DNA of 64,000 nucleotides from Natrialbaceae archaeon AArc-T1-2 (GTDB taxonomy: Archaea; Halobacteriota; Halobacteria; Halobacteriales; Natrialbaceae): the NCBI RefSeq assembly GCF_030273315.1, contig NZ_CP127174.1:992001-1056000 (forward strand). Direction: 5' to 3'. Positions 1-64,000 of this stretch are shown here, one piece after another (the first letter of the stretch is position 1; every line of letters begins with the position of its first letter). A model generated the notes under the pieces. That model was not told the DNA's origin, did not search any database, and was given only the letters and a program-made list of their open reading frames with translations. The position numbers and the translations under genes were made by a program.

Positions 1-1
1 C

Positions 2-331
2 CACGAGCCGATCGACCACCCCGACACCATCTGTGGCGAGATCGAGATCCCCGATCCCGCCGGCGGTGCACTCGTCCTCGAGGCACTCCGTGCGACCGAC
101 GGCGGTGCGGTCGCGACCGACGACGACGCGATTCTCGAGGCGGGTATCGCCGTCGCGAAAGGCGAGGGCCTCGAGATGGCTCCCTCGGCCGCGGCGGCGG
201 CAAGCGGGACGTGGGAACTCGGCGAACGCGGGACGTTCGACGGCGACGAGACGGTCGTCGTCCTCAACACCGGCGCGGGTAACAAAGAGAGCGACGTGTT
301 ACGCAGTCACCTGATGGGCAAGGGGATCTGA
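2..331 (+). CDS. thrC: Threonine synthase, C-terminal part (cut by window start)
   Basis: The last 109 residues of a PLP-dependent enzyme are visible; the reading frame is open to the window edge, so the start lies outside. The tail, with the segment LNTGAGNKESDV close to the C terminus and a glycine/serine-rich region (SAAAAASG) before it, resembles the C-terminal end of archaeal threonine synthase, which converts O-phosphohomoserine to threonine in the cytoplasm. A related fold-type II PLP enzyme cannot be excluded because the PLP lysine is not in view. A decayed second copy of this 3' end lies about 960 bases downstream, beyond a cupredoxin gene. Confidence 0.7.
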   Translation, partial: HEPIDHPDTICGEIEIPDPAGGALVLEALRATDGGAVATDDDAILEAGIAVAKGEGLEMAPSAAAAASGTWELGERGTFDGDETVVVLNTGAGNKESDVLRSHLMGKGI

Positions 332-354
332 GACGTCCGAAGAACCGACGACGC

Positions 355-1110
355 TTAGTTTCCAGGTCCGACGCCGACGTCCGCCCACGGGACGTCGCCT
401 TCCTCGAGGATGGTTTCGGGCTCTAACGCGTCGGCGTTGAACGCCGCGGCGAGTGCGGGCTCCGGTGGACGCTCCTCGCCCTCGTAGTCGGGATCTGCGG
501 GCTCGGTTGCGGGACCGCCTCTCTCCTCACCGACGACGATCCGCATCCCCATGCCGAGGAACTCGTGTGGCGGACAGTACAGGTCCCAGACCCCCGGCTC
601 GTCGAACGCACACAGCCAGTACGTGCCGGTGTCCATCATCGGCGAGGAGACGGGCTCTGCGTCGTCGGGTGCGCGGTGGGTTCGACCGAAGGCCCTGTGA
701 AACGCCGCGACGGCGTGATCCGGCGTGTGGAAATCGAACCGGATCACGTCGCCGGGTTCGATCGCCAGCCCCGCGGGCTCGAAGAAAAACTCCGGTGGCC
801 GATCCTCGTCTTCGTCGGGGTAGTCCATGAGAAGCTCGACGGTGTGGTCGTTCTCGACGGGCTGTTCGTCGTCCATCGAGACCGACGGGTAGCCGTAGCG
901 AGGATGGAGATCGCCGGTATCACCGTTGCCGTTGCCCCCCTCGTCGTCATCGTCTTCCCCACCGTCGTTGCCGTTTCCACCGTTTTCCCCGTCGTCGGCT
1001 GGTTCCTCGGGGTCGTCGTCGCTTCCGAGACACCCCGCCGTCAACACTCCAGCCCCCACGATACCGCTGTACTGGAGGAATTGCCTTCGACTGTCAGAAT
1101 TTTCTGACAT
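355..1110 (-). CDS. Tat-exported lipoprotein with cupredoxin (type 1 copper) domain
   Basis: The predicted 251-residue protein starts with a Tat signal (SRRQFLQYSG) and a lipobox ending at Cys27 (LTAGC), so it should be exported folded and lipid-anchored outside the membrane. A low-complexity linker rich in Asp, Glu, Gly and Asn (about residues 30-70) precedes a cupredoxin-like domain. Copper ligands are visible near the C-terminal end as YCPPHEFLGM (Cys, His, Met), with an upstream His in HTPDHAV. It is probably a halocyanin/plastocyanin-type electron carrier. An in-frame GTG at 1119 could add three residues; I prefer the ATG at 1110. It is convergent with the upstream threonine synthase gene and is bracketed by two copies of that gene's 3' end. 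Confidence 0.82.
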   Translation of the reverse strand: MSENSDSRRQFLQYSGIVGAGVLTAGCLGSDDDPEEPADDGENGGNGNDGGEDDDDEGGNGNGDTGDLHPRYGYPSVSMDDEQPVENDHTVELLMDYPDEDEDRPPEFFFEPAGLAIEPGDVIRFDFHTPDHAVAAFHRAFGRTHRAPDDAEPVSSPMMDTGTYWLCAFDEPGVWDLYCPPHEFLGMGMRIVVGEERGGPATEPADPDYEGEERPPEPALAAAFNADALEPETILEEGDVPWADVGVGPGN

Positions 1111-1170
1111 TATATCCACACGATCATTTCGAAACCGGTTACAAAAGCGTGTCGGTTCAGCTATCGAACG

Positions 1171-1287
1171 CAGTGGACGTCGGAACTCGGCGAACGCGGG
1201 ACGTTCGACGGCAACGAGGCAGTCGTGATCGTCACCACCGCCGCGGGAAACGACGGGAGCGACGTGTCATGCAGTCACCTGATAGCG
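1171..1287 (+). pseudogene. Decayed copy of the threonine synthase 3' end
   Basis: Read in the frame starting at 1171 this stretch gives QWTSELGERGTFDGNEAVVI and continues to a SHLIAD segment, matching residue for residue the tail of the gene ending at 331 (TWELGERGTFDGDETVVV, then SHLMGK). There is no upstream gene body attached and the C-terminal end is diverged, so it is a nonfunctional remnant. The alignable block is roughly 115 bases. It suggests a duplication, or insertion of the cupredoxin gene beside a duplicated end. Confidence 0.8.
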
Positions 1288-1449
1288 GATCCCGAGTTCG
1301 CTCCCTCGCAGGTTGAAATCGCGTAGCGGAGCTTTGGCCGGTTTGGCTGATCGCTCCCGTGCTTGTGCCATCTCTTATCCCTGAATTTTACTCCGTACAA
1401 CAGACTTATCTCACCGATAGAAATACCCCTACCGGTCGATGAGCCGGTA

Positions 1450-3426
1450 ATGGCCTCACAAAACAGAACGGTCGAACCATCGACAGGTGTGTCAGGCCGC
1501 CTTCGTTCCGTCGCTTCTACAGTTGGCGTGTACGCGCCACTGATCGGATTGCTCATGACGATCGTCGCCCTCGGTGTGGTGTTCAGAACACAACTCGATT
1601 TCACACAGCAGCCACTCGAGTCCTATCGCATCTTTTTCGAGTTGCTCATCGCCGGACTCATCGTCGCGCTGATTCGAAGCAAGGTCGGTCTCGTCACGTA
1701 TGGGATGTTCGGACCGATCATCATCTCGTTTATCCTGATCGAGAGTGGCATCTTCTGGGGACTCGTCCTGTTCACGAACGTGTTCCTTGTGGCGCTGGGG
1801 ACGTACCTGATTTTCGAGCCGTTCCGACTCGGAACTGCCCACCGGATCGGTGGACTCGTCATGGTCGTCTCGATAGCCATTACGTCGTTTCACGTCATGA
1901 GTGACATCGGCGTGCTTCCGGAACGGGTCGACGCACTGCAGGTGTTCTTCCCGGCGATCGTCACCGCGTGGTACGCAGACCGCTTCGCTCGCGAACTCTC
2001 CGAACGCGGCTGGCGGGCACCTGCGGTCCGGTTCTCGTGGACGGTCGTCGCCATCGTCTTCGCCGCTTTCATCATCGGGAACGAGGCCCTCATCACCTGG
2101 TTCATGCAGACGCCGGAGACGTGGGCGCTCGTGCTGGCGGCGAACGTCTACCTCGGAACCCGATCGAACATGCGGATCAAGGAGTATCTACGGTTTTCGA
2201 ACGTCTACAGCGGGTCACGGCTGGCTGCTGTGAGCAGCACGATCCGTGCAGGGATCCACAACATCGGGGCAGGTATCCGGACCCTGTTCGGCGGAAATGC
2301 CTCCCGCGTCGAACCGTCGACGGTGATGTCGATGAGCCGCCGAAATCGACTCATCAAGGAGTACAACCCATCACACCTCTTTCCGGAACTCGACAAGGCG
2401 TCGATGAAACGCGCGTTTCACGGCACTGGCGTGCCGACGCCGGAAACGTACGCACTCGTCGACTCGCCGAACGACCTCGAGACGGCAGCTGCGATCTTCG
2501 ACTCGCGAGACGAGTTCGTCATCAAACCGGACAGCGGGTACGGAGGCGAAGGGATCATCGTCGTCACTGGTCGAACCGAAGACGGGTACTTCGAGACGTC
2601 GAAGGGAATCAAAACCCACGACCAACTGCTCGGTCACGTACGATCGATCGTCGAGGGACAGTACGAACCGATGGGACTCGAGGGCGTTGCGGTGATCGAG
2701 GGGCTAATTCACCCCGACGAGCACTTGCTCTCGATCGCCGGCCAGGGCGTCCCCGACGTTCGGGTGATCGTCTTCAAGGGATTCCCGATCATGGCGATGA
2801 CCCGACTTCCGACCGAGGAATCGGACGGGGCTGCTAACCTCCACATGGGGGCGGTCGGCGTCGGTCTCGACATCGCAAATGGGGACGCCCTGGGCGGATA
2901 CCAGAGTACGAACAAGTGGTTCGACGAGCATCCCGACACCGGCGTCGACCTCGAATCGTTCACCATCCCCAACTGGGAGGAGGTGCTCTCGACGGCGGTC
3001 AAAGCCGCCGAAGTCTCCCGGCTCGGCTACACCGGCGTCGACATCGTGATCGACGAAGACGAGGGGCCGATGGTCCTCGAGATCAACGCACGACCCGGTC
3101 TCGGGATCCAGAACTCGACGTTCGACGGCCTCCTCGAACGGACGGCGTTCATCGAGGCACTCCCCGACTCGTTCGATCTGAAATCCCCCGACGAAAAGAT
3201 CACACTCGCCAGGCGGTGGGACAGCGCCGACTGGATCGACGAAGCCCTCGAGTTGTCAAAGCAGGTAGCGACGCCACAGTGGGAGACGGGAGACGGTGCC
3301 GACGATATCGGTACCGGTGTCGAACTCTCGATGCGGAACGATGCCGGTAGTGCAACCGACGGCGGTGTCGAGGACAACGATCCAACCGCCACCGATGGCG
3401 TTCGGCCGGAGGTGAACGACCGATGA
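1450..3426 (+). CDS. 7TM membrane domain fused to RimK-like ATP-grasp ligase domain
   Basis: Predicted 658 residues from ATG 1450; an upstream in-frame ATG at 1363 would add 29 residues lacking typical composition. Residues about 25-245 contain six or seven hydrophobic helices. From about residue 295 to 590 there is an ATP-grasp domain: the glycine-rich ATP loop GYGGEGIIVV, and near its end EINARPGLGIQN, which supplies the Mg-binding Glu and Asn. Related bacterial proteins occur as separate genes (an alpha-L-glutamate ligase-like protein and a 7TM inactive-transglutaminase protein); here the two parts are one chain. The acidic C-terminal tail is disordered. It probably ligates an amino acid or amine to a membrane or cell-surface substrate, but substrate and role are unknown. 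The next gene overlaps by four bases (ATGA). Confidence 0.72.
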   Translation: MASQNRTVEPSTGVSGRLRSVASTVGVYAPLIGLLMTIVALGVVFRTQLDFTQQPLESYRIFFELLIAGLIVALIRSKVGLVTYGMFGPIIISFILIESGIFWGLVLFTNVFLVALGTYLIFEPFRLGTAHRIGGLVMVVSIAITSFHVMSDIGVLPERVDALQVFFPAIVTAWYADRFARELSERGWRAPAVRFSWTVVAIVFAAFIIGNEALITWFMQTPETWALVLAANVYLGTRSNMRIKEYLRFSNVYSGSRLAAVSSTIRAGIHNIGAGIRTLFGGNASRVEPSTVMSMSRRNRLIKEYNPSHLFPELDKASMKRAFHGTGVPTPETYALVDSPNDLETAAAIFDSRDEFVIKPDSGYGGEGIIVVTGRTEDGYFETSKGIKTHDQLLGHVRSIVEGQYEPMGLEGVAVIEGLIHPDEHLLSIAGQGVPDVRVIVFKGFPIMAMTRLPTEESDGAANLHMGAVGVGLDIANGDALGGYQSTNKWFDEHPDTGVDLESFTIPNWEEVLSTAVKAAEVSRLGYTGVDIVIDEDEGPMVLEINARPGLGIQNSTFDGLLERTAFIEALPDSFDLKSPDEKITLARRWDSADWIDEALELSKQVATPQWETGDGADDIGTGVELSMRNDAGSATDGGVEDNDPTATDGVRPEVNDR

Positions 3427-3659
3427 ATCGCCGGACCTACGGCGCGGTCGTGATGCTCGCACTCCTGTTACCGGGTGTGTGGCTTTCGAACGGCTACGTG
3501 GTGACGGTATCCGTCCCCGACGAGCTGCCGATCGCTGTAGCCGGTCCGATCGATATCGACGCCCCCGTGCTGTTGTTCGCCGGCATTCCCACGCTGTTCA
3601 TCGTCTTGATGGCCATCGAGGCGACCGGCCACGTTCGCGAACGGAAGCCACCCAGCTAG
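3423..3659 (+). CDS. Small two-helix membrane protein coupled to the ATP-grasp gene
   Basis: Seventy-eight residues with a hydrophobic N-terminal helix (signal-like, AVVMLALLLPGVWLS), an exposed loop of about 20 residues, and a second helix (LLFAGIPTLFIVLMAI), ending in a short charged tail. It starts inside the stop codon of the preceding gene (ATGA), so the two are translationally coupled and the proteins probably act together at the membrane. I do not recognise the family. Confidence 0.6.
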   Translation: MNRRTYGAVVMLALLLPGVWLSNGYVVTVSVPDELPIAVAGPIDIDAPVLLFAGIPTLFIVLMAIEATGHVRERKPPS

Positions 3660-3683
3660 ACGTTCGCGCTCGAGTCGCGGTCA

Positions 3684-4790
3684 CTAGAGCCGCGACAGCG
3701 TCGTCTCGAGCGCGTCGGCTGCGGCCTCGACGTCGGCGACTCGCACGTACTCTCGTGGCGCGTGTGCGACCGCACCCTCGTCGTCGGCCAGCACGCCAGG
3801 GCCGAAGACGACCGTGGGCGCGTCGGAAGCGAAGTACGACGCTTCGGTGGCAGCGGTGAACGGACGTATCTCGCCGCCGGAAGCGTCGGCGAGGGTCGTC
3901 GCGACCCGATCTTCGGGGTCGGTCTCCCAGGCCTCGAGAAACGGCGTCGGCCGGTCGGTAAAGGTAAAGTCGACGTCGACGCCGGACGCCGCGGGAACGG
4001 CCTCCCGCAGATGCGAGCGCAACGCCTCGCGGAACTCCGCGGCGCTCTCGGGCGGGACGCTCCGGCGGTCGATTGTCAGCCGACAGCTCGCAGGCACCTG
4101 GTTGGTCGCCTCGCCGCCCTCGACGACGGTCGGGGTGAGCGTCGCTTCCCCGAGCTGTGGGTGGTCGGGTGGGGCTTCGGCGCGGTCGGAAAACGTTTCG
4201 AGCGCCCCGAGGACGGACTCGAGGGCGGCGACCGCGTTGGTCCCGCTGTCGGGTTCGGCGGCGTGGGCGCTCGCGCCCGAGAGCTCGATCGTCCCCTGGA
4301 ACCGCCCCTTCGCGGCGGTACAGACGTCGAGGTCGGTCGGCTCGCCGACGATTACGGCGTCGGCGTCGTGAACTGGCGAGTCGGGATCGGAGACGAGGTC
4401 GTACGCGCCGGTCGAGAGCACCTCCTCGTCGGGCGTGATCGCGAGCGTCAGCCGACCGTCGCCGGGGTCGACCGCGAGGAAGGCCGAGAGCAATGCGGCG
4501 AGTGGCCCCTTCGCGTCACAGGAGCCACGGCCGCGAATGACGCCCCCATCGCGTTCGAAGGGGACGTGTGGCGAGACGGTGTCGATGTGGGTGTTGAGCA
4601 GGACGTGTGTCCCGTCGCCGTCGCCACGCGTCGCGAGCACGTTGCCCGCGTCGTCGACCTCGGGTTCACACTCCTGTTCCTCGAGCGTCTCGACGAGAAA
4701 CGACCGCATCTCGGTGACGTCCTCGTTCGAGGAGTACTGGACGGCTCGCTCGAGGAAGGCGATCGGATCGAATGCGTCGACGCGGGTCAC
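3684..4790 (-). CDS. dapE: Succinyl-diaminopimelate desuccinylase (M20 metallopeptidase family)
   Basis: Predicted 368 residues starting at GTG 4790, which overlaps the stop of the upstream fused gene (GTGA). M20-family metal and catalytic elements are visible: LLNTHIDTVSP (His, Asp), GRGSCDAKGPL (bridging Asp), TPDEEVLS (general base Glu-Glu) and a C-terminal AHAPREYV (His). The dimerisation-domain insert lies in the middle. Alone it could be DapE, ArgE or LysK, but its place as last gene of a dap operon supports removal of succinate from N-succinyl-LL-diaminopimelate. An open frame continues upstream of the GTG but overlaps the neighbouring gene out of frame and is not coding. Confidence 0.86.
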   Translation of the reverse strand: MTRVDAFDPIAFLERAVQYSSNEDVTEMRSFLVETLEEQECEPEVDDAGNVLATRGDGDGTHVLLNTHIDTVSPHVPFERDGGVIRGRGSCDAKGPLAALLSAFLAVDPGDGRLTLAITPDEEVLSTGAYDLVSDPDSPVHDADAVIVGEPTDLDVCTAAKGRFQGTIELSGASAHAAEPDSGTNAVAALESVLGALETFSDRAEAPPDHPQLGEATLTPTVVEGGEATNQVPASCRLTIDRRSVPPESAAEFREALRSHLREAVPAASGVDVDFTFTDRPTPFLEAWETDPEDRVATTLADASGGEIRPFTAATEASYFASDAPTVVFGPGVLADDEGAVAHAPREYVRVADVEAAADALETTLSRL

Positions 4791-6964
4791 TGTTCGGCGA
4801 CGCCGACGGCGACCTCGCCGTCGAACTCGCGTTCGACCGGGCCGGCGAGCAAGACGTCGCCGTCGTCGAAGGTGACCTCGAGGTCGCCACCCGGCGGGGC
4901 CACCTCGATCACGTCGGCGTCGGTGTGCCCGAGCCGTCTCGCGACCGCCGCGATGGCGACCGCGCCGGTGCCACAGGCGTCGGTCTCGCCCTCGACGCCA
5001 CGTTCGTAGGAGCGCTGGCGGAAGCCGCCGTCGCCGTCGGGGCTTGCGATCGTCACGTTCGTGCCCCGCGGGAAGCGGTCGGCGTGGCGGATCGGCGGCG
5101 CGACCGACTCGAGGTCGACCGCGTCGACGTCGTCGACGAACGCGACGGCGTGGGGGACCCCGGTGTTGACCATGGTGATCTCGAGACCCTCGAGCTCCGC
5201 TTCGATCACGGGTTCGTCGGCCGCGACCGGGATCGCGTCGGGCTCGAACGTCGGGTCGCCCATCTCGACGGCGACGCCGCCGTCGGTACGTTCCGCACGC
5301 AGCGTGCCCGCCTGGGTGTCGATCATCACGCTCTCGCGGCCGGTCTCGCGCATGGCCCACTCGGCGACACAGCGTGCGCCGTTGCCACACATCGGGGCCG
5401 GGCGGCCGTCGGGCTGGACCAGCGTCATCACGACCCGCGGCGGATCGAAGGCGGGCTCGAGTGCCAGAAAGAGGATGCCGTCCGCGCCGACGCCGTCCTC
5501 GCGGTCGCACTCGCGTTTCGCGAGCTCGCCGCGGTCGGGGACGAACTCCTCGGCGTCGATGATCAGAAAGTCGTTTCCAGTCCCGTGGTACTTCTCGAAA
5601 GCTACGTGCATTCTCCTGAGGGGGGCCGTTGTGGGAGCCTGGTCGTCCGCCGTCTTATCCCCCGCGATTTCCCGCGCGGCCCGTTCGGGTCGGGTGACGT
5701 CTGCGACGGTCTCGCGACGGCGGGCGAGACGGGCGACGCCCGCTTCGAGGACGACCGAGGCCGGCCGCGGCCGGGAGTTGTAGTGACTGCCCATCTCGTA
5801 GCCGTACGCGCCCGCGTTCCCGATCGCGAGGACGTCCCCGCGTCGGCTCGCCGGCATGGGACGATCCTCACAGAAGACGTCCGAACTCTCACAGATCGGT
5901 CCCGTGATCGTCTGGGCGACCGTCTCGCGGTCGTCGACGTCGGGCGCGAGGTTTCGGATCGGGTGGTAGGCGTCGTACATCGCCGGTCGAAGCAGCGTCG
6001 TCATGCCCGCGTCGACCCCGACCACGGTCGTTTCCGGGGCCTCCTTGACCGTATTGACTCGGGTCAACAGGACGCCGGCGTCGGCGACGAGGTAGCGGCC
6101 GGGCTCGATCACGAGTTCGGCGTCGACCTCGCCCAGGGCCTCCCGGGTCGCTTCAGCGACGGCCTCGAGGTCGAGTGGCTTCGCCTCGGCGCGGTAGGGG
6201 ACGCCGAAGCCGCCGCCGACGTCGACGAACTCGAGGCTGCCGACAGCGCGTTCGACCTCGCGGGTAAGCTCGCCCATCCGTTCGACGAACGCGCGGTGGT
6301 CCTCGAGCGCGTCCGCGGAGACGCCCGAGCCAACGTGGGCGTGGAGCCCGACGACGTCGAAGCCGCTCGCGCTCGCGTCGGCGAGGACAGAGACGGCCCG
6401 TTCGGCCGGGACGCCGAACGTTGCGTCCGAGCCCGTCCGGACCTTCTCGTGGTGGCCCGCGCCGATACCCGGATTCACGCGGAGCGCCAGCCGTCCGTCG
6501 TAGCCCAGGTCGGCGAGGCGGTCGATCGTGTCTTCGGCTCCCGCGACGATCGTCAGCTCCGGGTACTCCGTGGCGGCCTCGACGGCGTACTCGAGGTCGC
6601 GTTCGGGCGGGCTGACAGCGGTGTAGTGGACCTGCGAGCCGTCGGCCCCCGCATCGAGCGCGCGCTCGAGTTCGCCCGCGGAGGCGCACTCGATGCCGCC
6701 GCCTTCCTCGAGGACGACGTCGAGGACGTCCCGGAGGGCGTTGGCTTTCGCCGCGTACAGCACCTCCTCGTCGGCGAACGCGCTCGCGAGTCGCCGATAG
6801 TTTGCCCGGACGCGCTCGAGATCGAGGACGTAAAGCGGTGTCTCGTAGCTCGCCGCGAGGCTTCGGAGCCTGCCGGCGTGCCACTCTCCGAGCCGACGGA
6901 CCGGTGGATCCGCGACTGTCCCGGGCTCGGTCGCGAACGATGCCCCCATCCCGTCGTTTCTCAC
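4787..6964 (-). CDS. lysA-dapF: Diaminopimelate decarboxylase - diaminopimelate epimerase fusion (LysA-DapF)
   Basis: One uninterrupted 725-residue frame. Residues about 15-435 are LysA: PLP-lysine region LYAAKANALRD, HAHVGSG, GGGFGVPY, EPGRYLVADAG, the active-site segment GPICESSDVF and C-terminal GAYGYEMGSHYNSRP. From Met452 (ATG at 5611) to the end is DapF with both catalytic cysteines (PMCGNGARC and ETDACGTGA). The joining segment, about residues 436-451, carries no stop codon, although these are normally two separate genes. AGGAG directly abuts the internal ATG, so separate DapF initiation is also possible. The start is GTG 6964, overlapping the dapD stop; ATG 6949 is an alternative. DapF makes meso-DAP and LysA decarboxylates it to lysine, the last two steps. 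Confidence 0.85.
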   Translation of the reverse strand: MRNDGMGASFATEPGTVADPPVRRLGEWHAGRLRSLAASYETPLYVLDLERVRANYRRLASAFADEEVLYAAKANALRDVLDVVLEEGGGIECASAGELERALDAGADGSQVHYTAVSPPERDLEYAVEAATEYPELTIVAGAEDTIDRLADLGYDGRLALRVNPGIGAGHHEKVRTGSDATFGVPAERAVSVLADASASGFDVVGLHAHVGSGVSADALEDHRAFVERMGELTREVERAVGSLEFVDVGGGFGVPYRAEAKPLDLEAVAEATREALGEVDAELVIEPGRYLVADAGVLLTRVNTVKEAPETTVVGVDAGMTTLLRPAMYDAYHPIRNLAPDVDDRETVAQTITGPICESSDVFCEDRPMPASRRGDVLAIGNAGAYGYEMGSHYNSRPRPASVVLEAGVARLARRRETVADVTRPERAAREIAGDKTADDQAPTTAPLRRMHVAFEKYHGTGNDFLIIDAEEFVPDRGELAKRECDREDGVGADGILFLALEPAFDPPRVVMTLVQPDGRPAPMCGNGARCVAEWAMRETGRESVMIDTQAGTLRAERTDGGVAVEMGDPTFEPDAIPVAADEPVIEAELEGLEITMVNTGVPHAVAFVDDVDAVDLESVAPPIRHADRFPRGTNVTIASPDGDGGFRQRSYERGVEGETDACGTGAVAIAAVARRLGHTDADVIEVAPPGGDLEVTFDDGDVLLAGPVEREFDGEVAVGVAEQ

Positions 6965-7794
6965 TCCCTGAGCACCTCCTCGCGCTCGGTCGACTCGAGG
7001 GTGCGGTCCTCAAGGTCGGTGGCGACGACGGCGGGTTTGTACGCGCCGCCCTCGAAGAGGTCGTGGTCGCCGACCGAGGACTCGACGAAGCGGGTGAACG
7101 CACGCCGTTCGGGCGGCAGTTCGCCGTAGAGGACCTCCTCCTCGACGAGGTCGTACACCGGGATCCGTGGCGTGAGCAGGGTGTTCTCGCCGACGACGCT
7201 GTCCGCGCCGACGACGAAGCCCGAGGTGACCCGACAGCCCGCACCGAGCGAGACGCCGTCCTCGACCACGACCGGGGCGCTCTCGACCGGCTCGAGCACG
7301 CCGCCGATCAGCGTGTTCGCGCCGAGTTTGACGTCCTCGCCGATCTGGGCACAGGAGCCGACGGTGTCACAGGAGTCGACGAGCGTGCCGTCGCCGACGT
7401 AGGCGCCGATGTTGACGAAGCTCGGGCTCATCATGATGCAATCCTCCCCGAGGTACGCGCCACGACGGATCGTCGTGCCGTCGGGGGTGTTCCGGGTGCC
7501 CCGCTCGCCCAAGTCGGCGGTCTCCCGCAGCGGCAGGACGTCGTAGTGGTCGACGCCGCCGTACTCGAACGCCCGGTTCTCCCGGAGGCCGAAGTTGAGC
7601 AGGATGCCGCGTTTGACCCACTCGTTGGCTTCCCACGAACCGTTGTGCTTCTCGGCTGCGCGGATCTCGCCGGCCTCGAGCGCCTCGAGGAACGCCTCGA
7701 GGGTGGCCAGGTCGTCCTCGTCGGCGGTGGCCGCGTCGACCTCGTCGTTCTCGTATCGCTGCTGTAGGTCCGTAATCTCGCGTTCCAGGCTCAT
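6961..7794 (-). CDS. dapD: Tetrahydrodipicolinate N-succinyltransferase
   Basis: Predicted 277 residues. After a helical acidic N terminus (about 1-90) comes a left-handed beta-helix of hexapeptide repeats, visible as GAYVGDGTLVDSCDTVGSC and GVSLGAGCRVTSGFVVGADS, which is the trimeric acyltransferase core of DapD. It succinylates tetrahydrodipicolinate using succinyl-CoA. The start is ATG 7794, which overlaps the dapB stop (ATGA); an upstream in-frame extension of 18 residues overlaps dapB and looks non-native. An acetyltransferase of the DapH type is the alternative, but the length and the dapE in the operon favour the succinylase branch. Confidence 0.9.
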   Translation of the reverse strand: MSLEREITDLQQRYENDEVDAATADEDDLATLEAFLEALEAGEIRAAEKHNGSWEANEWVKRGILLNFGLRENRAFEYGGVDHYDVLPLRETADLGERGTRNTPDGTTIRRGAYLGEDCIMMSPSFVNIGAYVGDGTLVDSCDTVGSCAQIGEDVKLGANTLIGGVLEPVESAPVVVEDGVSLGAGCRVTSGFVVGADSVVGENTLLTPRIPVYDLVEEEVLYGELPPERRAFTRFVESSVGDHDLFEGGAYKPAVVATDLEDRTLESTEREEVLRE

Positions 7795-8558
7795 TCGTCG
7801 ATCACGTTCGCGAAGTCGTACCAGTCCGCCTTCCGTCCTACGATCCATTCGGCGGCGTCGACCGCCCCGGCGGCGAAGACCCCGCGGTCCTCCGCCCGGT
7901 GGGTCAGTCGCAGCTCCTCGTGGTCGTCCGCGAGGACGATCTCGTGTTCGCCCCGGATCCCGCCGGCCCGGAGCACGTGGACGCCGATCTCGCCCTCCTC
8001 GCGGGGCTGTTCGCCCTCGCGGCCGTACGTGCGGCCGGCGAACTCGCCGTTGTCCTCGATCTCGGCGAGCAGCCGGTTCGCCGTCCCGCTCGGGGCGTCT
8101 CGCTTCCCGTTGTGGTGGGTCTCGACGAGTTCGACGTCGTAGCCCGGCAGGTTCCGAACGGCCTGGCCGACGACGTTGAGAAGTGCCTGGACGCCACGGG
8201 CGAAGTTCGGCGCGTGCATGACCGGAATCCGCTCGCTCGTCTCCCGGAGTCGCTCGCGTTCGCCGTCGTCGAAGCCGGTCGTACCCGTGACGAACGCAAC
8301 GTCGGCCTCGGCGCAGGTCTCGGCGTACGCGAGCGCCGACTCCGGTCCGGTGAAGTCGATCACGACGTCCGGCTCGCGGTCGGCGACCAGCCGGTCGAAC
8401 TCGGCTGCCGGCTCGACCTCGACGCCGTCGATCGGCTCCGCGACCGGGCTCCGGTTGACCGCGAGGGCGGGCTCGCAGTCTTCGCGTGCGGCCAGGACGG
8501 CGAGGACCTCACGACCCATCCGGCCGGCCGCGCCGGTGACGCCGATCCGGACGGTCAT
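7791..8558 (-). CDS. dapB: 4-hydroxy-tetrahydrodipicolinate reductase
   Basis: A 255-residue protein with an N-terminal Rossmann dinucleotide site (GVTGAAGRMGREV), the segment VIDFTGPESAL, FVTGTTGF, and the family active-site signature ETHHNGKRDAPSGTA around residues 145-160. It reduces the DapA product to tetrahydrodipicolinate with NAD(P)H. ATG 8558 overlaps the dapA stop (ATGA) and its own stop overlaps dapD, so the operon is translated in a chain. Length and motifs are normal for the family. Confidence 0.95.
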   Translation of the reverse strand: MTVRIGVTGAAGRMGREVLAVLAAREDCEPALAVNRSPVAEPIDGVEVEPAAEFDRLVADREPDVVIDFTGPESALAYAETCAEADVAFVTGTTGFDDGERERLRETSERIPVMHAPNFARGVQALLNVVGQAVRNLPGYDVELVETHHNGKRDAPSGTANRLLAEIEDNGEFAGRTYGREGEQPREEGEIGVHVLRAGGIRGEHEIVLADDHEELRLTHRAEDRGVFAAGAVDAAEWIVGRKADWYDFANVIDE

Positions 8559-9478
8559 TCACCACCCTCCGCGTCGGCGACCGCGACGGGTTCGGACTCG
8601 AGATCGGCGAGGATCGCCTCGAGTTCCTCTCGGTGGTCCTCGGCGAGTCGGGACAGCGGCGAACGAAGTCGGGCTGGGCCGTACCCGCGGATTTCCATGG
8701 CTTCCTTGACCGGAATCGGGTTGGTCTCGACGAACAGCTGGCGCATCAGTGGGCCGAGCTCGTGGTGGAGCTTGCGGGCGCGGTCGTAGTCGCCTTCGAG
8801 TGCCGCACCGACCATCGCACAGGTCCGTTCGGGCTCGACGTTCGCGACGACGCTGATCGTCCCTGCCCCGCCCATCGAAAGCAACGGCAGCGTCACCGCG
8901 TCGTCGCCCGAGAGGACGGAAAAGTCTTCTTCGACCGTGCGTTCGACGATCTCACCGATCGCCCACATGTCTCCTTCGGCGGCCTTGTAGCCTGCAACGT
9001 TGGGGTGTTCTGCGAGGGAAACGACGGTGTCGGGCTCGATCGTCTGGCCCGTTCGGGAGGGAACGTTGTAGACGATCTGGGGCAGGTCGACGGCGTCGGC
9101 GATCGTCCGGTAGTGCTCGAGCAGGCCGCGTTGTTCGGGCTTGTTGTAGTACGGCGAGATCAGGAGGAGGCCGTCGGCGCCGGCGTCGGCGGCGCGTTCT
9201 GAGAGTTCGAGTGCCTCGCGGGTGTTGTTCGACCCGGAACCTGCGATGACGGGAACGTCCTCGACGGCCTCGATGACGGCCTCGACGACCTGGACGTGTT
9301 CGTCGTGGGTCAGCGTCGCCGACTCGCCCGTCGAGCCGACGGGGACGAGCCCGTCGACGCCCGCGGCCTCGAGCCGTTGAGCGTCGGCCTGCAGCGTTTC
9401 GAAGTCGATACGTTCGTCGTCGCCAAACGGCGTACACATCGCCGGGAAGACGCCGGTGAAGTCGATGTCGTGTGTCAT
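8555..9478 (-). CDS. dapA: 4-hydroxy-tetrahydrodipicolinate synthase
   Basis: A 307-residue TIM-barrel aldolase of the DapA/NAL family. Visible signatures are VGSTGESATLT (substrate loop), YNVPSRTG (catalytic Tyr region) and AGYKAAEG with the Schiff-base Lys. It condenses pyruvate with aspartate semialdehyde, the entry step to DAP and lysine. First gene of the minus-strand dap operon; about 370 noncoding bases separate it from htpX, and an A/T-rich TATA-like stretch at 9605-9618 could be its promoter, leaving a leader of roughly 100 bases. Confidence 0.94.
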   Translation of the reverse strand: MTHDIDFTGVFPAMCTPFGDDERIDFETLQADAQRLEAAGVDGLVPVGSTGESATLTHDEHVQVVEAVIEAVEDVPVIAGSGSNNTREALELSERAADAGADGLLLISPYYNKPEQRGLLEHYRTIADAVDLPQIVYNVPSRTGQTIEPDTVVSLAEHPNVAGYKAAEGDMWAIGEIVERTVEEDFSVLSGDDAVTLPLLSMGGAGTISVVANVEPERTCAMVGAALEGDYDRARKLHHELGPLMRQLFVETNPIPVKEAMEIRGYGPARLRSPLSRLAEDHREELEAILADLESEPVAVADAEGGE

Positions 9479-9852
9479 AGCTGGTGTGGTCGTGATCGGA
9501 GTCGCGATCGTGATCGGTCGCGGTCGCAGTCGGTTACAGGCGGTGCGATCCGGAACGCGCCCGAGACGAGGTCGCTACGCTCGCCTCGAGCACTCTTCAC
9601 GCACGTTTTTTAAAAGGAACGGCGTTCGCTCCGCTACGGGAAACCTCGGCCGTGACGAACGCGGAGCGAATCATAGACGGACGGTCATCGGGAACGAACT
9701 TATGGATTTCGTTATTCCACAGAGATAGAAGCTGTCACTGGAGTCTCATAGTGGCAGTCACAACGTGTCGGAAAGTGTCATCGACGGTAGAGAGCGTTAT
9801 ACCGGGGAGAAATCCCGCGGAATTTATACGTGGTGAACGCTTACCGACGCCC
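9479..9852. promoter_or_regulatory. Divergent intergenic region between dapA and htpX
   Basis: No convincing gene is seen here. On the minus strand an A/T-rich element at 9605-9618 is a plausible dapA TATA box. A 10-base inverted repeat (TTCGCTCCGC at 9625-9634 and its complement at 9661-9670) lies next to it. On the plus strand TTTATA at 9823-9828 is centred about 27 bases before the htpX ATG, as expected for a leaderless haloarchaeal transcript. An in-frame extension upstream of htpX exists but lacks coding character. Confidence 0.55.
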
Positions 9853-10677
9853 ATGACAGACTTCGGACTGAAAGTTCGAATGTTCGTCGTCGGCTCGATC
9901 CTGGCGGCACTGTATCTCTTCGTCGGGATCGTTGGCCTGACGATCCTTGGCACGGGCGCATGGCCGATCGTCCTGTTGTTGCTCGTTACGTTCCCGGTCA
10001 TCCAGTACAAGATCGGGACCTGGGCCGCGACCAGAGGAGCCGAGAAGATGCCCGAGAGCGGCCAGTACGCGGACATCCATCGGATGACCGAATCGCTAAG
10101 CCGTGACATGGGGATCGACAAGCCCAAGCTGATGATCCAGGAGATGGGCGTCCCTAACGCCTTTGCGACCGGCCGCAAGGGCAACGGCGTCGTCGTCGTC
10201 AGCGAGGAACTCATCCGGCTGCTCGACCGTGACGAACTCGAGGGCGTCGTCGCCCACGAACTCGCCCACATCAAGAACCGCGACGTCCTGATGATGACGA
10301 TCGGGAGTTCGATCGGGATGATGGTCGGCTACGCCGTTTACTTCGTCTACGTCTTCGCCGGCGAGGACAACCCCGGCGGCTTCATCGTGGGCTGGGTGCT
10401 CTCGATGGTCGCCCAGATGCTGGTGACGGTGCTGGTGATGGCGATCTCGCGGTACCGCGAGTACGTCGCCGACGACGACGCACGCCAGTACATCGGCAGC
10501 GGCGAACCCCTCGCCCGAGCACTCGAGAAGATCTCGAAGGGTGCACAGAACCGCGAGTCGACCATCGATGACAGCCAGGCCGCACTCTGTATCTTCAACT
10601 CAGAGCGCGGTCTGCTCCAGACGGTGTTTGCGACCCACCCACCGATGGAAAAGCGTATCGAGAAACTCCGCTACTGA
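9853..10677 (+). CDS. htpX: HtpX-like membrane zinc metalloprotease (M48)
   Basis: Predicted 274 residues from ATG 9853. Two N-terminal transmembrane helices (about 8-55) precede the zinc protease domain with VVAHELAHIKNRD (His, Glu, His of HExxH) at about residue 135; two further helices (about 155-205) follow, then the third zinc ligand in RYREYVADDDA. The C-terminal end THPPMEKRIEKLR is the usual HtpX/M48B ending. It degrades misfolded membrane proteins with the active site on the cytoplasmic face. A TATA box 27 bases before the ATG decides the start and suggests a leaderless mRNA. Confidence 0.93.
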   Translation: MTDFGLKVRMFVVGSILAALYLFVGIVGLTILGTGAWPIVLLLLVTFPVIQYKIGTWAATRGAEKMPESGQYADIHRMTESLSRDMGIDKPKLMIQEMGVPNAFATGRKGNGVVVVSEELIRLLDRDELEGVVAHELAHIKNRDVLMMTIGSSIGMMVGYAVYFVYVFAGEDNPGGFIVGWVLSMVAQMLVTVLVMAISRYREYVADDDARQYIGSGEPLARALEKISKGAQNRESTIDDSQAALCIFNSERGLLQTVFATHPPMEKRIEKLRY

Positions 10678-10705
10678 TACGGACCGTTGTACGTCTGTCC
10701 CGGTA

Positions 10706-10728
10706 CAACCGCAGAATGGTCGCGGTTG
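10706..10728 (+). repeat. Small hairpin after htpX
   Basis: Seven-base arms CAACCGC and GCGGTTG separated by nine bases, 29 bases after the htpX stop. There is no T-run behind it, so a terminator role is only possible. Confidence 0.35.
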
Positions 10729-10783
10729 CGCCGGTACACCGTTACAGCAATCCGTCTGAACCAACCGCCGTTTCTTCCGATCC

Positions 10784-10834
10784 ATCCTCGAGTTCGTCCG
10801 ATCGCATCCTCGAGTTCGTCCGATCGCATCCTCG
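10784..10834. repeat. 22-bp tandem repeat, two copies plus partial third
   Basis: A 22-base unit beginning ATCCTCGAGTTCGTCCGATC occupies 10784-10805 and is repeated exactly at 10806-10827; a 7-base partial third copy follows (10828-10834). It lies in the noncoding gap upstream of the NYN-domain gene and is read by no plausible gene on either strand. Confidence 0.85.
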
Positions 10835-10888
10835 TGAGCGGACGTCTCGAGGGAAGCGGTTTTGGGCGTCGCCGGCGCATCTTCGAGC

Positions 10889-11386
10889 ATGACGGACATC
10901 CACCCGGGCCAGCGCGTCGCCATGCTGGTCGACGCCCAGAACCTCTATCACACGGCCCAGAGCCTTCACAGTCGTAACATCGATTACTCCTCGCTGCTCG
11001 AGAAAGGCGTCCAGGACCGCCAACTCACGCGCGCGATCGCGTACGTCATCCGCGCAGACTCACCCGAAGAGGAGAGTTTCTTCGAGGCACTGACCGACAT
11101 CGGCTTCGAGACGAAGATCAAAGACATCAGGCGCTTCGCCGACGGGACGAAAAAGGCAGACTGGGACGTCGGTATGAGTCTGGACGCGGTGACGCTCGCG
11201 AACCACGTCGACACGATCGTCCTCTGTACGGGCGACGGAGACTTCTCGCGGTTGTGCTCGCACCTGCGTCACGAAGGCGTCCGCGTCGAGGTGATGGCCT
11301 TCGAGTCCTCGACCGCCGACGACCTCATCGCAGAGGCCGACACGTTCATCGACCTCGAGGACCGAACTGAAACGTTCCTGCTTTAG
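10889..11386 (+). CDS. NYN (PIN-like) domain protein, LabA/DUF88 family
   Basis: Predicted 165 residues from ATG 10889. The NYN domain is complete: an N-terminal beta strand with catalytic Asp and Asn (AMLVDAQNLYH), KADWDVGMSLDA with a conserved Asp, and VLCTGDGDFSRL containing the TGDGDF acidic pair. Proteins of this family are probable metal-dependent ribonucleases, and the bacterial relative LabA acts in signalling. The substrate here is unknown. It is convergent with a small membrane protein gene whose 3' end overlaps its own by four bases. Confidence 0.82.
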   Translation: MTDIHPGQRVAMLVDAQNLYHTAQSLHSRNIDYSSLLEKGVQDRQLTRAIAYVIRADSPEEESFFEALTDIGFETKIKDIRRFADGTKKADWDVGMSLDAVTLANHVDTIVLCTGDGDFSRLCSHLRHEGVRVEVMAFESSTADDLIAEADTFIDLEDRTETFLL

Positions 11387-11559
11387 TCGATCGCGCCGTC
11401 CCGGACGGTTCCGACGAGGAACGCCCCGCCGGCGACAACGAGCGTCGCCAGCGCGAGTATCGAGACGTGAAGCGTCGAGTCGAGCACCGTCGGGCTGGCG
11501 AACGTTACCGCACCGACGGCGACGAGGACGAGGCCGAGACCGACCTGCGTGAGGTCCAT
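11383..11559 (-). CDS. Small two-helix membrane protein (58 aa)
   Basis: The frame starts MDLTQVGLGLVLVAVGAVTF and has a second hydrophobic helix, ILALATLVVAGGAFLVGTV, ending in a short charged tail. It has haloarchaeal codon usage throughout and a good promoter: an AATATTTTAGG TATA element (11586-11596 on the minus strand) about 30 bases before the ATG. It is missed by length-limited gene callers. No function can be assigned; it resembles the many short two-TM proteins of haloarchaea. Confidence 0.7.
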   Translation of the reverse strand: MDLTQVGLGLVLVAVGAVTFASPTVLDSTLHVSILALATLVVAGGAFLVGTVRDGAID

Positions 11560-11585
11560 ATAGTCGTTATCTAGCGAGCACTAAC

Positions 11586-11596
11586 CTAAAATATTA
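11586..11596 (-). promoter_or_regulatory. TATA box for the 58-aa membrane protein
   Basis: AATATTTTAGG read on the minus strand, centred 32 bases upstream of the ATG at 11559, which suits a very short leader or leaderless mRNA. Confidence 0.5.
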
Positions 11597-11712
11597 CTTA
11601 TCGTCGTTAACGTTGCTATGCCATTACGTACCATTCCTCGGAGTCTATCGCCGTGCCGCCGGCATCGCTCGTCTTCGAAGGGCTTTCGCCCCGTCGCACC
11701 GAACCGACGACG

Positions 11713-12201
11713 ATGACCGAGCCAGTCGACGGACAGACGTCGCTGCCGTCGCTTCGAACGATCGCGGACTACCAGTTCGGGGCCGGCGCTGGCGAGACGC
11801 TGTTTCCACGCGGGGAGTCACCGACGATAAAGCGAACCTCCTCCGGCCGACCCCAGCAGGTCCACGTCGACGGGGACCGTCTCGTCTCCTTCGGCACCGA
11901 CGGTCGGTTCACCCTCGGCCTCGAGGGCGGGCGACGGCTCGTGACGGCGCTCGAGTATCCCGCCTACCGCGTGGTCGTCGACGACGAGAGCGAGCCGTTC
12001 GTCCGCGACGGGAAAAACGTCTTCGCGAAGTTCGTCTGCGAGGTCGGCCCCGAGGTCCGGCCGGGCGACGAGGTGCTCGTCGTCCACGAACGCGGCGCGT
12101 TGCTGGCGGTCGGTCGCGCCGAGCTCGGAGCCGAGGCGATCGCTGACTTCGAGACCGGGATGGCCGTACACGTCCGCGAGAGTGCACCCGCGCGGGAGTA
12201 G
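11713..12201 (+). CDS. PUA-domain RNA-binding protein
   Basis: Predicted 162 residues from ATG 11713; the frame continues 20 residues upstream but that part is basic and noncoding in character. The C-terminal half (about 75-155) is a PUA domain: GKNVFAKFVCEVGPEVRPGD, then EVLVVHERGALLAVGRAELG. PUA domains bind RNA and occur at the C terminus of archaeosine tRNA-guanine transglycosylase and pseudouridine synthases. The N-terminal half resembles the domain that precedes PUA in the archaeal TGT/ArcS group, without a catalytic core. It is convergent with a pterin dehydratase gene. Likely a tRNA-related accessory protein. Confidence 0.65.
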   Translation: MTEPVDGQTSLPSLRTIADYQFGAGAGETLFPRGESPTIKRTSSGRPQQVHVDGDRLVSFGTDGRFTLGLEGGRRLVTALEYPAYRVVVDDESEPFVRDGKNVFAKFVCEVGPEVRPGDEVLVVHERGALLAVGRAELGAEAIADFETGMAVHVRESAPARE

Positions 12202-12564
12202 TTATTCCTCGGGCGTCTCGTACTCGTCGTAGATTCGATCCATCCTGGCGGCCATGATGAAGTCCGTCTCGTGGAGGCCGTCGATCTTGTGAGTCCACAT
12301 CTCGACGACGACCTCGCCCCACGAGAGGTGCAGATCGGGATGGTGCCACTCGTCTTCTGCCAGCTCGCCGACCTCGTAGGTGAACTCCAAGGCGTCCCGG
12401 AAGTCCTCGAACGCGTAGGTTCCCTCGAGGTGATGGTCGTCGACGATTTCCCAGACGTCGGTCTCGATCTCGTCGTACAGCTCCGTCAGCGCCGAGCCCG
12501 AAAGCGGCTCGTCGTCGCTCGTACAGGCCGTACACTCTCTGTCCGCGAGTTTGGTTTCTGTCAT
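12202..12564 (-). CDS. 4a-hydroxytetrahydrobiopterin (pterin carbinolamine) dehydratase
   Basis: A 120-residue protein with the family active-site signature [20 protein letters not shown] followed by [13 protein letters not shown], around residues 70-105. The enzyme dehydrates 4a-carbinolamine pterins. The N terminus has a CTAC pair and an acidic stretch. It lies immediately downstream of, and on the same strand as, the GTP cyclohydrolase MptA gene (49-base gap), so the two probably form a pterin operon. The stop abuts the PUA gene stop tail to tail. Confidence 0.88.
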
Positions 12565-12613
12565 GTCGTCTCGACTCTTGGATACGTGGCGTGAAAACGC
12601 TTACACCGGTCCG

Positions 12614-13549
12614 CTACGCGAGGTCGCCGGTTACTTCCTCGCGTAAGGCCCCCATCTCGACGACGCGCTCGGCGTGAGCGTTGTGCTGGTGGATCGACTC
12701 GTCGTTCGACTGTTTCATCGTGATCACGGCGTCGTCTGGCAGCTCGTCGAACTCGGCGACGACGCCCTCTGCCATCGAGCGCACGCAGTCTTCGACGAAC
12801 TTCGCGTCGTCGTGGGCGTCGAAGGTCATGTGATCTTCGTCTGGCCGTTTCGCGAGGTTGTAGATTCGGGCGCTCATCGCGTCGCGGGCGACGTCGATGA
12901 TATCGTTCAAATCGACGTCGGGGTCGCCCGCAGATTCGACGGTCAGGGTGGCGTGGCCGCGCTGGGAGTGGCCTGGCTGTGGGACGTCCTCGAGGAACTC
13001 GCTGATCTTCTCCTCGGGAACGTCGAGCTCCTCGAGTTTCCCTTTCGCTCGTGCGACGGACATCCCCTGCGAGCAGGGACAGACGGTCATCCCGGTGGCG
13101 CGAGCGCCGATCTCCTCGCGGGTGCCTTCCTCGGTCGCCGTCGCCGAGGCGATGAGATCGACGCTGTACTGGGTTTCCCGATCCGTTTCGGGCGTGCGCT
13201 CGCGCCGGACGAACTCGGCTTCCATCGCCACCTCCGCACGCGTGGTGTAGTCGTGTTTCTCGAGCAGTCGTTCGGCGGCATCGCCACAGACGTCCTCGAC
13301 CCGGTAGGCTTCCTCGCGGGTCGCCTCCTCTAAGATCTCGTCGATGACCTCCATGTTGCGGCTCATGTCCGCCCCCTTTCGCCAGGAGGGCAGATCGACG
13401 AACACCTCGAACTCGGCCATCAACACGATGGGGCGTTTCTCCTCGCGGGCGATTTTGACGAGCTTTTCGACGCCGGTGACGCCGACCTGGCTCAACCCGA
13501 CGGTGACGTCGGGTGCGGTCGCCTGCACGTCCGGCAGTTGCTGACTCAT
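12614..13549 (-). CDS. mptA: GTP cyclohydrolase MptA (FolE2/COG1469 family)
   Basis: Predicted 311 residues from ATG 13549. Family landmarks include [20 protein letters not shown] near the N terminus, the metal/active-site region TVCPCSQG at about residue 155, [14 protein letters not shown] and [15 protein letters not shown] near the C terminus. It opens the GTP ring to a pterin precursor. In haloarchaea this enzyme serves folate and 7-deazaguanine (archaeosine) synthesis. An in-frame upstream extension of 32 residues is basic and unlikely. Probably cotranscribed with the pterin dehydratase. Confidence 0.92.
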
Positions 13550-13628
13550 TGTCTGACACTCGGGCGAGCGCGCGATTAGGGCTTTCGAATGGAGTACTTC
13601 CAACCGACCACGCGCCGGGTCTCCGTTA

Positions 13629-13732
13629 CGTGTCTCTGGTGACACGGTGAAGCTACGAAGGGATTTTCGGATCGTATCCGTCTCCGCTTTAAGTGCCTCT
13701 GGTCACAAGGTAGAGCTACGAAGGGATTTTCG
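13629..13732. repeat. Imperfect direct repeat of about 40 bases
   Basis: Two copies of a segment ending GCTACGAAGGGATTTTCG lie at 13629-13669 and 13691-13732, with the preceding bases about 75 percent identical (CTCTGGT(G/C)ACA). On the minus strand both copies read ENPFVA(L/S)PC, but I find no gene there. The unit period is about 63 bases. It sits between mptA and the probable RNA polymerase epsilon gene. Confidence 0.75.
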
Positions 13733-13822
13733 CCGTACTCGTCGATCGTACTGCAGAGCCGTGCTATCGTCTCTCGCGTTCGGGTGACGGGTTTATCCGT
13801 CTCTACGTATGACCACCACTGT

Positions 13823-14560
13823 ATGAGTGGTGACGGCGCTGCTCCAGGAGCGAAGTCACGACGGCCGTCCGACGAGAGGCGTCGCCTCGAGACGCGTCCT
13901 GGGGCAGGGTCGCTCTCTCGCGTGGCTGCCCAACGCGATGCGACGGTTCGCCGGTGGGGCGTCGTCACGCCGAGTGCGACGGTCATCGGCCGGGCGGACA
14001 CACCGGAGAACGACCTCTCCGAGAACGTCAGACGATTGCACGACGAACAGCACGCGGCGACGGCCGGTCACGGCGCACGCGCACATCGTCTCGACCGGCT
14101 GCGAACGACCCAGGCGATGTGCAACGCGTTGGAGCTTACGCCCTGGCAGCGAGACGTCACACTCGGGATCATGGACGAGATCGACCTCACCGAGTTCGGT
14201 AGCCAGCGGGCGATCCCGAAGGTCGCGCTCGTGGTGATTCGCCACGTCGTCGACGTCGACCGGCGACGGTACTTCGGGCTGGACGACGTCGACGTCGGCG
14301 AGCTCTCGCCCGACCGGATGGACGAGCTGTTCGCCCGCTACCGGGCCCACGACGTCACCGACGACCCGACGTTCGAGCACCTCGCCGCCCAGCACGGCCT
14401 CGACATCACCTCCCTCAATCGTCTGCGCCGGGTGCTGAAAGCACAACTCGAGGGCGAGCCGTTGCCGGCGTACGGCCGGAATCCGAACCGCGATCCGAAC
14501 CTGCCGGCGCTTACCGACGACGCTGATTCTCCGGCTGCGGACGAGAACGCACGCGAGTGA
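13823..14560 (+). CDS. Probable DNA-directed RNA polymerase subunit epsilon (haloarchaeal)
   Basis: Predicted 245 residues from ATG 13823. It contains the conserved block WGVVTPSATVIGRADTPEND, followed by two helical regions (about 80-205) including TPWQRDVTLGIMDEIDLTEF. From memory this block belongs to the haloarchaea-specific protein annotated as RNA polymerase epsilon subunit; its biochemical role is unclear. The first 40 residues are basic and poorly structured, so the true start may be internal. Not in an operon with its neighbours. Confidence 0.6.
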   Translation: MSGDGAAPGAKSRRPSDERRRLETRPGAGSLSRVAAQRDATVRRWGVVTPSATVIGRADTPENDLSENVRRLHDEQHAATAGHGARAHRLDRLRTTQAMCNALELTPWQRDVTLGIMDEIDLTEFGSQRAIPKVALVVIRHVVDVDRRRYFGLDDVDVGELSPDRMDELFARYRAHDVTDDPTFEHLAAQHGLDITSLNRLRRVLKAQLEGEPLPAYGRNPNRDPNLPALTDDADSPAADENARE

Positions 14561-14586
14561 ACCGGTGACCCGACCCTATCGGATCG

Positions 14587-15417
14587 TCACTCGAGTTTCT
14601 CGAGCGCCTCGAAGAAGTTCGTCCGCGGTCCGGCGATCGTCACGGGGTCGTCCGCGACTGTGACGGTGACGGTCGTCGGCACCTCGAGTGCCCGCCTGTT
14701 ACGGCCGTCGCTGATCGCCCAGGCGGTCTCGGCACCGGCCACTCGAAGTTCGATCTCGCTGTCGTCGTCGATCACGAGCGGCGGCATCGCGTCCTCGGCG
14801 CACATCTGTGTCACCACGAGCGCGTCAGCGGCCGGGTACACGAGCGGGCCGCCCTCGCTCAGGTTGTAGGCGGTCGAGCCGGTCGGCGTCGCGACGAGGA
14901 TGCCGTCGGCGTGACTCCGGGCGTAGGACTCGCCGTCGACGCGGACGTCGATTTCTGCGCCCCCGCCGTGACCCCGTCGCGGTCCGTGGACGACGACCTC
15001 GTTGAGCGCCGGCTCGAGCTCCCAACCGTCACCACGGGCCGTGATCCGATCGACGGTCGTGGTCTCGAGTTCGCCTGTCGTCCGCAGCACGTCGACGAGC
15101 GACGTGACCGCGTCGACGGCCTCCTCCGGTGACACCGCGTTGAGAAACCCCACCTCGCCGAGGTTGACGCCGACGAGCGGTGCGTCGCCGGCTTCGCGTG
15201 CGACGAAGAGGAAAGTGCCGTCGCCGCCGATGCTCACGACCAGATCGGCCGTCTTCATCGCTGCGACCGGCGCGCTCGAGGCGTCGATCGCGGCTCCGGT
15301 TTCGTCGTCGACCGTGACGGTCACCTCGTCCGTCGAGAGCGCCTCGAGGAGGGTCGCGGCCAACTCCTGTGCACGTTCGGTGTCACGCTTGGCGACGATT
15401 CCGACCTCTACACCCAT
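14587..15417 (-). CDS. nadK: NAD kinase
   Basis: Predicted 276 residues from ATG 15417; the open frame continues far upstream on the minus strand but that part overlaps an oppositely oriented gene. Signatures are VSIGGDGTFLFVARE (GGDGT), LNEVVVHG (NE/H pair) and VATPTGSTAYNLSEGG. The enzyme phosphorylates NAD to NADP in the cytoplasm. Length is normal for archaea. It is divergent from the small amphi-Trp protein gene. Confidence 0.94.
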   Translation of the reverse strand: MGVEVGIVAKRDTERAQELAATLLEALSTDEVTVTVDDETGAAIDASSAPVAAMKTADLVVSIGGDGTFLFVAREAGDAPLVGVNLGEVGFLNAVSPEEAVDAVTSLVDVLRTTGELETTTVDRITARGDGWELEPALNEVVVHGPRRGHGGGAEIDVRVDGESYARSHADGILVATPTGSTAYNLSEGGPLVYPAADALVVTQMCAEDAMPPLVIDDDSEIELRVAGAETAWAISDGRNRRALEVPTTVTVTVADDPVTIAGPRTNFFEALEKLE

Positions 15418-15541
15418 CGTCGGTCGATACCGCCTCGCGGGCAAAAAACCCCCCGTCGGCGTGGCTGTAAGGCAACGGTAACACGAAGGTAGGACCCCGT
15501 TTGCCATCCATACTTTTCCGAGCGTTCGTCGTCGATGGGCC

Positions 15542-15781
15542 ATGGCAGAGCGAACGCACTCGAGCGAGACGATGACGCGTTCGGAACTGGCAACGTATCT
15601 CTCGGCGCTGGCGGCGGAGTTCGAAGCAGACGACGATGAGATCGCCGTCGAGGTCGGGAACAAAAGCGTCACGCTCCATCCGCCAGAGAACGTCGAGTGC
15701 GACGTCGAGGTCGTCGAGCGGTCGTCGGTGCTTCGCGGGAGCCGGGAGACGGTCGACATCGAACTCAGCTGGAAGCCCTGA
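15542..15781 (+). CDS. Small acidic amphi-Trp domain protein
   Basis: Seventy-nine residues with an N-terminal amphipathic helix (SELATYLSALAAEFEADD) and a C-terminal beta-rich half ending in IELSWKP, where the terminal Trp defines the small amphi-Trp family, short proteins common in haloarchaea. Function unknown. Stand-alone gene between NAD kinase (divergent) and a universal stress protein. Confidence 0.65.
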   Translation: MAERTHSSETMTRSELATYLSALAAEFEADDDEIAVEVGNKSVTLHPPENVECDVEVVERSSVLRGSRETVDIELSWKP

Positions 15782-15907
15782 TGATGAGGCCGTGACGGCT
15801 CGCGGACTCGAGGTGGCTGTCGTCGCCGGGTTCGTGACGCCCGACACTCGAGCGAGGCCGAGTCATCTAGAAGTTCTTTTCCTCGCTCGCACACGCTATT
15901 CGTATAG

Positions 15908-16336
15908 ATGTACGATACGATCCTCTTCCCGACCGACGGCAGCGATCACGCGAGTCGGGTCGCAGACCACGCCATCGACGTCGCGAAGACGCGAGACGCG
16001 ACGCTACACGTCTTCTCGGTCGTCGACGACCGGGCGTTTCTGACCCTCTCGGACGATCGTATCGAGGAGGTCAGAAGCGAACTCGAGGAGAACGCACTCG
16101 AAGCGATCGACGAGGCCGTCACGGCCGCGGAAGACGACGGCGTCGACACCGAATCCGACGTCGACGTCGGCAATCCGGCGGAGTGTATCGTCGACTACGT
16201 CGCGGACAACGACGTCGACCTCGTGGTGATGGGGACGAGCGGCGACGACTACGAGCGAACCGTCGTCGGCAGCGTCTCTCGACGCGTCGTCGAGGCCTCG
16301 CCTGCCCCCGTGTTGACCGTCGGACTCGACGCCTGA
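15908..16336 (+). CDS. Universal stress protein (UspA family)
   Basis: A 142-residue single-domain Usp. The N-terminal strand is ILFPTDGSDHA and the ATP-binding motif G-x2-G-x9-G is seen at VVMGTSGDDYERTVVGSVS. Such proteins bind ATP and dimerise; partners are not shown by context. One of three separate Usp loci in the window, plus one fused to ferredoxin. Confidence 0.9.
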   Translation: MYDTILFPTDGSDHASRVADHAIDVAKTRDATLHVFSVVDDRAFLTLSDDRIEEVRSELEENALEAIDEAVTAAEDDGVDTESDVDVGNPAECIVDYVADNDVDLVVMGTSGDDYERTVVGSVSRRVVEASPAPVLTVGLDA

Positions 16337-16437
16337 CCGGATCAGTTCAGTGAGATGAGACTGACGACCGAGTCGAAACGCCAGCGCCGTATCCGCAACG
16401 CCTAGAGTGATGTGGTTGTCGTCCGTGATGACGACCG

Positions 16438-17757
16438 ATGCGCCGTTCGATCGTCGTCGCGGCCGTCTTGATCGCCATCGCGTTCGTCCTCGTCGGTGGT
16501 CCGTCGCTTTTGCTGTCGTCGTCGACCAGCGACGTTGCACCCGACGACGAGGCGGATCCGGAACTGGTCTCGCTCGAGGGAGCCGACGGCGGCTTCTGGC
16601 CCTATCTCAACGCCCGCGAGCGCCACGAGAAGCGAAGCCCGGTAAACGTCATCGTTCGCGGCGACACCGACGAGGTCGTGCGACTGCTGTCCGAGGCCGA
16701 GGACACTGACTGGGAGGAGACGGACGACGACCACTTCGACGCGGACGAGCTGCTCGAGTCAGCCACTCCGAGTAACGACAGCGACGCCGAGGAGCTGCGA
16801 CCGCTGTCGCCGACTGCGATTCCCTGGTCACAGGCCGACGGCGCGACCCGGTACGCCTACCTCGACCCCGGTCCCAGCGGGGAGTCGACCTGGACCACGG
16901 AGACGCTCCAGCTCGAGGACGGCGAGTACTACGGCTACCGCTACCACATCCGCCTCTACGAGAGTCCGAACGACGACCAGTGGATCGTCATGCAGACGCA
17001 CTCGGAACACTTCGACTGGTTCACACTCAGACACCGCGTCGACGGCGTCGAGGCCGCCCAGGCGCGTATCGAGGCCGACCTGTTCGCGAATCCGGCGCTC
17101 GACCCTCACGAGGACGTTCAGCGGATCTACATCGGCAACGACGGCCCGGCAGACGCCGACGGCTGGGCGACGAAGGCGGATCTCCGGGCCGCGGCGATCG
17201 TCGCGGTCGCGATCGGACTCGCAGCCGGCCGTGACCTCCTCGAGCGGACCGGCGAACGGATCGAGAGCCGACTGACCGAGACCGATCGTAGACGTCTCGA
17301 GGCCGCTTCCGATCGTTTCGAGGCCCGACACCTGGTCCTCGCGGCGACGATCCTCGCGGTGATCCTCGGCGTTCGTATCGCCGGTGTCGCGCTGGACCGG
17401 ACCGTCGACACATTGACGGTGCACATGATCGCGGGATTGCTCTATCCCCTCATCGCCGTTTTCCTCCCGGTCGCGACGTACGCGATCGCAAGCGGCCTCG
17501 AGCGTCGCCTCGACGCGGCGGTCGTCGCCACGACGTCGCTCGCCGTCGCGATCTGGCTCGATTACGCCTTACTCGGAGTCGACGTGTTGCCGATCGACGT
17601 GGTCGTCCAGCGGATGCTCGTCGTCGTCGCGCTCGGGCTGATCGCCGGCGGTGCCACGACACGCGCGACGCGGGCCGGGTGGCGAAACGACGTGTTGCTC
17701 GTCGGCGTCGTGACGTGGGTGCTGGTACTCGCCGGGACGCTGTTTGGCTACCTCTAG
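16438..17757 (+). CDS. Membrane protein with N-terminal extracytoplasmic domain (LssY-like, tentative)
   Basis: A 439-residue protein. An N-terminal hydrophobic helix (VVAAVLIAIAFVLVGGPSLL) is followed by a soluble domain of about 200 residues containing SPVNVIVRGDTDEVVRLLSE and YYGYRYHIRLYESPNDDQWI and QTHSEHFDWFTLRHRVDG. The C-terminal half has five or six transmembrane helices. The soluble domain recalls the C-terminal domain of LssY, where an R-H-x-R-L-W type motif occurs, but that is from memory and weak. No operon partners. Confidence 0.55.
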   Translation: MRRSIVVAAVLIAIAFVLVGGPSLLLSSSTSDVAPDDEADPELVSLEGADGGFWPYLNARERHEKRSPVNVIVRGDTDEVVRLLSEAEDTDWEETDDDHFDADELLESATPSNDSDAEELRPLSPTAIPWSQADGATRYAYLDPGPSGESTWTTETLQLEDGEYYGYRYHIRLYESPNDDQWIVMQTHSEHFDWFTLRHRVDGVEAAQARIEADLFANPALDPHEDVQRIYIGNDGPADADGWATKADLRAAAIVAVAIGLAAGRDLLERTGERIESRLTETDRRRLEAASDRFEARHLVLAATILAVILGVRIAGVALDRTVDTLTVHMIAGLLYPLIAVFLPVATYAIASGLERRLDAAVVATTSLAVAIWLDYALLGVDVLPIDVVVQRMLVVVALGLIAGGATTRATRAGWRNDVLLVGVVTWVLVLAGTLFGYL

Positions 17758-17772
17758 CGGCGCTTTTGTCCA

Positions 17773-18117
17773 CTAGTTTTTAAATCGGACGTCGAAGATG
17801 TACAGTCCAATGCCGAAGAGGACGCCGACGGTGGCGACATCGCCGAGTGCGGCCGATCCGGTTGCGATCCAGCCGAACTGGGCGAGCCCACCGGCGACGA
17901 GGGCGACGCCGGCGGCCATCGTCGGTGACTGCTCGCTCGCGTGTCGAACGAGCATGCCACCCATCCCGACCGCGATACAGCCAAAGAAGGCGTGTGCGAC
18001 CAGCTGGACGGTCTCGCTTCCCGTGAGAATGCCGTACAGTACGAGCGCGAAGTAGAGCACGATCGCACCGACGAGCCATTTCCGTACCGACCCAAACGCG
18101 TCGTCGAACTCTCCCAT
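17773..18117 (-). CDS. Four-helix small membrane protein
   Basis: A 114-residue, very hydrophobic protein with four predicted helices (for example WLVGAIVLYFALVLYGILTG and GLYIFDVRF at the end) and a short acidic N terminus. No family recognised. Ends close to the preceding convergent membrane protein gene. Confidence 0.62.
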   Translation of the reverse strand: MGEFDDAFGSVRKWLVGAIVLYFALVLYGILTGSETVQLVAHAFFGCIAVGMGGMLVRHASEQSPTMAAGVALVAGGLAQFGWIATGSAALGDVATVGVLFGIGLYIFDVRFKN

Positions 18118-18133
18118 GGCGGGCCAACGACGT

Positions 18134-19066
18134 CTAGCCGTTAGTTTCCAGCGGTTCGGTCCACTCGAGGCCGAGTCCCTCGTGAACGACGAACTCGAGG
18201 GCGTTGATCAGATAGTGCGCGACGACCACGACCAGGAGACTGCCGGTGAGGATGAATACGGCCGCGAGGACGAATCCGAGCGTACCTGTCACGAGGATGC
18301 CGGCCGTCCCCTGCATTCCGTGTCCGAGCGCGAACACGACCGAGGAGCCGACGGCGAGCAGCCACGGCGAGAGATCGAAGCCGGCGGCGAGGACGCCGAT
18401 CAGCGCCGCCCGAAAGAGCAGTTCCTCGAAGACGGCGATGATGGGCAACACGATCAGCAACAGCGCGAGCCACCCCCTAAGCGTGTCGGGAGCGAGCATC
18501 CGTCTGAGCTCCTCGTTGTGGTCGATTCCGGCCCGCTTCGCACCCGCCGCCCCGAGTTCGTTCGCGACGTAGAGGACGAGCCCGACGCCGACACCGAGTA
18601 CGAGCCCGGAGACGAGATACTCGCGGGTGAACGTGAGTCCGAACGCCTCGGCCGGGATCGCCGTGTAGATCGCGGCGCCGATCAACACTCCCGCGAACAG
18701 TCCCTGTGAGATCGCGACGTTCGCGAGCAACTCGGCGGTCGACAGCGACTCCGGCGAGACGCGGGGATCGGGCGTCTGCTCGCGTTCGTCGACCGTACGC
18801 GGCGTCTCCTCGTCGGTGGGTGTCGGTGTCGTCTCGGTCCCGCCGGGATCGGTCGCTGACGGCGTCTCGCTCGCGTCGATCGTCGTCGTCTCGAGGTCTA
18901 CGCGACTCGTCCCATCTCGCGTCGGGGTCGGCTCCTCGCGATCGCGCGAGGACGTCGACGGTGCTGACTCGGGATCGGCGAACGCCTGCTGTGTGAGGTG
19001 TGAGAGAACGAGTAACAGTACGAGGACGACGCCCGTCACGCCGGCGAACGTCGTCCATTGGGGCAT
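18134..19066 (-). CDS. CPBP (CAAX-type) intramembrane metalloprotease
   Basis: Predicted 310 residues. A single N-terminal helix is followed by a long Thr/Asp/Glu-rich, probably disordered segment (about 35-110), then a helical membrane domain with the three family motifs: EELLFRAALIG (Glu-Glu-Arg), ALGHGMQGT (His) and HYLINALEF (His, Asn). Relatives process membrane substrates such as prenylated proteins or peptides. The first base lies directly beside the lon stop codon, so it is probably cotranscribed with lon. Confidence 0.85.
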   Translation of the reverse strand: MPQWTTFAGVTGVVLVLLLVLSHLTQQAFADPESAPSTSSRDREEPTPTRDGTSRVDLETTTIDASETPSATDPGGTETTPTPTDEETPRTVDEREQTPDPRVSPESLSTAELLANVAISQGLFAGVLIGAAIYTAIPAEAFGLTFTREYLVSGLVLGVGVGLVLYVANELGAAGAKRAGIDHNEELRRMLAPDTLRGWLALLLIVLPIIAVFEELLFRAALIGVLAAGFDLSPWLLAVGSSVVFALGHGMQGTAGILVTGTLGFVLAAVFILTGSLLVVVVAHYLINALEFVVHEGLGLEWTEPLETNG

Positions 19067-21229
19067 CTATTGTGGACTCGGGCTCGAGCTGCCGGCGACC
19101 TGTTGTCCTTCGAACGCCGAGCCGGTGATCGACTTGAGCCGATCGACCAGCGAGTCCTTCTTCGGCTCGCCCATCAGGGCGACGTCTAGGACCTCGCTGA
19201 TGTTCGAACAGGGGATGATCTCGACCATCTCGTCGTACTCGTCTTCGATCATCACGTCCTGTTCGTTCGCCTTGGGGATGATGACCTTCTCACAGCCGGC
19301 TTTCGCTGCGGCCTCGATCTTGTGAGTGACGCCGCCGACGGGGAGGACGTCGCCACGCACCGACAGCGAGCCGGTCATCGCGACCGACTGGTCGACGGGG
19401 ATGTCCTCGAGCGCGGAGATGACGGCCGTCGCCACCGTGATGGAGGCGGAGTCGCCGTCGACGCCCTGCTGGCCCGCCTGGACGAACTGGATGTGGACGT
19501 CCTTCTCCGAGAGATTCACGTCGGAGAACTTCTTGATGATCGCCGAGACGTTTTGGACCGACTCCTCGGCCATCTCCTTGAGCTGGCCGGTCGCGATCAC
19601 CTGGCCCTGTCCCTGGGCGGGCGCGATCTCGGCCATCACGGGGAGCATGATACCGGAGTCTTCGCCCATGACGGCGAGGCCGTTGACCCGGCCTTCGACG
19701 CCGTCTTCGGTGACCTGTAGCTCGTAGTCCTTGCGCCGATCGATGTAGTCGTCGGCGAGCTGTTGCTCGATCGAGCGCGAGCGACCCTTGGCCTCGAGGA
19801 CGTGCTCACGGGTGGTGTACTCGACGTCCTGGGCGCGGGCGATGTCGCCGGCGACGCGGACGAGTCCACCGAGGTTCCGGAACTCGAGCGTGAGGTGTTC
19901 CTTGCGACCGGCACGGCGTTTGGCCTCGAGGATGAGCTCCTCGACGGCCTCGCGGTCGAAGTGAGGAAGCCGACCGTCGCGGTCGACCTCCTGGGCGATG
20001 AAGCGGGCGTACTTGCGACGCATCTCGGCAGTGTCCTCGATGGTGTCGTCCATATACACCTCGTAGCCGTATCCCTTGATACGGGAGCGCAGGGCGGGGT
20101 GCATGTTCTCCATCGCGTCTAAGTTCCCTGCGGCGATCATGACGAAGTCACAGGGGACGGGCTCGGTCTGGACCATCGCACCCGAAGAGCGCTCGGACTG
20201 GCCCGTAATCGAGAACTCGCCTTCCTGGATCGCCGTCATCAGCTTCTGTTGGGTCCGGACGTCGAGCGTGTTGATCTCGTCGACGAACAGCACGCCCTTG
20301 TTGGACTTGTGGATCGCGCCGGGTTCGACGCGGTCGTGACTCGGCGTCTCCATGCCGCCGGACTGGAATGGGTCGTGGCGGACGTCACCAAGCAGGGCAC
20401 CGGCGTGGGCGCCGGTCGCGTCCTCGAACGGCGCGGTCCGCTGATCGCCGTTATCGACGATCATGTTCGGCACCATCGCGTCCGTTCCACGACTCGTATA
20501 GCGGAAGATGAGCCAGATGATACCCGCCGCAAGGATGCCAAGCAGGATGTTGGTCGTCAGGATCGCGTACCCGATGATGATCGCGATGATGATCCACATC
20601 AGGATCGAGCGCATCTGGTTGCGCTTTCGGGCTTCCTCCTTGTGTGCTTCGATGATCTGTTCGCCCTTGCCGGCGGGGACGGTCCGGACTTTCGGCTCGT
20701 TGCCGTCGTCGGGGTTGTGATAGACGAGAACGTCCTGGAGATCTTCCTGTGGCAACAGCTGGCTCATCGCTTTCGCCAGCATCGACTTGCCCGTCCCGGG
20801 CGAGCCGATCATCATCACGTGACGGCGCTGTTTGGCGGCTTTGATGATGATGTCGCGTGCTTCGTCCTGGCCGATGACCTGATCGACGAGCCGATCGGGG
20901 ACTTCGATCTCGGCCGTCGAATCGATCTTGAGCCCGCCGAGCAGATCGTCTTCGGCGATGTCCTCGTCGATCTCGACCCCCGGATCGACCTCGACCGCGC
21001 TGCCGAGGTCTTCGACGGTCTCGATGTCGTCGTCCTCTTCGTCGCGACCGTCGTCCCAGTCCTCGGTCGGCTCGGGGTCCGACTCGAGGTCGCCGTCGCC
21101 TCCGGCGTCCTCGTCTCGACCGTCGTCGGGCACCGACCAGCTGTCTCCCTGCTGGTCGGACGGCTCCTCGTCCGGAGCCGTCCCGTCGGCCGCTTCGGGA
21201 GGGTCGTCAACGTTCGTGTCGTTACTCAT
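19067..21229 (-). CDS. lonB: Membrane-anchored ATP-dependent Lon protease (archaeal LonB)
   Basis: A 720-residue protein with an acidic disordered N terminus (1-100), AAA+ domain with Walker A GSPGTGKSMLAK and Walker B VLFVDEINTL, and a transmembrane insertion between them (MWIIIAIIIGYAILTTNILL), typical of LonB. The C-terminal protease domain has the Ser-Lys dyad: Ser in GVDGDSASITVATA and Lys in VTHKIEAAAKAG. It degrades proteins at the inner membrane face; in haloarchaea LonB is essential and controls carotenoid synthesis. The following membrane protease is apparently coupled. Confidence 0.95.
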   Translation of the reverse strand: MSNDTNVDDPPEAADGTAPDEEPSDQQGDSWSVPDDGRDEDAGGDGDLESDPEPTEDWDDGRDEEDDDIETVEDLGSAVEVDPGVEIDEDIAEDDLLGGLKIDSTAEIEVPDRLVDQVIGQDEARDIIIKAAKQRRHVMMIGSPGTGKSMLAKAMSQLLPQEDLQDVLVYHNPDDGNEPKVRTVPAGKGEQIIEAHKEEARKRNQMRSILMWIIIAIIIGYAILTTNILLGILAAGIIWLIFRYTSRGTDAMVPNMIVDNGDQRTAPFEDATGAHAGALLGDVRHDPFQSGGMETPSHDRVEPGAIHKSNKGVLFVDEINTLDVRTQQKLMTAIQEGEFSITGQSERSSGAMVQTEPVPCDFVMIAAGNLDAMENMHPALRSRIKGYGYEVYMDDTIEDTAEMRRKYARFIAQEVDRDGRLPHFDREAVEELILEAKRRAGRKEHLTLEFRNLGGLVRVAGDIARAQDVEYTTREHVLEAKGRSRSIEQQLADDYIDRRKDYELQVTEDGVEGRVNGLAVMGEDSGIMLPVMAEIAPAQGQGQVIATGQLKEMAEESVQNVSAIIKKFSDVNLSEKDVHIQFVQAGQQGVDGDSASITVATAVISALEDIPVDQSVAMTGSLSVRGDVLPVGGVTHKIEAAAKAGCEKVIIPKANEQDVMIEDEYDEMVEIIPCSNISEVLDVALMGEPKKDSLVDRLKSITGSAFEGQQVAGSSSPSPQ

Positions 21230-21394
21230 AGAACTGTGTTCGGTACCAGAACCGAAGGGATTGCGACTGATATACTTTCTCCCTTCTCACAACCGCTACC
21301 TCTCTCGTCACGGGCCAACGCGAGTGAATTCGGTCATTTCGGTCGGAACTGTTGCTCGCCACGCTTAAGAGTACGAGGTGAGAAGACGTCGGCA

Positions 21395-21913
21395 ATGACC
21401 CGAGGGTTTTACATCGGTCGATTCCAGCCGTTTCACAACGGTCATCGCCAGGTCGTCGAAGCGATCGCCGAAGACGTCGACGAACTCGTCGTCGGGATCG
21501 GCAGCGCCGGCGACTCTCACTCGGCACGGGACCCGTTCACCGCCGGCGAACGCATCATGATGATCACGAAGGCGCTCGTCGACTCCGAACTCGTGACGTA
21601 CGTCGTCCCGATCGAGGACTTAGAGCGTCACTCGGTGTGGGTAAGCCACGTCCAGAGCATGAGCCCCGACTTCGACGTCGCCTACTCGAACAATCCGCTC
21701 GTCATCCAGCTCTTTCGAGAAGCCAGCGTCGAGGTCCGTCAGTCACCCATGTTCAACCGCGACGTTCTCGAGGGTGCCGAGATCCGACGGCGCATGATCG
21801 AAGGCGGCGAGTGGAAACACCTCGTCCCCGACGCCGTCGTCGAGGTCGTCGACGAGATCGACGGCCTCGAGCGACTCCGAATGATAAGCGAGACGGACGC
21901 CAACGGTAAGTGA
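21395..21913 (+). CDS. nadM: Nicotinamide-nucleotide adenylyltransferase, archaeal NadM type
   Basis: Predicted 172 residues from ATG 21395; the longer open frame upstream is antisense to lonB. The nucleotidyltransferase motif GRFQPFHNGHRQV is at the N terminus and the C-terminal motif RRRMIEGG (ISTxxR equivalent) follows. It joins NMN and ATP to make NAD. It lies seven bases before a SAM hydrolase-like gene, probably the same transcript. Confidence 0.95.
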   Translation: MTRGFYIGRFQPFHNGHRQVVEAIAEDVDELVVGIGSAGDSHSARDPFTAGERIMMITKALVDSELVTYVVPIEDLERHSVWVSHVQSMSPDFDVAYSNNPLVIQLFREASVEVRQSPMFNRDVLEGAEIRRRMIEGGEWKHLVPDAVVEVVDEIDGLERLRMISETDANGK

Positions 21914-21920
21914 CCGAACC

Positions 21921-22730
21921 GTGATCACCCTCGCCTCGGACTTCGGCTCGCCGTATCCGGCGGCGATGAAAGGCGTCTTGCTCGAGCGTACCGACGCCAG
22001 GTTGGTCGACGTCGCCCACGACTTCCCCCGCCAGGACGTCCGCGCGGCGGCGTTCTGGCTCCGGGAGACGCTGCCGTACTTCCCGCCGGCGACGCACCTC
22101 GTCGTCGTCGACCCCGGCGTCGGCACCGACCGGGATGCACTCGTCGTTCGGGCCGGACAGTGTACTCTCGTCGGCCCCGACAACGGCGTCCTCCGTCCGG
22201 TCGCACGCGAACTCGCCGGAGACGGCGCTCTCGAGTACTTCCGAATCGACGACGATCACGACGACCTCGTACCGGTCCGTCTCGGAAACGCGACCGCAGC
22301 GAAGAGCACCACCTTCCACGGCCGGGACGTCTTCGCCCCTGCGGCCGCTATCGTCCACGAGACCGACCGCGAGAGCCTGGCGGCACGTGCCGTCCTCTCG
22401 CCGACCGACGACGTCGTCGACCTCGTGCTTCCCGAGGCGACCGTCGCCGACGATCGTGCGACCGGCGAGGTGCTCGTCGTCGACGACTTCGGCAACGTCG
22501 TCACGAACGTCCCCGGCACGTCCCTCGAGGGTCGCGACGCCGTCCGGGCGAACGACGAACGGGTTCCCGTCGAACGGACGTTCGCCGCCGTCGACCCCGG
22601 CGAGCGGCTGGCGACTGTCGGCAGCCACGGCTACGTCGAACTCGACGTCAATCGCGGTCGAGGCGAGGAAGCGTTCGGCCTCGAACCCGGCGACGTGGTC
22701 GTCCTCGAGCTCGAGTCCGAGTCCGGGTAG
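21921..22730 (+). CDS. S-adenosyl-L-methionine hydrolase-like protein (DUF62 family)
   Basis: A 269-residue protein starting GTG at 21921 (ITLASDFGSPYPAAMKGVLL, the conserved N-terminal Asp of this family). The region HLVVVDPGVGTDRDALVVRA and a C-terminal domain with GEVLVVDDFGNVVTNV match the SAM-dependent chlorinase/hydroxide adenosyltransferase fold. Archaeal members hydrolyse SAM to adenosine and methionine. Paired with nadM in the same operon. Confidence 0.88.
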   Translation: MITLASDFGSPYPAAMKGVLLERTDARLVDVAHDFPRQDVRAAAFWLRETLPYFPPATHLVVVDPGVGTDRDALVVRAGQCTLVGPDNGVLRPVARELAGDGALEYFRIDDDHDDLVPVRLGNATAAKSTTFHGRDVFAPAAAIVHETDRESLAARAVLSPTDDVVDLVLPEATVADDRATGEVLVVDDFGNVVTNVPGTSLEGRDAVRANDERVPVERTFAAVDPGERLATVGSHGYVELDVNRGRGEEAFGLEPGDVVVLELESESG

Positions 22731-22801
22731 TAACACATGGGAACGGCGACGTTCGACGGCAGAACCAAGAAAAATGGGCCGACGAGAGGGTGAACGGACG
22801 G

Positions 22802-24376
22802 CTATTCGGCAGCGATAACGTCGTCGATGCGGGCGATCATCGTCGCGGCCTCGGTCGCGCTCTCGACTGCTTCTCGTTTGACGTCGGCCGGGTCGACGAC
22901 GCCATCGTCGACGGGATCGTCGATCGTGACTTCTTCGCCGTCGGTGATCAGGCCGGCCCGACCTTCGGACTCGTGGGCGGCACGCAGGTCGACCAGCGAG
23001 TCGATCGGGTCCTGCCCGGAATTCGCGGCGAGCGTCCGCGGGACGACGTCGAGCGCGTCGGCAAACGCCTCGACGGCGAGCTGTTTGCGGCCCTCGACGC
23101 CGGCGGCTTCGGCGCGCACGCGGTCGGCGATTGCGATCTCGGTTGCGCCGGCACCCGGGACGACCTCGCCCGAGGCGAGTGCGGTCGCGACGACGTCGAG
23201 TGCGTCACGGATCGTGCGCTCGAGTTCGTCGACGACGTGTTCGGTGCCGCCGCGGACGAACACCGTCACCGTCTCCGCGGCCGCGCCGCCTTCGACGAAC
23301 GCGAGATCGTCGTCGCCGTATCTCTCGGTGCGGATCCGGTCGGCGTGGCCGAAGTCGTCCTCGGAGAGGTCCTCGAGGGCGCCGACTCGACCCGTGCCCG
23401 TCGCGGAGGCGATCTTGCGGGCGTCGGAGCTGCTGAGGTTCTCGAAGGTGAGCACGCCTTCGTTGGCGAGGTGAGTCGCGACGCGATCGTCGACGTCCTC
23501 CGTCGTGAACACGACGTCGACGCCGGAGTCGGCGATCGTCTCGGCGTAGCCACGGAGTTCGGACTCCTCGTGGTCGATGGCGGCGTTGAGCTGGTCGATC
23601 GAGTCGATCGCATACTCGGCGTCGACGTCGCCCGTTCGCACTTCCAGGGCGACGTCGAGAATCGCGATATCGGCGTCCTCGACGTCGCCAGGCATCTCGT
23701 CGTGGATGGGCTCTTCGTCGACGACGATACCGGGGACGAGTTCGGTCGCGCTCGAGGAGGCACCGACCTGGGTGTGGACGGCGACGTCGTCGCGTCGGAC
23801 CTCGTCGTCGGCGACGTGACGGACCGCCTCGACGACGGTTTCGGCGAGCGCCTCCGCGGTGAGGCCGCCGGTTCCCTTGCCGGTCATGCTCGATTCGGCG
23901 ACCTCCTCGAGGAGGTCGTCGTCGACGTCGGCCTCGAGAACCATCTCGTCGACGGCGCTCTGGGCGATGCGGGCGGCCTCGTGGTAGCCCTCGACGATCG
24001 TCGTCGCGTGGACGTCCTGTTCGATGAGGTCTTCCGCTTCACCGAGAAGGGTGCCAGCGAGCACCGCGGCCGTCGTCGTTCCGTCGCCGACCTCCTCTTC
24101 CTGGGTCTCGGCGACCTCGACGATCATCTGGGCTGCGGGGTGTTCGATGTCCATCTCGTCTAAGATCGTCGCGCCGTCGTTCGTGATGACGACGTCCCCG
24201 CTCGAGCCGACGAGCATCTTGTCCATACCGCGTGGACCGAGCGTCGTTCGTACCGATTCGGCGACCGCCTTGCCGGCGACGATGTTCGACGACTGGGCGT
24301 CGCGTCCCTGTGTTCGCTGACTGTCCTCGCTCAGGATGAACATGGGCTGTCCGCCCATGCGTCGCTGTTCTGCCAT
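22802..24376 (-). CDS. Thermosome (group II chaperonin) subunit
   Basis: Predicted 524 residues from ATG 24376; the frame runs upstream but a TATA element (CTATATAA at 24411-24418, minus) supports this start. Landmarks are [37 protein letters not shown] (catalytic Asp) and [13 protein letters not shown]. The C terminus stops at [12 protein letters not shown] without the Gly/Met-rich tail common in other subunits, as in the shorter CCT3-type subunit of haloarchaea. It folds cytoplasmic proteins inside a double ring. Other subunits are not in the window. Confidence 0.93.
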
Positions 24377-24410
24377 AGTTGGATCCTCAATAGAGGTATC
24401 ATCAGCACTT

Positions 24411-24418
24411 CTATATAA
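24411..24418 (-). promoter_or_regulatory. TATA box of the thermosome gene
   Basis: TTATATAG on the minus strand, centred 38 bases before the ATG, implying a leader of roughly ten bases. Confidence 0.5.
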
Positions 24419-24544
24419 CTTTTGCCCTCCCGGATCGCTTCCGTCTGGCGATTGGTCCTCGATCACGGTGGCCGACGCCGGGAACCGGCCGCCGTCGGGA
24501 TCGATGTCCACTTCTGTCGGATTCGGCCGGTAGCAAAATATAGG

Positions 24545-25384
24545 ATGGCTTCCAATCGCCGGTCGATGCTCGAGTTGGAACACGAGTTCCGGGTCGTCGA
24601 CGTCCACGCCCGGTTGACGCCGACCGAAGGAATGGGGGGACGTGGACGGACGACGACGCCGGACCGTCTCGAGCGCGAATTTCACCAGGCCGGAATCGTC
24701 AAGGCCGTCGTCACACCCGCACCTACTCCCGACGCGAGCTATCTCCGGGCGAACAACGGAGTCGCACGGCTCAGCGTCGACCGGCCGTTCGTCGCGTTCG
24801 CCCGTATCGACGGCTCCCGGGCTCCCGACGCGATCGCGAACCCCCTCCGCAGCGTCATCGGGGGCCAGCGATCCCACCACACCACGCCCGAGGACGTCGA
24901 ACAGTACGGCTACGACGATCGGTTTCACGGGTTTGCGATCGACCCGTCCGTCGACGGCCTCCCCGGAGCGTCCGTCCTCGAGACGCTCGAGTCGGTCGGC
25001 CTCCCGGTACTCGTCAGCGGCGGCGTCGACGCCTCACCCGAGGTGCTCGCCGAGACGGTGCTCGGACGTTCGTTTCCCGTCGTCGTTGCCCACTTCGGCG
25101 GTCATCCGCTGAACCGCGAGCTGATGGATCGAATGATCGACCTGCTCGGAGAGTACGATGACTGCTATCTCGACACGAGTTTCGTCCGCTATCGCGAACA
25201 GCTCGAGCGCGCCCTGCTCGAACACCCGGACAGGGTCTTCTTCGGCAGCGGCGCGCCGGCGTGTCATCCCAACGTCGCCGTCATGGAGATCCTCACGCTC
25301 GACGTCTCCGAGGACATGCTGCGACGTGCGTTCTCGAAAAACGCCTGTCGCGTGATCGAACCGCTCGCGCCCGAGTGGGAGTGA
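24545..25384 (+). CDS. Amidohydrolase-like TIM-barrel protein with degenerate metal site
   Basis: Predicted 279 residues from ATG 24545. The fold of the amidohydrolase-2 superfamily is suggested by VDVHARLTPTEGMG near the N terminus, VVVAHFGGHPLN in the middle and VFFGSGAPACHPN near the end. The usual HxH pair has become His-Ala-Arg and the usual Asp of GSD is Gly-Ala, so metal-dependent hydrolysis may be lost. Role unknown. Confidence 0.62.
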   Translation: MASNRRSMLELEHEFRVVDVHARLTPTEGMGGRGRTTTPDRLEREFHQAGIVKAVVTPAPTPDASYLRANNGVARLSVDRPFVAFARIDGSRAPDAIANPLRSVIGGQRSHHTTPEDVEQYGYDDRFHGFAIDPSVDGLPGASVLETLESVGLPVLVSGGVDASPEVLAETVLGRSFPVVVAHFGGHPLNRELMDRMIDLLGEYDDCYLDTSFVRYREQLERALLEHPDRVFFGSGAPACHPNVAVMEILTLDVSEDMLRRAFSKNACRVIEPLAPEWE

Positions 25385-25429
25385 TTGTACCGTACTGTGA
25401 CCGCTCCGAAGTCGATTATAGGATGAACA

Positions 25430-25467
25430 GGCGCAAAACCTCGCGCTTCAGCGCGGGGAGGATGTCA
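25430..25467 (+). mobile_element. Relic right end of an IS200/IS605-family element (hairpin)
   Basis: AACCTCGCGCTTCAGCGCGG followed by GGAGGATGTCA forms a strong stem (arms 25439-25447 and 25450-25458, two G-T/G-U type pairs allowed). This sequence resembles from memory the 3' hairpin end of haloarchaeal IS605/IS1341-type elements. No transposase or TnpB fragment remains beside it. Its last bases overlap the stop codon of the convergent glycosyltransferase gene. Confidence 0.5.
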
Positions 25468-26370
25468 ATCGTACACCCGAACGGCACGGTCGTGGCGCGT
25501 GGAGAGTCCAGCCGGGTTTCGACTCGGCGGATCGTCGGCACGACGGGCACGGAGTCCGTCCGCTAGACCGCGGACCGTACTGGTCGCGACGGCGATGCCG
25601 TTTTGCAGCCAGTCGGTCGGTGTTTCGTCGCCGCCGAGGACGCGCCGGGCGTTTGCGATCCCGTCCCGGATCGCACTGCCGAGCGGACGGGTAACGACCG
25701 TCGGATGGACGCCGTGGTTTTTTCCGAGCGTGTACGCGGTTGCCCAGTACTGATCTCCCCAGCCGCCGTCGTTCCAGCCGGTGTCGATCCGTCCCCCGTC
25801 GACGCTGAACTCGCTTCTGACGCGCAGCTCCGGACGCCAGGCGACGGTCACGTCGAGCGTCGCGAGCCGATACGCACAGTCGCGGACGCCGCCGACGGAG
25901 AGGTTCTCGTCGAAGCCGTCGAGTCGCTCGAGTACAGTGCGATCGAACGCGACGTTGTCGCCGGCGATGTCGTCGATCGAGCGACCTGCGACGGCCTGTG
26001 GCGACGTCGCGCTCTGATCCGGCCCGCCGCTGACGGGACCGGAGACGACGTCGGCACCGGTTCCGACCGCGGTCTCGAGGGCGTCGTACCACGACGGTGC
26101 GACGACGTAGGCGTCACCGACGAACGCGATAACGTCGCCTCCGGCGACGCCGATCCCCGCGTTCCGGGCGACGTTTCGGTTTCGCTCGGAGACTTCGACG
26201 AGCACGTCGACGTCGTCTCTGTCCCGGACGACTCCCGTCGTGCCGTCCGAGGACGGCCCGTTGACGACGACGACCTCGACGGCCGACGGAAGCCGAGACG
26301 CGAGCGCGTCGAGACAGGTGAGCAGTCGCTCCCGGTCGTTGAGCGTCGGAACGATCACCGAGAGCTCCAT
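25465..26370 (-). CDS. Family 2 glycosyltransferase
   Basis: Predicted 301 residues from ATG 26370 (MELSVIVPTLNDRERLLTCL). GT-A fold landmarks are VEVVVVNGPSSDGT, NRNVARNAGIGVAGGDVIAF, and DENLSVGGVRDCAYRLAT in the acceptor region; the metal-binding DxD is replaced by GDA in VGDAYVV. It likely adds a sugar to a surface glycan or glycolipid. A methyltransferase gene on the same strand lies 121 bases upstream; they could be one surface-modification unit. Confidence 0.8.
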   Translation of the reverse strand: MELSVIVPTLNDRERLLTCLDALASRLPSAVEVVVVNGPSSDGTTGVVRDRDDVDVLVEVSERNRNVARNAGIGVAGGDVIAFVGDAYVVAPSWYDALETAVGTGADVVSGPVSGGPDQSATSPQAVAGRSIDDIAGDNVAFDRTVLERLDGFDENLSVGGVRDCAYRLATLDVTVAWRPELRVRSEFSVDGGRIDTGWNDGGWGDQYWATAYTLGKNHGVHPTVVTRPLGSAIRDGIANARRVLGGDETPTDWLQNGIAVATSTVRGLADGLRARRADDPPSRNPAGLSTRHDRAVRVYD

Positions 26371-26491
26371 AGAGAGTGATAGCGATACCGAACGGTAAAA
26401 ATACACTGGGATTCACCCTTAGTGAGACGTCGCTCGGCTGAGACTGGCCGTAACCGATCGACGCGATGGACGGCCCACTCCAGTCGGACCC

Positions 26492-27199
26492 TCATCGGAC
26501 CCGCGTATTCCAGTACGAAACCGACGCGAGGTGGTCCACGTTGGGAACCCGTCCGAGCGTCCGATCGAGCGACCGGATCGGCTCGGCGAAGCTGTTGGGA
26601 AGCTGGCGATACAGTCCGTACGGAAAGAGAAAGTCGTCCTCGACGTCGACGAGCGTCAGGTTCGTCTTTGCGAGCAGGACACTCACTTCGCTTTTCGAGT
26701 ACAGACGCGATCCCATCGGCAACGCCCAGTTGTAGATGCTGCGCGTCGAAAACCGGTTGAACGTATCGAAGACGATCTGTTCGCTGGAGACGCGACGCAT
26801 CTCCGCTAAGAACGCTTCCGGGTCGTCTGCGAGGTGGAAAAACCGCATCGCGACGACGGTGTCGAAGTGATCGTCCGGAAACGGCAGCCGGCCCGCATCG
26901 CCACGGAGAAACTCGAGGGTGTCCGAGACGCCGGCCTGGCGTGCCTTCTCGCGTCCGCGCTGTAACATCGGTGCCGAGATGTCCAGTCCAACGACGTCAG
27001 CACCGCGCTCTGCGAGCATCACCGTGAACCGACCGGTCCCGCAGGCGATCTCGAGAATGCTCCGGTCTTCGACCGGTGCGATTGCCTCGAGGACCGCCTC
27101 CTTCTCCCGGCGGTCGATCAGCTGACCGCCTCGAGAGAACCGCTTGTCGTCGTACTCCGCGGCGACGTCGTCGGCCTGGTACCACTCCTGTCCTTTCAC
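26492..27199 (-). CDS. Class I SAM-dependent methyltransferase
   Basis: Predicted 235 residues from GTG 27199; a TATA-like TTTTATCC about 27 bases before it supports this start over the longer frame. Motif I is ILEIACGTGRFTVMLAERGA, motif II LEFLRGDAGRLPFPDDHFD, post II FDTVVAMRFFHLADD. The C-terminal part is substrate-specific (DFLFPYGLYRQL). Substrate unknown; the adjacent glycosyltransferase hints at a lipid or glycan. Divergent from a tiny zinc-ribbon gene. Confidence 0.8.
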   Translation of the reverse strand: MKGQEWYQADDVAAEYDDKRFSRGGQLIDRREKEAVLEAIAPVEDRSILEIACGTGRFTVMLAERGADVVGLDISAPMLQRGREKARQAGVSDTLEFLRGDAGRLPFPDDHFDTVVAMRFFHLADDPEAFLAEMRRVSSEQIVFDTFNRFSTRSIYNWALPMGSRLYSKSEVSVLLAKTNLTLVDVEDDFLFPYGLYRQLPNSFAEPIRSLDRTLGRVPNVDHLASVSYWNTRVR

Positions 27200-27293
27200 A
27201 CTGGCTGTGACTAGTTCCGCCGTGGATAAAACGATACTGGAGTCGATCGATCGAAACCGAGTGCTTTTGTCCGGTGGTACCGTATAACATAGC

Positions 27294-27434
27294 ATGCCGA
27301 CCTGCAACCGATGCGGTGCGACGCCGGCGACGGACGACCTGGTTCGACACGAGTCCGGCGGTCTGTTGCTCGTCCACTGTCCGGAGTGTCGGGGACTGAT
27401 GGGGACGTACCGCGAACCCGGTCGGCGTCGCTAG
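27294..27434 (+). CDS. CPxCG-type small zinc-ribbon protein (46 aa)
   Basis: The frame MPTCNRCGATPATDDLVRHE has two CxxC pairs (CNRC and CPEC) 29 residues apart, fitting one zinc ribbon. It starts at ATG 27294 with a plausible TATA in TTTTGTCC about 27 bases upstream. Very short proteins of this type are numerous in haloarchaea and a few affect motility, biofilm or stress responses. No function can be assigned here. Confidence 0.65.
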   Translation: MPTCNRCGATPATDDLVRHESGGLLLVHCPECRGLMGTYREPGRRR

Positions 27435-27458
27435 CCGCGTCGGCCGTCGGTCCGCCGG

Positions 27459-28550
27459 TCACTTCGCCTCGTCGGGCGAGTCGGACAGCCCCGGCCGCCG
27501 CCGCCGCCGTCGTGTCTCGAGCAACGTCCGACATCGTTTCCCCGGCCCGCCCTCGATCGGCCAGCCGCGGGTTCGCCAGGTTGGCGGCTCGGGCTCGTAC
27601 TCCGAACAGGAACCGCGACATTCGCCAGCCGTCTGGCATCGTCCTTTCGAGACACACCACGGCAGCAACTGATCGCGCGCGCGAAGCTCGAAATATCGAC
27701 AGTCTGGACGCATCGTCTCGACGAACGACCGCCAGCCACGTTCGTAGGCGCGCTCGGCGATCTCGAGTCGCGTCGTCGCTTTCGTCTCCGGAGAGACGGA
27801 CTCGAATCGCGCGGCCGATCGGTCCCGGTCACCGCCGGACGGCCGCTCGAGGATCCGCGTCCCCGGCTCCTCGACCGGCAGCGTCCGTGGATGCCACGCG
27901 ACCGTGGCCGCAAGCGTGCCCGGGTCGAACACGAGGATGCCCGCTTCGACCGGCAGATCCTCGAACAGGACCGGTTCGACCGGCTCGTTCGTCTTCCGTG
28001 TTGCCACCCAGACTTCGTCGGCCAGTCCCATCGCCACGTCGTACTCGAGTTGACTCGCCAGGTCGCGGGCGGCGCTGGCGTCGACGTCGGGTTTGTTCTC
28101 GATCGCGACGACGCGCTCGAGCCAGTCGGGGTAGGGCCACTTCCGGCGAATCTGGATGCGTCCGGAACGCTTGCGCGTCTCGAGGATTCCCCGGTCGGCC
28201 CCGCGGTGGATCGCCTCACGGACGTACCGCCACGGGTAGTCGGGTTCGGGGAGGCTCTCCCGGTAGTAGGTCCAGTCTGCGGGTGCGTTCCTGACGACGT
28301 GCAGGAGGTCGCCGTCGAGCCGGTCCGGACCGAATCGGGCACGTTCGCGGAGAGCCTCGCGGTCGCACTCGAGGACGATCGTGTCCCACAGCCTGTGTTT
28401 CGTCCCGAGCTGACGAGCGACGACGACGGCACGATCGTCGACGGGTTCCCAGTTCAGTTCGGCCCACCGGCAGGTCCGCAGCTCGAAGCCGAATTCGGCG
28501 TCGGTTCCGAGCGTTGGCCACGTCGATGCGTCGTTCGTCTCGTCGGTCAC
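27459..28550 (-). CDS. DUF5787-like protein, possible PD-(D/E)XK nuclease with C-terminal Cys cluster
   Basis: Predicted 363 residues from GTG 28550; the frame is open another 48 residues upstream and the start is uncertain. The N-terminal part has FGFELRTCRWAELNWEP. In the middle, ERVVAIENKPDVDASAARDL carries Glu-x-Lys, and the following QLEYDVAMGLADEVWVATRK fits the next core strand of a PD-(D/E)XK fold. Near the C terminus six cysteines cluster (DC, WC, then C-x5-C-x5-C-x3-C, and a final Cys), as in Fe-S containing nucleases like Cas4 or AddB. This is inference from motifs; the family name is from memory. It is divergent from a regulator gene. Confidence 0.62.
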   Translation of the reverse strand: MTDETNDASTWPTLGTDAEFGFELRTCRWAELNWEPVDDRAVVVARQLGTKHRLWDTIVLECDREALRERARFGPDRLDGDLLHVVRNAPADWTYYRESLPEPDYPWRYVREAIHRGADRGILETRKRSGRIQIRRKWPYPDWLERVVAIENKPDVDASAARDLASQLEYDVAMGLADEVWVATRKTNEPVEPVLFEDLPVEAGILVFDPGTLAATVAWHPRTLPVEEPGTRILERPSGGDRDRSAARFESVSPETKATTRLEIAERAYERGWRSFVETMRPDCRYFELRARDQLLPWCVSKGRCQTAGECRGSCSEYEPEPPTWRTRGWPIEGGPGKRCRTLLETRRRRRRPGLSDSPDEAK

Positions 28551-28694
28551 TGCTTTGTATAGCCGCAGTCGCTCCAAGAACGCTCCGGTCGTCTCGCCCC
28601 GACCGCGGCCACCGATCGAAGCGAACGCGTGTCGGCCGATGATGCCTGTTGGATGGAAAGTGTTTTTTCCCCTGGCAAACCACCCTTGGCACAT

Positions 28695-29918
28695 ATGCGG
28701 TTATCCACCGCCATCACAATCGCCCTCTCCGCCCTCCTCGTTACGTCCTCTCTTGGGGTGGTGGCTGCCGCACCGTCGGGCGTCGGCCCCTCGGCCGACC
28801 GGTCCCCGCAGGTGGCGGACGTCGACCACCCACCGCTCGAGCCCGCCGAGCCACAGCAGGTGATACGGATCAACGTCTCCGCCGACGGTGATACGACCTG
28901 GACGATCGAGAGCCGCTACGTACTCGAGGACGACGACGACGTCGACTCGTTCCAGTCGTTCGCCGACGCGGTCGCAGACGGTGACCGCGACGCCGGCTAC
29001 GACGCCGCGACGTTCGAGCGGTTCCTCGACACCGCCGAGGAGTCGACCGACCGAGAGATGGAGATCGAGGACCTCGGCTGGGACGAGCCACGGGTGATCC
29101 CGGACGACGGTGACGACGACGACACCCGTATCGGAGTCATCTCGTACTCGGTCGAGTGGTCCGACTTTACCGCCGTCGACGACAACCGGATCTACCTCGG
29201 CGACGCGGTCACGACCGACGACGGGCCGTGGCTCTCGCTTGCCGACGGCCAGCGACTCGTCGTCGAGTCCCCCCCGAACTACGGCTTCGAGAACCCGCCG
29301 ATCGGTGCCCAGGACGGGGCTCTCGTCTGGGACGGCCCACACGAGTTCGACGACGACGAACTCGAGGTGACGTTCCTGCGTGGCGTGACCAACGGCGGCA
29401 CCAACGGCGGCGCCGGTCCGTCCCTCCTCGACTCGCTTCTGTCCCCGCTGACGGTCGTGACCGGGGTTGGGCTGGCCGTTCTGTTCGTTCTCGTCGGCGT
29501 CGGCGGCTACCTGCTGGCGTCACAGCGTCCGGTGCCGTTTCTCCGCTCCGACGAGGACGACTCGATGACTGCCTCTGACTCGGTAACGGGATTCGACGCC
29601 GACGGTTCGGCCAGAATGGAGCCGGACACAGACGATGGGAACGAGACCTACACCGTCAGCTACGACGACGACCGCGTTCCCGACGCAGACGAGGTCGACG
29701 TCGAACTGCTTAGCGACGAGGAACGCGTCCACCGGCTGCTCCGCCAGAACGGTGGCCGCATGAAACAGGCCTCGATCGTCTCCGAGACCGGCTGGTCGAA
29801 CGCCAAAGTCTCCCAGCTGCTCTCTGAGATGGACGAAAACGACGAGATCGAGAAGCTCCGGATCGGTCGCGAAAACCTCATCACGCTGCCGGAAGTCGAC
29901 CCGACCGAGATCGACTGA
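28695..29918 (+). CDS. Membrane-spanning winged-helix transcription regulator
   Basis: Predicted 407 residues from ATG 28695. Signal sequence (residues 1-30, STAITIALSALLVTSSLGVV), an acidic extracytoplasmic domain of about 220 residues, a single transmembrane helix (VVTGVGLAVLFVLVGVGGYL), an acidic linker, and a cytoplasmic winged helix-turn-helix with GRMKQASIVSETGWSNAKVS as recognition helix region. This domain order suggests a one-component sensor that binds DNA near the membrane. A PGF-type sorting signal is not seen. Target genes are not indicated by context. Confidence 0.82.
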   Translation: MRLSTAITIALSALLVTSSLGVVAAAPSGVGPSADRSPQVADVDHPPLEPAEPQQVIRINVSADGDTTWTIESRYVLEDDDDVDSFQSFADAVADGDRDAGYDAATFERFLDTAEESTDREMEIEDLGWDEPRVIPDDGDDDDTRIGVISYSVEWSDFTAVDDNRIYLGDAVTTDDGPWLSLADGQRLVVESPPNYGFENPPIGAQDGALVWDGPHEFDDDELEVTFLRGVTNGGTNGGAGPSLLDSLLSPLTVVTGVGLAVLFVLVGVGGYLLASQRPVPFLRSDEDDSMTASDSVTGFDADGSARMEPDTDDGNETYTVSYDDDRVPDADEVDVELLSDEERVHRLLRQNGGRMKQASIVSETGWSNAKVSQLLSEMDENDEIEKLRIGRENLITLPEVDPTEID

Positions 29919-29987
29919 CGATCCAGCCATAGCGCGGGTGTGAGTAGCCACCGATACCGTTTTCACGACGGCGTGTGTACACCTCCC

Positions 29988-30197
29988 ATGGGGATTCTCG
30001 ATTCGGTTCGTGCCGCGCTCGAGCCGTCCGATCGGGAGACACCCGCACCGATCGCCGGTGCGTACTGGTGTGATGACTGTGCAGTTCGGATCCCACTCGA
30101 GAGCCGACCCGACGGTAACGAGCAGCGACCGTGTCCTGACTGTGACGAGCCGATGCAGTTCGAGCTGTCGCCGGACGGCGGTAGCTGTGCGTGTTAG
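29988..30197 (+). CDS. Small zinc-ribbon protein (69 aa)
   Basis: The frame from ATG 29988 begins MGILDSVRAALEPSDRETPA and carries CDDC and CPDC pairs in a zinc ribbon (residues 28-55), ending in a Cys-containing tail CAC. An earlier in-frame start would add 16 residues. Function unknown. Its 3' end overlaps the convergent small protein gene by four bases. Confidence 0.65.
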   Translation: MGILDSVRAALEPSDRETPAPIAGAYWCDDCAVRIPLESRPDGNEQRPCPDCDEPMQFELSPDGGSCAC

Positions 30198-30445
30198 TCC
30201 GGCCGACGCTCGTCGCCTCGACCGTAGGTGAGCCGGTACGCGACCGCGTCGAGTCGCTCGCTTAGCGACGCGAGCAGGACCGCCGGCGAGACGCGCGCGA
30301 GTTCGGAGCGATCGACCTCGATTCGCTCGTCGGCGAACGGATTCCGATCGCCGTCGCCGTCACCGTCGTCGTCGTCCCGGGCCGCATCGACGACCGTCGA
30401 CATCGAACAGCGACCGCAGGCCTCCGTGTTTTTCTCACCGGGCAT
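30194..30445 (-). CDS. Small acidic haloarchaeal protein (83 aa)
   Basis: It has an N-terminal CGRC pair, a Gly/Asp linker (DDDDGDGDGD) and a helical C-terminal half (ARVSPAVLLASLSERLDAVA). The ATG is 26 bases from a perfect palindromic TATA box (GCTTATAAGC, 30467-30476), supporting a leaderless start. No family recognised. Confidence 0.6.
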   Translation of the reverse strand: MPGEKNTEACGRCSMSTVVDAARDDDDGDGDGDRNPFADERIEVDRSELARVSPAVLLASLSERLDAVAYRLTYGRGDERRPD

Positions 30446-30466
30446 GTACTATCGTAGCACGTGCGT

Positions 30467-30514
30467 GCTTATAAGCCGGCCGCCCGGCTCGGAGTGCGCG
30501 ACGAGCTTATAAGC
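30467..30514. promoter_or_regulatory. Divergent promoters with two identical palindromic TATA boxes
   Basis: GCTTATAAGC occurs at 30467-30476 and again at 30505-30514. The first is centred 26 bases before the minus-strand ATG at 30445; the second 26 bases before the plus-strand ATG at 30535. The symmetric layout shows both as leaderless promoters. Confidence 0.65.
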
Positions 30515-30534
30515 TCCGTGTCGTATCTATCGGT

Positions 30535-30621
30535 ATGAACGCTCGGATCGTCGCGATCGTCTCACCGCTCGAACCGTCACTCGAGGACGGCGTCGACACA
30601 TTCACGTTCGACGATGGCTGA
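30535..30621 (+). CDS. 28-aa leader ORF overlapping the next gene
   Basis: Starts MNARIVAIVSPLEPSLEDGV and ends at TGA 30619-30621, after the ATG of the next gene (30614), which lies in another frame. Because the TATA box at 30505 is placed for transcription to start at this ATG, this short frame would be translated first. It may couple translation of the downstream gene. Too short to judge by composition alone. Confidence 0.4.
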   Translation: MNARIVAIVSPLEPSLEDGVDTFTFDDG

Positions 30622-31270
30622 CCGGTCTCCCGACGACGAGGAGCCAGCGTGGCTATCGACCGAGGAGACGCGACGGGATCCCGAGGAGTTGCCGGCCGAG
30701 ATTCGCGAGGAGGTCCCCGACTGGGAGGATCCGTACCTCGATCGGGTCTCTGACCGGCTGTTGTACAGCTTCGACCTGGAGAAAGACCGTCGCCTCCGTG
30801 GCGAACGGTTCGACCTCTACGCGGAGATGCGGATGCGCACCCAGCGACAGTTTTTCCACCCGGCGTTGCGCTACGCCAATCACGAGACTCGAGAGTACGT
30901 CTTCGTCCGCCGAAGCGACCGGCCGTCGCCCCCGGAGCTCGAACGCCTCCGTGGCCTCGGCCACGACCTCGCCGACGACTGGGTCGAGGCCGACGAGGAA
31001 CACTACCGGACCGACTTCACGTTCGTCCTCGTCGCGGAGACGATCCCCGAGTCGGTCAGCGCGTACGTCGACGGCTTTCGCGACCGGACGCTGTTGAAGT
31101 GGGGCTACTACGGACACTATGAAGTAAATTTCGTCGTCGTCACCCCCCGCGAGCAGGACGCCGTCGCCAGCGAGGCCGCCGAGATCGCGGACGCGTTCGT
31201 CCTCTGGGAGGAGGTCGAGCCGCCCGAGGAGGGGATCCTCTCACGGTTTGCAAAGCGGTTCTGGACCTGA
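30614..31270 (+). CDS. Conserved haloarchaeal protein of unknown function (218 aa)
   Basis: A soluble, highly acidic protein with many aromatic residues in RLLYSFDLEKDRRLRGERFD and the later TLLKWGYYGHYEVNFVVVTP. No enzyme motif or membrane helix is seen. It starts within the 28-aa leader frame, overlapping it by eight bases, and ends just before a convergent stress-protein gene. Confidence 0.65.
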   Translation: MADRSPDDEEPAWLSTEETRRDPEELPAEIREEVPDWEDPYLDRVSDRLLYSFDLEKDRRLRGERFDLYAEMRMRTQRQFFHPALRYANHETREYVFVRRSDRPSPPELERLRGLGHDLADDWVEADEEHYRTDFTFVLVAETIPESVSAYVDGFRDRTLLKWGYYGHYEVNFVVVTPREQDAVASEAAEIADAFVLWEEVEPPEEGILSRFAKRFWT

Positions 31271-31277
31271 CTCGAGT

Positions 31278-31703
31278 TCACCGCACGACCGTCACCGGGA
31301 CCGGCGCTCGACGGACGACGACCTCTGAGACGCTGCCAAGCTTGAGATGTGAGGCTTCCCCGCGACCGTAGCTTCCGACGACGATGCCGTCGATGGCTTC
31401 CTGTTCTGCGTAGGCGACGATCGACTCCGCCGGTGCGCCGATCGAGGTCTCCCGTTCGATTCGCTCGGCGTCGACGCCGACGGCCTCGAGTGCGCGATCG
31501 AACAGCTGGTCGGCTCGCTCGTGTTCGCCCTCGAGCCAGGACTCGGTCAACGGTTCCGCGTCGGCGCCTTCCGGATCCGAGTCGAACGGATCGATCGCGT
31601 GAAAACACACGAGCGTCGCGTCGGGGAACGTGTCGACGGCGTAAGCCAGCGCGTTCTCGGACTGTTTCGAGCCGTCGAGAGCGACGAGCACGCGATCGGG
31701 CAT
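31278..31703 (-). CDS. Universal stress protein (UspA family)
   Basis: A 141-residue Usp starting MPDRVLVALDGSKQSENALA. The nucleotide loop is VVGSYGRGEASHLKLGSVSE, ending with a final VPVTVV strand. Divergent from a second Usp gene 86 bases away, so both may respond to the same signal. Confidence 0.9.
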   Translation of the reverse strand: MPDRVLVALDGSKQSENALAYAVDTFPDATLVCFHAIDPFDSDPEGADAEPLTESWLEGEHERADQLFDRALEAVGVDAERIERETSIGAPAESIVAYAEQEAIDGIVVGSYGRGEASHLKLGSVSEVVVRRAPVPVTVVR

Positions 31704-31789
31704 AGTGGCCGTTCGTCGAGCGGCGGAATAAGCGTACCGGGCATCGCCTGGGACTAGGACTTTGGCAGCCGACGTCGAACGTGTCTGCC

Positions 31790-32191
31790 ATGTATGACGA
31801 CATCCTCGTTCCCACGGACGGTCGGGAAAACACCGAACTCGCGATCGAGGAGGCGATCGAACTCGCGTCGATCCACGACGCGGGGTTACATACGCTGTAC
31901 GTGATCAACTCTGCGGCGGTCGCGCCCGGAATCGACTTCGACGACCTCGAGGCGATCGGCCGGGATGCGGTCGAGTACGTCGCCGATCTGGCAGCCGAGC
32001 GCGGGCTGACAGACGTCGAGACGACGGTCACTCACGGACTTCGCCACCGGGCGATCCTGCAGTACGCCGACGACCACGACGTCGACTTGATCGTGATGGG
32101 CCGGCATACGGGCCTCGAGCGACTCTTCCGACACAGCGTCTCGGATCGCGTCGAGGCGGAGGCGTCGGTCCCCGTCCTCGTCGTCGAGTGA
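31790..32191 (+). CDS. Universal stress protein (UspA family)
   Basis: A 133-residue Usp from ATG 31790 (MYDDILVPTDGRENTELAIE); an in-frame ATG three codons earlier exists. ATP loop: VMGRHTGLERLFRHSVSDRV. It is followed at short distance by an E1 alpha gene with its own TATA box, so they are probably separate transcripts. Confidence 0.9.
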   Translation: MYDDILVPTDGRENTELAIEEAIELASIHDAGLHTLYVINSAAVAPGIDFDDLEAIGRDAVEYVADLAAERGLTDVETTVTHGLRHRAILQYADDHDVDLIVMGRHTGLERLFRHSVSDRVEAEASVPVLVVE

Positions 32192-32254
32192 TTCGAACCG
32201 GACAGGGTTGCCGCTACCCGGGTGGCCTATACGCGACGCTCGGTACGCGTAGCC

Positions 32255-33379
32255 GTGACTGACCGAGGCAATCTCTTCGACCGACCGCCGTCGGAGCCGA
32301 TCCGGCGACTCTCCGCCGATGGGGAACTGCTCGGTGGGGGTGAGGAGCCGGAGCTCACGGACGAGACGTTGGTGGGCATGTACGCCGACATGCGACTCGC
32401 CCGTCGGTTCGACGAACGGCTGTTGAGCCTCCAGCGTCAGGGTCGGCTCGGGACCTACGCCTCCCTGGCCGGCCAGGAAGCGACACAGGTCGGGTCGACG
32501 TACGCGCTGGCCGACGACGACTGGATCGCCTACCAGTATCGCGAGCACCTGGCGGTCACCGCCCGTGGCAAACTCGCCGAGTACCTGCTGTACTGGATGG
32601 GCCACGAACGGGGCAACGCCGAAATCGCCGACGTGAACGTCTTCCCGCTGAACATCTCGATCGGCTCGCACGTGCCACACATGACGGGTATGGGGATGGC
32701 AGCCCGGTACAGAGACGAGGAGACCGTCTTTCTGACACACTTCGGCGACGGAGCGACGAGTGAGGGCGACGTCCACGAGGGACTGAACTTTGCCGGCGTC
32801 TTCGATACGCCGACGATCTTTTGCTGTCACAACAACGGCTGGGCGATCTCGATTCCTCGGGATCGCCAGACCGCAAGCGCGACGATCGCACAGAAAGCCC
32901 ACGCCTACGGCTTCGACGGCGTCCAGGTCGACGGGATGGACCCGCTCGCGGTCTACGAGGTTACGAACGCGGCCGTCGAGAAGGCACGCGACCCCGCCGA
33001 CGACGAACCACGCCCGACGCTGATCGAGACGCTCACCTACCGCTATGGCGCACACACCACCGCCGACGATCCGTCGGTCTACCGCGACGAGGCGGACGTC
33101 GAGCGCTGGCGCGAGAAAGACCCGATCGATCGCCTCGAGACGTTCCTCCTCGAGACGGGCCGGCTCGATACCGAACGCATCGACGCGCTCGAGACCGAGA
33201 TCGAGGCCGACCTCGAGACGGCGATCGACGCGGCCGAACGGTTCGACGGTGATCCCGAGGCGATGTTCGAGTACGTCTACGCGGAGCCGACGGCCGAACT
33301 CGACACACAGCGCGAGCAGTTTCGGGAACTGCGCGACCGACACGGCGACGAGACGCTGCTCGAGGACGATCTGCTGTGA
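32255..33379 (+). CDS. 2-oxoacid dehydrogenase E1 component alpha subunit (first copy)
   Basis: Predicted 374 residues from GTG 32255; CTATAC at 32227-32231 is 26 bases upstream, supporting this start over GTG 32222. The thiamine diphosphate motif is GDGATSEGDVHEGLNFAGVF continuing to NNGWAIS. Also seen are LASLAGQEATQVGS-like segment ASLAGQEATQVG and YRYGAHTTADDPS near the C-terminal third. E1 alpha pairs with E1 beta to decarboxylate a 2-oxoacid (pyruvate or branched chain type) and load the acyl group on a lipoyl domain. No beta gene follows directly; a second E1 alpha does. Confidence 0.85.
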   Translation: MTDRGNLFDRPPSEPIRRLSADGELLGGGEEPELTDETLVGMYADMRLARRFDERLLSLQRQGRLGTYASLAGQEATQVGSTYALADDDWIAYQYREHLAVTARGKLAEYLLYWMGHERGNAEIADVNVFPLNISIGSHVPHMTGMGMAARYRDEETVFLTHFGDGATSEGDVHEGLNFAGVFDTPTIFCCHNNGWAISIPRDRQTASATIAQKAHAYGFDGVQVDGMDPLAVYEVTNAAVEKARDPADDEPRPTLIETLTYRYGAHTTADDPSVYRDEADVERWREKDPIDRLETFLLETGRLDTERIDALETEIEADLETAIDAAERFDGDPEAMFEYVYAEPTAELDTQREQFRELRDRHGDETLLEDDLL

Positions 33380-33464
33380 GTCGGACCGACAGACACCGAT
33401 GAATGGTTGATCGTTCGGTCAAACGCTTATACCCTGCTTCGTTGTACGTCCGGCGGTGTCCGGA

Positions 33465-34505
33465 ATGGTACCACCAACCACACTAGAGCGGATGTACGAG
33501 GAGATGGTGACGGCTCGTCGCTACGAGCAGCGCCTCCAGGAGGAGTATCTCGAGGGCAAACAGCCGGCGTTCGACATCTCGGCGGGACCGATCCCGGGTG
33601 AACTCCACCTGGCGGCGGGCCACGAGGCCTCCGCGGCGGGCGTCTGTGCCCACCTCCGCGAGGAGGACACCGTGACCGCGCCGCATCGACCTCACCACGT
33701 CGCGATCTCGAAAGGCGTCGATCTGAAGCGGATGACCGCCGAAATCTTCGGCCGGGAGACGGGCCTCTCGAAGGGGAAAGGCGGCCACATGCACCTGTAC
33801 GACCCCGACGTGAACTTCGCCTGTAGCGGAATCATCGCTCAAGGCGTCCCGCCCGCGGTCGGCGCGGCGATGGCGGCGAAAAAACGCAACACCGACGGGG
33901 TCGCCGTCGCCTTCCTCGGCGAGGGCGCGATCAGTCAGGGAGCCTTCCTCGAGTCGCTGAACCTCGCTGCCGTCCAGGAACTGCCCGTCGTCTTCGTGAT
34001 CGAGGACAACGACTGGGCGATCAGCATGCCCAAAGCGCGCGTGACGGACGTCGACGACGGCTCACGACGGGCGGGCGGCTTCGACCTCGCGGGCGAGCGG
34101 GTCGATAGCGACGACGCCGTCGCCGTCTACGAGGCCGCCCGCGAGGCGATTGGACGTGCCCGCGACGGCAACGGCCCGACGCTGCTCGAGGTGCAGGTCC
34201 ACCGCCGGATGGGTCACTTCATGGGCGACCCCGAGACCTATCGCCCCGACGAGGACGTCGACCTCGCGAACGAACGGGACTCGATCGAACGTCTCGCCGC
34301 GGACCTCCGGGACCACGGGTTCGACGAGGACGACCTCGAGGAGATCCGCGAGCGCGCTCACGAGCGCATCGAGGCGGCGATCGAGTGGGCCAAAGATCAG
34401 CCCCAGCCCGAGCCAGCGGAGGCCTACGACGACGTCTTCGTCGACGAGCTCGAGGGCTGGCCCGAGCGCCCGGAGCCCGCCGCGACCGACGGGGGTGAGC
34501 GGTGA
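33465..34505 (+). CDS. 2-oxoacid (acetoin-type) dehydrogenase E1 component alpha subunit (second copy)
   Basis: Predicted 346 residues. The thiamine diphosphate motif is GEGAISQGAFLESLNLAAVQ followed by EDNDWAISMP. The sequences GRETGLSKGKGGHMHLYD and ACSGIIAQGVPPAVGAAMA are typical of the acetoin/pyruvate-type E1 alpha. It uses ATG 33465, although GTG 33456 sits exactly 27 bases after a TATA box (CTTATAC, 33426-33431) and may be the real start. It is directly upstream of, and overlaps by a stop/start, the E1 beta gene. Confidence 0.85.
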   Translation: MVPPTTLERMYEEMVTARRYEQRLQEEYLEGKQPAFDISAGPIPGELHLAAGHEASAAGVCAHLREEDTVTAPHRPHHVAISKGVDLKRMTAEIFGRETGLSKGKGGHMHLYDPDVNFACSGIIAQGVPPAVGAAMAAKKRNTDGVAVAFLGEGAISQGAFLESLNLAAVQELPVVFVIEDNDWAISMPKARVTDVDDGSRRAGGFDLAGERVDSDDAVAVYEAAREAIGRARDGNGPTLLEVQVHRRMGHFMGDPETYRPDEDVDLANERDSIERLAADLRDHGFDEDDLEEIRERAHERIEAAIEWAKDQPQPEPAEAYDDVFVDELEGWPERPEPAATDGGER

Positions 34506-35539
34506 TGGCGCAAGTCGAGAAACCGGGGCCGGAGGCGACCGACCGCGAGTTGACGATGAGTCGGGCGATAGTCGAGGCGATCGCGACGGAGATGCGCGAG
34601 AACGAGGAGGTGTTCGTGATGGGCGAGGACGTCGCCGACTACGGCGGCATCTTCGACTCCACCGAGGGGTTGCGCGAGGAGTTCGGCTACGATCGGATCA
34701 TGGACGTCCCCATCTCGGAGACGAGTTTCATCGGTGCAGGTGTCGGCGCGGCCATGGAGGGCATGCGTCCGATCGTCGAGTTGATGTTCGCCGACTTCTT
34801 CGGCGTCGCAATGGACCAGATCTACAACAACATGGCGAAGACGGCCTACATGTCCGGGGGCTCGGTGTCCGTTCCGATGGTGCTCATGACCGCCGTCGGC
34901 GGCACTTACAACGACGCCGCCCAGCACTCCCAGACGCTGTACGGAACGTTCGCCCACCTCCCCGGGATGAAAGTCGTCGTTCCCTCCACCGCCTACGACG
35001 CCAAGGGGTTGATGCATGCCGCCGTCCGCGACGACGACCCCGTCGTCTACATGTTCCACAAGCGCCTGATGGGGCTGGCCTGGATGCCCGCTCCCGAGGG
35101 GCCGAAGACCGGCGTCCCCGAGGACGACTACGAGATCGAGTTCGGCGAGGCAGACGTCAAACGCGAGGGCGAGGACGTCACCGTCGTCACGCTCGGCCTG
35201 CACGTCCACCGTGCGCTCGAGGCAGCCGAGACCCTCGCCGAGGACGGCATCGAGACGGAGGTGATCGACCTCCGGACGCTCGTCCCGCTCGATACGGAGA
35301 CGGTGCTCGAGTCGGTTCGCAAGACCGGCCGCCTCGTCGTCGTCGACGAAGATTATCACTCCTACGGGGTCAGCGGCGAACTGATCGCGCGGGCGAGCGA
35401 GGGGGCGCTCGACGACCTCGAGGGCGTCTCCCGCGTGACGATGCCCGATACGCCGATCCCCTACGCGCGCCCGCTCGAAAACGAGGTCTTGCCCGACGCC
35501 GACGACATCGGCGCGGCCGTCCGGTCGGTTCACGAATGA
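34505..35539 (+). CDS. 2-oxoacid dehydrogenase E1 component beta subunit
   Basis: Predicted 344 residues (ATG 34505; GTG 34502 overlapping the previous stop is also possible). Signatures are MGEDVADYGGIFDSTEGLRE, RIMDVPISETSFIGAGVGAA and MRPIVELMFADFFGVAMDQI; the C-terminal transketolase domain has VTLGLHVHRALEAAE and VVDEDYHSYGVSGE. It completes the alpha2-beta2 E1 with the preceding gene; the end overlaps the lipoyl protein gene by ATGA. Confidence 0.92.
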   Translation: MAQVEKPGPEATDRELTMSRAIVEAIATEMRENEEVFVMGEDVADYGGIFDSTEGLREEFGYDRIMDVPISETSFIGAGVGAAMEGMRPIVELMFADFFGVAMDQIYNNMAKTAYMSGGSVSVPMVLMTAVGGTYNDAAQHSQTLYGTFAHLPGMKVVVPSTAYDAKGLMHAAVRDDDPVVYMFHKRLMGLAWMPAPEGPKTGVPEDDYEIEFGEADVKREGEDVTVVTLGLHVHRALEAAETLAEDGIETEVIDLRTLVPLDTETVLESVRKTGRLVVVDEDYHSYGVSGELIARASEGALDDLEGVSRVTMPDTPIPYARPLENEVLPDADDIGAAVRSVHE

Positions 35540-35793
35540 GCGACTCGATCGAGATCGACGCGACCGACGTCTGGCCCGAGGACGCCGACGACGTCGACGA
35601 GGGGATGGTCGCGACGTGGTTCGCCCGCGAGGGTGGCGGCGTCGACGAGGGCGAGACGATCTGTGAGATCCAGGTCGAGAAGGTAAGCGTCGACGTGCCG
35701 GCCCCAGTGTCGGGAACGCTCGAGGAGATTCTGGTCGGCGAGAACGAGGAGTTCGACCGGGGCGACGCGCTCGGACGAATCGACTCCGACTGA
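35536..35793 (+). CDS. Stand-alone lipoyl (biotinyl-like) carrier domain protein
   Basis: Eighty-five residues with the lipoyl-domain hairpin CEIQVEKVSVDVPAPVSGTL, where the Lys of VEKVS is the expected lipoylated residue. There is no peripheral-subunit-binding or acyltransferase domain, so it is a free carrier rather than an E2. It overlaps E1 beta by ATGA and should be coexpressed with it. The acyltransferase and dihydrolipoamide dehydrogenase must be elsewhere. Confidence 0.85.
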   Translation: MSDSIEIDATDVWPEDADDVDEGMVATWFAREGGGVDEGETICEIQVEKVSVDVPAPVSGTLEEILVGENEEFDRGDALGRIDSD

Positions 35794-36118
35794 TCGCCTG
35801 TACTCCTCGAGTGCGTCCCACTCGCTGGTCATCATACTGTCGGTCATGGACCGGTGAACTGGTGTGTGCCAGAACCGGCGTTGCAGCGCATATCAGCGTC
35901 CGGCCGATCCCGTCGCCACGTTGCGAGCACAGGACGGCGACGCGAACCTCGAGGTCGTCCGATGACCATACCGCGTGCGTACGAACTCCGGTCCGGTGAG
36001 GAGTACGTTACGACACGAGAGAAAACGAAATCAGTGCCGAAAGGGGAACGTTCCCCAGAAGCCGGCGTACGAAAGCGTCTCGATGTTCTCGCAGCGGACG
36101 CGAGGACGAGAAACCCCT
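35794..36118. other. Noncoding stretch between lipoyl gene and icd
   Basis: No gene is convincing here. On the minus strand a short gene-like beginning (MTSEWDALEEYRR, 35838 downward) runs antisense into the lipoyl gene and is not continued, so it may be a lost gene fragment. No repeats or promoters stand out. Confidence 0.4.
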
Positions 36119-37387
36119 CTACGCGAGCTTCTCGATATTCTGAACGACTTCTTCTGCGAACTCGCTCGTGGCGAGCTTCTCGGCGTCCTCGAGCTGGCGT
36201 TCGAGGTCGTAGGTGACCTTGCCCGACGAAATCGTCTCCTCGACGGCGTCACGCACGAGGTCGGCGGCGTCGGACCAGCCCATGTACTCGAGCATCATGC
36301 GGCCCGAGAGGATGATGGCGGTGGGGTTGACCTTGTCCTGGCCCTCGTACTTGGGAGCCGAACCGTGGACGGGCTCGGCGAGCAGGCGGCCGTCGCCGAA
36401 GTTCGCGCCGGGTGCGATGCCGAGACCGCCGATCTGGGCGCCACAGGCGTCGGAGATGTAGTCCCCGTTTAGGTTCATCGTCGCGAGGACGTCGTACTCG
36501 TCGGTCCGGGTGAGGACCTGCTGGAGCATGTTGTCCGCGATGCGGTCGTTGACGACGACGGCGTCCTCGGGGGCCTCACCGTCACGCTCTTCCCAGAGGG
36601 TATCCTCGGTAATGACCTCGTCGCCGTACTCCTCTTCGGCGACCTCGTAGCCCCAGTCGCGGAACTGGCCCTCGGTGAACTTCATGATGTTACCCTTGTG
36701 GACCAGGGTGACCGAGTCGCGGTCGTGCTCTAAGGCGTAGTCGATGGCGCGGCGGACGAGGCGCTTGGTGCCGAACTCCGTGATCGGCTTGACGCCGATG
36801 CCGACGGGGCCGTCGTGGATGACGTCGTCGAAGCCCATGTCCTCCTCGACGAACTCCTTGACCTCCTCGACTTCGTCGGTGCCCTCTTCCCACTCGATAC
36901 CGGCGTAGACGTCCTCCGTATTCTCACGGAAGGTGACCATGTCCATCTGGCCGGGTTCGGAGACGGGCGACGGGACGCCGTCTAAGTGGTAGGTGGGTCG
37001 GACGTTCGCGTAGAGGTCGAGCAGCTTTCGCAGGCCGACGTTCAGCGAGCGGAAACCGGCGCCGACGGGCGTCGTCAGCGGCCCCTTGATCGCGACGCGG
37101 TGTTCCTTGATCGCCTCGACGGTCTCGTCGGGCAGGTTCTCGTCGTATTTCTCGCGGGCGGACTCGCCAGCGTAGACGCGCATCCAGTTGATCTCGCGGC
37201 CAGTTGCCTCCGCGGCAGCTTCGAGCACCTGCTGGGCGGCGGGACCGACGTCCTTGCCGACGCCGTCACCGTAGATGATCGGGATAATCGGGTCGTCGGG
37301 AACCTCGAGTTCGTCGTCGGTACCCTCCGTGAGCGTGATCTTCGTCCCGTCTTCGGGGACCTCGATCTTGTCGTAGTCGGAACTCAT
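36119..37387 (-). CDS. icd: Isocitrate dehydrogenase (NADP-dependent, type I)
   Basis: A 422-residue protein matching prokaryotic ICD: IPIIYGDGVGKDVGP, substrate site SLNVGLRKLLDLYANVRPTY and MVTFRENTEDVYAGIEW, VTLVHKGNIMKFTEG, NLNGDYISDACGAQIGGLGI. It oxidises isocitrate to 2-oxoglutarate. A TATA-like CTTTTAGC is about 30 bases upstream of ATG 37387. Confidence 0.95.
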   Translation of the reverse strand: MSSDYDKIEVPEDGTKITLTEGTDDELEVPDDPIIPIIYGDGVGKDVGPAAQQVLEAAAEATGREINWMRVYAGESAREKYDENLPDETVEAIKEHRVAIKGPLTTPVGAGFRSLNVGLRKLLDLYANVRPTYHLDGVPSPVSEPGQMDMVTFRENTEDVYAGIEWEEGTDEVEEVKEFVEEDMGFDDVIHDGPVGIGVKPITEFGTKRLVRRAIDYALEHDRDSVTLVHKGNIMKFTEGQFRDWGYEVAEEEYGDEVITEDTLWEERDGEAPEDAVVVNDRIADNMLQQVLTRTDEYDVLATMNLNGDYISDACGAQIGGLGIAPGANFGDGRLLAEPVHGSAPKYEGQDKVNPTAIILSGRMMLEYMGWSDAADLVRDAVEETISSGKVTYDLERQLEDAEKLATSEFAEEVVQNIEKLA

Positions 37388-37572
37388 CTCGTCTCTAGGA
37401 TTCTCACACGACTGCTAAAAGGGCTGCCATTTGCGTTCGTGACCCACCGTTCGCCGCCAACTCTCGAAACCGACGTCCCAGGCTGTCGAAACGGCGTTTT
37501 CACGTATGGGCTTCGCTATCGGAAGCGGTCACCGGTGACGGACGATCACCGCGATGCCGATACACGAGGTGA

Positions 37573-37782
37573 CTATTCCAGCGGCGGCAAACGACGGTCC
37601 GACGACACCGATCCCGATCGCTGCTGGAAGCCGAGCCACGCCAGTACGAACAGCGTGACCCCGGCGGCCACCGCCGTCGACCCGACGTCGGTCGGTTCCC
37701 GTCGATCCACGATCGCGAGTCGAACCGCAGCGAGGACCGTCATGCACGCACAGAAGACGGCAAGCAGGACCACCGGCGTCAT
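37573..37782 (-). CDS. Small membrane protein (69 aa)
   Basis: The frame MTPVVLLAVFCACMTVLAAV has a second helix, AVAAGVTLFVLAWLGFQQ, and a charged tail. GTATAC at 37807-37812 is centred 27 bases upstream of ATG 37782, which sets the start. The open frame is longer upstream but that extension is antisense to the asparaginase gene. Function unknown; the divergent asparaginase gene starts 91 bases away. Confidence 0.6.
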   Translation of the reverse strand: MTPVVLLAVFCACMTVLAAVRLAIVDRREPTDVGSTAVAAGVTLFVLAWLGFQQRSGSVSSDRRLPPLE

Positions 37783-37873
37783 CGTCGATACGTACGGGTA
37801 CGTCCCGTATACACGATTCGACTGTCGAGGAGAGGTCGGCACGGTTTTGCCGATGCAGTCGATGGATGCTCGT

Positions 37874-38761
37874 ATGCACGTCATCGTCCACGGAGGCGCC
37901 TGTAGCGACACCGACGAACCCGCTGCCCGCCAGCGGACGCTCGAGGAGGCGGCCGAAACCGGTGCCGACGCGGCGACGCCGCTCGACGCCGTCGAAGCAG
38001 CCGTGAACGTCCTCGAAGCTGCACCACTTTTCAACGCCGGGGTCGGAAGCGTCCCCCAGAGCGACGGCGAGATCAGAACCGACGCGGGGATCATGACCGA
38101 CGATCGATCCGTCGGTGCGGTGTGTTCGATGCCGGGCGTCGAACGCGCCGTCAGCGTCGCCCGCGTCGTCTTAGCGGAGACGCCTCACATCCTTCTCTCG
38201 GGCGAGCATGCCGTCTCGCTGGCCGACGCCTGTGGAATCGACACCGGTGTCGACCTCTGGACTGACCGAACGCGCGAACTGTGGGACGACCTCGACGCGC
38301 CAGCCGCTGGTCCGACACGCCAACTCGAGTGGGTACGCGGGACGTTCGACGAGACTGATTCGGACGGCTCGACGTCTGATCCGGCCGACCACGACACGGT
38401 CGGTGCGGTCGCGTTCGACGGCGACGCCTTCGCCGCCGCGACGTCGACCGGCGGCCGCCTCGGTGCGCTTGCCGGCCGCGTCGGCGACGTCCCGCAGGTC
38501 GGGTCGGGCTACTACTGTTCGTCCGCCGGCGCGGCGGGCGCGACGGGCGCGGGCGAGGACATCGCCCGGACGATGCTCTCGAGGCGGGTCGTCCGTCACC
38601 TCGAGGACGGCCGCGACGCCCAGTCGGCGACCGACCGCGCGATCGAGGAGTTCGAAGAGCTCACCGGCTCGGCTGCCGGCGTCATCGCGATCGATGACCG
38701 TGGAACCATCGGATCGGCGTACAACAGCGATTCGATGGCGACTGCGAGCGTTCGACGCTGA
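37874..38761 (+). CDS. Isoaspartyl peptidase / L-asparaginase, Thr-nucleophile family
   Basis: Predicted 295 residues from ATG 37874 (MHVIVHGGACSDTDEPAARQ). Landmarks are LFNAGVGSVPQSDGEIRTDA and the autoprocessing site DHDTVGAVAFDG, where Thr becomes the N-terminal nucleophile; TSTGGRLGALAGRVGDVPQV continues the active site. It may split asparagine or isoaspartyl peptides. The linker before the cleavage site is shorter than in plant enzymes. Confidence 0.9.
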   Translation: MHVIVHGGACSDTDEPAARQRTLEEAAETGADAATPLDAVEAAVNVLEAAPLFNAGVGSVPQSDGEIRTDAGIMTDDRSVGAVCSMPGVERAVSVARVVLAETPHILLSGEHAVSLADACGIDTGVDLWTDRTRELWDDLDAPAAGPTRQLEWVRGTFDETDSDGSTSDPADHDTVGAVAFDGDAFAAATSTGGRLGALAGRVGDVPQVGSGYYCSSAGAAGATGAGEDIARTMLSRRVVRHLEDGRDAQSATDRAIEEFEELTGSAAGVIAIDDRGTIGSAYNSDSMATASVRR

Positions 38762-38790
38762 GCCGGACTCGCGAATAACGATGGTTGTGA

Positions 38791-38806
38791 TACGACGATC
38801 GTCGTA
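38791..38806. promoter_or_regulatory. 16-bp perfect palindrome upstream of a zinc-ribbon gene
   Basis: TACGACGATCGTCGTA, immediately before a TATA element at 38814-38820 and 39 bases before the ATG of the next small gene. The position is suitable for an operator. Confidence 0.55.
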
Positions 38807-38844
38807 GATGAAGTTTATTATCGTCGAAAGCATCGTCGATACTG

Positions 38845-38967
38845 ATGCTTCGAGCACCACAGCACACGACGCGACGGTGTCCACGATGTGACGCGACGCG
38901 GACGATCGTTCAGGGCATCGACGCCTGTCCCGACTGCGACTGGCTGGACGTCGACGGTGTGCCGTAA
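38845..38967 (+). CDS. Very small zinc-ribbon protein (40 aa)
   Basis: Frame MLRAPQHTTRRCPRCDATRT then CPDCDWL: two CxxC pairs for one zinc ion. TTTATTA at 38814-38820 lies about 28 bases upstream of ATG 38845 (leaderless), and a palindrome lies above it. Candidate of the haloarchaeal CPxCG micro-protein class; no function assignable. Confidence 0.65.
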   Translation: MLRAPQHTTRRCPRCDATRTIVQGIDACPDCDWLDVDGVP

Positions 38968-39045
38968 ACGCCCCGCGCCTCCTCGACTCGCCGAAGTGCT
39001 CCGAGAGACGCAACCTCTTTTTGTCGACCCGGTCAACCCCGTTAC

Positions 39046-39942
39046 ATGGCCGAAACCGAGGTCGACCTCGAATCCGAACAGTACGAGAAACATCGCGAGG
39101 CGGGTGAGATCCTCGCACAGGTTCGCGAGGAGGCCGCAGACCGCGTCGAGGTCGGCACAACCCACCTCGAGGTCGCCGAGTTCGCCGAGAACCGAATCCG
39201 CGAACTCGGCGGCGAGCCGGCGTTTCCGGTCAACATCTCGATCGACGAGGAAGCCGCCCACGCGACGCCAGCGATCGACGACGAGACGACCTTCGGCGAG
39301 GAGATGATCAACCTCGATATCGGGGTTCACGTCGACGGCTGGCTGGCCGACACCGCGATCACGGTCGACCTCTCCGGCAATCCCGAACTCGCTGAAGCCT
39401 CCGAACAGGCGCTCGAGGCGGCGATCGACGTCGTCGAACCGGGCGTCGAGACCGGTGAGATCGGAGCCGAGATCGAGGACGTCATCGACGGCTACGGCTA
39501 CAACCCCGTCGTCAATCTCACCGGCCACGGACTCGGCCACTGGGAACAACACACCAGCCCGAACATCCCGAACCGCGCCGTCTCGCAGGGGACGACGCTT
39601 TCGGTCGGCGATGTCGTCGCGATCGAGCCGTTCGCGACCGACGGCGGTGGGAAAGTGACCGAGGGGTCGAAAGAGGAGATCTTCTCGCTGCAGAACGAAC
39701 GTTCGGTCCGCAACCGCCAGGCCCGCGAGGCCCTCGCACAGATCACCGAGGAGTTTCGGACACTGCCGTTTGCGACCCGGTGGCTCGAGGTCGATCGAGC
39801 GGAGATGGCACTTCGGCGGCTGAAGTCCCGGGACGTGATTCACGGCTATCCGGTGCTCAAAGAAGACGACGGCTGCCTCGTCAGCCAGAAAGAACACACG
39901 GTCATCGTAACCGACGACGGCTGTGAAGTGACGACACGATAA
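39046..39942 (+). CDS. map: Methionine aminopeptidase, type II
   Basis: A 298-residue protein with metal ligands in NLDIGVHVDGWLADTAITVD (Asp pair), NLTGHGLGHW (His), VAIEPFATDG (Glu) and KEHTVIV near the end (Glu region). The roughly 60-residue insert before the C-terminal part is the type II feature. It removes N-terminal methionine from new proteins. Confidence 0.95.
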   Translation: MAETEVDLESEQYEKHREAGEILAQVREEAADRVEVGTTHLEVAEFAENRIRELGGEPAFPVNISIDEEAAHATPAIDDETTFGEEMINLDIGVHVDGWLADTAITVDLSGNPELAEASEQALEAAIDVVEPGVETGEIGAEIEDVIDGYGYNPVVNLTGHGLGHWEQHTSPNIPNRAVSQGTTLSVGDVVAIEPFATDGGGKVTEGSKEEIFSLQNERSVRNRQAREALAQITEEFRTLPFATRWLEVDRAEMALRRLKSRDVIHGYPVLKEDDGCLVSQKEHTVIVTDDGCEVTTR

Positions 39943-40038
39943 CCTATCATGCGATAGGCATCCACCGGTCCACCGAACGGCCTCGTGCTCGAGACGGGCC
40001 GACCGACAGTGAGAGAGAAAGCGGGTGGCGATCGAAAC

Positions 40039-40239
40039 TCAAGCGTTGTTCATCCGCTGGCTCTTCCGGTGGCCACACCGTTGACACTCCGTCACCCGGT
40101 ACGGTTCACGCGAGAACTGGGCGTTCTCTTCTTTCAGACTCTCGGTACGAATCTGAACCGAGACCTCGTGTATCGTCTCGAGTCCACACTCCTCGCAGTG
40201 TTCGGTCATCCCGTTGACCGAGTTGTCTGTCGTTGCCAT
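40039..40239 (-). CDS. Small zinc-ribbon protein (66 aa)
   Basis: The frame begins MATTDNSVNGMTEHCEECGL and has CEEC and CQRC pairs 34 residues apart, with an Arg/Asn-rich end. A related family of such proteins is conserved across haloarchaea. Function unknown. Short gap to map and an A+T-rich intergenic region upstream. Confidence 0.72.
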   Translation of the reverse strand: MATTDNSVNGMTEHCEECGLETIHEVSVQIRTESLKEENAQFSREPYRVTECQRCGHRKSQRMNNA

Positions 40240-40557
40240 TGACTGGTCAATTTTCTAGGTGTGATATAAAACCCCACTTCATTTCGTGCAGTGATCACGA
40301 TCGACTAGCTGTCGAGCCCGTGCTGAAATATCGGACGAGACAGACGCATACTTTTCACGAGTGCAGCTGCGACGTTCTTACGACGGTAAAATGTGATGGA
40401 CCTATAGTACTATACTGTGAATTTTCAATGAAAATTACGCAAATATCGCCGTTCAACCCTGTCCTGAGGACGTTCTGGCAGCCGTAGTAGCGATCGAGCC
40501 GGAATACAATCGGCCGTAGAATCAAATACTATAGGATCGGACCGAATCCCACCGGAT
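40240..40557. promoter_or_regulatory. A+T-rich intergenic region with two palindromes
   Basis: This stretch has noticeably lower GC than its flanks and no gene. It contains TATAGTACTATA (40401-40412), a perfect 12-bp palindrome, and AATTTTCAATGAAAATT (40418-40434), a 17-bp dyad with one central base. It serves as promoter region for both flanking genes; AATACTATA near 40526-40534 is about 28 bases before the HIT gene ATG. Confidence 0.6.
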
Positions 40558-41094
40558 ATGGAGCAGGTGTTTGCACCGTGGCGCATCGAGTGGGTTCGAC
40601 GCGAGGACGACGCTGACGTCGAGGGTTGTGTCTTCTGTAATCTGCCCGAGCGGACGAACGATCGTGAGAACCTGATCGTCGCTCGAAGCGACCACGCGTT
40701 CGTGTTGTTGAACAACTACCCGTACAATCCGGGCCACGTTATGGTGATTCCGCGCGAGCACACCGGCGAGTACGGCGATCTGACCGACGACCAACTGCTC
40801 GACCACGCTCGCCTGAAGTCGCGGACGTTCGAGGCACTCGAGACCGCACTCGATCCGGACGGGTTCAACGCGGGGTTGAATCTGGGACAGTCGGCCGGCG
40901 GCTCGATCTCCGAGCACTTACACACTCACGTCGTCCCTCGCTGGGAGGGCGACACCAACTTCATGCCAGTCATCGGCGACACGAAAGTGATCGTCGAGGC
41001 ACTCGAGGATACGTACGATCACCTCCACGAGGCGTTTGCAGCCCAGTCGGGGACGACCGTTCCCGGAACGGACCGCGCCGTCGTCGTCGAGTAG
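40558..41094 (+). CDS. HIT-family nucleotide-binding protein
   Basis: A 178-residue protein with Cys-x2-Cys zinc pair (GCVFCNLPE) at the N terminus, NNYPYNPGHVMVIPREHTGE and the histidine triad SEHLHTHVVPRW. The C-terminal part is acidic. Members hydrolyse or phosphorylyse dinucleoside polyphosphates (Ap4A) or AMP-lysine conjugates; substrate unknown. TATA box about 28 bases upstream. Confidence 0.9.
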   Translation: MEQVFAPWRIEWVRREDDADVEGCVFCNLPERTNDRENLIVARSDHAFVLLNNYPYNPGHVMVIPREHTGEYGDLTDDQLLDHARLKSRTFEALETALDPDGFNAGLNLGQSAGGSISEHLHTHVVPRWEGDTNFMPVIGDTKVIVEALEDTYDHLHEAFAAQSGTTVPGTDRAVVVE

Positions 41095-41108
41095 CACCTG
41101 CGAGCCGG

Positions 41109-41339
41109 TCAGTCCATCGCGATGTATGTCTTCGTGTCCATGACGCCGTCGAACCCCTGGATTCCCGAGGAGACGGCCTCGAGAATGTCGTACACCTCCT
41201 CGGCGTCGACCTCGGCGATGATGTCGTAGGTACCCGCGACGATGTGAGCGTCCACGACGGGCTCGAGCCCGCGTACGTCGGCGAGAAGCCCCTCGGACTT
41301 TCCGGCGGCCGTCTTCACCATGATGAACGCGTGAACCAT
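41109..41339 (-). CDS. Stand-alone Lrp/AsnC RAM-domain protein (76 aa)
   Basis: The sequence MVHAFIMVKTAAGKSEGLLA, VVDAHIVAGTYDIIAEVDAE and GVMDTKTYIAMD matches the effector-binding RAM domain of Lrp/AsnC regulators, without the DNA-binding half. The start is ATG 41339; the longer frame is not coding. Divergent from trkA, 84 bases apart. It resembles the paralogous RAM gene on the other side of trkA. Confidence 0.82.
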   Translation of the reverse strand: MVHAFIMVKTAAGKSEGLLADVRGLEPVVDAHIVAGTYDIIAEVDAEEVYDILEAVSSGIQGFDGVMDTKTYIAMD

Positions 41340-41423
41340 TTCTCTGTGGTACTCTCTCACACGACTAAAGCTTTGCCCGGCGTTCGGGGCAAACTTATTC
41401 ACCGGGGCGAGCGTAGCTCGACC

Positions 41424-42125
41424 ATGCGGTTTGTGATCATTGGTGCAGGAGCGGTCGGCCTGCGGACCGCGCGCGTGCTTCGTGAGGAGGGCCACGAGGT
41501 GACGTCGATCGAGCGAGACGAGGCGAAGGTCCGTCGCGCGCGCAAAGAGGGGATCGAGACCGTCGCCGGCGACGGCTCCCAGGAGGACGTCCTCGAGGAG
41601 GCCGGGATCGACGACGCCGACGCCGTCGGTGCGTTGACCGGCGATCTGAACGCCAACTTCACGGCGTGTCTGATCGGGAACTACTACGACTGTCGAACCG
41701 TGATGCGGATCGACCAGGACTACCGTGAGACGATCTATCGAAAGTACGCCACCGAGGTCGACGAAGTGGTCTACCCGGAACGTCTCGGCGCGATCGGTGC
41801 CAAAAACGCCTTACTGGGCGGAACGATCCGCGCGATCGCCGACGTTGCCCAGCACTTACAGATCCTCGAGATAACGATCACCGAGGACGCCCCTATCACG
41901 GGGTACACGACGGAAGAACTGGAGTTACCCGCTGACGCGACCGTCCTCGCGTACGGGAAAGGAAACGGCGAACTCGCGGTTCCGGCTCCCGACGAGTCGT
42001 TCGCGGCGGGCGACCGACTCGTGGTACTCGCAGACTTCGAGGTCTTAGACGCCGTCCGCCAGCTTCTCGTCGGCGAGACGAGACACGACGCGACCGCGAG
42101 CACGGAGACAGGAGGTGTCAACTGA
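41424..42125 (+). CDS. trkA: TrkA-family potassium channel regulatory protein (RCK_N plus RCK_C)
   Basis: Predicted 233 residues from ATG 41424. The dinucleotide-binding Rossmann domain has GAGAVGLRTARVLREEGHEV and DEAKVRRARKEGIETVAGDG; the C-terminal RCK_C (TrkA_C) domain ends with FAAGDRLVVLADF. It gates potassium uptake or channels by NAD(H) or ATP binding. It lies between two RAM-domain genes; the one downstream overlaps its stop (TGATG). No transporter gene adjoins it. Confidence 0.92.
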   Translation: MRFVIIGAGAVGLRTARVLREEGHEVTSIERDEAKVRRARKEGIETVAGDGSQEDVLEEAGIDDADAVGALTGDLNANFTACLIGNYYDCRTVMRIDQDYRETIYRKYATEVDEVVYPERLGAIGAKNALLGGTIRAIADVAQHLQILEITITEDAPITGYTTEELELPADATVLAYGKGNGELAVPAPDESFAAGDRLVVLADFEVLDAVRQLLVGETRHDATASTETGGVN

Positions 42126-42355
42126 TGGTTACGGCATTCGTCATGGTGAAAGCGAACACGGGCGAGGCGGATCGGCTCAGAGACGAGATCGAGGCGATCG
42201 AAGGCGTCGAATCGGCACACATCGTCGCCGGCGATGTCGACATCATCGCGAAAGCACGCGTCGAGACTCCGGCGGCGGTCAAAGACGTCGCCGCGACGAA
42301 GATTCAGGGCGTAGCCGGGGTCGAAGACACGCAAACGTACATCGCGATGGGGTGA
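42125..42355 (+). CDS. Stand-alone Lrp/AsnC RAM-domain protein (76 aa), coupled to trkA
   Basis: MVTAFVMVKANTGEADRLRD, ESAHIVAGDVDIIAKARVET and GVEDTQTYIAMG are closely related to the gene at 41109-41339. The start codon overlaps the trkA stop, so it is cotranslated. The DNA-binding domain is missing. Confidence 0.82.
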   Translation: MVTAFVMVKANTGEADRLRDEIEAIEGVESAHIVAGDVDIIAKARVETPAAVKDVAATKIQGVAGVEDTQTYIAMG

Positions 42356-42437
42356 TACGGTCGGCTGTACCGATGGACCGGCGAACCACAGACGAGCCGT
42401 GGGCTCGCTGGCACTGACGTCCAGCGGTCCGTATGAC

Positions 42438-42956
42438 TCAAAGCGGCGTTCCCGACTCCTCGTTTCCGGCTCCCTGGCCGCGTTCTCGTGCGCTCTCGAG
42501 CAGCGCCGCCGCCTCCCCGCGATACTCGTAGCCAGGGATGATCCCCTGGGCGTAGGTTCCCTCGACGAACTCGACGAGCGCCTTCGCGTCCGTGACGCCG
42601 TCGTCTGCGTCCCAGGCGACGTACTCGAGATGGACCCGGACGACGTCCTCGTCGCGTTCGACGCGTGGCTCTTCGTGGGTGTCCGTTCCGGCGACGGTAA
42701 AGACGTCCTCGAGGCGACGCTCGAGCGTCTCGACCCAGCCGTCTTCGACGACGTCGGCGACGTCGTCTACCGTCGCAGCTGATAGCGTCGGAAGGAAAAC
42801 CGTGATAGCGATGCGACCATCGTGGCGGTCCTGATCCAGTGGCTGTTCGGCGGTGATCGTCGTCTCGAAGACGGTCGTCGTCAGGTCGTAGCCGTCGTCG
42901 GCGACGTCGAACGCCTCGTGAGATTCGAATGCACGCTCGATCTCCGGTGGAGTCAT
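42438..42956 (-). CDS. Conserved haloarchaeal protein (172 aa, possibly DUF5813)
   Basis: A soluble acidic protein: TPPEIERAFESHEAFDVADD and the later HLEYVAWDADDGVTDAKALV. A GTG at 42959 could add one residue. The family number is from memory. No motif of catalytic type is seen. Confidence 0.65.
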   Translation of the reverse strand: MTPPEIERAFESHEAFDVADDGYDLTTTVFETTITAEQPLDQDRHDGRIAITVFLPTLSAATVDDVADVVEDGWVETLERRLEDVFTVAGTDTHEEPRVERDEDVVRVHLEYVAWDADDGVTDAKALVEFVEGTYAQGIIPGYEYRGEAAALLESARERGQGAGNEESGTPL

Positions 42957-43108
42957 CACCTCCAGCGAGGCGATTGTCGAGCAAGGGCGTTACGTTCGCG
43001 GTGGGATGGGGAGGTGACCGTTCCGATCGTTTCACATCACCCGACCGACCGTTTCGCGTTCCAACCCGCCGTTGATGCGACGAACGAGCCGCATAACTAC
43101 GACAGAAT

Positions 43109-43258
43109 ATGCCGTCTGTCGATGGCATGACACCGGATAAACGGCTCGCCGAACGACGACGATTCGCACGCCTGCTCGGGACTGTCGACGATGCGGTTGG
43201 ACTTCCGGTGGGCTCGAGCGACGACGGCGACGGATCGCGACGCGAACGCAGACGGTAG
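43109..43258 (+). CDS. Small basic/acidic protein (49 aa)
   Basis: MPSVDGMTPDKRLAERRRFA followed by a helical segment and a Ser/Asp/Arg tail. Correct codon bias and a start 150 bases from the neighbours support it, but composition is simple and confidence is moderate. Confidence 0.42.
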   Translation: MPSVDGMTPDKRLAERRRFARLLGTVDDAVGLPVGSSDDGDGSRRERRR

Positions 43259-43288
43259 GGACGCTCTTACTGATCGATCGTCGCAGTA

Positions 43289-43372
43289 TGCGAGGGCTGG
43301 GATTCGAACCCAGGGACCCCTACGGGAGCGGGTCTTAAGCCCACCGCCGTTGGCCTGCTTGGCTACCCTCGC
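43289..43372 (-). tRNA. tRNA-Leu (anticodon TAA)
   Basis: On the minus strand GCGAGGG pairs with the 3' CCCTCGC, discriminator A at 43289. Anticodon loop CTTAAGA gives TAA (reads UUA), and a long variable arm follows (class II). T-loop GTTCGAATCC is canonical. No intron; the CCA is not encoded. Confidence 0.95.
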
Positions 43373-43529
43373 GCGGAACGCAGTCATCCGTTGTCGGGTA
43401 AGGGGGATGTGCGTTTCGGTGTTCGGTCGCTTTCGATCTCGAGTCGCTGGCGGCTCGACGCTGTCGCAACAGCTCGAGTCCGTATATTCAGGCACTCAGC
43501 TTACGCGAGTCGAACCCCGAGATCCGTCG

Positions 43530-43739
43530 ATGAACGTTCCCACTGACCGCCTCCTGATCATGCTCGTGGTCGCGACCGGTCTGGCGGTCCTCGTCGGCGG
43601 CTGGGCAGGCGGACTCGTCCGCGCGGAGGCCACCGGTAGCGAGGAACTCGCGTTACGGGTCGGAATCGGTGCAGTGTTTTTCGTCGTCCTGCTCGGCGTC
43701 TGGCACGTCTTCAAGAACATCGACGAGGAGGCGAGTTGA
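43530..43739 (+). CDS. Small two-helix membrane protein (69 aa)
   Basis: Helices LLIMLVVATGLAVLVGGWAG and GIGAVFFVVLLGVWHVFKNI. Start ATG 43530; a longer frame upstream overlaps the tRNA. Function unknown. Confidence 0.6.
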   Translation: MNVPTDRLLIMLVVATGLAVLVGGWAGGLVRAEATGSEELALRVGIGAVFFVVLLGVWHVFKNIDEEAS

Positions 43740-43900
43740 CTCGACCGTGACCGCCGGTCACTATACTTCCGGCCCTGGTCCTGTTTACGGAGTCACTGCC
43801 AGCATAGCATCTGAGAGCCTATCAGCGTTGAATCTGGTTATCGAGTGGCAACTGAATTATGACCGAGAGTCTATCTGTGCGAACGACGAGGATCCCGTCG

Positions 43901-45256
43901 TCAGTTCGACGCCAGCCGGCTCGCCTCGCGGATGTACTTGACGACAAGCCCCACGGTCGCGAGGCCGATGGCGCCAGCGAAGCCGACGACGATCGCCGAG
44001 ACCGGATCGCTCGTGGCAGTCGGAATCTCTTCTGTGACGAACCCGACGGCGAGCACCGTTGTGATCGCGATCAACACCAGTGCGCCGATGTTCGCAATCG
44101 TTGGGTTCGTTTCCGGCACCGTTTCCGGATCGTTGAGCAGGTACAGCACGACGACGAGCGCGAACGGCGTTCCGACCAGCCCGAACGCGAGCACGAGCAC
44201 GAGCAGCGGGAAGAACGCACCCTCGAGGAACGCACCGAGGCCGCCGGCAAACACGACGACGATGAGCGCAGCACGGAACCGGGTGTCGGAGACGTCACGT
44301 CCCCAGTCGAGTTTGTCGGCGATGAGATACGGCGGAACGACGGCGTTGGCACCGAGCGTCGAGATAGCCGCACCCCACAGACCGAGGAGGAAGAACCCGG
44401 CAGCCCAGTCCCCGGCAAGCGGACCGAGCGCTTCGGCAGCGGCGATGGCATCGAGATCCGCGGCGAGTTCGGGGGTGTGCAACACGCTCGCGGCGACGAG
44501 GAAGGTCGCGAGGCTGAACAGCCCGAACGCGATCAGCATCGACGTGCCGATGTCGAACAGCCCGAGATCGTACTCGTCGCGGGTCCAGCCACGCGCCCGC
44601 ATCGTGTACGTCTGCATCGTTATGAGCGTGATGTGTACGGCACCGCCGAGGACGCCAGCCGCGACCAACGCGCCGCCGAGACCCTCGGGAATCGTCGGGA
44701 CGAGTCCGGACGCTGCCGCCGTTCCGTCGATGGGAACGACGAAGACAGAGACGATGAACGCGACCACGACCGCGGAGACGATCACTTTTGCGCCGATCTC
44801 GGCGATGTAATATCCACCGCCGGCAAGCCCGAGTGCGAGAACGAGCGCCCACACGATGCCCCAGATCCAGGGATCGATCCCGGTGATCATCGCGCTCACG
44901 TCGGCGACGGTCTTCATGATCACGAGTTGTGCGAGACCGGAGGCGAGTACCGTATCGATAACCAGCACCCACGCCCAGAACTCGCCGAGGTTCTCCTCGA
45001 CGGTCGCGACGATTCCCTGCTCGGTGAGTAGTCCGAGTCGCATCGAGAGGTACTGTGCCGTCGCCCCGAGGACCGCAGAGAGAACGACCACCCACAACAG
45101 CGCGTAGCCGAACGAGGCACCGGCAGTGAGTACGGCGGCCATCGTCGCCGGCCCGGCGGCGATCGCACCGGCGAGCCAGGCGGGTCCTAACTCCGAGAGA
45201 TAGGACCGAACGTCGGTCGGACTTCGTGTTGGGGTTTCTACTGAAACGTCAGTCAT
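43901..45256 (-). CDS. Nramp-family-like metal ion transporter
   Basis: A 451-residue protein with about 11 transmembrane helices and a short acidic N terminus. Nramp fold features are WLAGAIAAGPATMAAVLTAG in helix 1 and GGAVHITLITMQTYTMRARG in helix 6. The canonical metal-site motifs DPGN and MPH are not preserved: GPATM replaces DPGN and AVHI replaces MPH. The substrate may not be Mn or Fe. Divergent from a PhyH-type gene with only 100 bases between them. Confidence 0.8.
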   Translation of the reverse strand: MTDVSVETPTRSPTDVRSYLSELGPAWLAGAIAAGPATMAAVLTAGASFGYALLWVVVLSAVLGATAQYLSMRLGLLTEQGIVATVEENLGEFWAWVLVIDTVLASGLAQLVIMKTVADVSAMITGIDPWIWGIVWALVLALGLAGGGYYIAEIGAKVIVSAVVVAFIVSVFVVPIDGTAAASGLVPTIPEGLGGALVAAGVLGGAVHITLITMQTYTMRARGWTRDEYDLGLFDIGTSMLIAFGLFSLATFLVAASVLHTPELAADLDAIAAAEALGPLAGDWAAGFFLLGLWGAAISTLGANAVVPPYLIADKLDWGRDVSDTRFRAALIVVVFAGGLGAFLEGAFFPLLVLVLAFGLVGTPFALVVVLYLLNDPETVPETNPTIANIGALVLIAITTVLAVGFVTEEIPTATSDPVSAIVVGFAGAIGLATVGLVVKYIREASRLASN

Positions 45257-45356
45257 TTGCTGACCAAATTAAGTACACGGTTAAAAATCCTTTCTTCGGT
45301 TGTACTACTGACCGGTAAACGGAAACTATTACTGTGTGCTACCCCCGTGAAATCGC

Positions 45357-46142
45357 ATGGAACTGACCGACACGGAGTTCGAGCAGTATCAGACGGACGG
45401 GTATCTCGTCGTCGAGGATGCGCTTTCGCCGGCGGCCGTCGACCGCGTGAAAACTCGTCTCCGTGAGTACACACACGGTGATCGCGAGCACGAAACGTTC
45501 GAAAGCCAACTCGAGCCCCGCGTCGAACGGGGCGAACTCGAAGTCGAGGAGGAAGGCGACGCCGTTCGGAAGTTCGAAGGGCTCGGGATGGTCGAAGCGG
45601 ACGACGTTTTCGCCGAGGTCGCGAACAACGAGACGATCGTCTCGGTCGCGAGTCAGTTGCTCGGTCCGAACCTCAAGCTCCTGCGGAGTGCAGCGATGTT
45701 CAAACCGCCGGAGATCGGCAGCGAGAAGGGGTATCACCAGGACGCCGCGTACTACCCGATCCACCCGATGGACCACGTCACCGTCTGGGTCGCTCTCGAC
45801 GAGGCAACGACGGAAAACGGTTGTATGAACGTCGTCCCCGGTGGGCACAAAGACGGCATCCTCGGCCACGAGGCCGTCGAGTACGACACCGACATCGTCA
45901 TCGCCGAGAAGGACTACGACGAGGACGACGCCATCCCGATTCCGATGGAGTCCGGGAGCGCACTCTTTACGCACTGTCTGGTCCCCCACTACACGGCACC
46001 GAACACGACCGACCAGTGGCGTCGTGCGTTGATCATGGCGTACATGCGCTCGCGGTCGCGATTTAGCAAACCCGACGAGGAACTCCCGCCGTGGGTCGAC
46101 TCCGTCCACATCCAGGGCGAGGAGTTCCCCGGCTGCGTCTGA
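45357..46142 (+). CDS. Phytanoyl-CoA dioxygenase (PhyH) family Fe(II)/2-oxoglutarate oxygenase
   Basis: A 261-residue protein. Fe ligands appear as GYHQDAAYYP (His, Asp) and PHYTAPNTTDQWRRALIMAY (His then Arg for 2-oxoglutarate); GCMNVVPGGHKDGI lies between them. The N terminus has an amphipathic helix. Substrate unknown. It may share a divergent promoter with the transporter gene (TATA-like AACTATTAC about 27 bases upstream). Confidence 0.85.
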   Translation: MELTDTEFEQYQTDGYLVVEDALSPAAVDRVKTRLREYTHGDREHETFESQLEPRVERGELEVEEEGDAVRKFEGLGMVEADDVFAEVANNETIVSVASQLLGPNLKLLRSAAMFKPPEIGSEKGYHQDAAYYPIHPMDHVTVWVALDEATTENGCMNVVPGGHKDGILGHEAVEYDTDIVIAEKDYDEDDAIPIPMESGSALFTHCLVPHYTAPNTTDQWRRALIMAYMRSRSRFSKPDEELPPWVDSVHIQGEEFPGCV

Positions 46143-46216
46143 GACGCCGGCGATTCGTCCGCGATCGCCGCCGGCGACTAACAACATCTATTAAACCGTA
46201 TTCTCGAATACCAGCA

Positions 46217-46447
46217 ATGGATTTCGGGCAGGCCCTCAAGCTCCTCATCGCTGCGGTCGTGTTGGCAATTGCGTTTTCGGTGGCGACGACCAGCCTCCTG
46301 GCGGCGGCGTGTCTGGTTCAGTACTCGATCCTCGTTATGCTCGAGCACGACTCGGACACGTTCCAGTCCGTGGCCGAAGAACGCCGGACGGAACTTACGA
46401 TCGTGAAGGTTGCTCTCTTGCTCATCGCTGCCGTTCTTATTCTCTAG
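46217..46447 (+). CDS. Small membrane protein (76 aa)
   Basis: Two helices (LLIAAVVLAIAFSVATTSLL and the C-terminal VALLLIAAVLIL) flank a short acidic loop. Start ATG 46217. No family recognised. Confidence 0.55.
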   Translation: MDFGQALKLLIAAVVLAIAFSVATTSLLAAACLVQYSILVMLEHDSDTFQSVAEERRTELTIVKVALLLIAAVLIL

Positions 46448-46465
46448 TACCGTTCCAAGCGTCGA

Positions 46466-46509
46466 CTGATGAGTGAAACCGGTCAACCGTACTCGGTTTC
46501 ACCCATCAG
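46466..46509 (+). repeat. 16-bp inverted repeat (hairpin)
   Basis: Arm CTGATGAGTGAAACCG (46466-46481) and arm CGGTTTCACCCATCAG (46494-46509) pair at 15 of 16 positions with a 12-base loop. Located right after a membrane protein gene; it may be a terminator or element end. Confidence 0.75.
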
Positions 46510-46549
46510 TTCAGGCTTTGAACGCCACTAGTGGTTCGTCAAGCCTGAA
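46510..46549 (+). repeat. Large hairpin with nested palindrome
   Basis: Outer arms TTCAGGCTT (46510-46518) and AAGCCTGAA (46541-46549) enclose GAACGCCACTAGTGGTTC, a near palindrome. Together they can form a 40-base stem-loop directly after the previous hairpin. Confidence 0.75.
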
Positions 46550-46827
46550 CGGGTGCGTCGAACCGACTGCGGATGTCCGGTCCGACTCACTCGTCGACGC
46601 TTGACGGAGTACTTTGGCTCCGATCACCGTGGCAGTTCCCGACGCTCTCTCAGTGGATTCTCCAAACGGGGTGATGCCCCACGAGAACGACTGGTAACCC
46701 TTCAACACAACCTGATTTCTAGCCATGTTTCTATACAATAAAGGCTATATCGACATCGGCTGTAACGGGTTACGTTGCTCGATGAGCCGGTGTCGGTGCC
46801 GACGTGTCGGTAACGTATGGAGATAGT

Positions 46828-47181
46828 ATGAAACCAGATGCACGAGACCCCCAGGACGTAGGAAGCGAGCGTTCGGAAATCACTCCCACGAGGCTGTTTG
46901 CCGCTTTCTCGGAAGAGCGACGCCAGCACGTGCTCACGTACCTCGCACAGAAACCGGCGGCACTCCACCTCGACGATCTCACCGAATACGTCGCCCTCGT
47001 GGAAAACCGTTCCTCGGACGCCCGGCATCAACAGATTATCGTCGACTTACACCACCGGCACTTGCCACAGCTGCGTGACGCCGGTTTGGTCCGCTACGAC
47101 GACGAGACCACCCTGGTGGAGCTAGCGGTCTCCCCGGACGTGATCGTGCCGTACCTGCGACTCGCTGGCCACGTCAGATAA
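46828..47181 (+). CDS. Haloarchaeal winged-helix (DUF7344-like) protein (117 aa)
   Basis: Start ATG 46828 (an ATG-like start 24 bases upstream is possible). The core helices read TRLFAAFSEERRQHVLTYLA and VDLHHRHLPQLRDAGLVRYD, a winged helix-turn-helix layout. Probable transcription regulator of the accessory segment; family name from memory. Confidence 0.68.
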   Translation: MKPDARDPQDVGSERSEITPTRLFAAFSEERRQHVLTYLAQKPAALHLDDLTEYVALVENRSSDARHQQIIVDLHHRHLPQLRDAGLVRYDDETTLVELAVSPDVIVPYLRLAGHVR

Positions 47182-47239
47182 TATCGGTCCATTTCGTCCA
47201 TCATAATAGCTAAGTCCGCCCCATCGAGAGCCGTTACCG

Positions 47240-48595
47240 ATGGGAGAAACCCAGGAACTGTCCGAGTACGTAGCGTCAGTCACCTACGACGATGTACCCG
47301 CGGATGCGGTTGATCACGCAAAAACTGCCATCCGTGATTACATCGGTGTGGCACTGTACGGTTCGCACCACGATGTCGGTGATGCCGTTTACGAGTACGT
47401 CGACACCCAGTACGGTGAAGGTGACGCTACCGTGTTCCGTCGCGGGAATAAAACTGCACCAGCCGCAGCGTTAGCTAACGGCGCATTCGGCCATGCGATC
47501 GACTACGACGATACGTTCGAGTCGATCGTTATCCATCCCTCGTCTCCAATCTTTGCCGCGTCCCTCGCTGCTGCTGAAGAGGGTGGGGCTTCGACGACCG
47601 AACTCGTAACAGGATATATCGTTGGCTGTGAGGTCGCGTACCGGGTCGGCCAGAGCACGTATCCAGAACACTATCAGAACGGGTGGCACAGCACTGGCAC
47701 GGCAGGGTCATTCGGCGCAGTCGGCGCAGCTGCGTCGATACTCGATCTCGGTTCGGAAGAGGTCGCCAACGCGTTTGGAATCGTTGCGTCGTCGTCCTCG
47801 GCACTGAAGAAAAACTTTGGCACGATGACCAAGCCACTCCACGCTGGTCATGCGGCCGAGTCCGGCATACGAGCAACGTTGCTCGCTCGTGACGGGTTCA
47901 CCGCCGACTCGAGTATCTTCGAGGGCGAGATCGGTTACAACCGCGTGATGACCGTCGACGACGCGTACGACCCCGAGGAAATAACCGAGAACCTCTACGA
48001 GGAGTGGGCCGTGCTAGATATTGGGTTCAAACCGTATCCGTCCGGCGTCATCACTCACGCGGCGATGGATGCGATGAAAAGTCTCACCGAGGAACACAAT
48101 CTCGAACCGGCAACCGTCGAATCGATCGTCGTCACGCTAGAAGACGCTGCCTCGGAAATGCTTCATCATACGCAGCCGGACGATGCGTTACAAGCAAAGT
48201 TCTCTATCGAGTTCTGTTTGGCTTCGATCCTTCGCGACGGTCGAGCAGGAATCCACGAGTTCACCGACGAATACGTTCAGCAGGAAGAAACTCAGAATGC
48301 GATCAAAACGGTGTCCCGCGCCTTCGAACCGGATCTATTCGGAGACGACTACGCAGGATACGGTGCCGTCGTAACGGTTACAAAATCTGATGGAGCCGAA
48401 CTCCGTGAGGAAATTCGGTATGCTCCTGGAAGTCCAAATAATCCGATCGAGGAAGATCGTCTTCGACAGAAATTCTACGAATGTGCCGAATCACGGCTCG
48501 GTGAACGAAAGGCACAAGCACTAGAAGATTCGATTCAGGATCTTGAAAACACCGACCTCGATACGTTCACCAGCTATTTGACACCGCGTGCGTGA
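47240..48595 (+). CDS. MmgE/PrpD family protein (2-methylcitrate dehydratase-like)
   Basis: A 451-residue protein: GAFGHAIDYDDTFESIVIHP (conserved Asp-Tyr-Asp region), GTMTKPLHAGHAAESGIRAT and YPSGVITHAAMDAMKSL are family landmarks. Members are dehydratases or decarboxylases of citrate-like acids. Codons with A or T at third position increase towards the 3' end, unlike its neighbours, suggesting acquisition from elsewhere. No propionate genes adjoin it. Confidence 0.85.
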   Translation: MGETQELSEYVASVTYDDVPADAVDHAKTAIRDYIGVALYGSHHDVGDAVYEYVDTQYGEGDATVFRRGNKTAPAAALANGAFGHAIDYDDTFESIVIHPSSPIFAASLAAAEEGGASTTELVTGYIVGCEVAYRVGQSTYPEHYQNGWHSTGTAGSFGAVGAAASILDLGSEEVANAFGIVASSSSALKKNFGTMTKPLHAGHAAESGIRATLLARDGFTADSSIFEGEIGYNRVMTVDDAYDPEEITENLYEEWAVLDIGFKPYPSGVITHAAMDAMKSLTEEHNLEPATVESIVVTLEDAASEMLHHTQPDDALQAKFSIEFCLASILRDGRAGIHEFTDEYVQQEETQNAIKTVSRAFEPDLFGDDYAGYGAVVTVTKSDGAELREEIRYAPGSPNNPIEEDRLRQKFYECAESRLGERKAQALEDSIQDLENTDLDTFTSYLTPRA

Positions 48596-48747
48596 GCTGG
48601 CGAGGGGTTGATTACCAAACCAACTAAACCAGTCATAACGCCAGCATCATATAGTTTGTTACTATTTGGTAACACAGGAGTGACTAACCAGAAACACATT
48701 TCGGAGTTACCGATAGCCGTAAGAATCTGTTCTGTTATGGCAGAACA

Positions 48748-49013
48748 ATGCGACAGCCCGGAGAGTGGATACAATTGCCGACAGATGAGAGAATCCTTGC
48801 AATCCTCTCGACGGGCCTGATTCTCCTCCTCCCCAAGTTATCCCGAAGAACATCGAAAAGTCGCGGGTTCACGTAAGTAGACGACTCTCGACCCTGGTTG
48901 AGTACGGTCTCGTCTCTCGAGTCGAACGTGGCTACTACGAGATCACCGACCTCGGTGAACAGTACCTCGAGGGCGATCTCGACGCTGCCGCGCTTGAGCC
49001 CGTCGGCGAGTGA
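48748..49013 (+). pseudogene. Frameshifted winged-helix regulator (phage-repressor-like)
   Basis: Frame one gives MRQPGEWIQLPTDERILAIL up to a premature TAA near 48879; shifting near CTCCTCCTCCCC (48825-48837) restores RRLSTLVEYGLVSRVERGYY and ends at TGA 49011-49013. Both halves together make an approximately 88-residue winged-helix protein of the haloarchaeal PhiH1-repressor-like type. One indel inactivates it, unless it is a sequencing error. Confidence 0.75.
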
Positions 49014-49073
49014 ATCCGACGCGCTCGAGTCGGAACGAACGTTTATCAGCGCCTTTCCCTTATTCGAGGATAG

Positions 49074-49331
49074 ATGGCGAGTGCAACCCGAAACGGTCGA
49101 TCGGAAGGTGTCGCATTCATCCACGAGGACGACGGGAGGATCACCGCTATCGATCTCGAGACGGGTGTCGCGTCGTACGGTGACACGAAGTCCGAGGCAC
49201 TCGCGATGCTCGCGGAAGCCCTCGAGTTGCACGAGGGTGGTGGCGAGCCCGTCACTGACGACGATCTCGAAGAGTTGGGTCTCGACCCCGACGCGCAGGG
49301 TGAGACGGAACTCCCCGAGTTCATGCAGTGA
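49074..49331 (+). CDS. hicB: HicB-family antitoxin
   Basis: An 85-residue protein: EGVAFIHEDDGRITAIDLET and YGDTKSEALAMLAEALELHE show the partial RNase H fold of HicB antitoxins, with GGGEPVTDDDLEELGLDPDA as the C-terminal part. A HicA toxin start codon follows right after the stop but the toxin is broken. So it may be an orphan antitoxin. Confidence 0.82.
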   Translation: MASATRNGRSEGVAFIHEDDGRITAIDLETGVASYGDTKSEALAMLAEALELHEGGGEPVTDDDLEELGLDPDAQGETELPEFMQ

Positions 49332-49430
49332 ATGGTTCGGACGTCCTTTTCTGGTCAGGAGATCGCAAAAGTCCGGTCCCGTCACAAACTCGTCTAGAGT
49401 TCGCCTCTGGTAGCGTCAACTGACACCTCC
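49332..49430 (+). pseudogene. Truncated HicA toxin remnant
   Basis: ATG 49332 abuts the hicB stop. The frame MVRTSFSGQEIAKVRSRHKL stops at TAG 49395-49397 after 21 residues. In another frame the following bases give RLEFASGSV, which recalls the HicA core (a TGSH-type RLEF segment). The intact protein would be about 65-80 residues, so the gene is truncated or internally deleted. The extent of the remnant is approximate. Confidence 0.6.
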
Positions 49431-49480
49431 AATGTGATATTCCATATTTACGCCTCACGATGTTGTTCGGCGCAAAAGTA

Positions 49481-49655
49481 TGGGGTCGGAGGGATTTGAA
49501 CCCCCGATCGACTGATATCTCCGGTGCGCCTCGGAACTCCAGAGGGTCATCACACGGACAGTGATCAGCTGTCCGATCAGTATATCAGTCTGGAGTCTCG
49601 TCCCGGGCGCGTAGCCTCTGGAGTCAGTCGCCATGCCTGACTTGGCCACGACCCC
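49481..49655 (-). tRNA. tRNA-Trp (anticodon CCA) with 101-nt intron
   Basis: On the minus strand 5' exon 49618-49655 (GGGGTCG acceptor, anticodon loop CTCCAG) and 3' exon 49481-49516 (A-TCAGT, T-loop GTTCAAATCC, then CGACCCCA) form a complete tRNA when the intron 49517-49617 is removed at the archaeal position after base 37. ACTGA pairs with TCAGT in the anticodon stem. The intron holds box C-like GTGATGA and several CTGA boxes, as expected for the haloarchaeal tRNA-Trp intron, which is known to guide 2'-O-methylation of the tRNA. Confidence 0.92.
49517..49617 (-). ncRNA. Box C/D guide RNA within the tRNA-Trp intron
   Basis: GTGATGA (box C) and CTGA (box D) are present. The segment CCCTCTGGAGTTCC is complementary to the anticodon-region exon GACTCCAGAGG, so it can guide methylation at C34 of the same tRNA. 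This follows the known haloarchaeal mechanism; the exact fold is inferred. Confidence 0.75.
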
Positions 49656-49702
49656 TCGACCTCACGTTGGTGGATACCGCCTAAAGCCGTTACGGTTCCC
49701 GA

Positions 49703-50590
49703 TCACAGCCAGGGAGACCGCCCCGAGGTGTCCGTGCTGTCGTCACCTGGATACGGTTTCTCGAGGCCGTCGTCGTCTTCGAGATCCTCGGCCTCCTCGT
49801 CCGGACGCGAGTGCGAATCGCCCGTCCAGGTTCCGTCGGCGATGAGGCGGTCGAACAGCGAGCCGTCGACGTCGGGATCGAACGCGAAGACGGCGGCGAT
49901 GGCGAGTACGGCAAGCGGCGCGTTGCCGAAGGGCATTCCCAAAAGCGAGAGGGGGAGTAGCCCCAGTGCGACGGCGCTCCCGAAGCGGAATCGGTCGATA
50001 TCCAGGTACTCCCGCAGGTACGGACCGGAGAGTGCGACCGCGAGCGCGGAGCCGACGCCGACGACCGCCGACAGCGTGGCGTAGGCGACGAGCGTCGGCT
50101 CCGCAAGCAGCGTCAGCGATGCGCCGGCGGGGTCGAAACTGGCGAGGAGCCCGAGCCCGATGATGACGGGCGGGCTGGGCAGGTAGTTGCCGACGGTCGC
50201 GCTCGCGGTCTGGGCGGCGATTGCAGCGATGACGACGGCGGCGAATCGTTCGAAGATCACGATGTCGAGTACACTCGCGATCGCCGGAGCGAGTGCCGCC
50301 TGGACGGCCGCGAGAACGATAAGTGGCAGGCCGACGGCGAGGACGATCCAGGCCTGTTCGCGCGGCGTTCCGTCCATGTCGGCGAGGATTACGGCGACGG
50401 TCGCACTCCCGCCGAAGATGAGCAACCCGACCTGGATCGCGCCGAGCGGATCGGCCAGCGCGCCACCGAGGATGAGTGCGGGAAAGACCCCGTCGATCAG
50501 GGGTAGCCCCATCACGAGCGCGAGCAGCCGTCCGTCGGCACCGACGAGGCGCTCGAACCGGAGGGCGACCGGATGCTGTGACGTGCTCAT
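49703..50590 (-). CDS. Conserved haloarchaeal membrane protein (295 aa, possibly DUF5794)
   Basis: About eight transmembrane helices, for example FGGSATVAVILADMDGTPRE and LGLLPLSLLGMPFGNAPLAV, with an acidic disordered C-terminal tail. No transport or enzyme motif is recognised; the family number is from memory. The 3' end lies close to the tRNA-Trp gene. Confidence 0.6.
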   Translation of the reverse strand: MSTSQHPVALRFERLVGADGRLLALVMGLPLIDGVFPALILGGALADPLGAIQVGLLIFGGSATVAVILADMDGTPREQAWIVLAVGLPLIVLAAVQAALAPAIASVLDIVIFERFAAVVIAAIAAQTASATVGNYLPSPPVIIGLGLLASFDPAGASLTLLAEPTLVAYATLSAVVGVGSALAVALSGPYLREYLDIDRFRFGSAVALGLLPLSLLGMPFGNAPLAVLAIAAVFAFDPDVDGSLFDRLIADGTWTGDSHSRPDEEAEDLEDDDGLEKPYPGDDSTDTSGRSPWL

Positions 50591-51062
50591 CGGCTACGGA
50601 CGATGGCCGTCACCCGCGGCCGGTGGGCGATATCTCGAGCGACGTCGCACTCCGATCGACCGGTCGAGCGAGCGCTCGTTGCCCTGCACTGTGAGTTTAC
50701 GTTTTTCGAATGTGTTCCCGAAGGTAAACGCGGCGTCGGAGTCGAAACTCGTCCGGCCTGCGATACGGGACTCACTGAAACTCACAGCGCGCATACCAGT
50801 TCGGTCGACGCGTCTGGCAATAAACGTTGTGTGGCAAGCGGGAACACTGTACTACGGTCGTGGCCCGAACCGGTGGAAAAAGTCAGGTATCGTCCACCGA
50901 ACGTGTTCGACGGTGGACGGATTCGAGTATTGGCACAGTCGGTATCGAGTTCGACCGCATCCGGAAGCGTTCGTGTTCGTCGAAACCCACCGGTCGATGC
51001 AGATGCGGATACGACAGCATTCGTCTCGCAACGTTTTTCCCGTCCGACGGCGGACGGTTTAC
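50591..51062. promoter_or_regulatory. Intergenic region upstream of guaB
   Basis: About 470 bases with no convincing gene on either strand. A hairpin with 9-bp arms CGTCCACCG (50891-50899) and CGGTGGACG (50911-50919) around an 11-base loop is the most evident structure. Together with a T-rich stretch near 51034 it may act as a promoter or leader for guaB. Confidence 0.5.
50891..50919 (+). repeat. 9-bp stem hairpin before guaB
   Basis: CGTCCACCG and its complement CGGTGGACG with an 11-base loop; located about 145 bases upstream of the guaB ATG. Confidence 0.6.
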
Positions 51063-52565
51063 ATGGCGAACGACGTTCCCGAGCACGAGCCCTATTCTTC
51101 GAAACTCGAGGTACCGGAGGCGCTGACGTTCGACGACGTTCTGTTGCGGCCCAAAGAGAGCCGAGTCGAACCCGACGACGCGGATCTCTCCTCGCGGGTC
51201 TCGAAAAACGTCGAGGTGTCGGTACCGATCATCTCGGCGGCGATGGACACCGTTACGGAAAGCGACATGGCAATCGCGATGGCTCGCCACGGCGGCCTCG
51301 GCGTGCTCCATCGGAACATGACCGTCGATCGGATGGTCGAGGAGATCGAACGCATCAAACGCGCCGACGAACTCATCATCCCTCTCGAGGAGGTCGTCAC
51401 GGCCGATCCGGAGATGACCGTCCGCGAGGTCGACGAGATGATGATCCGAGAGGGCGTCGGCGGCGCGCCGGTCGTCAACACGAACGGCGAGGTGCTCGGT
51501 ATCATCTCGAGTACGGACATTCGACCTCACCTCGAGGTCAACGAGGACGACCCGGTCACCGAGGCGATGACCGACGAGGTTATCACCGCCCCCGAGGACA
51601 TCGACGCCCGCGAGGCGTTCGATCTGATGTACGACCACAAGATCGAACGCGTCCCGGTCGTCGACGAGGAGAACCTGCTGGTGGGACTGGTGACGATGCA
51701 GGGCATCCTCCAGCGTCGGGAGTACAAGCAGGCCGCCCGCGACGAGGCGGGGCGGCTTCGCTGTGGCGCCGCTGTTAGCCCGTTCGAACCCGAACGTGCG
51801 ACCGCCGCCGACGAGGCAGGTGCGGACGTGCTCTTTATCGACACCGCACACGCACACAACCGGAACGTAATCGACGGTGCCCGCGAGATCAAGGAGTCGG
51901 TCGACGCCGACGTGGTCGTCGGCAACGTCGGCACGCGCGAAGCGGCCGCGGACCTGATCGACTTCGCAGACGGGATCAAGGTCGGAATCGGTCCCGGATC
52001 GATCTGTACGACCCGCGTCGTCTCGGGGGCGGGAATGCCCCAGATCACGGCGATCGCCCAGGTCGCAGACGTCGCGAGCGAACACGACGTGCCGGTGATC
52101 GCCGACGGCGGCATCCGCTACTCCGGCGACGCGATCAAGGCGGTCGCGGCCGGTGCCGACGCCGTCATGCTCGGATCGTACTTCGCGGGGACGGACGAGG
52201 CCCCCGGCCGCGTCGTTACGATGAACGGAAAGAAGTACAAACAGTACCGCGGCATGGGTAGCGTCGGCGCAATGAAATCCGGCGACAGCGACCGCTATCT
52301 CAAGGACGATCCCGAAGACGACGACGAGTACGTCCCCGAAGGCGTCGAGGCGGCGACGCCATACAAGGGAACGCTCGAGTCCGAGCTCCACCAGCTCGCC
52401 GGCGGTATGCAGTCGGGGATGGGTTACGTCGGCGCGGGGACGATCCCCGGGTTCAAAGAGCGAAGCGAGTTCGTCCGGGTCTCCGCAGCGGGCCAGACCG
52501 AGAGCCACGCCCACGACGTGGTTATCACCGACGAAGCACCGAACTACTCGCCGAACGAGGAGTGA
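51063..52565 (+). CDS. guaB: Inosine-5'-monophosphate dehydrogenase
   Basis: Predicted 500 residues from ATG 51063. The catalytic loop is [17 protein letters not shown] with the nucleophilic Cys, preceded by FIDTAHAHN, then [20 protein letters not shown] and the flap [13 protein letters not shown]. Two CBS domains occupy about residues 95-215 ([20 protein letters not shown] and the second with [16 protein letters not shown]). It converts IMP to XMP. The open frame continues upstream but the extension is not coding. Confidence 0.96.
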
Positions 52566-52575
52566 TACTATCGGA

Positions 52576-52590
52576 CGTCACTGTGTGACG
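52576..52590 (+). terminator. Hairpin after guaB (first)
   Basis: CGTCAC and GTGACG with a 3-base loop (TGT) start ten bases after the guaB stop. Confidence 0.45.
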
Positions 52591-52616
52591 GTTCTCGCCA
52601 CCCCGTGGCGGGGAGA
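52591..52616 (+). terminator. Hairpin after guaB (second)
   Basis: CGCCAC and GTGGCG around loop CCC, extended by TTCTC/GAGAA-like arms with a bulge. Tandem with the previous hairpin; a possible transcription stop, although without a T-run. Confidence 0.45.
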
Positions 52617-52702
52617 ATCGTTCACGACGTACGTCCGGCAGTATGACGCCACCACAGACGAGAACGGTAACACATACGGTCGTCCGGCACCCACGTGCGA
52701 CT

Positions 52703-53179
52703 GTGAACCGCCGTACAGTACTTCGGTCTGCCGGCGCTCTCGGGGCGATCGGACTCGCGGGCTGTCTCGGAGACGTCGGCGTCGAAAGCCCGGTCCCGAT
52801 CGAGGTCTACAACGAAGCCGACCGCACGTTCAACGTACAACTCGAGGCCCACGAACGGGGAATGGATCGTCAGACCTACGACGAGAGCATCGCGATGACA
52901 CCTGGCGAACGGGCGATCCCCGGACGGCTGGAGCGAGGCGAACAGCGGTTTCGCGTGGTCCGCCACGGAGACGACGAATACGACGACTTAGTCGAGACGG
53001 GAACGATCACCTCGGAGACACAGCTCGTCGTCGTCAGGGTGTACGACGACTCACTCGAGCTCGAAATCGACGACGGCGACGGCGATGCGAAAAACGAGAC
53101 GAGACGAAACGGCGGGAACGAGACGAGACGAAACGGCGGGAACGAGACGGACGCGACGAGCGACGACGCCGACGAGTAG
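52703..53179 (+). CDS. Tat-exported lipoprotein with acidic repeat tail
   Basis: Predicted 158 residues from GTG 52703 (VNRRTVLRSAGALGAIGLAG with Arg-Arg and lipobox Cys). The mature part is beta-rich (IEVYNEADRTFNVQLEAHER) and ends in an Asp/Arg/Asn-rich tail with the repeat NETRRNGG twice. The longer frame from 52643 is unlikely. Substrate or role unknown. Convergent with the YcaO gene. Confidence 0.72.
   Translation: MNRRTVLRSAGALGAIGLAGCLGDVGVESPVPIEVYNEADRTFNVQLEAHERGMDRQTYDESIAMTPGERAIPGRLERGEQRFRVVRHGDDEYDDLVETGTITSETQLVVVRVYDDSLELEIDDGDGDAKNETRRNGGNETRRNGGNETDATSDDADE
53093..53149 (+). repeat. 24-bp tandem repeat within the lipoprotein tail
   Basis: A 24-base unit (beginning AACGAGACGAGACGAAAC) fills 53093-53116 and 53117-53140, with a partial third copy to 53149. 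Encodes NETRRNGG repeats. Confidence 0.85.
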
Positions 53180-54901
53180 TCAGGGGTAGGGGTGAAACGC
53201 CCGCTCGAGTCGCGGTTCGAACCCGAGTTCCGGCGGCACGGTTCGTGCTCGTTCTCCGAAGTACGGCTCGTCGGTAAACAGCGGCTGTGCGCCCGGAACG
53301 ACGACCCGAACGGCCTCGAAACCGAGCCGGCTGACGTCACGGGTCGTAAGCCGCGTGGCGTACGGCGTTAGCCCGGCGGCGTCCGTTCTCTCGATCAGTT
53401 CCTCGAGCGCGTCACGACCCGTCGGGACGGTGTCGGGACCGACGGCGTCGGCGTCGATCGACCGCTCGACGTCGACGAACGACCGGGCGGGCTCGGGGAA
53501 CTCGGCGTACGCTCCGATCGCCGCGCCGGCGTCGGCGGCGTCGTCGGGACCGATCGAACGCAGCTCCATCCAGTTTTGCAGCGCCTCCGCGAGTGCGGAG
53601 CGGGCCGCGGCGGCGACATCGAGGTCGGCCGCGGAGCCGGCTGCAAACCGCGGCCACTCACCCTCCCGATGGACGGCGACGGCGACGACGGGGACGTCGA
53701 CGTCCTGTGTGACGAGAAGCGGCGTCACCGATAGCCCCTCGCTGCGGGCGCGTTTCGTGAGCGTCGTGACGCCCTCGTCGTCTGTCTCGAGCGCGAGCGG
53801 CTCGTACGTCGAGTACCACGCGAGCATCGTCGCGTCGCGTTCGAGGACCTCGGTCAGGCCCGATCGCAGGGCGTCGACCGTCGACGAGCCGAGGCCGAGC
53901 CCGGTCGTGATCGCGGGCACGAGCCCCTCGCCGGGCTGGGGGAACTGTACCGCGGCAGCAGGCACGTGCGTCGTCTCGCCGGTCGCGAGGTTTTCGCCGT
54001 CGACCCACCGATACTCCGCCGCGGGATCGAACTCGAGGGCGTTGTCCGGGCGGACCAGGTCGGTCGGGGAGACGACGGACGCGAGGTCGTCGGCGCTCGC
54101 GTGGACGAAGTCGTCCTCGCGATAGACGCCCGCACAGTAGCGCTCGAGGGCCTCGCCGACGGCTTTCATCAACGCGGCGTTCCAGTCGGCGTCGACGCCG
54201 GCGGCCTGGGTCGGCGCGCTCGCGTCGCTGAACCCCTCGGTCTCGGCGTTCGTCGCGAGGTAGTACGGAGCCGGGAACGACTCGAGTTCGCCGATGCTGC
54301 GGACGATGCCGACTCGGTCGTCGATGGCGGCTTCGGCGCGTTCGACTGCCGTCTCGAGGTCGACGTCGTCGTCGTCGCGCTCGAGGCTGCGGTCCCGGTC
54401 GGCGTCGTCACACGAACAGCCGGGGACGGACAGAACGCGTCGACGGGTGTGGGGGAGTTCGAGAACGTGGCCCACGATGGACGGCTCCTCGCCCGAGAAG
54501 AGCCGGACGCACTCTCTGCCCGCGATCGCTCCGGCCAGTCGGGCCGTGCTTCGGTCGGTACTCGGTTTCTCGGCGAGTGCTGTCGCGTTCGCACCGACGC
54601 GTGCGTCGAGACAGTCGAAACAGCCCGTCTTCGGGGCGAAGCCGGAGATGGCCGCGTCGACGTCGGCGAGTGGATGGCCGCCGACGCCGCCGATTTCGAC
54701 AGCGATCCACGGGGTGTTTCCTGCAAGCGCCGCGTCGTTCGCGCTCCGGATCGATTCCGCGCCGGCGACGTCGCTGACGACGGCAAAGCGGGCGTTTTCG
54801 ACGTCGGCCGGGTCAGCATCCCGGACCGTGACGTCGACGTCCGAGAGCGCGGCCACGACGGCCTCGCGAATCGGGTCTTCCGCGACGACGTGTACGTCCA
54901 T
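53180..54901 (-). CDS. YcaO protein with N-terminal Cys-rich E1-like domain (TOMM-type)
   Basis: A 573-residue protein. The N-terminal 170 residues have the pattern of an E1-like docking domain with Cys pairs GCFDCLDARVG and GCSCDD. The YcaO domain (about 190-573) begins at VGIVRSIGELESFPAPYYLA and has GVDADWNAALMKAVGEALER as its ATP-binding segment, and ends with FHPYP, a C-terminal motif reminiscent of the azoline-forming PxPxP type. YcaO enzymes activate peptide amides with ATP to make azolines or thioamides. No precursor peptide, leader or oxidase gene is obvious nearby. Function in haloarchaea is unknown. Confidence 0.85.
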   Translation of the reverse strand: MDVHVVAEDPIREAVVAALSDVDVTVRDADPADVENARFAVVSDVAGAESIRSANDAALAGNTPWIAVEIGGVGGHPLADVDAAISGFAPKTGCFDCLDARVGANATALAEKPSTDRSTARLAGAIAGRECVRLFSGEEPSIVGHVLELPHTRRRVLSVPGCSCDDADRDRSLERDDDDVDLETAVERAEAAIDDRVGIVRSIGELESFPAPYYLATNAETEGFSDASAPTQAAGVDADWNAALMKAVGEALERYCAGVYREDDFVHASADDLASVVSPTDLVRPDNALEFDPAAEYRWVDGENLATGETTHVPAAAVQFPQPGEGLVPAITTGLGLGSSTVDALRSGLTEVLERDATMLAWYSTYEPLALETDDEGVTTLTKRARSEGLSVTPLLVTQDVDVPVVAVAVHREGEWPRFAAGSAADLDVAAAARSALAEALQNWMELRSIGPDDAADAGAAIGAYAEFPEPARSFVDVERSIDADAVGPDTVPTGRDALEELIERTDAAGLTPYATRLTTRDVSRLGFEAVRVVVPGAQPLFTDEPYFGERARTVPPELGFEPRLERAFHPYP

Positions 54902-54966
54902 ACCGGCGACTATACGGCCGAACGTAAGTCAGTGAAGGTTTTCGACCGGTCTCTCGGTACGCTCTG

Positions 54967-55419
54967 CTACGCGGTCGACTCGCGGTCCTCGTCGCGAAGT
55001 CGCTCGAGGACCTCCTCGGCGTTTTCGATCGCCTGCTCTTTTTTCGCGGGGTAGGCCTCGACTTTCGCCCGGAACGTGATTCCGTCGCCGAGGCGGACCT
55101 CCCCTTCGAAAGCCGCCTGTTTGTCTAGCGTTACGAACAGTTCGGTGTTCTCGGTAACCCGCTGGTCGAGTTCCGCGAGCAGCCGGTCGAGTTCCGCGAG
55201 ATCCGCCAGTCGCGAGAGGACGTACCGGACGTCGTCGGCGTTCTCGACGCGGGCCGAGAGGACGAGGATGCGGTCGCCGTAGTGACCTTCGGTCTCGGCG
55301 CGATCTATCTCGAACTCCTCGGGTAGGAACGTTCGAAGCGCCTCCTCGACGCGTTTCTCGTCCTCGGTGGCGTAACAGAACGCTCGCAGGTCGACGTAGT
55401 GAAGCGGGATCTTGGGCAT
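54967..55419 (-). CDS. Archaeal RNA-binding protein (PF01877-like)
   Basis: Predicted 150 residues from ATG 55419 (MPKIPLHYVDLRAFCYATED). Alpha/beta fold with FVTLDKQAAFEGEVRLGDGI and an acidic C terminus. Resembles a family of archaeal RNA-binding proteins sometimes annotated as exosome-related. Evidence is similarity from memory. Confidence 0.7.
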   Translation of the reverse strand: MPKIPLHYVDLRAFCYATEDEKRVEEALRTFLPEEFEIDRAETEGHYGDRILVLSARVENADDVRYVLSRLADLAELDRLLAELDQRVTENTELFVTLDKQAAFEGEVRLGDGITFRAKVEAYPAKKEQAIENAEEVLERLRDEDRESTA

Positions 55420-55448
55420 CGACGGGAAAGCCGTAGCAGGTCGGGTGA

Positions 55449-55646
55449 TTACTCTTCGGTGTCGTCGCCGTCGGCGGCTGCGAGAGCGTCTTCGGGAACG
55501 CCGGTCTCCTGACCATCCTCGAAGCTGATCGTGTAGGTGACGTCGCCGAACATCGACTCCATCGTCTGAGTGACGGTTCCGACTTCGCCGTCGAACTCGC
55601 TGTGCTCGTCGTGTAAGACGACGCGGTCGTCTTCCTCGAAGCTCAT
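55449..55646 (-). CDS. Small DUF1918-like (KOW/SH3-type) protein
   Basis: A 65-residue protein: MSFEEDDRVVLHDEHSEFDG and GTVTQTMESMFGDVTYTISF suggest a small beta-barrel, with an acidic C-terminal tail. Upstream of the RNA-binding protein gene on the same strand. Role unknown. Confidence 0.62.
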   Translation of the reverse strand: MSFEEDDRVVLHDEHSEFDGEVGTVTQTMESMFGDVTYTISFEDGQETGVPEDALAAADGDDTEE

Positions 55647-55735
55647 AGTCGCAGTTCCCCGGCATGGGGTAAAAAGGGACTGATTCGAATCGTCCGGTCG
55701 ACAGGATGACTTGCCTTCGCGTCGTCGTCTCTCCC

Positions 55736-56899
55736 ATGACCGACGACGAGTTTCGGTTCGAGACGCGATCGATCCACGCCGGCCAGGAGCCCGATCCGGA
55801 GACGGGCGCGTTGATGACGCCCATCCACGCCAACTCCACCTACGAACAGGACGCCCCCGGCGAACACCGCGGCTACGAGTACTCCCGGACCGGCAACCCC
55901 ACACGTGCTGATCTCGAGGAGAACCTCGCGAGCCTCGAGAATGCCGAGTACGGCCGGGCCTTCGCCTCGGGAATGGCCTCGATCAACACCGTACTCAACC
56001 TGCTCGAGGCTGGCGATCACGTCGTCACCGGAACCGACGTCTACGGCGGCACTCACCGCATCTTCACGCAGGTCTACGAGGAGTACGACCTCGAGTTCAG
56101 CTTCGTCGACATGACCGACCTCGAGGCGATCGAGGCGGCGTGTCGTCCCGAGACCGAACTGCTCTGGCTCGAGACGCCGACGAACCCGCTCATGTCGATC
56201 GTCGACGTCGAGGGCGCAGCCGAGATCGCCCACGCGAACGACGCCATCTGTGCGATCGACAACACCTTCGCGACGCCGTACCTCCAGCGCCCGCTCGAAC
56301 TCGGTGCCGACGTCGTCTCGCACTCGCTGACGAAGTACCTCGGCGGTCACTCCGATGTCGTCGGCGGGGCGCTCGTGACGAACGACGAAGACCTCGACGA
56401 GCGCTTCGGCTTCTACCAGAACGCCGTCGGCGCGACCCCCGGCCCCTTCGAGTGTTTTCTCGTCCTCCGGGGAACGAAGACCCTGCCCGTTCGCATGGGT
56501 CGTCACTGCGAGAACGCCCGCGCGATTGCCGACTGGTTGCAGGACCACCCCGACGTCTCCCGGGTCTACTACCCCGGCCTCGAGAGCCACCCCGGCCACG
56601 AACTCGCCCGCGAACAGATGGACGACTTCGGCGGGATGTTGAGTTTCGAACTCGATGCGACGCTCGAGGAGACGAGCGAGGTCGTCTCCGCGACGGAGGT
56701 CTTTACCCTCGCGGAGAGCTTAGGCGGCGTCGAGAGTCTGATCGAACAGCCTGCGCCGATGACCCACGCCGCCATTCCACGGGAGGAACGCCTCGCGGCC
56801 GGGCTCACCGACGGCCTGATCCGGGTTAGCGTCGGTATCGAGCACGTCGACGACTTGATCGGCGATCTGGAGGGGGCGTTCGAGGCGGGACTCGAGTAA
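55736..56899 (+). CDS. Cystathionine gamma-synthase/lyase family PLP enzyme
   Basis: Predicted 387 residues from ATG 55736 (an ATG ten codons earlier is possible). PLP features are [35 protein letters not shown] and the Schiff-base Lys in [20 protein letters not shown]. It transfers sulfur between homoserine esters and cysteine, or cleaves cystathionine; direction cannot be told from sequence. It stands alone. Confidence 0.9.
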
Positions 56900-56982
56900 T
56901 TGCTATACCGGGAGGGCGCCATAGAACGGTTCGCGTCCTCTCTGCGACTACCCGACGAACGGTAAATACAGCTGACTCACTT

Positions 56983-57089
56983 ACTGCTCGCTTCGCTCGC
57001 AGTGCGTTCGTCATCTCGCAGAGAGACGCGCTGTCGCGCGTCTCGGACGGCGAACTGTCTACTGGGAAACTGCGAGCGAAGCGAGCAGT
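56983..57089. repeat. 21-bp perfect inverted repeat with nested hairpin
   Basis: The arm at 56983-57003 (starts ACTGCTCGCTTCGCTCGCAG) is fully complementary to the arm at 57069-57089. Within the 65-base loop GAGACGCGC (57023-57031) and GCGCGTCTC (57036-57044) form a second 9-bp stem. Each outer arm also folds back on itself (GCTCGC/GCGAGC). Lies after the cystathionine gene and before a small membrane protein gene. Confidence 0.85.
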
Positions 57090-57153
57090 TTGCACACCTA
57101 CGTATCGGTTGGTTCATCGAAACAGAGGTGAAAACAACGGCAATGGACTGCTT

Positions 57154-57372
57154 CTATCGATCGTCGGCGAGCGTCGCTTCGATCCTCGACAACCGTTCGA
57201 CGACGTTGTACAACATCCAGAGGACGACCACGAGGAGCAAGAGGATCGCAAGCGAGAGGACGTCGCCGGCCCAGATCGCATACAGGATCAGGAACGGAAG
57301 CAACAGTCCGCCGATCGCAACGGAGAGGAACACCCACGGCGAGTATATCCACGGCGAGTTCGTTCCGGTCAT
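57154..57372 (-). CDS. Two-helix small membrane protein (72 aa)
   Basis: Helices SVAIGGLLLPFLILYAIW and LLLLVVVLWMLYNVVERLS. ATG 57372 is 21 bases from a perfect 12-bp palindrome GAACAATTGTTC (57393-57404) which overlaps the expected TATA position. Function unknown. Confidence 0.6.
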   Translation of the reverse strand: MTGTNSPWIYSPWVFLSVAIGGLLLPFLILYAIWAGDVLSLAILLLLVVVLWMLYNVVERLSRIEATLADDR

Positions 57373-57392
57373 CGCCCGATAGTTCGCCTGTC

Positions 57393-57404
57393 GAACAATT
57401 GTTC
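57393..57404. promoter_or_regulatory. 12-bp palindrome at promoter position
   Basis: GAACAATTGTTC, at -21 to -32 relative to the small membrane protein ATG (57372, minus strand). Could be an operator covering the promoter. Confidence 0.4.
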
Positions 57405-57536
57405 TTTCGATGGTCGTCCAGTACCGAACGTGGAACCGGGTGGCGAAGGCGGCTGCGTCTGCGGGTCCGATCGTGCGCTCGGCCTCGAGCGGACACTACC
57501 ACCCCTCCGATCGCCATCGACCCGACGGTGCCACGA

Positions 57537-58751
57537 TCACATGACCCGATCCTGGAGATCCTCGTGGTGCTTGACGTTGTAGACGAGCGTGACCTCCTCG
57601 GTCGTCGGCGTCCCGACACAGGTGAGCCGGAATCCTTTCTCCTCGACTTCCTCGTCGCTCAGCTGCCGGTTCTCGTCCATCTCGAGGTCGCCCTCGAGGA
57701 CGGCGGCGGTACAGTCCACACAGCCGCCGACGCGACAGTAAAAGGGCCAGTCTTCTCCCTCGGCCTCGGCAGCATCGAGGACGTACTCGCCCTGTTCGAC
57801 CTCGAGGGTGCCGTAGGCGTCTTCCCCGAGGTCGGCCTCGGCGGCCTGCTCGAAGAGGTCCTCGTCCTCGAGCGACCAGCCCTGCTCTTCGAGCACCTGG
57901 TAGTCGAGGTACTCGACGGTCGTCGTCGGTCCTGGCTCCGGCCGGACGCCGGTCACGGGGACGGTGGCGAAGCGAACGACCCGCTCCGTGGTGCTCCCGA
58001 GCAGGTACCGGCCGAGACCGGTCCGACCGTGCGTGCCCATGACGATCGCGTCCACGTCGTGTTCGGTCGCGTACGCGAGGATCGCCTGGTGCGTTCGGCC
58101 GGGGACGACCGCGGTGTGGATCGTCTCCAGGTCGGTCCCCTGTGCTCGCTCGAGGACGTCGTCGATGGCGTCGGTTCCGATCTCCTCGCCGGGGGCGACC
58201 TCGACCGTCTCGCGCTCGCCGGCCAGCAGGGCGTCGGTCACGTGAACGACGTGTAGCGTCGCCCCCGCTTCCGTCGCGAGCTCGATCGCGTGATCGGTGG
58301 CTGCGGTTGCGCTGTCGCTGCCGTCGGTCGCGACCAGCACCCGCTCGAGGTCCGGTCTCGGGTCGGCTCCCTCGGTAACTGTCACCACCGGAAGCGGCGA
58401 CTCGCGCAGGAGTTCTTCGGCGACGCTGCCCAGCAGGAATCGATCCAGTCCGCTTCGACCCTGGGTTCCCATCACGATACAGTCGACGTCGTGATCGGTC
58501 GCGTACTCGATGACGGTCTCGGCGACGGACGCCTCCCGATCGAGAATCTCCGTCGTCGCGTCGACGCCGCGTTCGGTCGCGTGCTCGGCAACAGCGTCGA
58601 CCGCGCGCTCGGCGCGCTCGCGATCGTCGTCCTCGAGGACGGTGGCGACGGAGAGATCGGCACCGAAACGTCGTGCTAACTCGCATGCGTGCTCGCCTGC
58701 GCGCTCTGCGATCCGGCTTCCGTCCGTCGGAGCGAGAATCCTGTCGTACAT
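57537..58751 (-). CDS. Fusion of two universal stress protein domains and a [2Fe-2S] ferredoxin
   Basis: Predicted 404 residues from ATG 58751. Usp domain 1 (about 1-140) has [20 protein letters not shown]; Usp domain 2 (about 145-275) has [20 protein letters not shown], both with ATP loops. The last 127 residues from [20 protein letters not shown] to the end are a complete halophilic plant-type ferredoxin with iron ligands CRVGGCVDC and a further Cys in RLTCVG. Single ferredoxins of this type carry electrons for 2-oxoacid oxidoreductases in haloarchaea; fusion to a stress-sensing nucleotide-binding pair is unusual. Confidence 0.9.
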
Positions 58752-58920
58752 CGTCCTGATTCGATACACTGTCTCGGCGTATCAATCGTGGGGGTGTCAC
58801 ACGATCCGACGAGTGATCGTGGTCCGATCACCGGCTGCGCTCGACGTGCCCCTCTGCTGTGAACCGCGAACAGTGTTAATACTGGGACCCCTTCTACGTC
58901 CATTGGTTACTGGGAAAGGG

Positions 58921-58928
58921 TTTAAATA
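58921..58928 (+). promoter_or_regulatory. TATA box of the Hsp20-like/cdc48 operon
   Basis: TTTAAATA, centred about 30 bases before ATG 58955; the transcript is nearly leaderless. Confidence 0.55.
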
Positions 58929-58954
58929 CTGTCAGTGCTTACCTCGAGTTAGTA

Positions 58955-59203
58955 ATGAAGATCGAGCACCTCGCCCGCGACGACGGGCAGATGGCACGAC
59001 AGTACGACTACGGCGACGAGACGATCGTGGCCGTCGACTTCGGCGCGGTCGAGGCCGACGCGGCCGTCGACGTCGTCGACGACACCGTGATCGTCGTCTT
59101 CGAGGACGACCAGCGCGAGCTCGAGCTCCCGGCCGACGTCGGAGACGCGCAAGCGTTTATGAAAAACGGTGTCCTCACTATCGAGGTGGAGGGCGACGCA
59201 TGA
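58955..59203 (+). CDS. Hsp20-like small protein coupled to cdc48
   Basis: Eighty-two residues with an alpha-crystallin-like end: [20 protein letters not shown] then TIEVEG, as in small heat-shock proteins. It overlaps the Cdc48 start by ATGA, so the two are translated together. It may deliver substrates or be a regulator. Family membership is tentative. Confidence 0.62.
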
Positions 59204-61461
59204 AACTCACTGTCAAACCACTCAAACAGAAAGACGCAGGGCGTGGACTCGCAGCGATCGACCGCGCCTCGATGCGCAAACTCGACCTCGAGAACGGGGA
59301 TTACATCCTCATCTCCGGCAACGGCGACGGACAGGCGGTCGCACGCGTCTGGCCCGGCTATCCCGAGGACGAGGGCAACGGCGTCGTCCGAATCGACGGC
59401 CGGCTCCGACAGGAGGCGAACGTCGGGATCGACGACCGGGTCACCGTCGAGAAAGCAGACGTCAAGCCCGCCTCGTCGGTGACGGTCGCTTTGCCACAGA
59501 ACCTCCGGATCAAAGGCGACATCGGGCCGCTCGTGCGTGACAAGCTTTCCGGCCAGGCCGTCACCGAGGGACAGACGGTGCCGTTCTCGCTGTCCTTTGG
59601 CCCGATGAGCCGCTCCGGCCAGTCGGTGCCGCTGAAGATCGCGAGCACCTCTCCGTCGGGCACCGTCGTCATCACCGACTCGACGAGCATCGAGATCTCC
59701 GAGACGCCGGCCGAACAGATAAGCGAGGCCGCCGGCGAGACGCCCGAGGGCGTCCCGAACGTCACCTACGAGGACATCGGCGGCTTAGACGACGAACTCG
59801 ACCAGGTCCGGGAGATGATCGAACTCCCGATGCGCCACCCCGAGCTGTTCCAGCAACTCGGCATCGAGCCGCCGAAGGGCGTCTTGCTCCACGGTCCGCC
59901 GGGGACGGGCAAGACGCTGATGGCGAAAGCCGTCGCCAACGAGATCGACGCTCATTTCCAGACGATCTCCGGGCCGGAGATCATGTCGAAGTACTACGGC
60001 GAGTCCGAAGAGCAACTGCGCGAAGTCTTCGAGGAGGCAGAAGAGAACGCGCCCGCGATCGTCTTCATCGACGAACTCGACTCGATCGCCGCCAAACGCG
60101 AGGAAGCAGGCGGCGACGTCGAGCGCCGCGTCGTCGCACAGCTGCTCTCGCTGATGGACGGCTTAGAGGAACGGGGTCGGGTCACGGTCATCGCTGCGAC
60201 GAACCGGATCGACGACATCGACCCCGCACTCCGACGTGGCGGCCGTTTCGACCGTGAGATCGAAATCGGTGTCCCCGACAAGGACGGCCGCAAGGAGATC
60301 CTGCAGGTTCACACCCGCGGGATGCCCCTGTCCGACGCCGTCGACTTAGAGCAGTACGCCGAGAACACCCACGGCTTCGTCGGGGCCGACTTAGAGAGTC
60401 TCACTCGCGAGAGCGCAATGAACGCCCTGCGTCGCATTCGCCCCGACCTCGACTTAGAGAGCGAGGAGATCGACGCCGAAGTGCTCGAGTCGCTGCAGGT
60501 GACCGAACGGGACTTCAAGGAGGCGCTCAAGGGCATCCAGCCCTCCGCGATGCGGGAGGTCTTCGTCGAGGTGCCGGACGTCTCCTGGAACGACGTCGGC
60601 GGCCTCGAGGACACCAAAGAGCGTCTGCGCGAGACGATCCAGTGGCCACTCGACTATCCCGAAGTCTTCGAGCAGATGGACATGGAAGCCGCCAAGGGCG
60701 TGCTCATGTACGGCCCGCCCGGCACCGGCAAGACGCTGCTCGCGAAAGCCGTCGCCAACGAGGCCCAGTCGAACTTCATCTCGATCAAAGGCCCCGAACT
60801 GCTCAACAAGTACGTCGGCGAGTCCGAGAAGGGCGTCCGCGAGGTCTTCGAGAAGGCACGCTCGAACGCTCCGACCGTGATCTTCTTCGACGAGATCGAC
60901 TCGATCGCGGGCGAACGCGGACAGACGACCGGCGACTCCGGCGTCGGCGAACGCGTCGTCTCCCAGCTGTTGACGGAACTCGATGGGCTCGAGGAGCTCG
61001 AAGACGTCGTCGTCATCGCGACGACCAACCGGCCGGATCTGATCGACCAGGCCCTGCTCCGACCGGGCCGGCTCGACCGGCACGTCCACGTGCCCGTTCC
61101 CGACGAGGAGGGTCGCAAGAAGATCTTCGAGGTTCACACCCGCGAGAAACCACTCGCCGACGCGATCGATCTCGAGTGGCTCGCCGCCGAAACGGACGGC
61201 TACGTCGGCGCGGACATCGAAGCGGTCTGTCGCGAGGCATCGATGGAGGCCACTCGCGAGTTCATCGACTCGGTCGATCCCGAGGAGATCGACGAAAGCG
61301 TCGGCAACGTCCGCATCAGCAAAGAACACTTCGAGAACGCCTTAACGGAGATCGGCCCGAGCGTGACTCCCGAGACCCGCGAACGCTACGAGGAGATCGA
61401 AGAGGAGTTCCAGACTGCCGAACCCGAGACCGAAGACCAGCTCGGACGCACGTTCCAGTGA
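59200..61461 (+). CDS. cdc48: Cdc48/VAT-type AAA+ ATPase
   Basis: Predicted 753 residues from ATG 59200. N domain (about 1-185, double-psi barrel start [20 protein letters not shown]), then two AAA domains with Walker [21 protein letters not shown] and [20 protein letters not shown], and Walker [15 protein letters not shown] and [14 protein letters not shown]. It unfolds proteins for the proteasome. The C-terminal end lacks the eukaryotic HbYx motif. Confidence 0.96.
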
Positions 61462-61526
61462 GGACTGCGGGCAGTTGCGCTCTGCTACACCCCAGGGACA
61501 TCGCGTTTGCGTCGCGTCGTCGCCGA

Positions 61527-62000
61527 TCAGTGTGAGACCGCAGTCGATCCCAGATCCGCGAGGATCTCCTCGGCGTGGCCCTCGGGTGTGACGTCCTCGT
61601 AGACCGCCTCGATCGTCCCCTCGGCGTCGATCACGTACGTGTTCCGGAAGACGCCGTCGAAGGTGTTGCCGAACATCTGTTTCTCGCCGTAGGACTCATA
61701 CAGTGTCGACACCTCGCCGTTTTCGTCCGAGAGCAGGTCGAACTCGAGGTCGTGATCGTCGGCGAAGGACGCGAGATCGGAGACGGGGTCGTCGCTAACG
61801 CCGACGATCGCGACGTCTCGGTCCGCGAAGACAGACCGCTCGTCTCGAAAGCCCTGTGCTTCGACGGTACAGCCTCTGGTGTTCGCCCGGGGGTAGAAGT
61901 ACAGGACGAGACGCTGCCCCTCGAAGTCCGAGCGACGAACCATCTCGCCGTGTTGGTTCTGCAGTACGAATTCGGGTGCCGTTTCGCCGACGTCGAGCAT
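61527..62000 (-). CDS. Peroxiredoxin of Bcp type, apparently one-Cys
   Basis: A 157-residue thioredoxin-fold peroxidase. The peroxidatic Cys is in RANTRGCTVEAQGFRDERS; the usual resolving Cys five residues later is Gln. The rest, FADRDVAIVGVSDDPVSDLA and VFRNTYVIDAEGTIEAVY, is typical. It reduces peroxides with thiol donors. Confidence 0.9.
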   Translation of the reverse strand: MLDVGETAPEFVLQNQHGEMVRRSDFEGQRLVLYFYPRANTRGCTVEAQGFRDERSVFADRDVAIVGVSDDPVSDLASFADDHDLEFDLLSDENGEVSTLYESYGEKQMFGNTFDGVFRNTYVIDAEGTIEAVYEDVTPEGHAEEILADLGSTAVSH

Positions 62001-62074
62001 AGCGACGTGTTCGACCGAGCGAAGGTATGTTTATCGGTCTCGAACGGGTGTCCGCCTCGAGGACTCGAGTCCGC

Positions 62075-62938
62075 TCACTCGAGTGGCTCCGCTGCGTCGC
62101 GTTCGACAAGCGGCGCCGCGTTCCGTTCGGGTAGGGTGACCACGTCGTCGCTTGCGAGCGTGTACTCGCGGTCGTCGACGCCGAGGATCGAGCCGACGTC
62201 GCAGGTGATCCGGACGGTGACGCGATCGACGTCGTCGCTCGAGCGATCCCCGGCGTTGTCTGTGGCCGATCTCGCCTCCGGCGACGTTTCGGTATCCGTC
62301 GTCGGTTCGTCGTCGGCTCCGTCGTCGGACCCCGGTGCCGTCGGCGACGGCGAATCGACGACGTCACCACCCATGACGTCCGCCGCAGTGATGTCGTCGG
62401 TGGCGTCGCTGTCGACGGCGGACGCTGACGGCCGTCGATCGGTCGGCGGCTCCGCCGGCGGAGGCGGCGGTGTGTCGTCTGTGTCGCTCGAGCGGTCGGC
62501 CGCCGTCTGGTCGGTCGGTGGATCGCCGTCGCTTTCTGTCGTCACCGGCTGTTCGCCCTCGAGGACGTCGAGGACGCGCCCCTTGTTCGATTCGATGCGA
62601 GCGACGAGATCCTCGAAGAGGTCCTGTTCCTCGGCCGTCAGGCCTTCGTCGTCGGCGTTCATGCCGGCGGCGGCGAGACTCGCCTGTTTGACGAGCTTTC
62701 CCATCCGGCGTTCGTAGACGGCTTCGACGACGTCTTTCGCGGTCTCGACCTCGTCGGTGAGCTGTCGTATCTCCGGCGACGAAAACGGGTCGTCGAGTTC
62801 CGCGGCGAGGCGGTCGCGCTCGGCCTCGAGATCGGCGATGTACTCGCCGACCTCCTGGTAGAACGACGGTCGAAGGTGCTGGAGGCTGTCCTTCGTTCGC
62901 TCCGTACTCTGGACCGTGCGCAACTCGTCTAGGTTCAT
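62075..62938 (-). CDS. GINS complex subunit (Gins51/Gins15-like)
   Basis: A 287-residue protein with an N-terminal alpha-helical GINS A domain (MNLDELRTVQSTERTKDSLQ, FYQEVGEYIADLEAERDRLA), a long acidic Pro/Thr-rich linker (about 130-235), and a B domain with VTVRITCDVGSILGVDDREY. GINS links primase, MCM and polymerase at the replication fork. Directly downstream of the primase gene on the same strand (10-base gap), the usual archaeal order. Confidence 0.88.
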   Translation of the reverse strand: MNLDELRTVQSTERTKDSLQHLRPSFYQEVGEYIADLEAERDRLAAELDDPFSSPEIRQLTDEVETAKDVVEAVYERRMGKLVKQASLAAAGMNADDEGLTAEEQDLFEDLVARIESNKGRVLDVLEGEQPVTTESDGDPPTDQTAADRSSDTDDTPPPPPAEPPTDRRPSASAVDSDATDDITAADVMGGDVVDSPSPTAPGSDDGADDEPTTDTETSPEARSATDNAGDRSSDDVDRVTVRITCDVGSILGVDDREYTLASDDVVTLPERNAAPLVERDAAEPLE

Positions 62939-62948
62939 TCGTTCTCTC

Positions 62949-64000
62949 TCACGTTCGTTCTTTCTCCTTTTCCGCCCTGCCGCGTGTCATAAGAAACATT
63001 GCGACGTACTCCGGGAGTGATTGGTCACCGTCCGATACCGTAAAGATATCGCCGCCGAGTTCGATCTCGCCCCCGCTGGTGACGTCGACGGCGACCTCGT
63101 GACCGTGGAACGTCTCGGGGACGGCGTCGACCAGCGGATCGAAGTCGTCGATCTCTTCGCGATCGATCCGGACCGTCTCGAGGGCGCTGCCGCCGTGGAG
63201 GCTCCCTGGCAGGCGGATCAGTCGGTTCGTATCGGTCGTGACGGGTTCGTCGATCGGTGCGTGCTCTCGCTCGACCGTCCGTGCGACAAAGCGTTCTGCG
63301 AGCTGGGAGACGGCGGCGTGGACCGTGACGTTACCCGCCTCGAGTCCCTCACGGTTGTTCCGGGCGGCGTTCAACATCGCCGCTGCTCTCCTTTCGCCGA
63401 TGCCGTCGAACTCCTGCAGCCGCGCGATGGCGTCGTCTTCCTCGCACTCGAGCAGGTCGTCGACGAACGAGACGAACCGCTGGTGGGTGCGTCTCCCCCA
63501 GCCACCGTCTGCCTCGAGCAGACGTCGTTCGGTCGGGGTCTCGCGGCCCAGTCCCGCGACGGTCTCGGTCTCGATCAGCTCCTCGAACTCCAGTCCGATG
63601 CCGCGGACGTAGTCGACGATCTCGCGGCGGTGCTCGCTTTCGAGGTCCTGGACGCGCTCGTCGCGAACGTGGACGTGGTAGCCACGACCGCCGGAGAAGA
63701 CGACTTCGAGCTCTTCGAAGGCGAAATCGTCCTCGAGAAAGTCGAGCAGTCGACGGAGCGCGTCTTTACACGTCGCCAGCATCTCGGCGTAGGAGTCCTC
63801 GCCCGGAGTGACGCCCGGAAGGTGGTCGGCGTCGAGGTCGAAGACGAGATCCGAACCGCGCCATCCCTTCTCGTTCATCGATCCCGCACCCGGGTCGTCG
63901 TATCGTCCGGCCGAGAAGTAGACGTGACGGGGACGCTCGCGCTCGAGAAACGACGACGGGTCGCCGAGCTCGAGCAGCGACCGGTGCCGGACCATCGTCG
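62949..64000 (-). CDS. priS: DNA primase small (catalytic) subunit, N terminus cut by window end
   Basis: The frame is open at the window edge, so the gene starts outside; 348 residues are visible after the first in-frame ATG and one partial codon precedes it. Landmarks are VFDLDADHL (catalytic Asp pair region), VVFSGGRGYHVHV, and DTNRLIRLPGSLHGG. It synthesises RNA/DNA primers. Cotranscribed with the GINS gene. Confidence 0.93.
   Translation of the reverse strand, partial: TMVRHRSLLELGDPSSFLERERPRHVYFSAGRYDDPGAGSMNEKGWRGSDLVFDLDADHLPGVTPGEDSYAEMLATCKDALRRLLDFLEDDFAFEELEVVFSGGRGYHVHVRDERVQDLESEHRREIVDYVRGIGLEFEELIETETVAGLGRETPTERRLLEADGGWGRRTHQRFVSFVDDLLECEEDDAIARLQEFDGIGERRAAAMLNAARNNREGLEAGNVTVHAAVSQLAERFVARTVEREHAPIDEPVTTDTNRLIRLPGSLHGGSALETVRIDREEIDDFDPLVDAVPETFHGHEVAVDVTSGGEIELGGDIFTVSDGDQSLPEYVAMFLMTRGRAEKEKERT

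What the first reader, a model, noticed from the sequence alone, without database searches (positions are those of the whole stretch)
57537..58751. Double universal stress protein fused to a halophilic ferredoxin
All iron-binding cysteines of the ferredoxin and both nucleotide loops are intact. Such a fusion could couple ATP level or stress sensing to electron flow from 2-oxoacid oxidation. I know this ferredoxin mainly as a separate protein.
Basis: partly seen in the sequence, partly recalled or inferred. Interest (0 to 1): 0.7.

Follow-up and report, generated by a model that had tools for sequence, protein, structure and literature searches.

The report
Stress-protein–ferredoxin fusion with cytochrome partner
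In some salt-loving archaea, apparently mostly from soda lakes, an iron-sulphur ferredoxin is fused to two stress-protein domains with intact nucleotide motifs, and its gene usually travels with that of a predicted haem membrane protein, so it likely feeds electrons, perhaps under ATP control, to a transmembrane reductase.

Summary
The fusion is real: one 404-residue gene (57537-58751, minus strand) = USP + USP + complete halophilic [2Fe-2S] ferredoxin, with all four cysteines and both nucleotide motifs. It is no one-off: 88 listed protein clusters, the window's own included, have both domain types, the ferredoxin halves form one group, and 22 of 391 Halobacteria genomes carry it. Databases already annotate it; I found no paper on it.
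Likely function: a ferredoxin dedicated to a transmembrane b-haem reductase, with the USPs as nucleotide-dependent control. Electron transfer, haem, ATP effect and acceptor are untested.

The parts
57537..58751 (-). CDS of the USP-USP-ferredoxin fusion, 404 aa
   Evidence: called as a gene by codon usage
58368..58751 (-). USP domain 1 (residues 1-128)
   Evidence: one of two Pfam Usp stretches; AF2 model
58425..58469 (-). nucleotide motif of USP1, G95-x2-G98-x9-G108-S109 (with D10 at 58722-58724)
   Evidence: G95, G98, G108, S109 in 87 of 87 fusions; D10 in 86, 1 gap
57942..58346 (-). USP domain 2 (residues 136-270)
   Evidence: Pfam Usp best stretch 136-270
57993..58037 (-). nucleotide motif of USP2, G239-x2-G242-x9-G252-S253 (with D143 at 58323-58325)
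   Evidence: the three G 87/87, S253 85/87, D143 87/87
57921..57941 (-). short linker (residues 271-277), of nearly fixed length in the family
   Evidence: stretch 266-280 is 14 or 15 residues in 87 of 87
57540..57920 (-). complete halophilic [2Fe-2S] ferredoxin domain (residues 278-404)
   Evidence: NF041393 191 bits; PDB 1e0z/1doi by sequence; 1doi, TM 0.95 of target, by fold
57711..57737 (-). cluster loop CRVGGCVDC (C339, C344, C347)
57618..57620 (-). fourth cluster ligand C378
   Evidence: 87 of 87
57154..57372 (-). 72-aa hydrophobic ORF downstream; neighbour only, no family match above cut-off and no match in the other 32 loci
58955..61461 (+). divergent neighbours: DUF7127 gene (82 aa) and CDC48-type AAA ATPase (753 aa); neighbours only. 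DUF7127 has no match in the other 32 loci, CDC48 in one (L142, 58%)

Best explanation
This 404-residue protein is a halophilic [2Fe-2S] ferredoxin domain fused behind two universal stress domains, and it likely works as a cytosolic electron carrier, tuned by nucleotide binding, that feeds a predicted six-helix b-haem membrane reductase (c1) whose gene lies within 2 kb in 27 of 33 fusion loci. Inferred chain: an unknown reductase loads the ferredoxin domain; its very acidic surface would dock on the basic TM2-TM3 loop of c1; the electron would cross through the single predicted haem site (H88/H159) to an acceptor outside, with ferric iron my first guess because it is so insoluble in alkaline brine (recalled chemistry). 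The USP pair would bind ATP and, being joined by a spacer of nearly fixed length, would change access to the cluster. In the window's genome the partner c1 is encoded elsewhere and would act in trans. Shown: domain make-up, conservation, one ferredoxin group, co-occurrence and linkage with c1. Predicted: folds. Inferred: docking, direction of flow, gating, acceptor.
Against: No interaction, haem, redox or ATP data. In the window's own genome the two genes are 1.5 Mb apart. 'Close form' of c1 was set at a gap in the scores seen afterwards (419 bits or more against 324 or less for the full-length matches); distant forms occur in 10 further genomes without the fusion. c1 scores below the curated cut-offs of Ferric_reduct (20.3 of 28) and MsrQ (24.4 of 130), and of the two c1 proteins first scanned one (L130) matched neither; a c1 profile found no relative among PDB sequences; Foldseek gave only one match at E<=0.001 (STEAP2, 4.9e-4). 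G344 has the fusion without c1. Loci also hold P-type ATPases, CPA2 antiporters, CLC and many USPs, and no iron-uptake gene was recognised among the neighbour proteins I scanned, which fits ion homeostasis at least as well as iron reduction. Part of the linkage may be inherited gene order.
Confidence: 0.5

Rival explanations
1. Redox or iron sensor: the [2Fe-2S] cluster reports cell redox state to the USP pair, which regulates ion transporters encoded nearby; c1 would set or read the cluster's redox state.
For: A P-type cation ATPase cluster occurs in 16 of 33 loci and CLC in 6 (identities); CPA2-type antiporter pairs lie beside c21 in G000 and near distant c1 in L187 and L190. USP domains fused to transporters are described for haloarchaea (PMC7601130, passages).
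Against: USP genes are so many in these genomes that proximity is weak evidence; each transporter type occurs in fewer loci (16 and 6 of 33) than c1 (27 of 33).
Confidence: 0.2
2. General ferredoxin for 2-oxoacid oxidoreductases with an ATP switch; c1 linkage is incidental.
For: The domain is a full halophilic ferredoxin, 56% identical to 1doi; free ferredoxins are known partners of these enzymes (recalled).
Against: Two free canonical copies are kept in the same genome; cluster surroundings differ from 58 of 58 free forms sampled; tight co-occurrence with c1.
Confidence: 0.12
3. c1 plus fusion is an MsrPQ-like methionine sulphoxide repair system fed by ferredoxin.
For: The best named profile for c1 is MsrQ (32 of 89 members at E<=0.01, best 1.4e-8).
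Against: Below the MsrQ cut-off; no MsrP-like gene was recognised by eye among the neighbours read. MsrP was not searched for in any genome.
Confidence: 0.08
4. The USPs are only a solubility or dimerisation tag; the protein is a plain ferredoxin.
For: The molecular mechanism of USPs is largely unknown (PMC7601130, passages).
Against: Both nucleotide motifs are kept across 87 fusions down to 46% identity; spacer length nearly fixed.
Confidence: 0.1

Closest known systems
Halophilic [2Fe-2S] ferredoxin (NF041393; PDB 1doi, 1e0z/1e10)
   Same: Full-length domain over model positions 2-127 of 128, four cluster cysteines, 56-57% identity
   Different: Fused to two USPs; V or I at loop position 7 in 87 of 87 where 58 of 58 free forms have A (CRAGACANC); separate side of a 100/100 branch
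Tandem universal stress proteins (TTHA0350, 3ab8 with ATP; Rv2623, 3cis; 3loq)
   Same: Two USP halves; same fold in the Foldseek list
   Different: These solved proteins are listed as universal stress proteins alone, 235-292 residues in the aligned chains, with no room for the extra ferredoxin
USP fusions of haloarchaea to amino-acid permease or Na+/H+ exchanger (review PMC7601130)
   Same: USP joined to an effector domain
   Different: The effector here is an electron carrier; the review's main text has no occurrence of 'ferredoxin' (passages; its domain figure is not held)
YedZ/MsrQ and STEAP branch of the ferric reductase domain superfamily
   Different: c1 has no dehydrogenase or flavin domain and is below the curated profile cut-offs; its linked redox protein is a ferredoxin. 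Fer2-bearing FRD proteins are known in bacteria (architecture M8 in PMC3591440, passages)
E. coli Fre/MsrQ (separate donor and FRD protein; PMC11031084)
   Same: Soluble donor plus FRD membrane protein as separate polypeptides (passages)
   Different: The donor there is a flavin reductase using NADPH, here a ferredoxin with USP domains

Membership tests
Halophilic [2Fe-2S] ferredoxin | Score above curated cut-off over the full model | tested here: met
   191.3 bits against 150, model 2-127 of 128
Halophilic [2Fe-2S] ferredoxin | C-x4-C-x2-C ... C cluster ligands | tested here: met
   C339, C344, C347, C378
Canonical free halophilic ferredoxin (FerA) | Groups with the free proteins in a tree | tested here: not met
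   87 fusions and 58 free forms fall on opposite sides of a 100/100 branch (unrooted, 127 columns, bootstrap not fully settled), so I call it a separate fused group of the same family
Halophilic [2Fe-2S] ferredoxin | Binds a [2Fe-2S] cluster and carries electrons | not testable with these tools
   needs protein
Universal stress protein (tandem, ATP-motif type) | Usp profile twice, above cut-off | tested here: met
   193 bits, two stretches
Universal stress protein (tandem, ATP-motif type) | G-x2-G-x9-G-(S/T) in both halves (motif recalled) | tested here: met
Universal stress protein (tandem, ATP-motif type) | Binds ATP | not testable with these tools
   needs protein
FRD superfamily, YedZ/STEAP branch (partner c1) | Six TM helices with His in TM3 and TM5 | tested here: met
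   by prediction; definition from PMC11031084 passages
FRD superfamily, YedZ/STEAP branch (partner c1) | First haem His of TM3 replaced by Arg, TM5 inner ligand by Gln | tested here: met
   R74 88/89 and Q145 87/89, each 14 residues before H88/H159 (signature from PMC3591440 passages)
FRD superfamily (Pfam Ferric_reduct) | Score above curated cut-off | tested here: not met
   20.3 of 28 bits for one c1, no match for the other; 11 of 89 members reach E<=0.01. I call c1 FRD-like and do not file it as a member by profile
MsrQ | Equivalog cut-off | tested here: not met
   24.4 and 23.2 bits against 130
FRD superfamily (partner c1) | Haem b binding, transmembrane electron transfer | not testable with these tools
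   needs membranes

The most novel reading that the evidence does not exclude
A stress-gated, ferredoxin-driven transmembrane reductase of soda-lake archaea: a USP pair senses ATP and switches a built-in ferredoxin that powers a STEAP-like b-haem protein, probably to reduce ferric iron or another outside acceptor at high pH. It would be an FRD-type system that runs on ferredoxin instead of NAD(P)H and flavin, and would give universal stress domains a defined biochemical job.
Probability: 0.3. Interest if true: 0.82.

Novelty: new variant of a known kind. Interest (0 to 1): 0.62.

Why it matters
What universal stress proteins do molecularly is largely open. Here nature has tied a USP pair to a measurable output, a redox cluster, and the gene partner gives that output a likely target. 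If right, ATP or stress state controls electron export across the membrane of haloalkaliphiles, and the FRD/STEAP fold has an archaeal branch fed by ferredoxin. The parts are small, separate and testable in vitro.

Tried and rejected
Gene-fusion artefact or frameshift: rejected (87 aligned relatives). Chance proximity of c1: rejected. Window neighbours as partners: eight neighbouring genes were compared with the other 32 loci; seven have no match and CDC48 has one, L142, which holds the nearest fusion relative among those loci. c21 as a universal partner: rejected; strong hits in only 4 of 391 genomes, all carriers, and three weaker hits in non-carriers that I did not follow. Alkaliphiles only: the 19 genomes with full-length hits named are, as far as I recall, all haloalkaliphiles or soda-lake MAGs, and passages of PMC9726719 give soda lakes for AArc-m2/3/4 and AArc-curdl1; the rest is recall. 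Against a strict rule: one database row is a partial 'Halovivax sp.' of unknown pH, and several alkaliphiles (recalled) appear with the free ferredoxin only, e.g. Halorubrum alkaliphilum and Natronobiforma cellulositropha. Sequence search of c1 against PDB gave nothing credible.

Rows dropped or capped: P0081 (664 aa, AAA-ATPase part and truncated USP1, metagenomic) left out of A1; one search lists 120 of 3378 hits; A4 holds 89 of the 120 listed c1 homologues (132 found); free ferredoxins are 56 of 59 named loci (L035, L064 and L071 gave no called gene) plus two of G000; 13 of 21 named fusion loci were dropped as duplicates of unnamed ones; of 12 distant c1 loci fetched, the two weakest (L194, L195; E about 1e-14) were read, show no ferredoxin label and are not among the ten counted. 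In one search four candidates per genome were scored, up to seven.

Literature: ten searches of an open-licence library. By the titles and abstract beginnings listed, no paper is about this fusion; one search found none with its three terms. Five papers were seen as passages only (PMC8238504, PMC6211008, PMC11031084, PMC3591440, PMC7601130), and PMC9726719 likewise; the others were seen as listings. Subscription papers are not covered.

Full report
OBSERVATION. The gene at 57537-58751 (minus strand) encodes 404 residues: two Usp domains and a complete halophilic [2Fe-2S] ferredoxin. The four cluster cysteines and both G-x2-G-x9-G-S motifs are intact. The finding is confirmed as written.

HOW COMMON. 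A search of 5.8 billion proteins gave 3378 hits, of which 120 are listed; 88 of these (P0002-P0089, the window's own among them) have both domain types. Named ones include Natronomonas pharaonis and Natrialba magadii, where annotators already wrote 'ferredoxin (2Fe-2S) / UspA domain protein'. In a sample of 391 Halobacteria genomes the scores are bimodal: 25 full-length copies (610-661 bits) in 22 genomes, then double USPs without ferredoxin (340 bits and less) (only four candidates per genome were scored). By my count of that table 21 of 101 genomes of the window's family carry it, and one genome outside the family. In the plasmid collection 2 of 37 records with a match hold the whole fusion (Natronococcus occultus, Natrialba magadii).

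CONSERVATION. In 87 aligned fusions the ferredoxin part is the most conserved (mean share of the majority residue 0.75, against 0.67 and 0.65 for the USPs). The stretch from USP2 to the ferredoxin has 14 or 15 residues in all 87. In a tree of 145 ferredoxin domains the 87 fusions and 58 free forms fall on two sides of one branch (100/100). One origin fits; the tree is unrooted, has few columns and its bootstrap had not settled. All 58 free forms read CRAGACANC, while loop position 7 of the fusions is V (59) or I (28). Sixteen ferredoxin positions separate the groups, several of them near the cluster ligands in sequence (338, 343, 345). So the fused ferredoxin likely presents a different contact surface.

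STRUCTURE. AlphaFold2 on the 87-row alignment gave pLDDT 88.2 and pTM 0.81, with low confidence in parts of the two nucleotide loops (101-105, 244-249). Foldseek matched the ferredoxin to 1doi (TM 0.95 of the target) and the rest to tandem USPs, best 3ab8, solved with ATP.

PARTNER. I read the surroundings of 33 dereplicated fusion loci (25 unnamed, 8 named). A membrane protein of 213-216 residues, c1, lies within 2 kb in 27 (one a broken copy), and c21, a 70-79-residue protein with two predicted helices' worth of hydrophobic sequence and two invariant His, in 4 others. Neither is near the fusion in the window's genome or in L028 (an 11.4-kb contig). Of the 27, 16 have c1 downstream on the same strand (9 of them 74-76 bases away), 9 divergent upstream, 2 otherwise; the eight fusions whose ORF is 390-396 residues are all of the divergent kind. 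In the 391 genomes the close form of c1 (419 bits or more) is found in 21, all of them fusion carriers; one carrier (G344) lacks c1 and has c21 beside the fusion. Distant full-length forms (324 bits or less) occur in further genomes without the fusion; 10 of the 31 genomes with any match are of that kind. Fisher P = 7e-34, and 2e-9 if genomes are shuffled only within mixed genera. In G000 c1 sits at C1:2559155-2559790 and c21 at C1:487014-487223, both away from the fusion.

UNFUSED PARALLELS. Ten more distant c1 loci were read. Six hold a lipobox [2Fe-2S] ferredoxin in the same stretch. In three, all of one genus, it is about 10-50 bases from c1. In the other three it is the divergent neighbour of a double USP (125-221 bases) and lies about 1.4, 4.7 and 9.8 kb from c1. 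In four of the ten no such ferredoxin was found (two of these stretches are short or near a contig end). USP pair, ferredoxin and c1-like protein thus recur together as separate genes in some genomes; USPs are numerous in these genomes, so the USP part alone is weak.

MECHANISM. Inferred: the fusion carries electrons to c1, which passes them outward; the USP pair adds nucleotide control. FRD proteins move electrons from the cytosol outwards (PMC11031084, passages). The acceptor is unknown. Ferric iron is my guess from habitat chemistry and STEAP likeness; the neighbouring cation ATPases, antiporters and CLC favour ion homeostasis instead.

KNOWN OR NEW. A review of haloarchaeal stress proteins names USP fusions to permease and Na+/H+ exchanger and has no 'ferredoxin' in its main text (PMC7601130, passages; its figure is not held). 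Ten searches of the open library listed no paper on the fusion. Fer2-bearing FRD proteins exist in bacteria, so a ferredoxin with this fold has a precedent; the USP part and the archaeal c1 pairing are what is new. Verdict: new variant of a known kind.

Noticed in passing
G000:C1:480000-495000 (L151:7015-7227): In the window's genome the c21 gene lies directly before a pair of CPA2-type antiporter genes and not beside the fusion.
   Followed up: partly
L184, L185, L189, L186, L187, L190: Ferredoxins with an Arg-Arg and lipobox-like start (by eye) beside distant c1 homologues or double USPs: a possible second, outward-facing ferredoxin-cytochrome module.
   Followed up: partly
L005:1456-1950 (G000): The window's genome has its own 164-aa lipobox-type ferredoxin, not beside c1 or the fusion.
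   Followed up: no
L132 (G364 C2): A second fusion copy whose adjacent c1 matches in two separate pieces, while the other fusion-c1 pair of that genome (L123) is intact.
   Followed up: partly
P0081, P0090: Metagenomic oddities: P0081 joins an AAA ATPase to a truncated fusion; P0090 looks like a fusion whose ferredoxin is read out of frame.
   Followed up: no
L010, L012 and others: A P-type cation ATPase (best models Ca-type, below their cut-offs) lies near the fusion in 16 of 33 loci, CLC in 6.
   Followed up: partly
53180-54901: 573-aa YcaO cyclodehydratase-family protein (Pfam YcaO, 178.5 bits, cut-off 25.7).
   Followed up: partly
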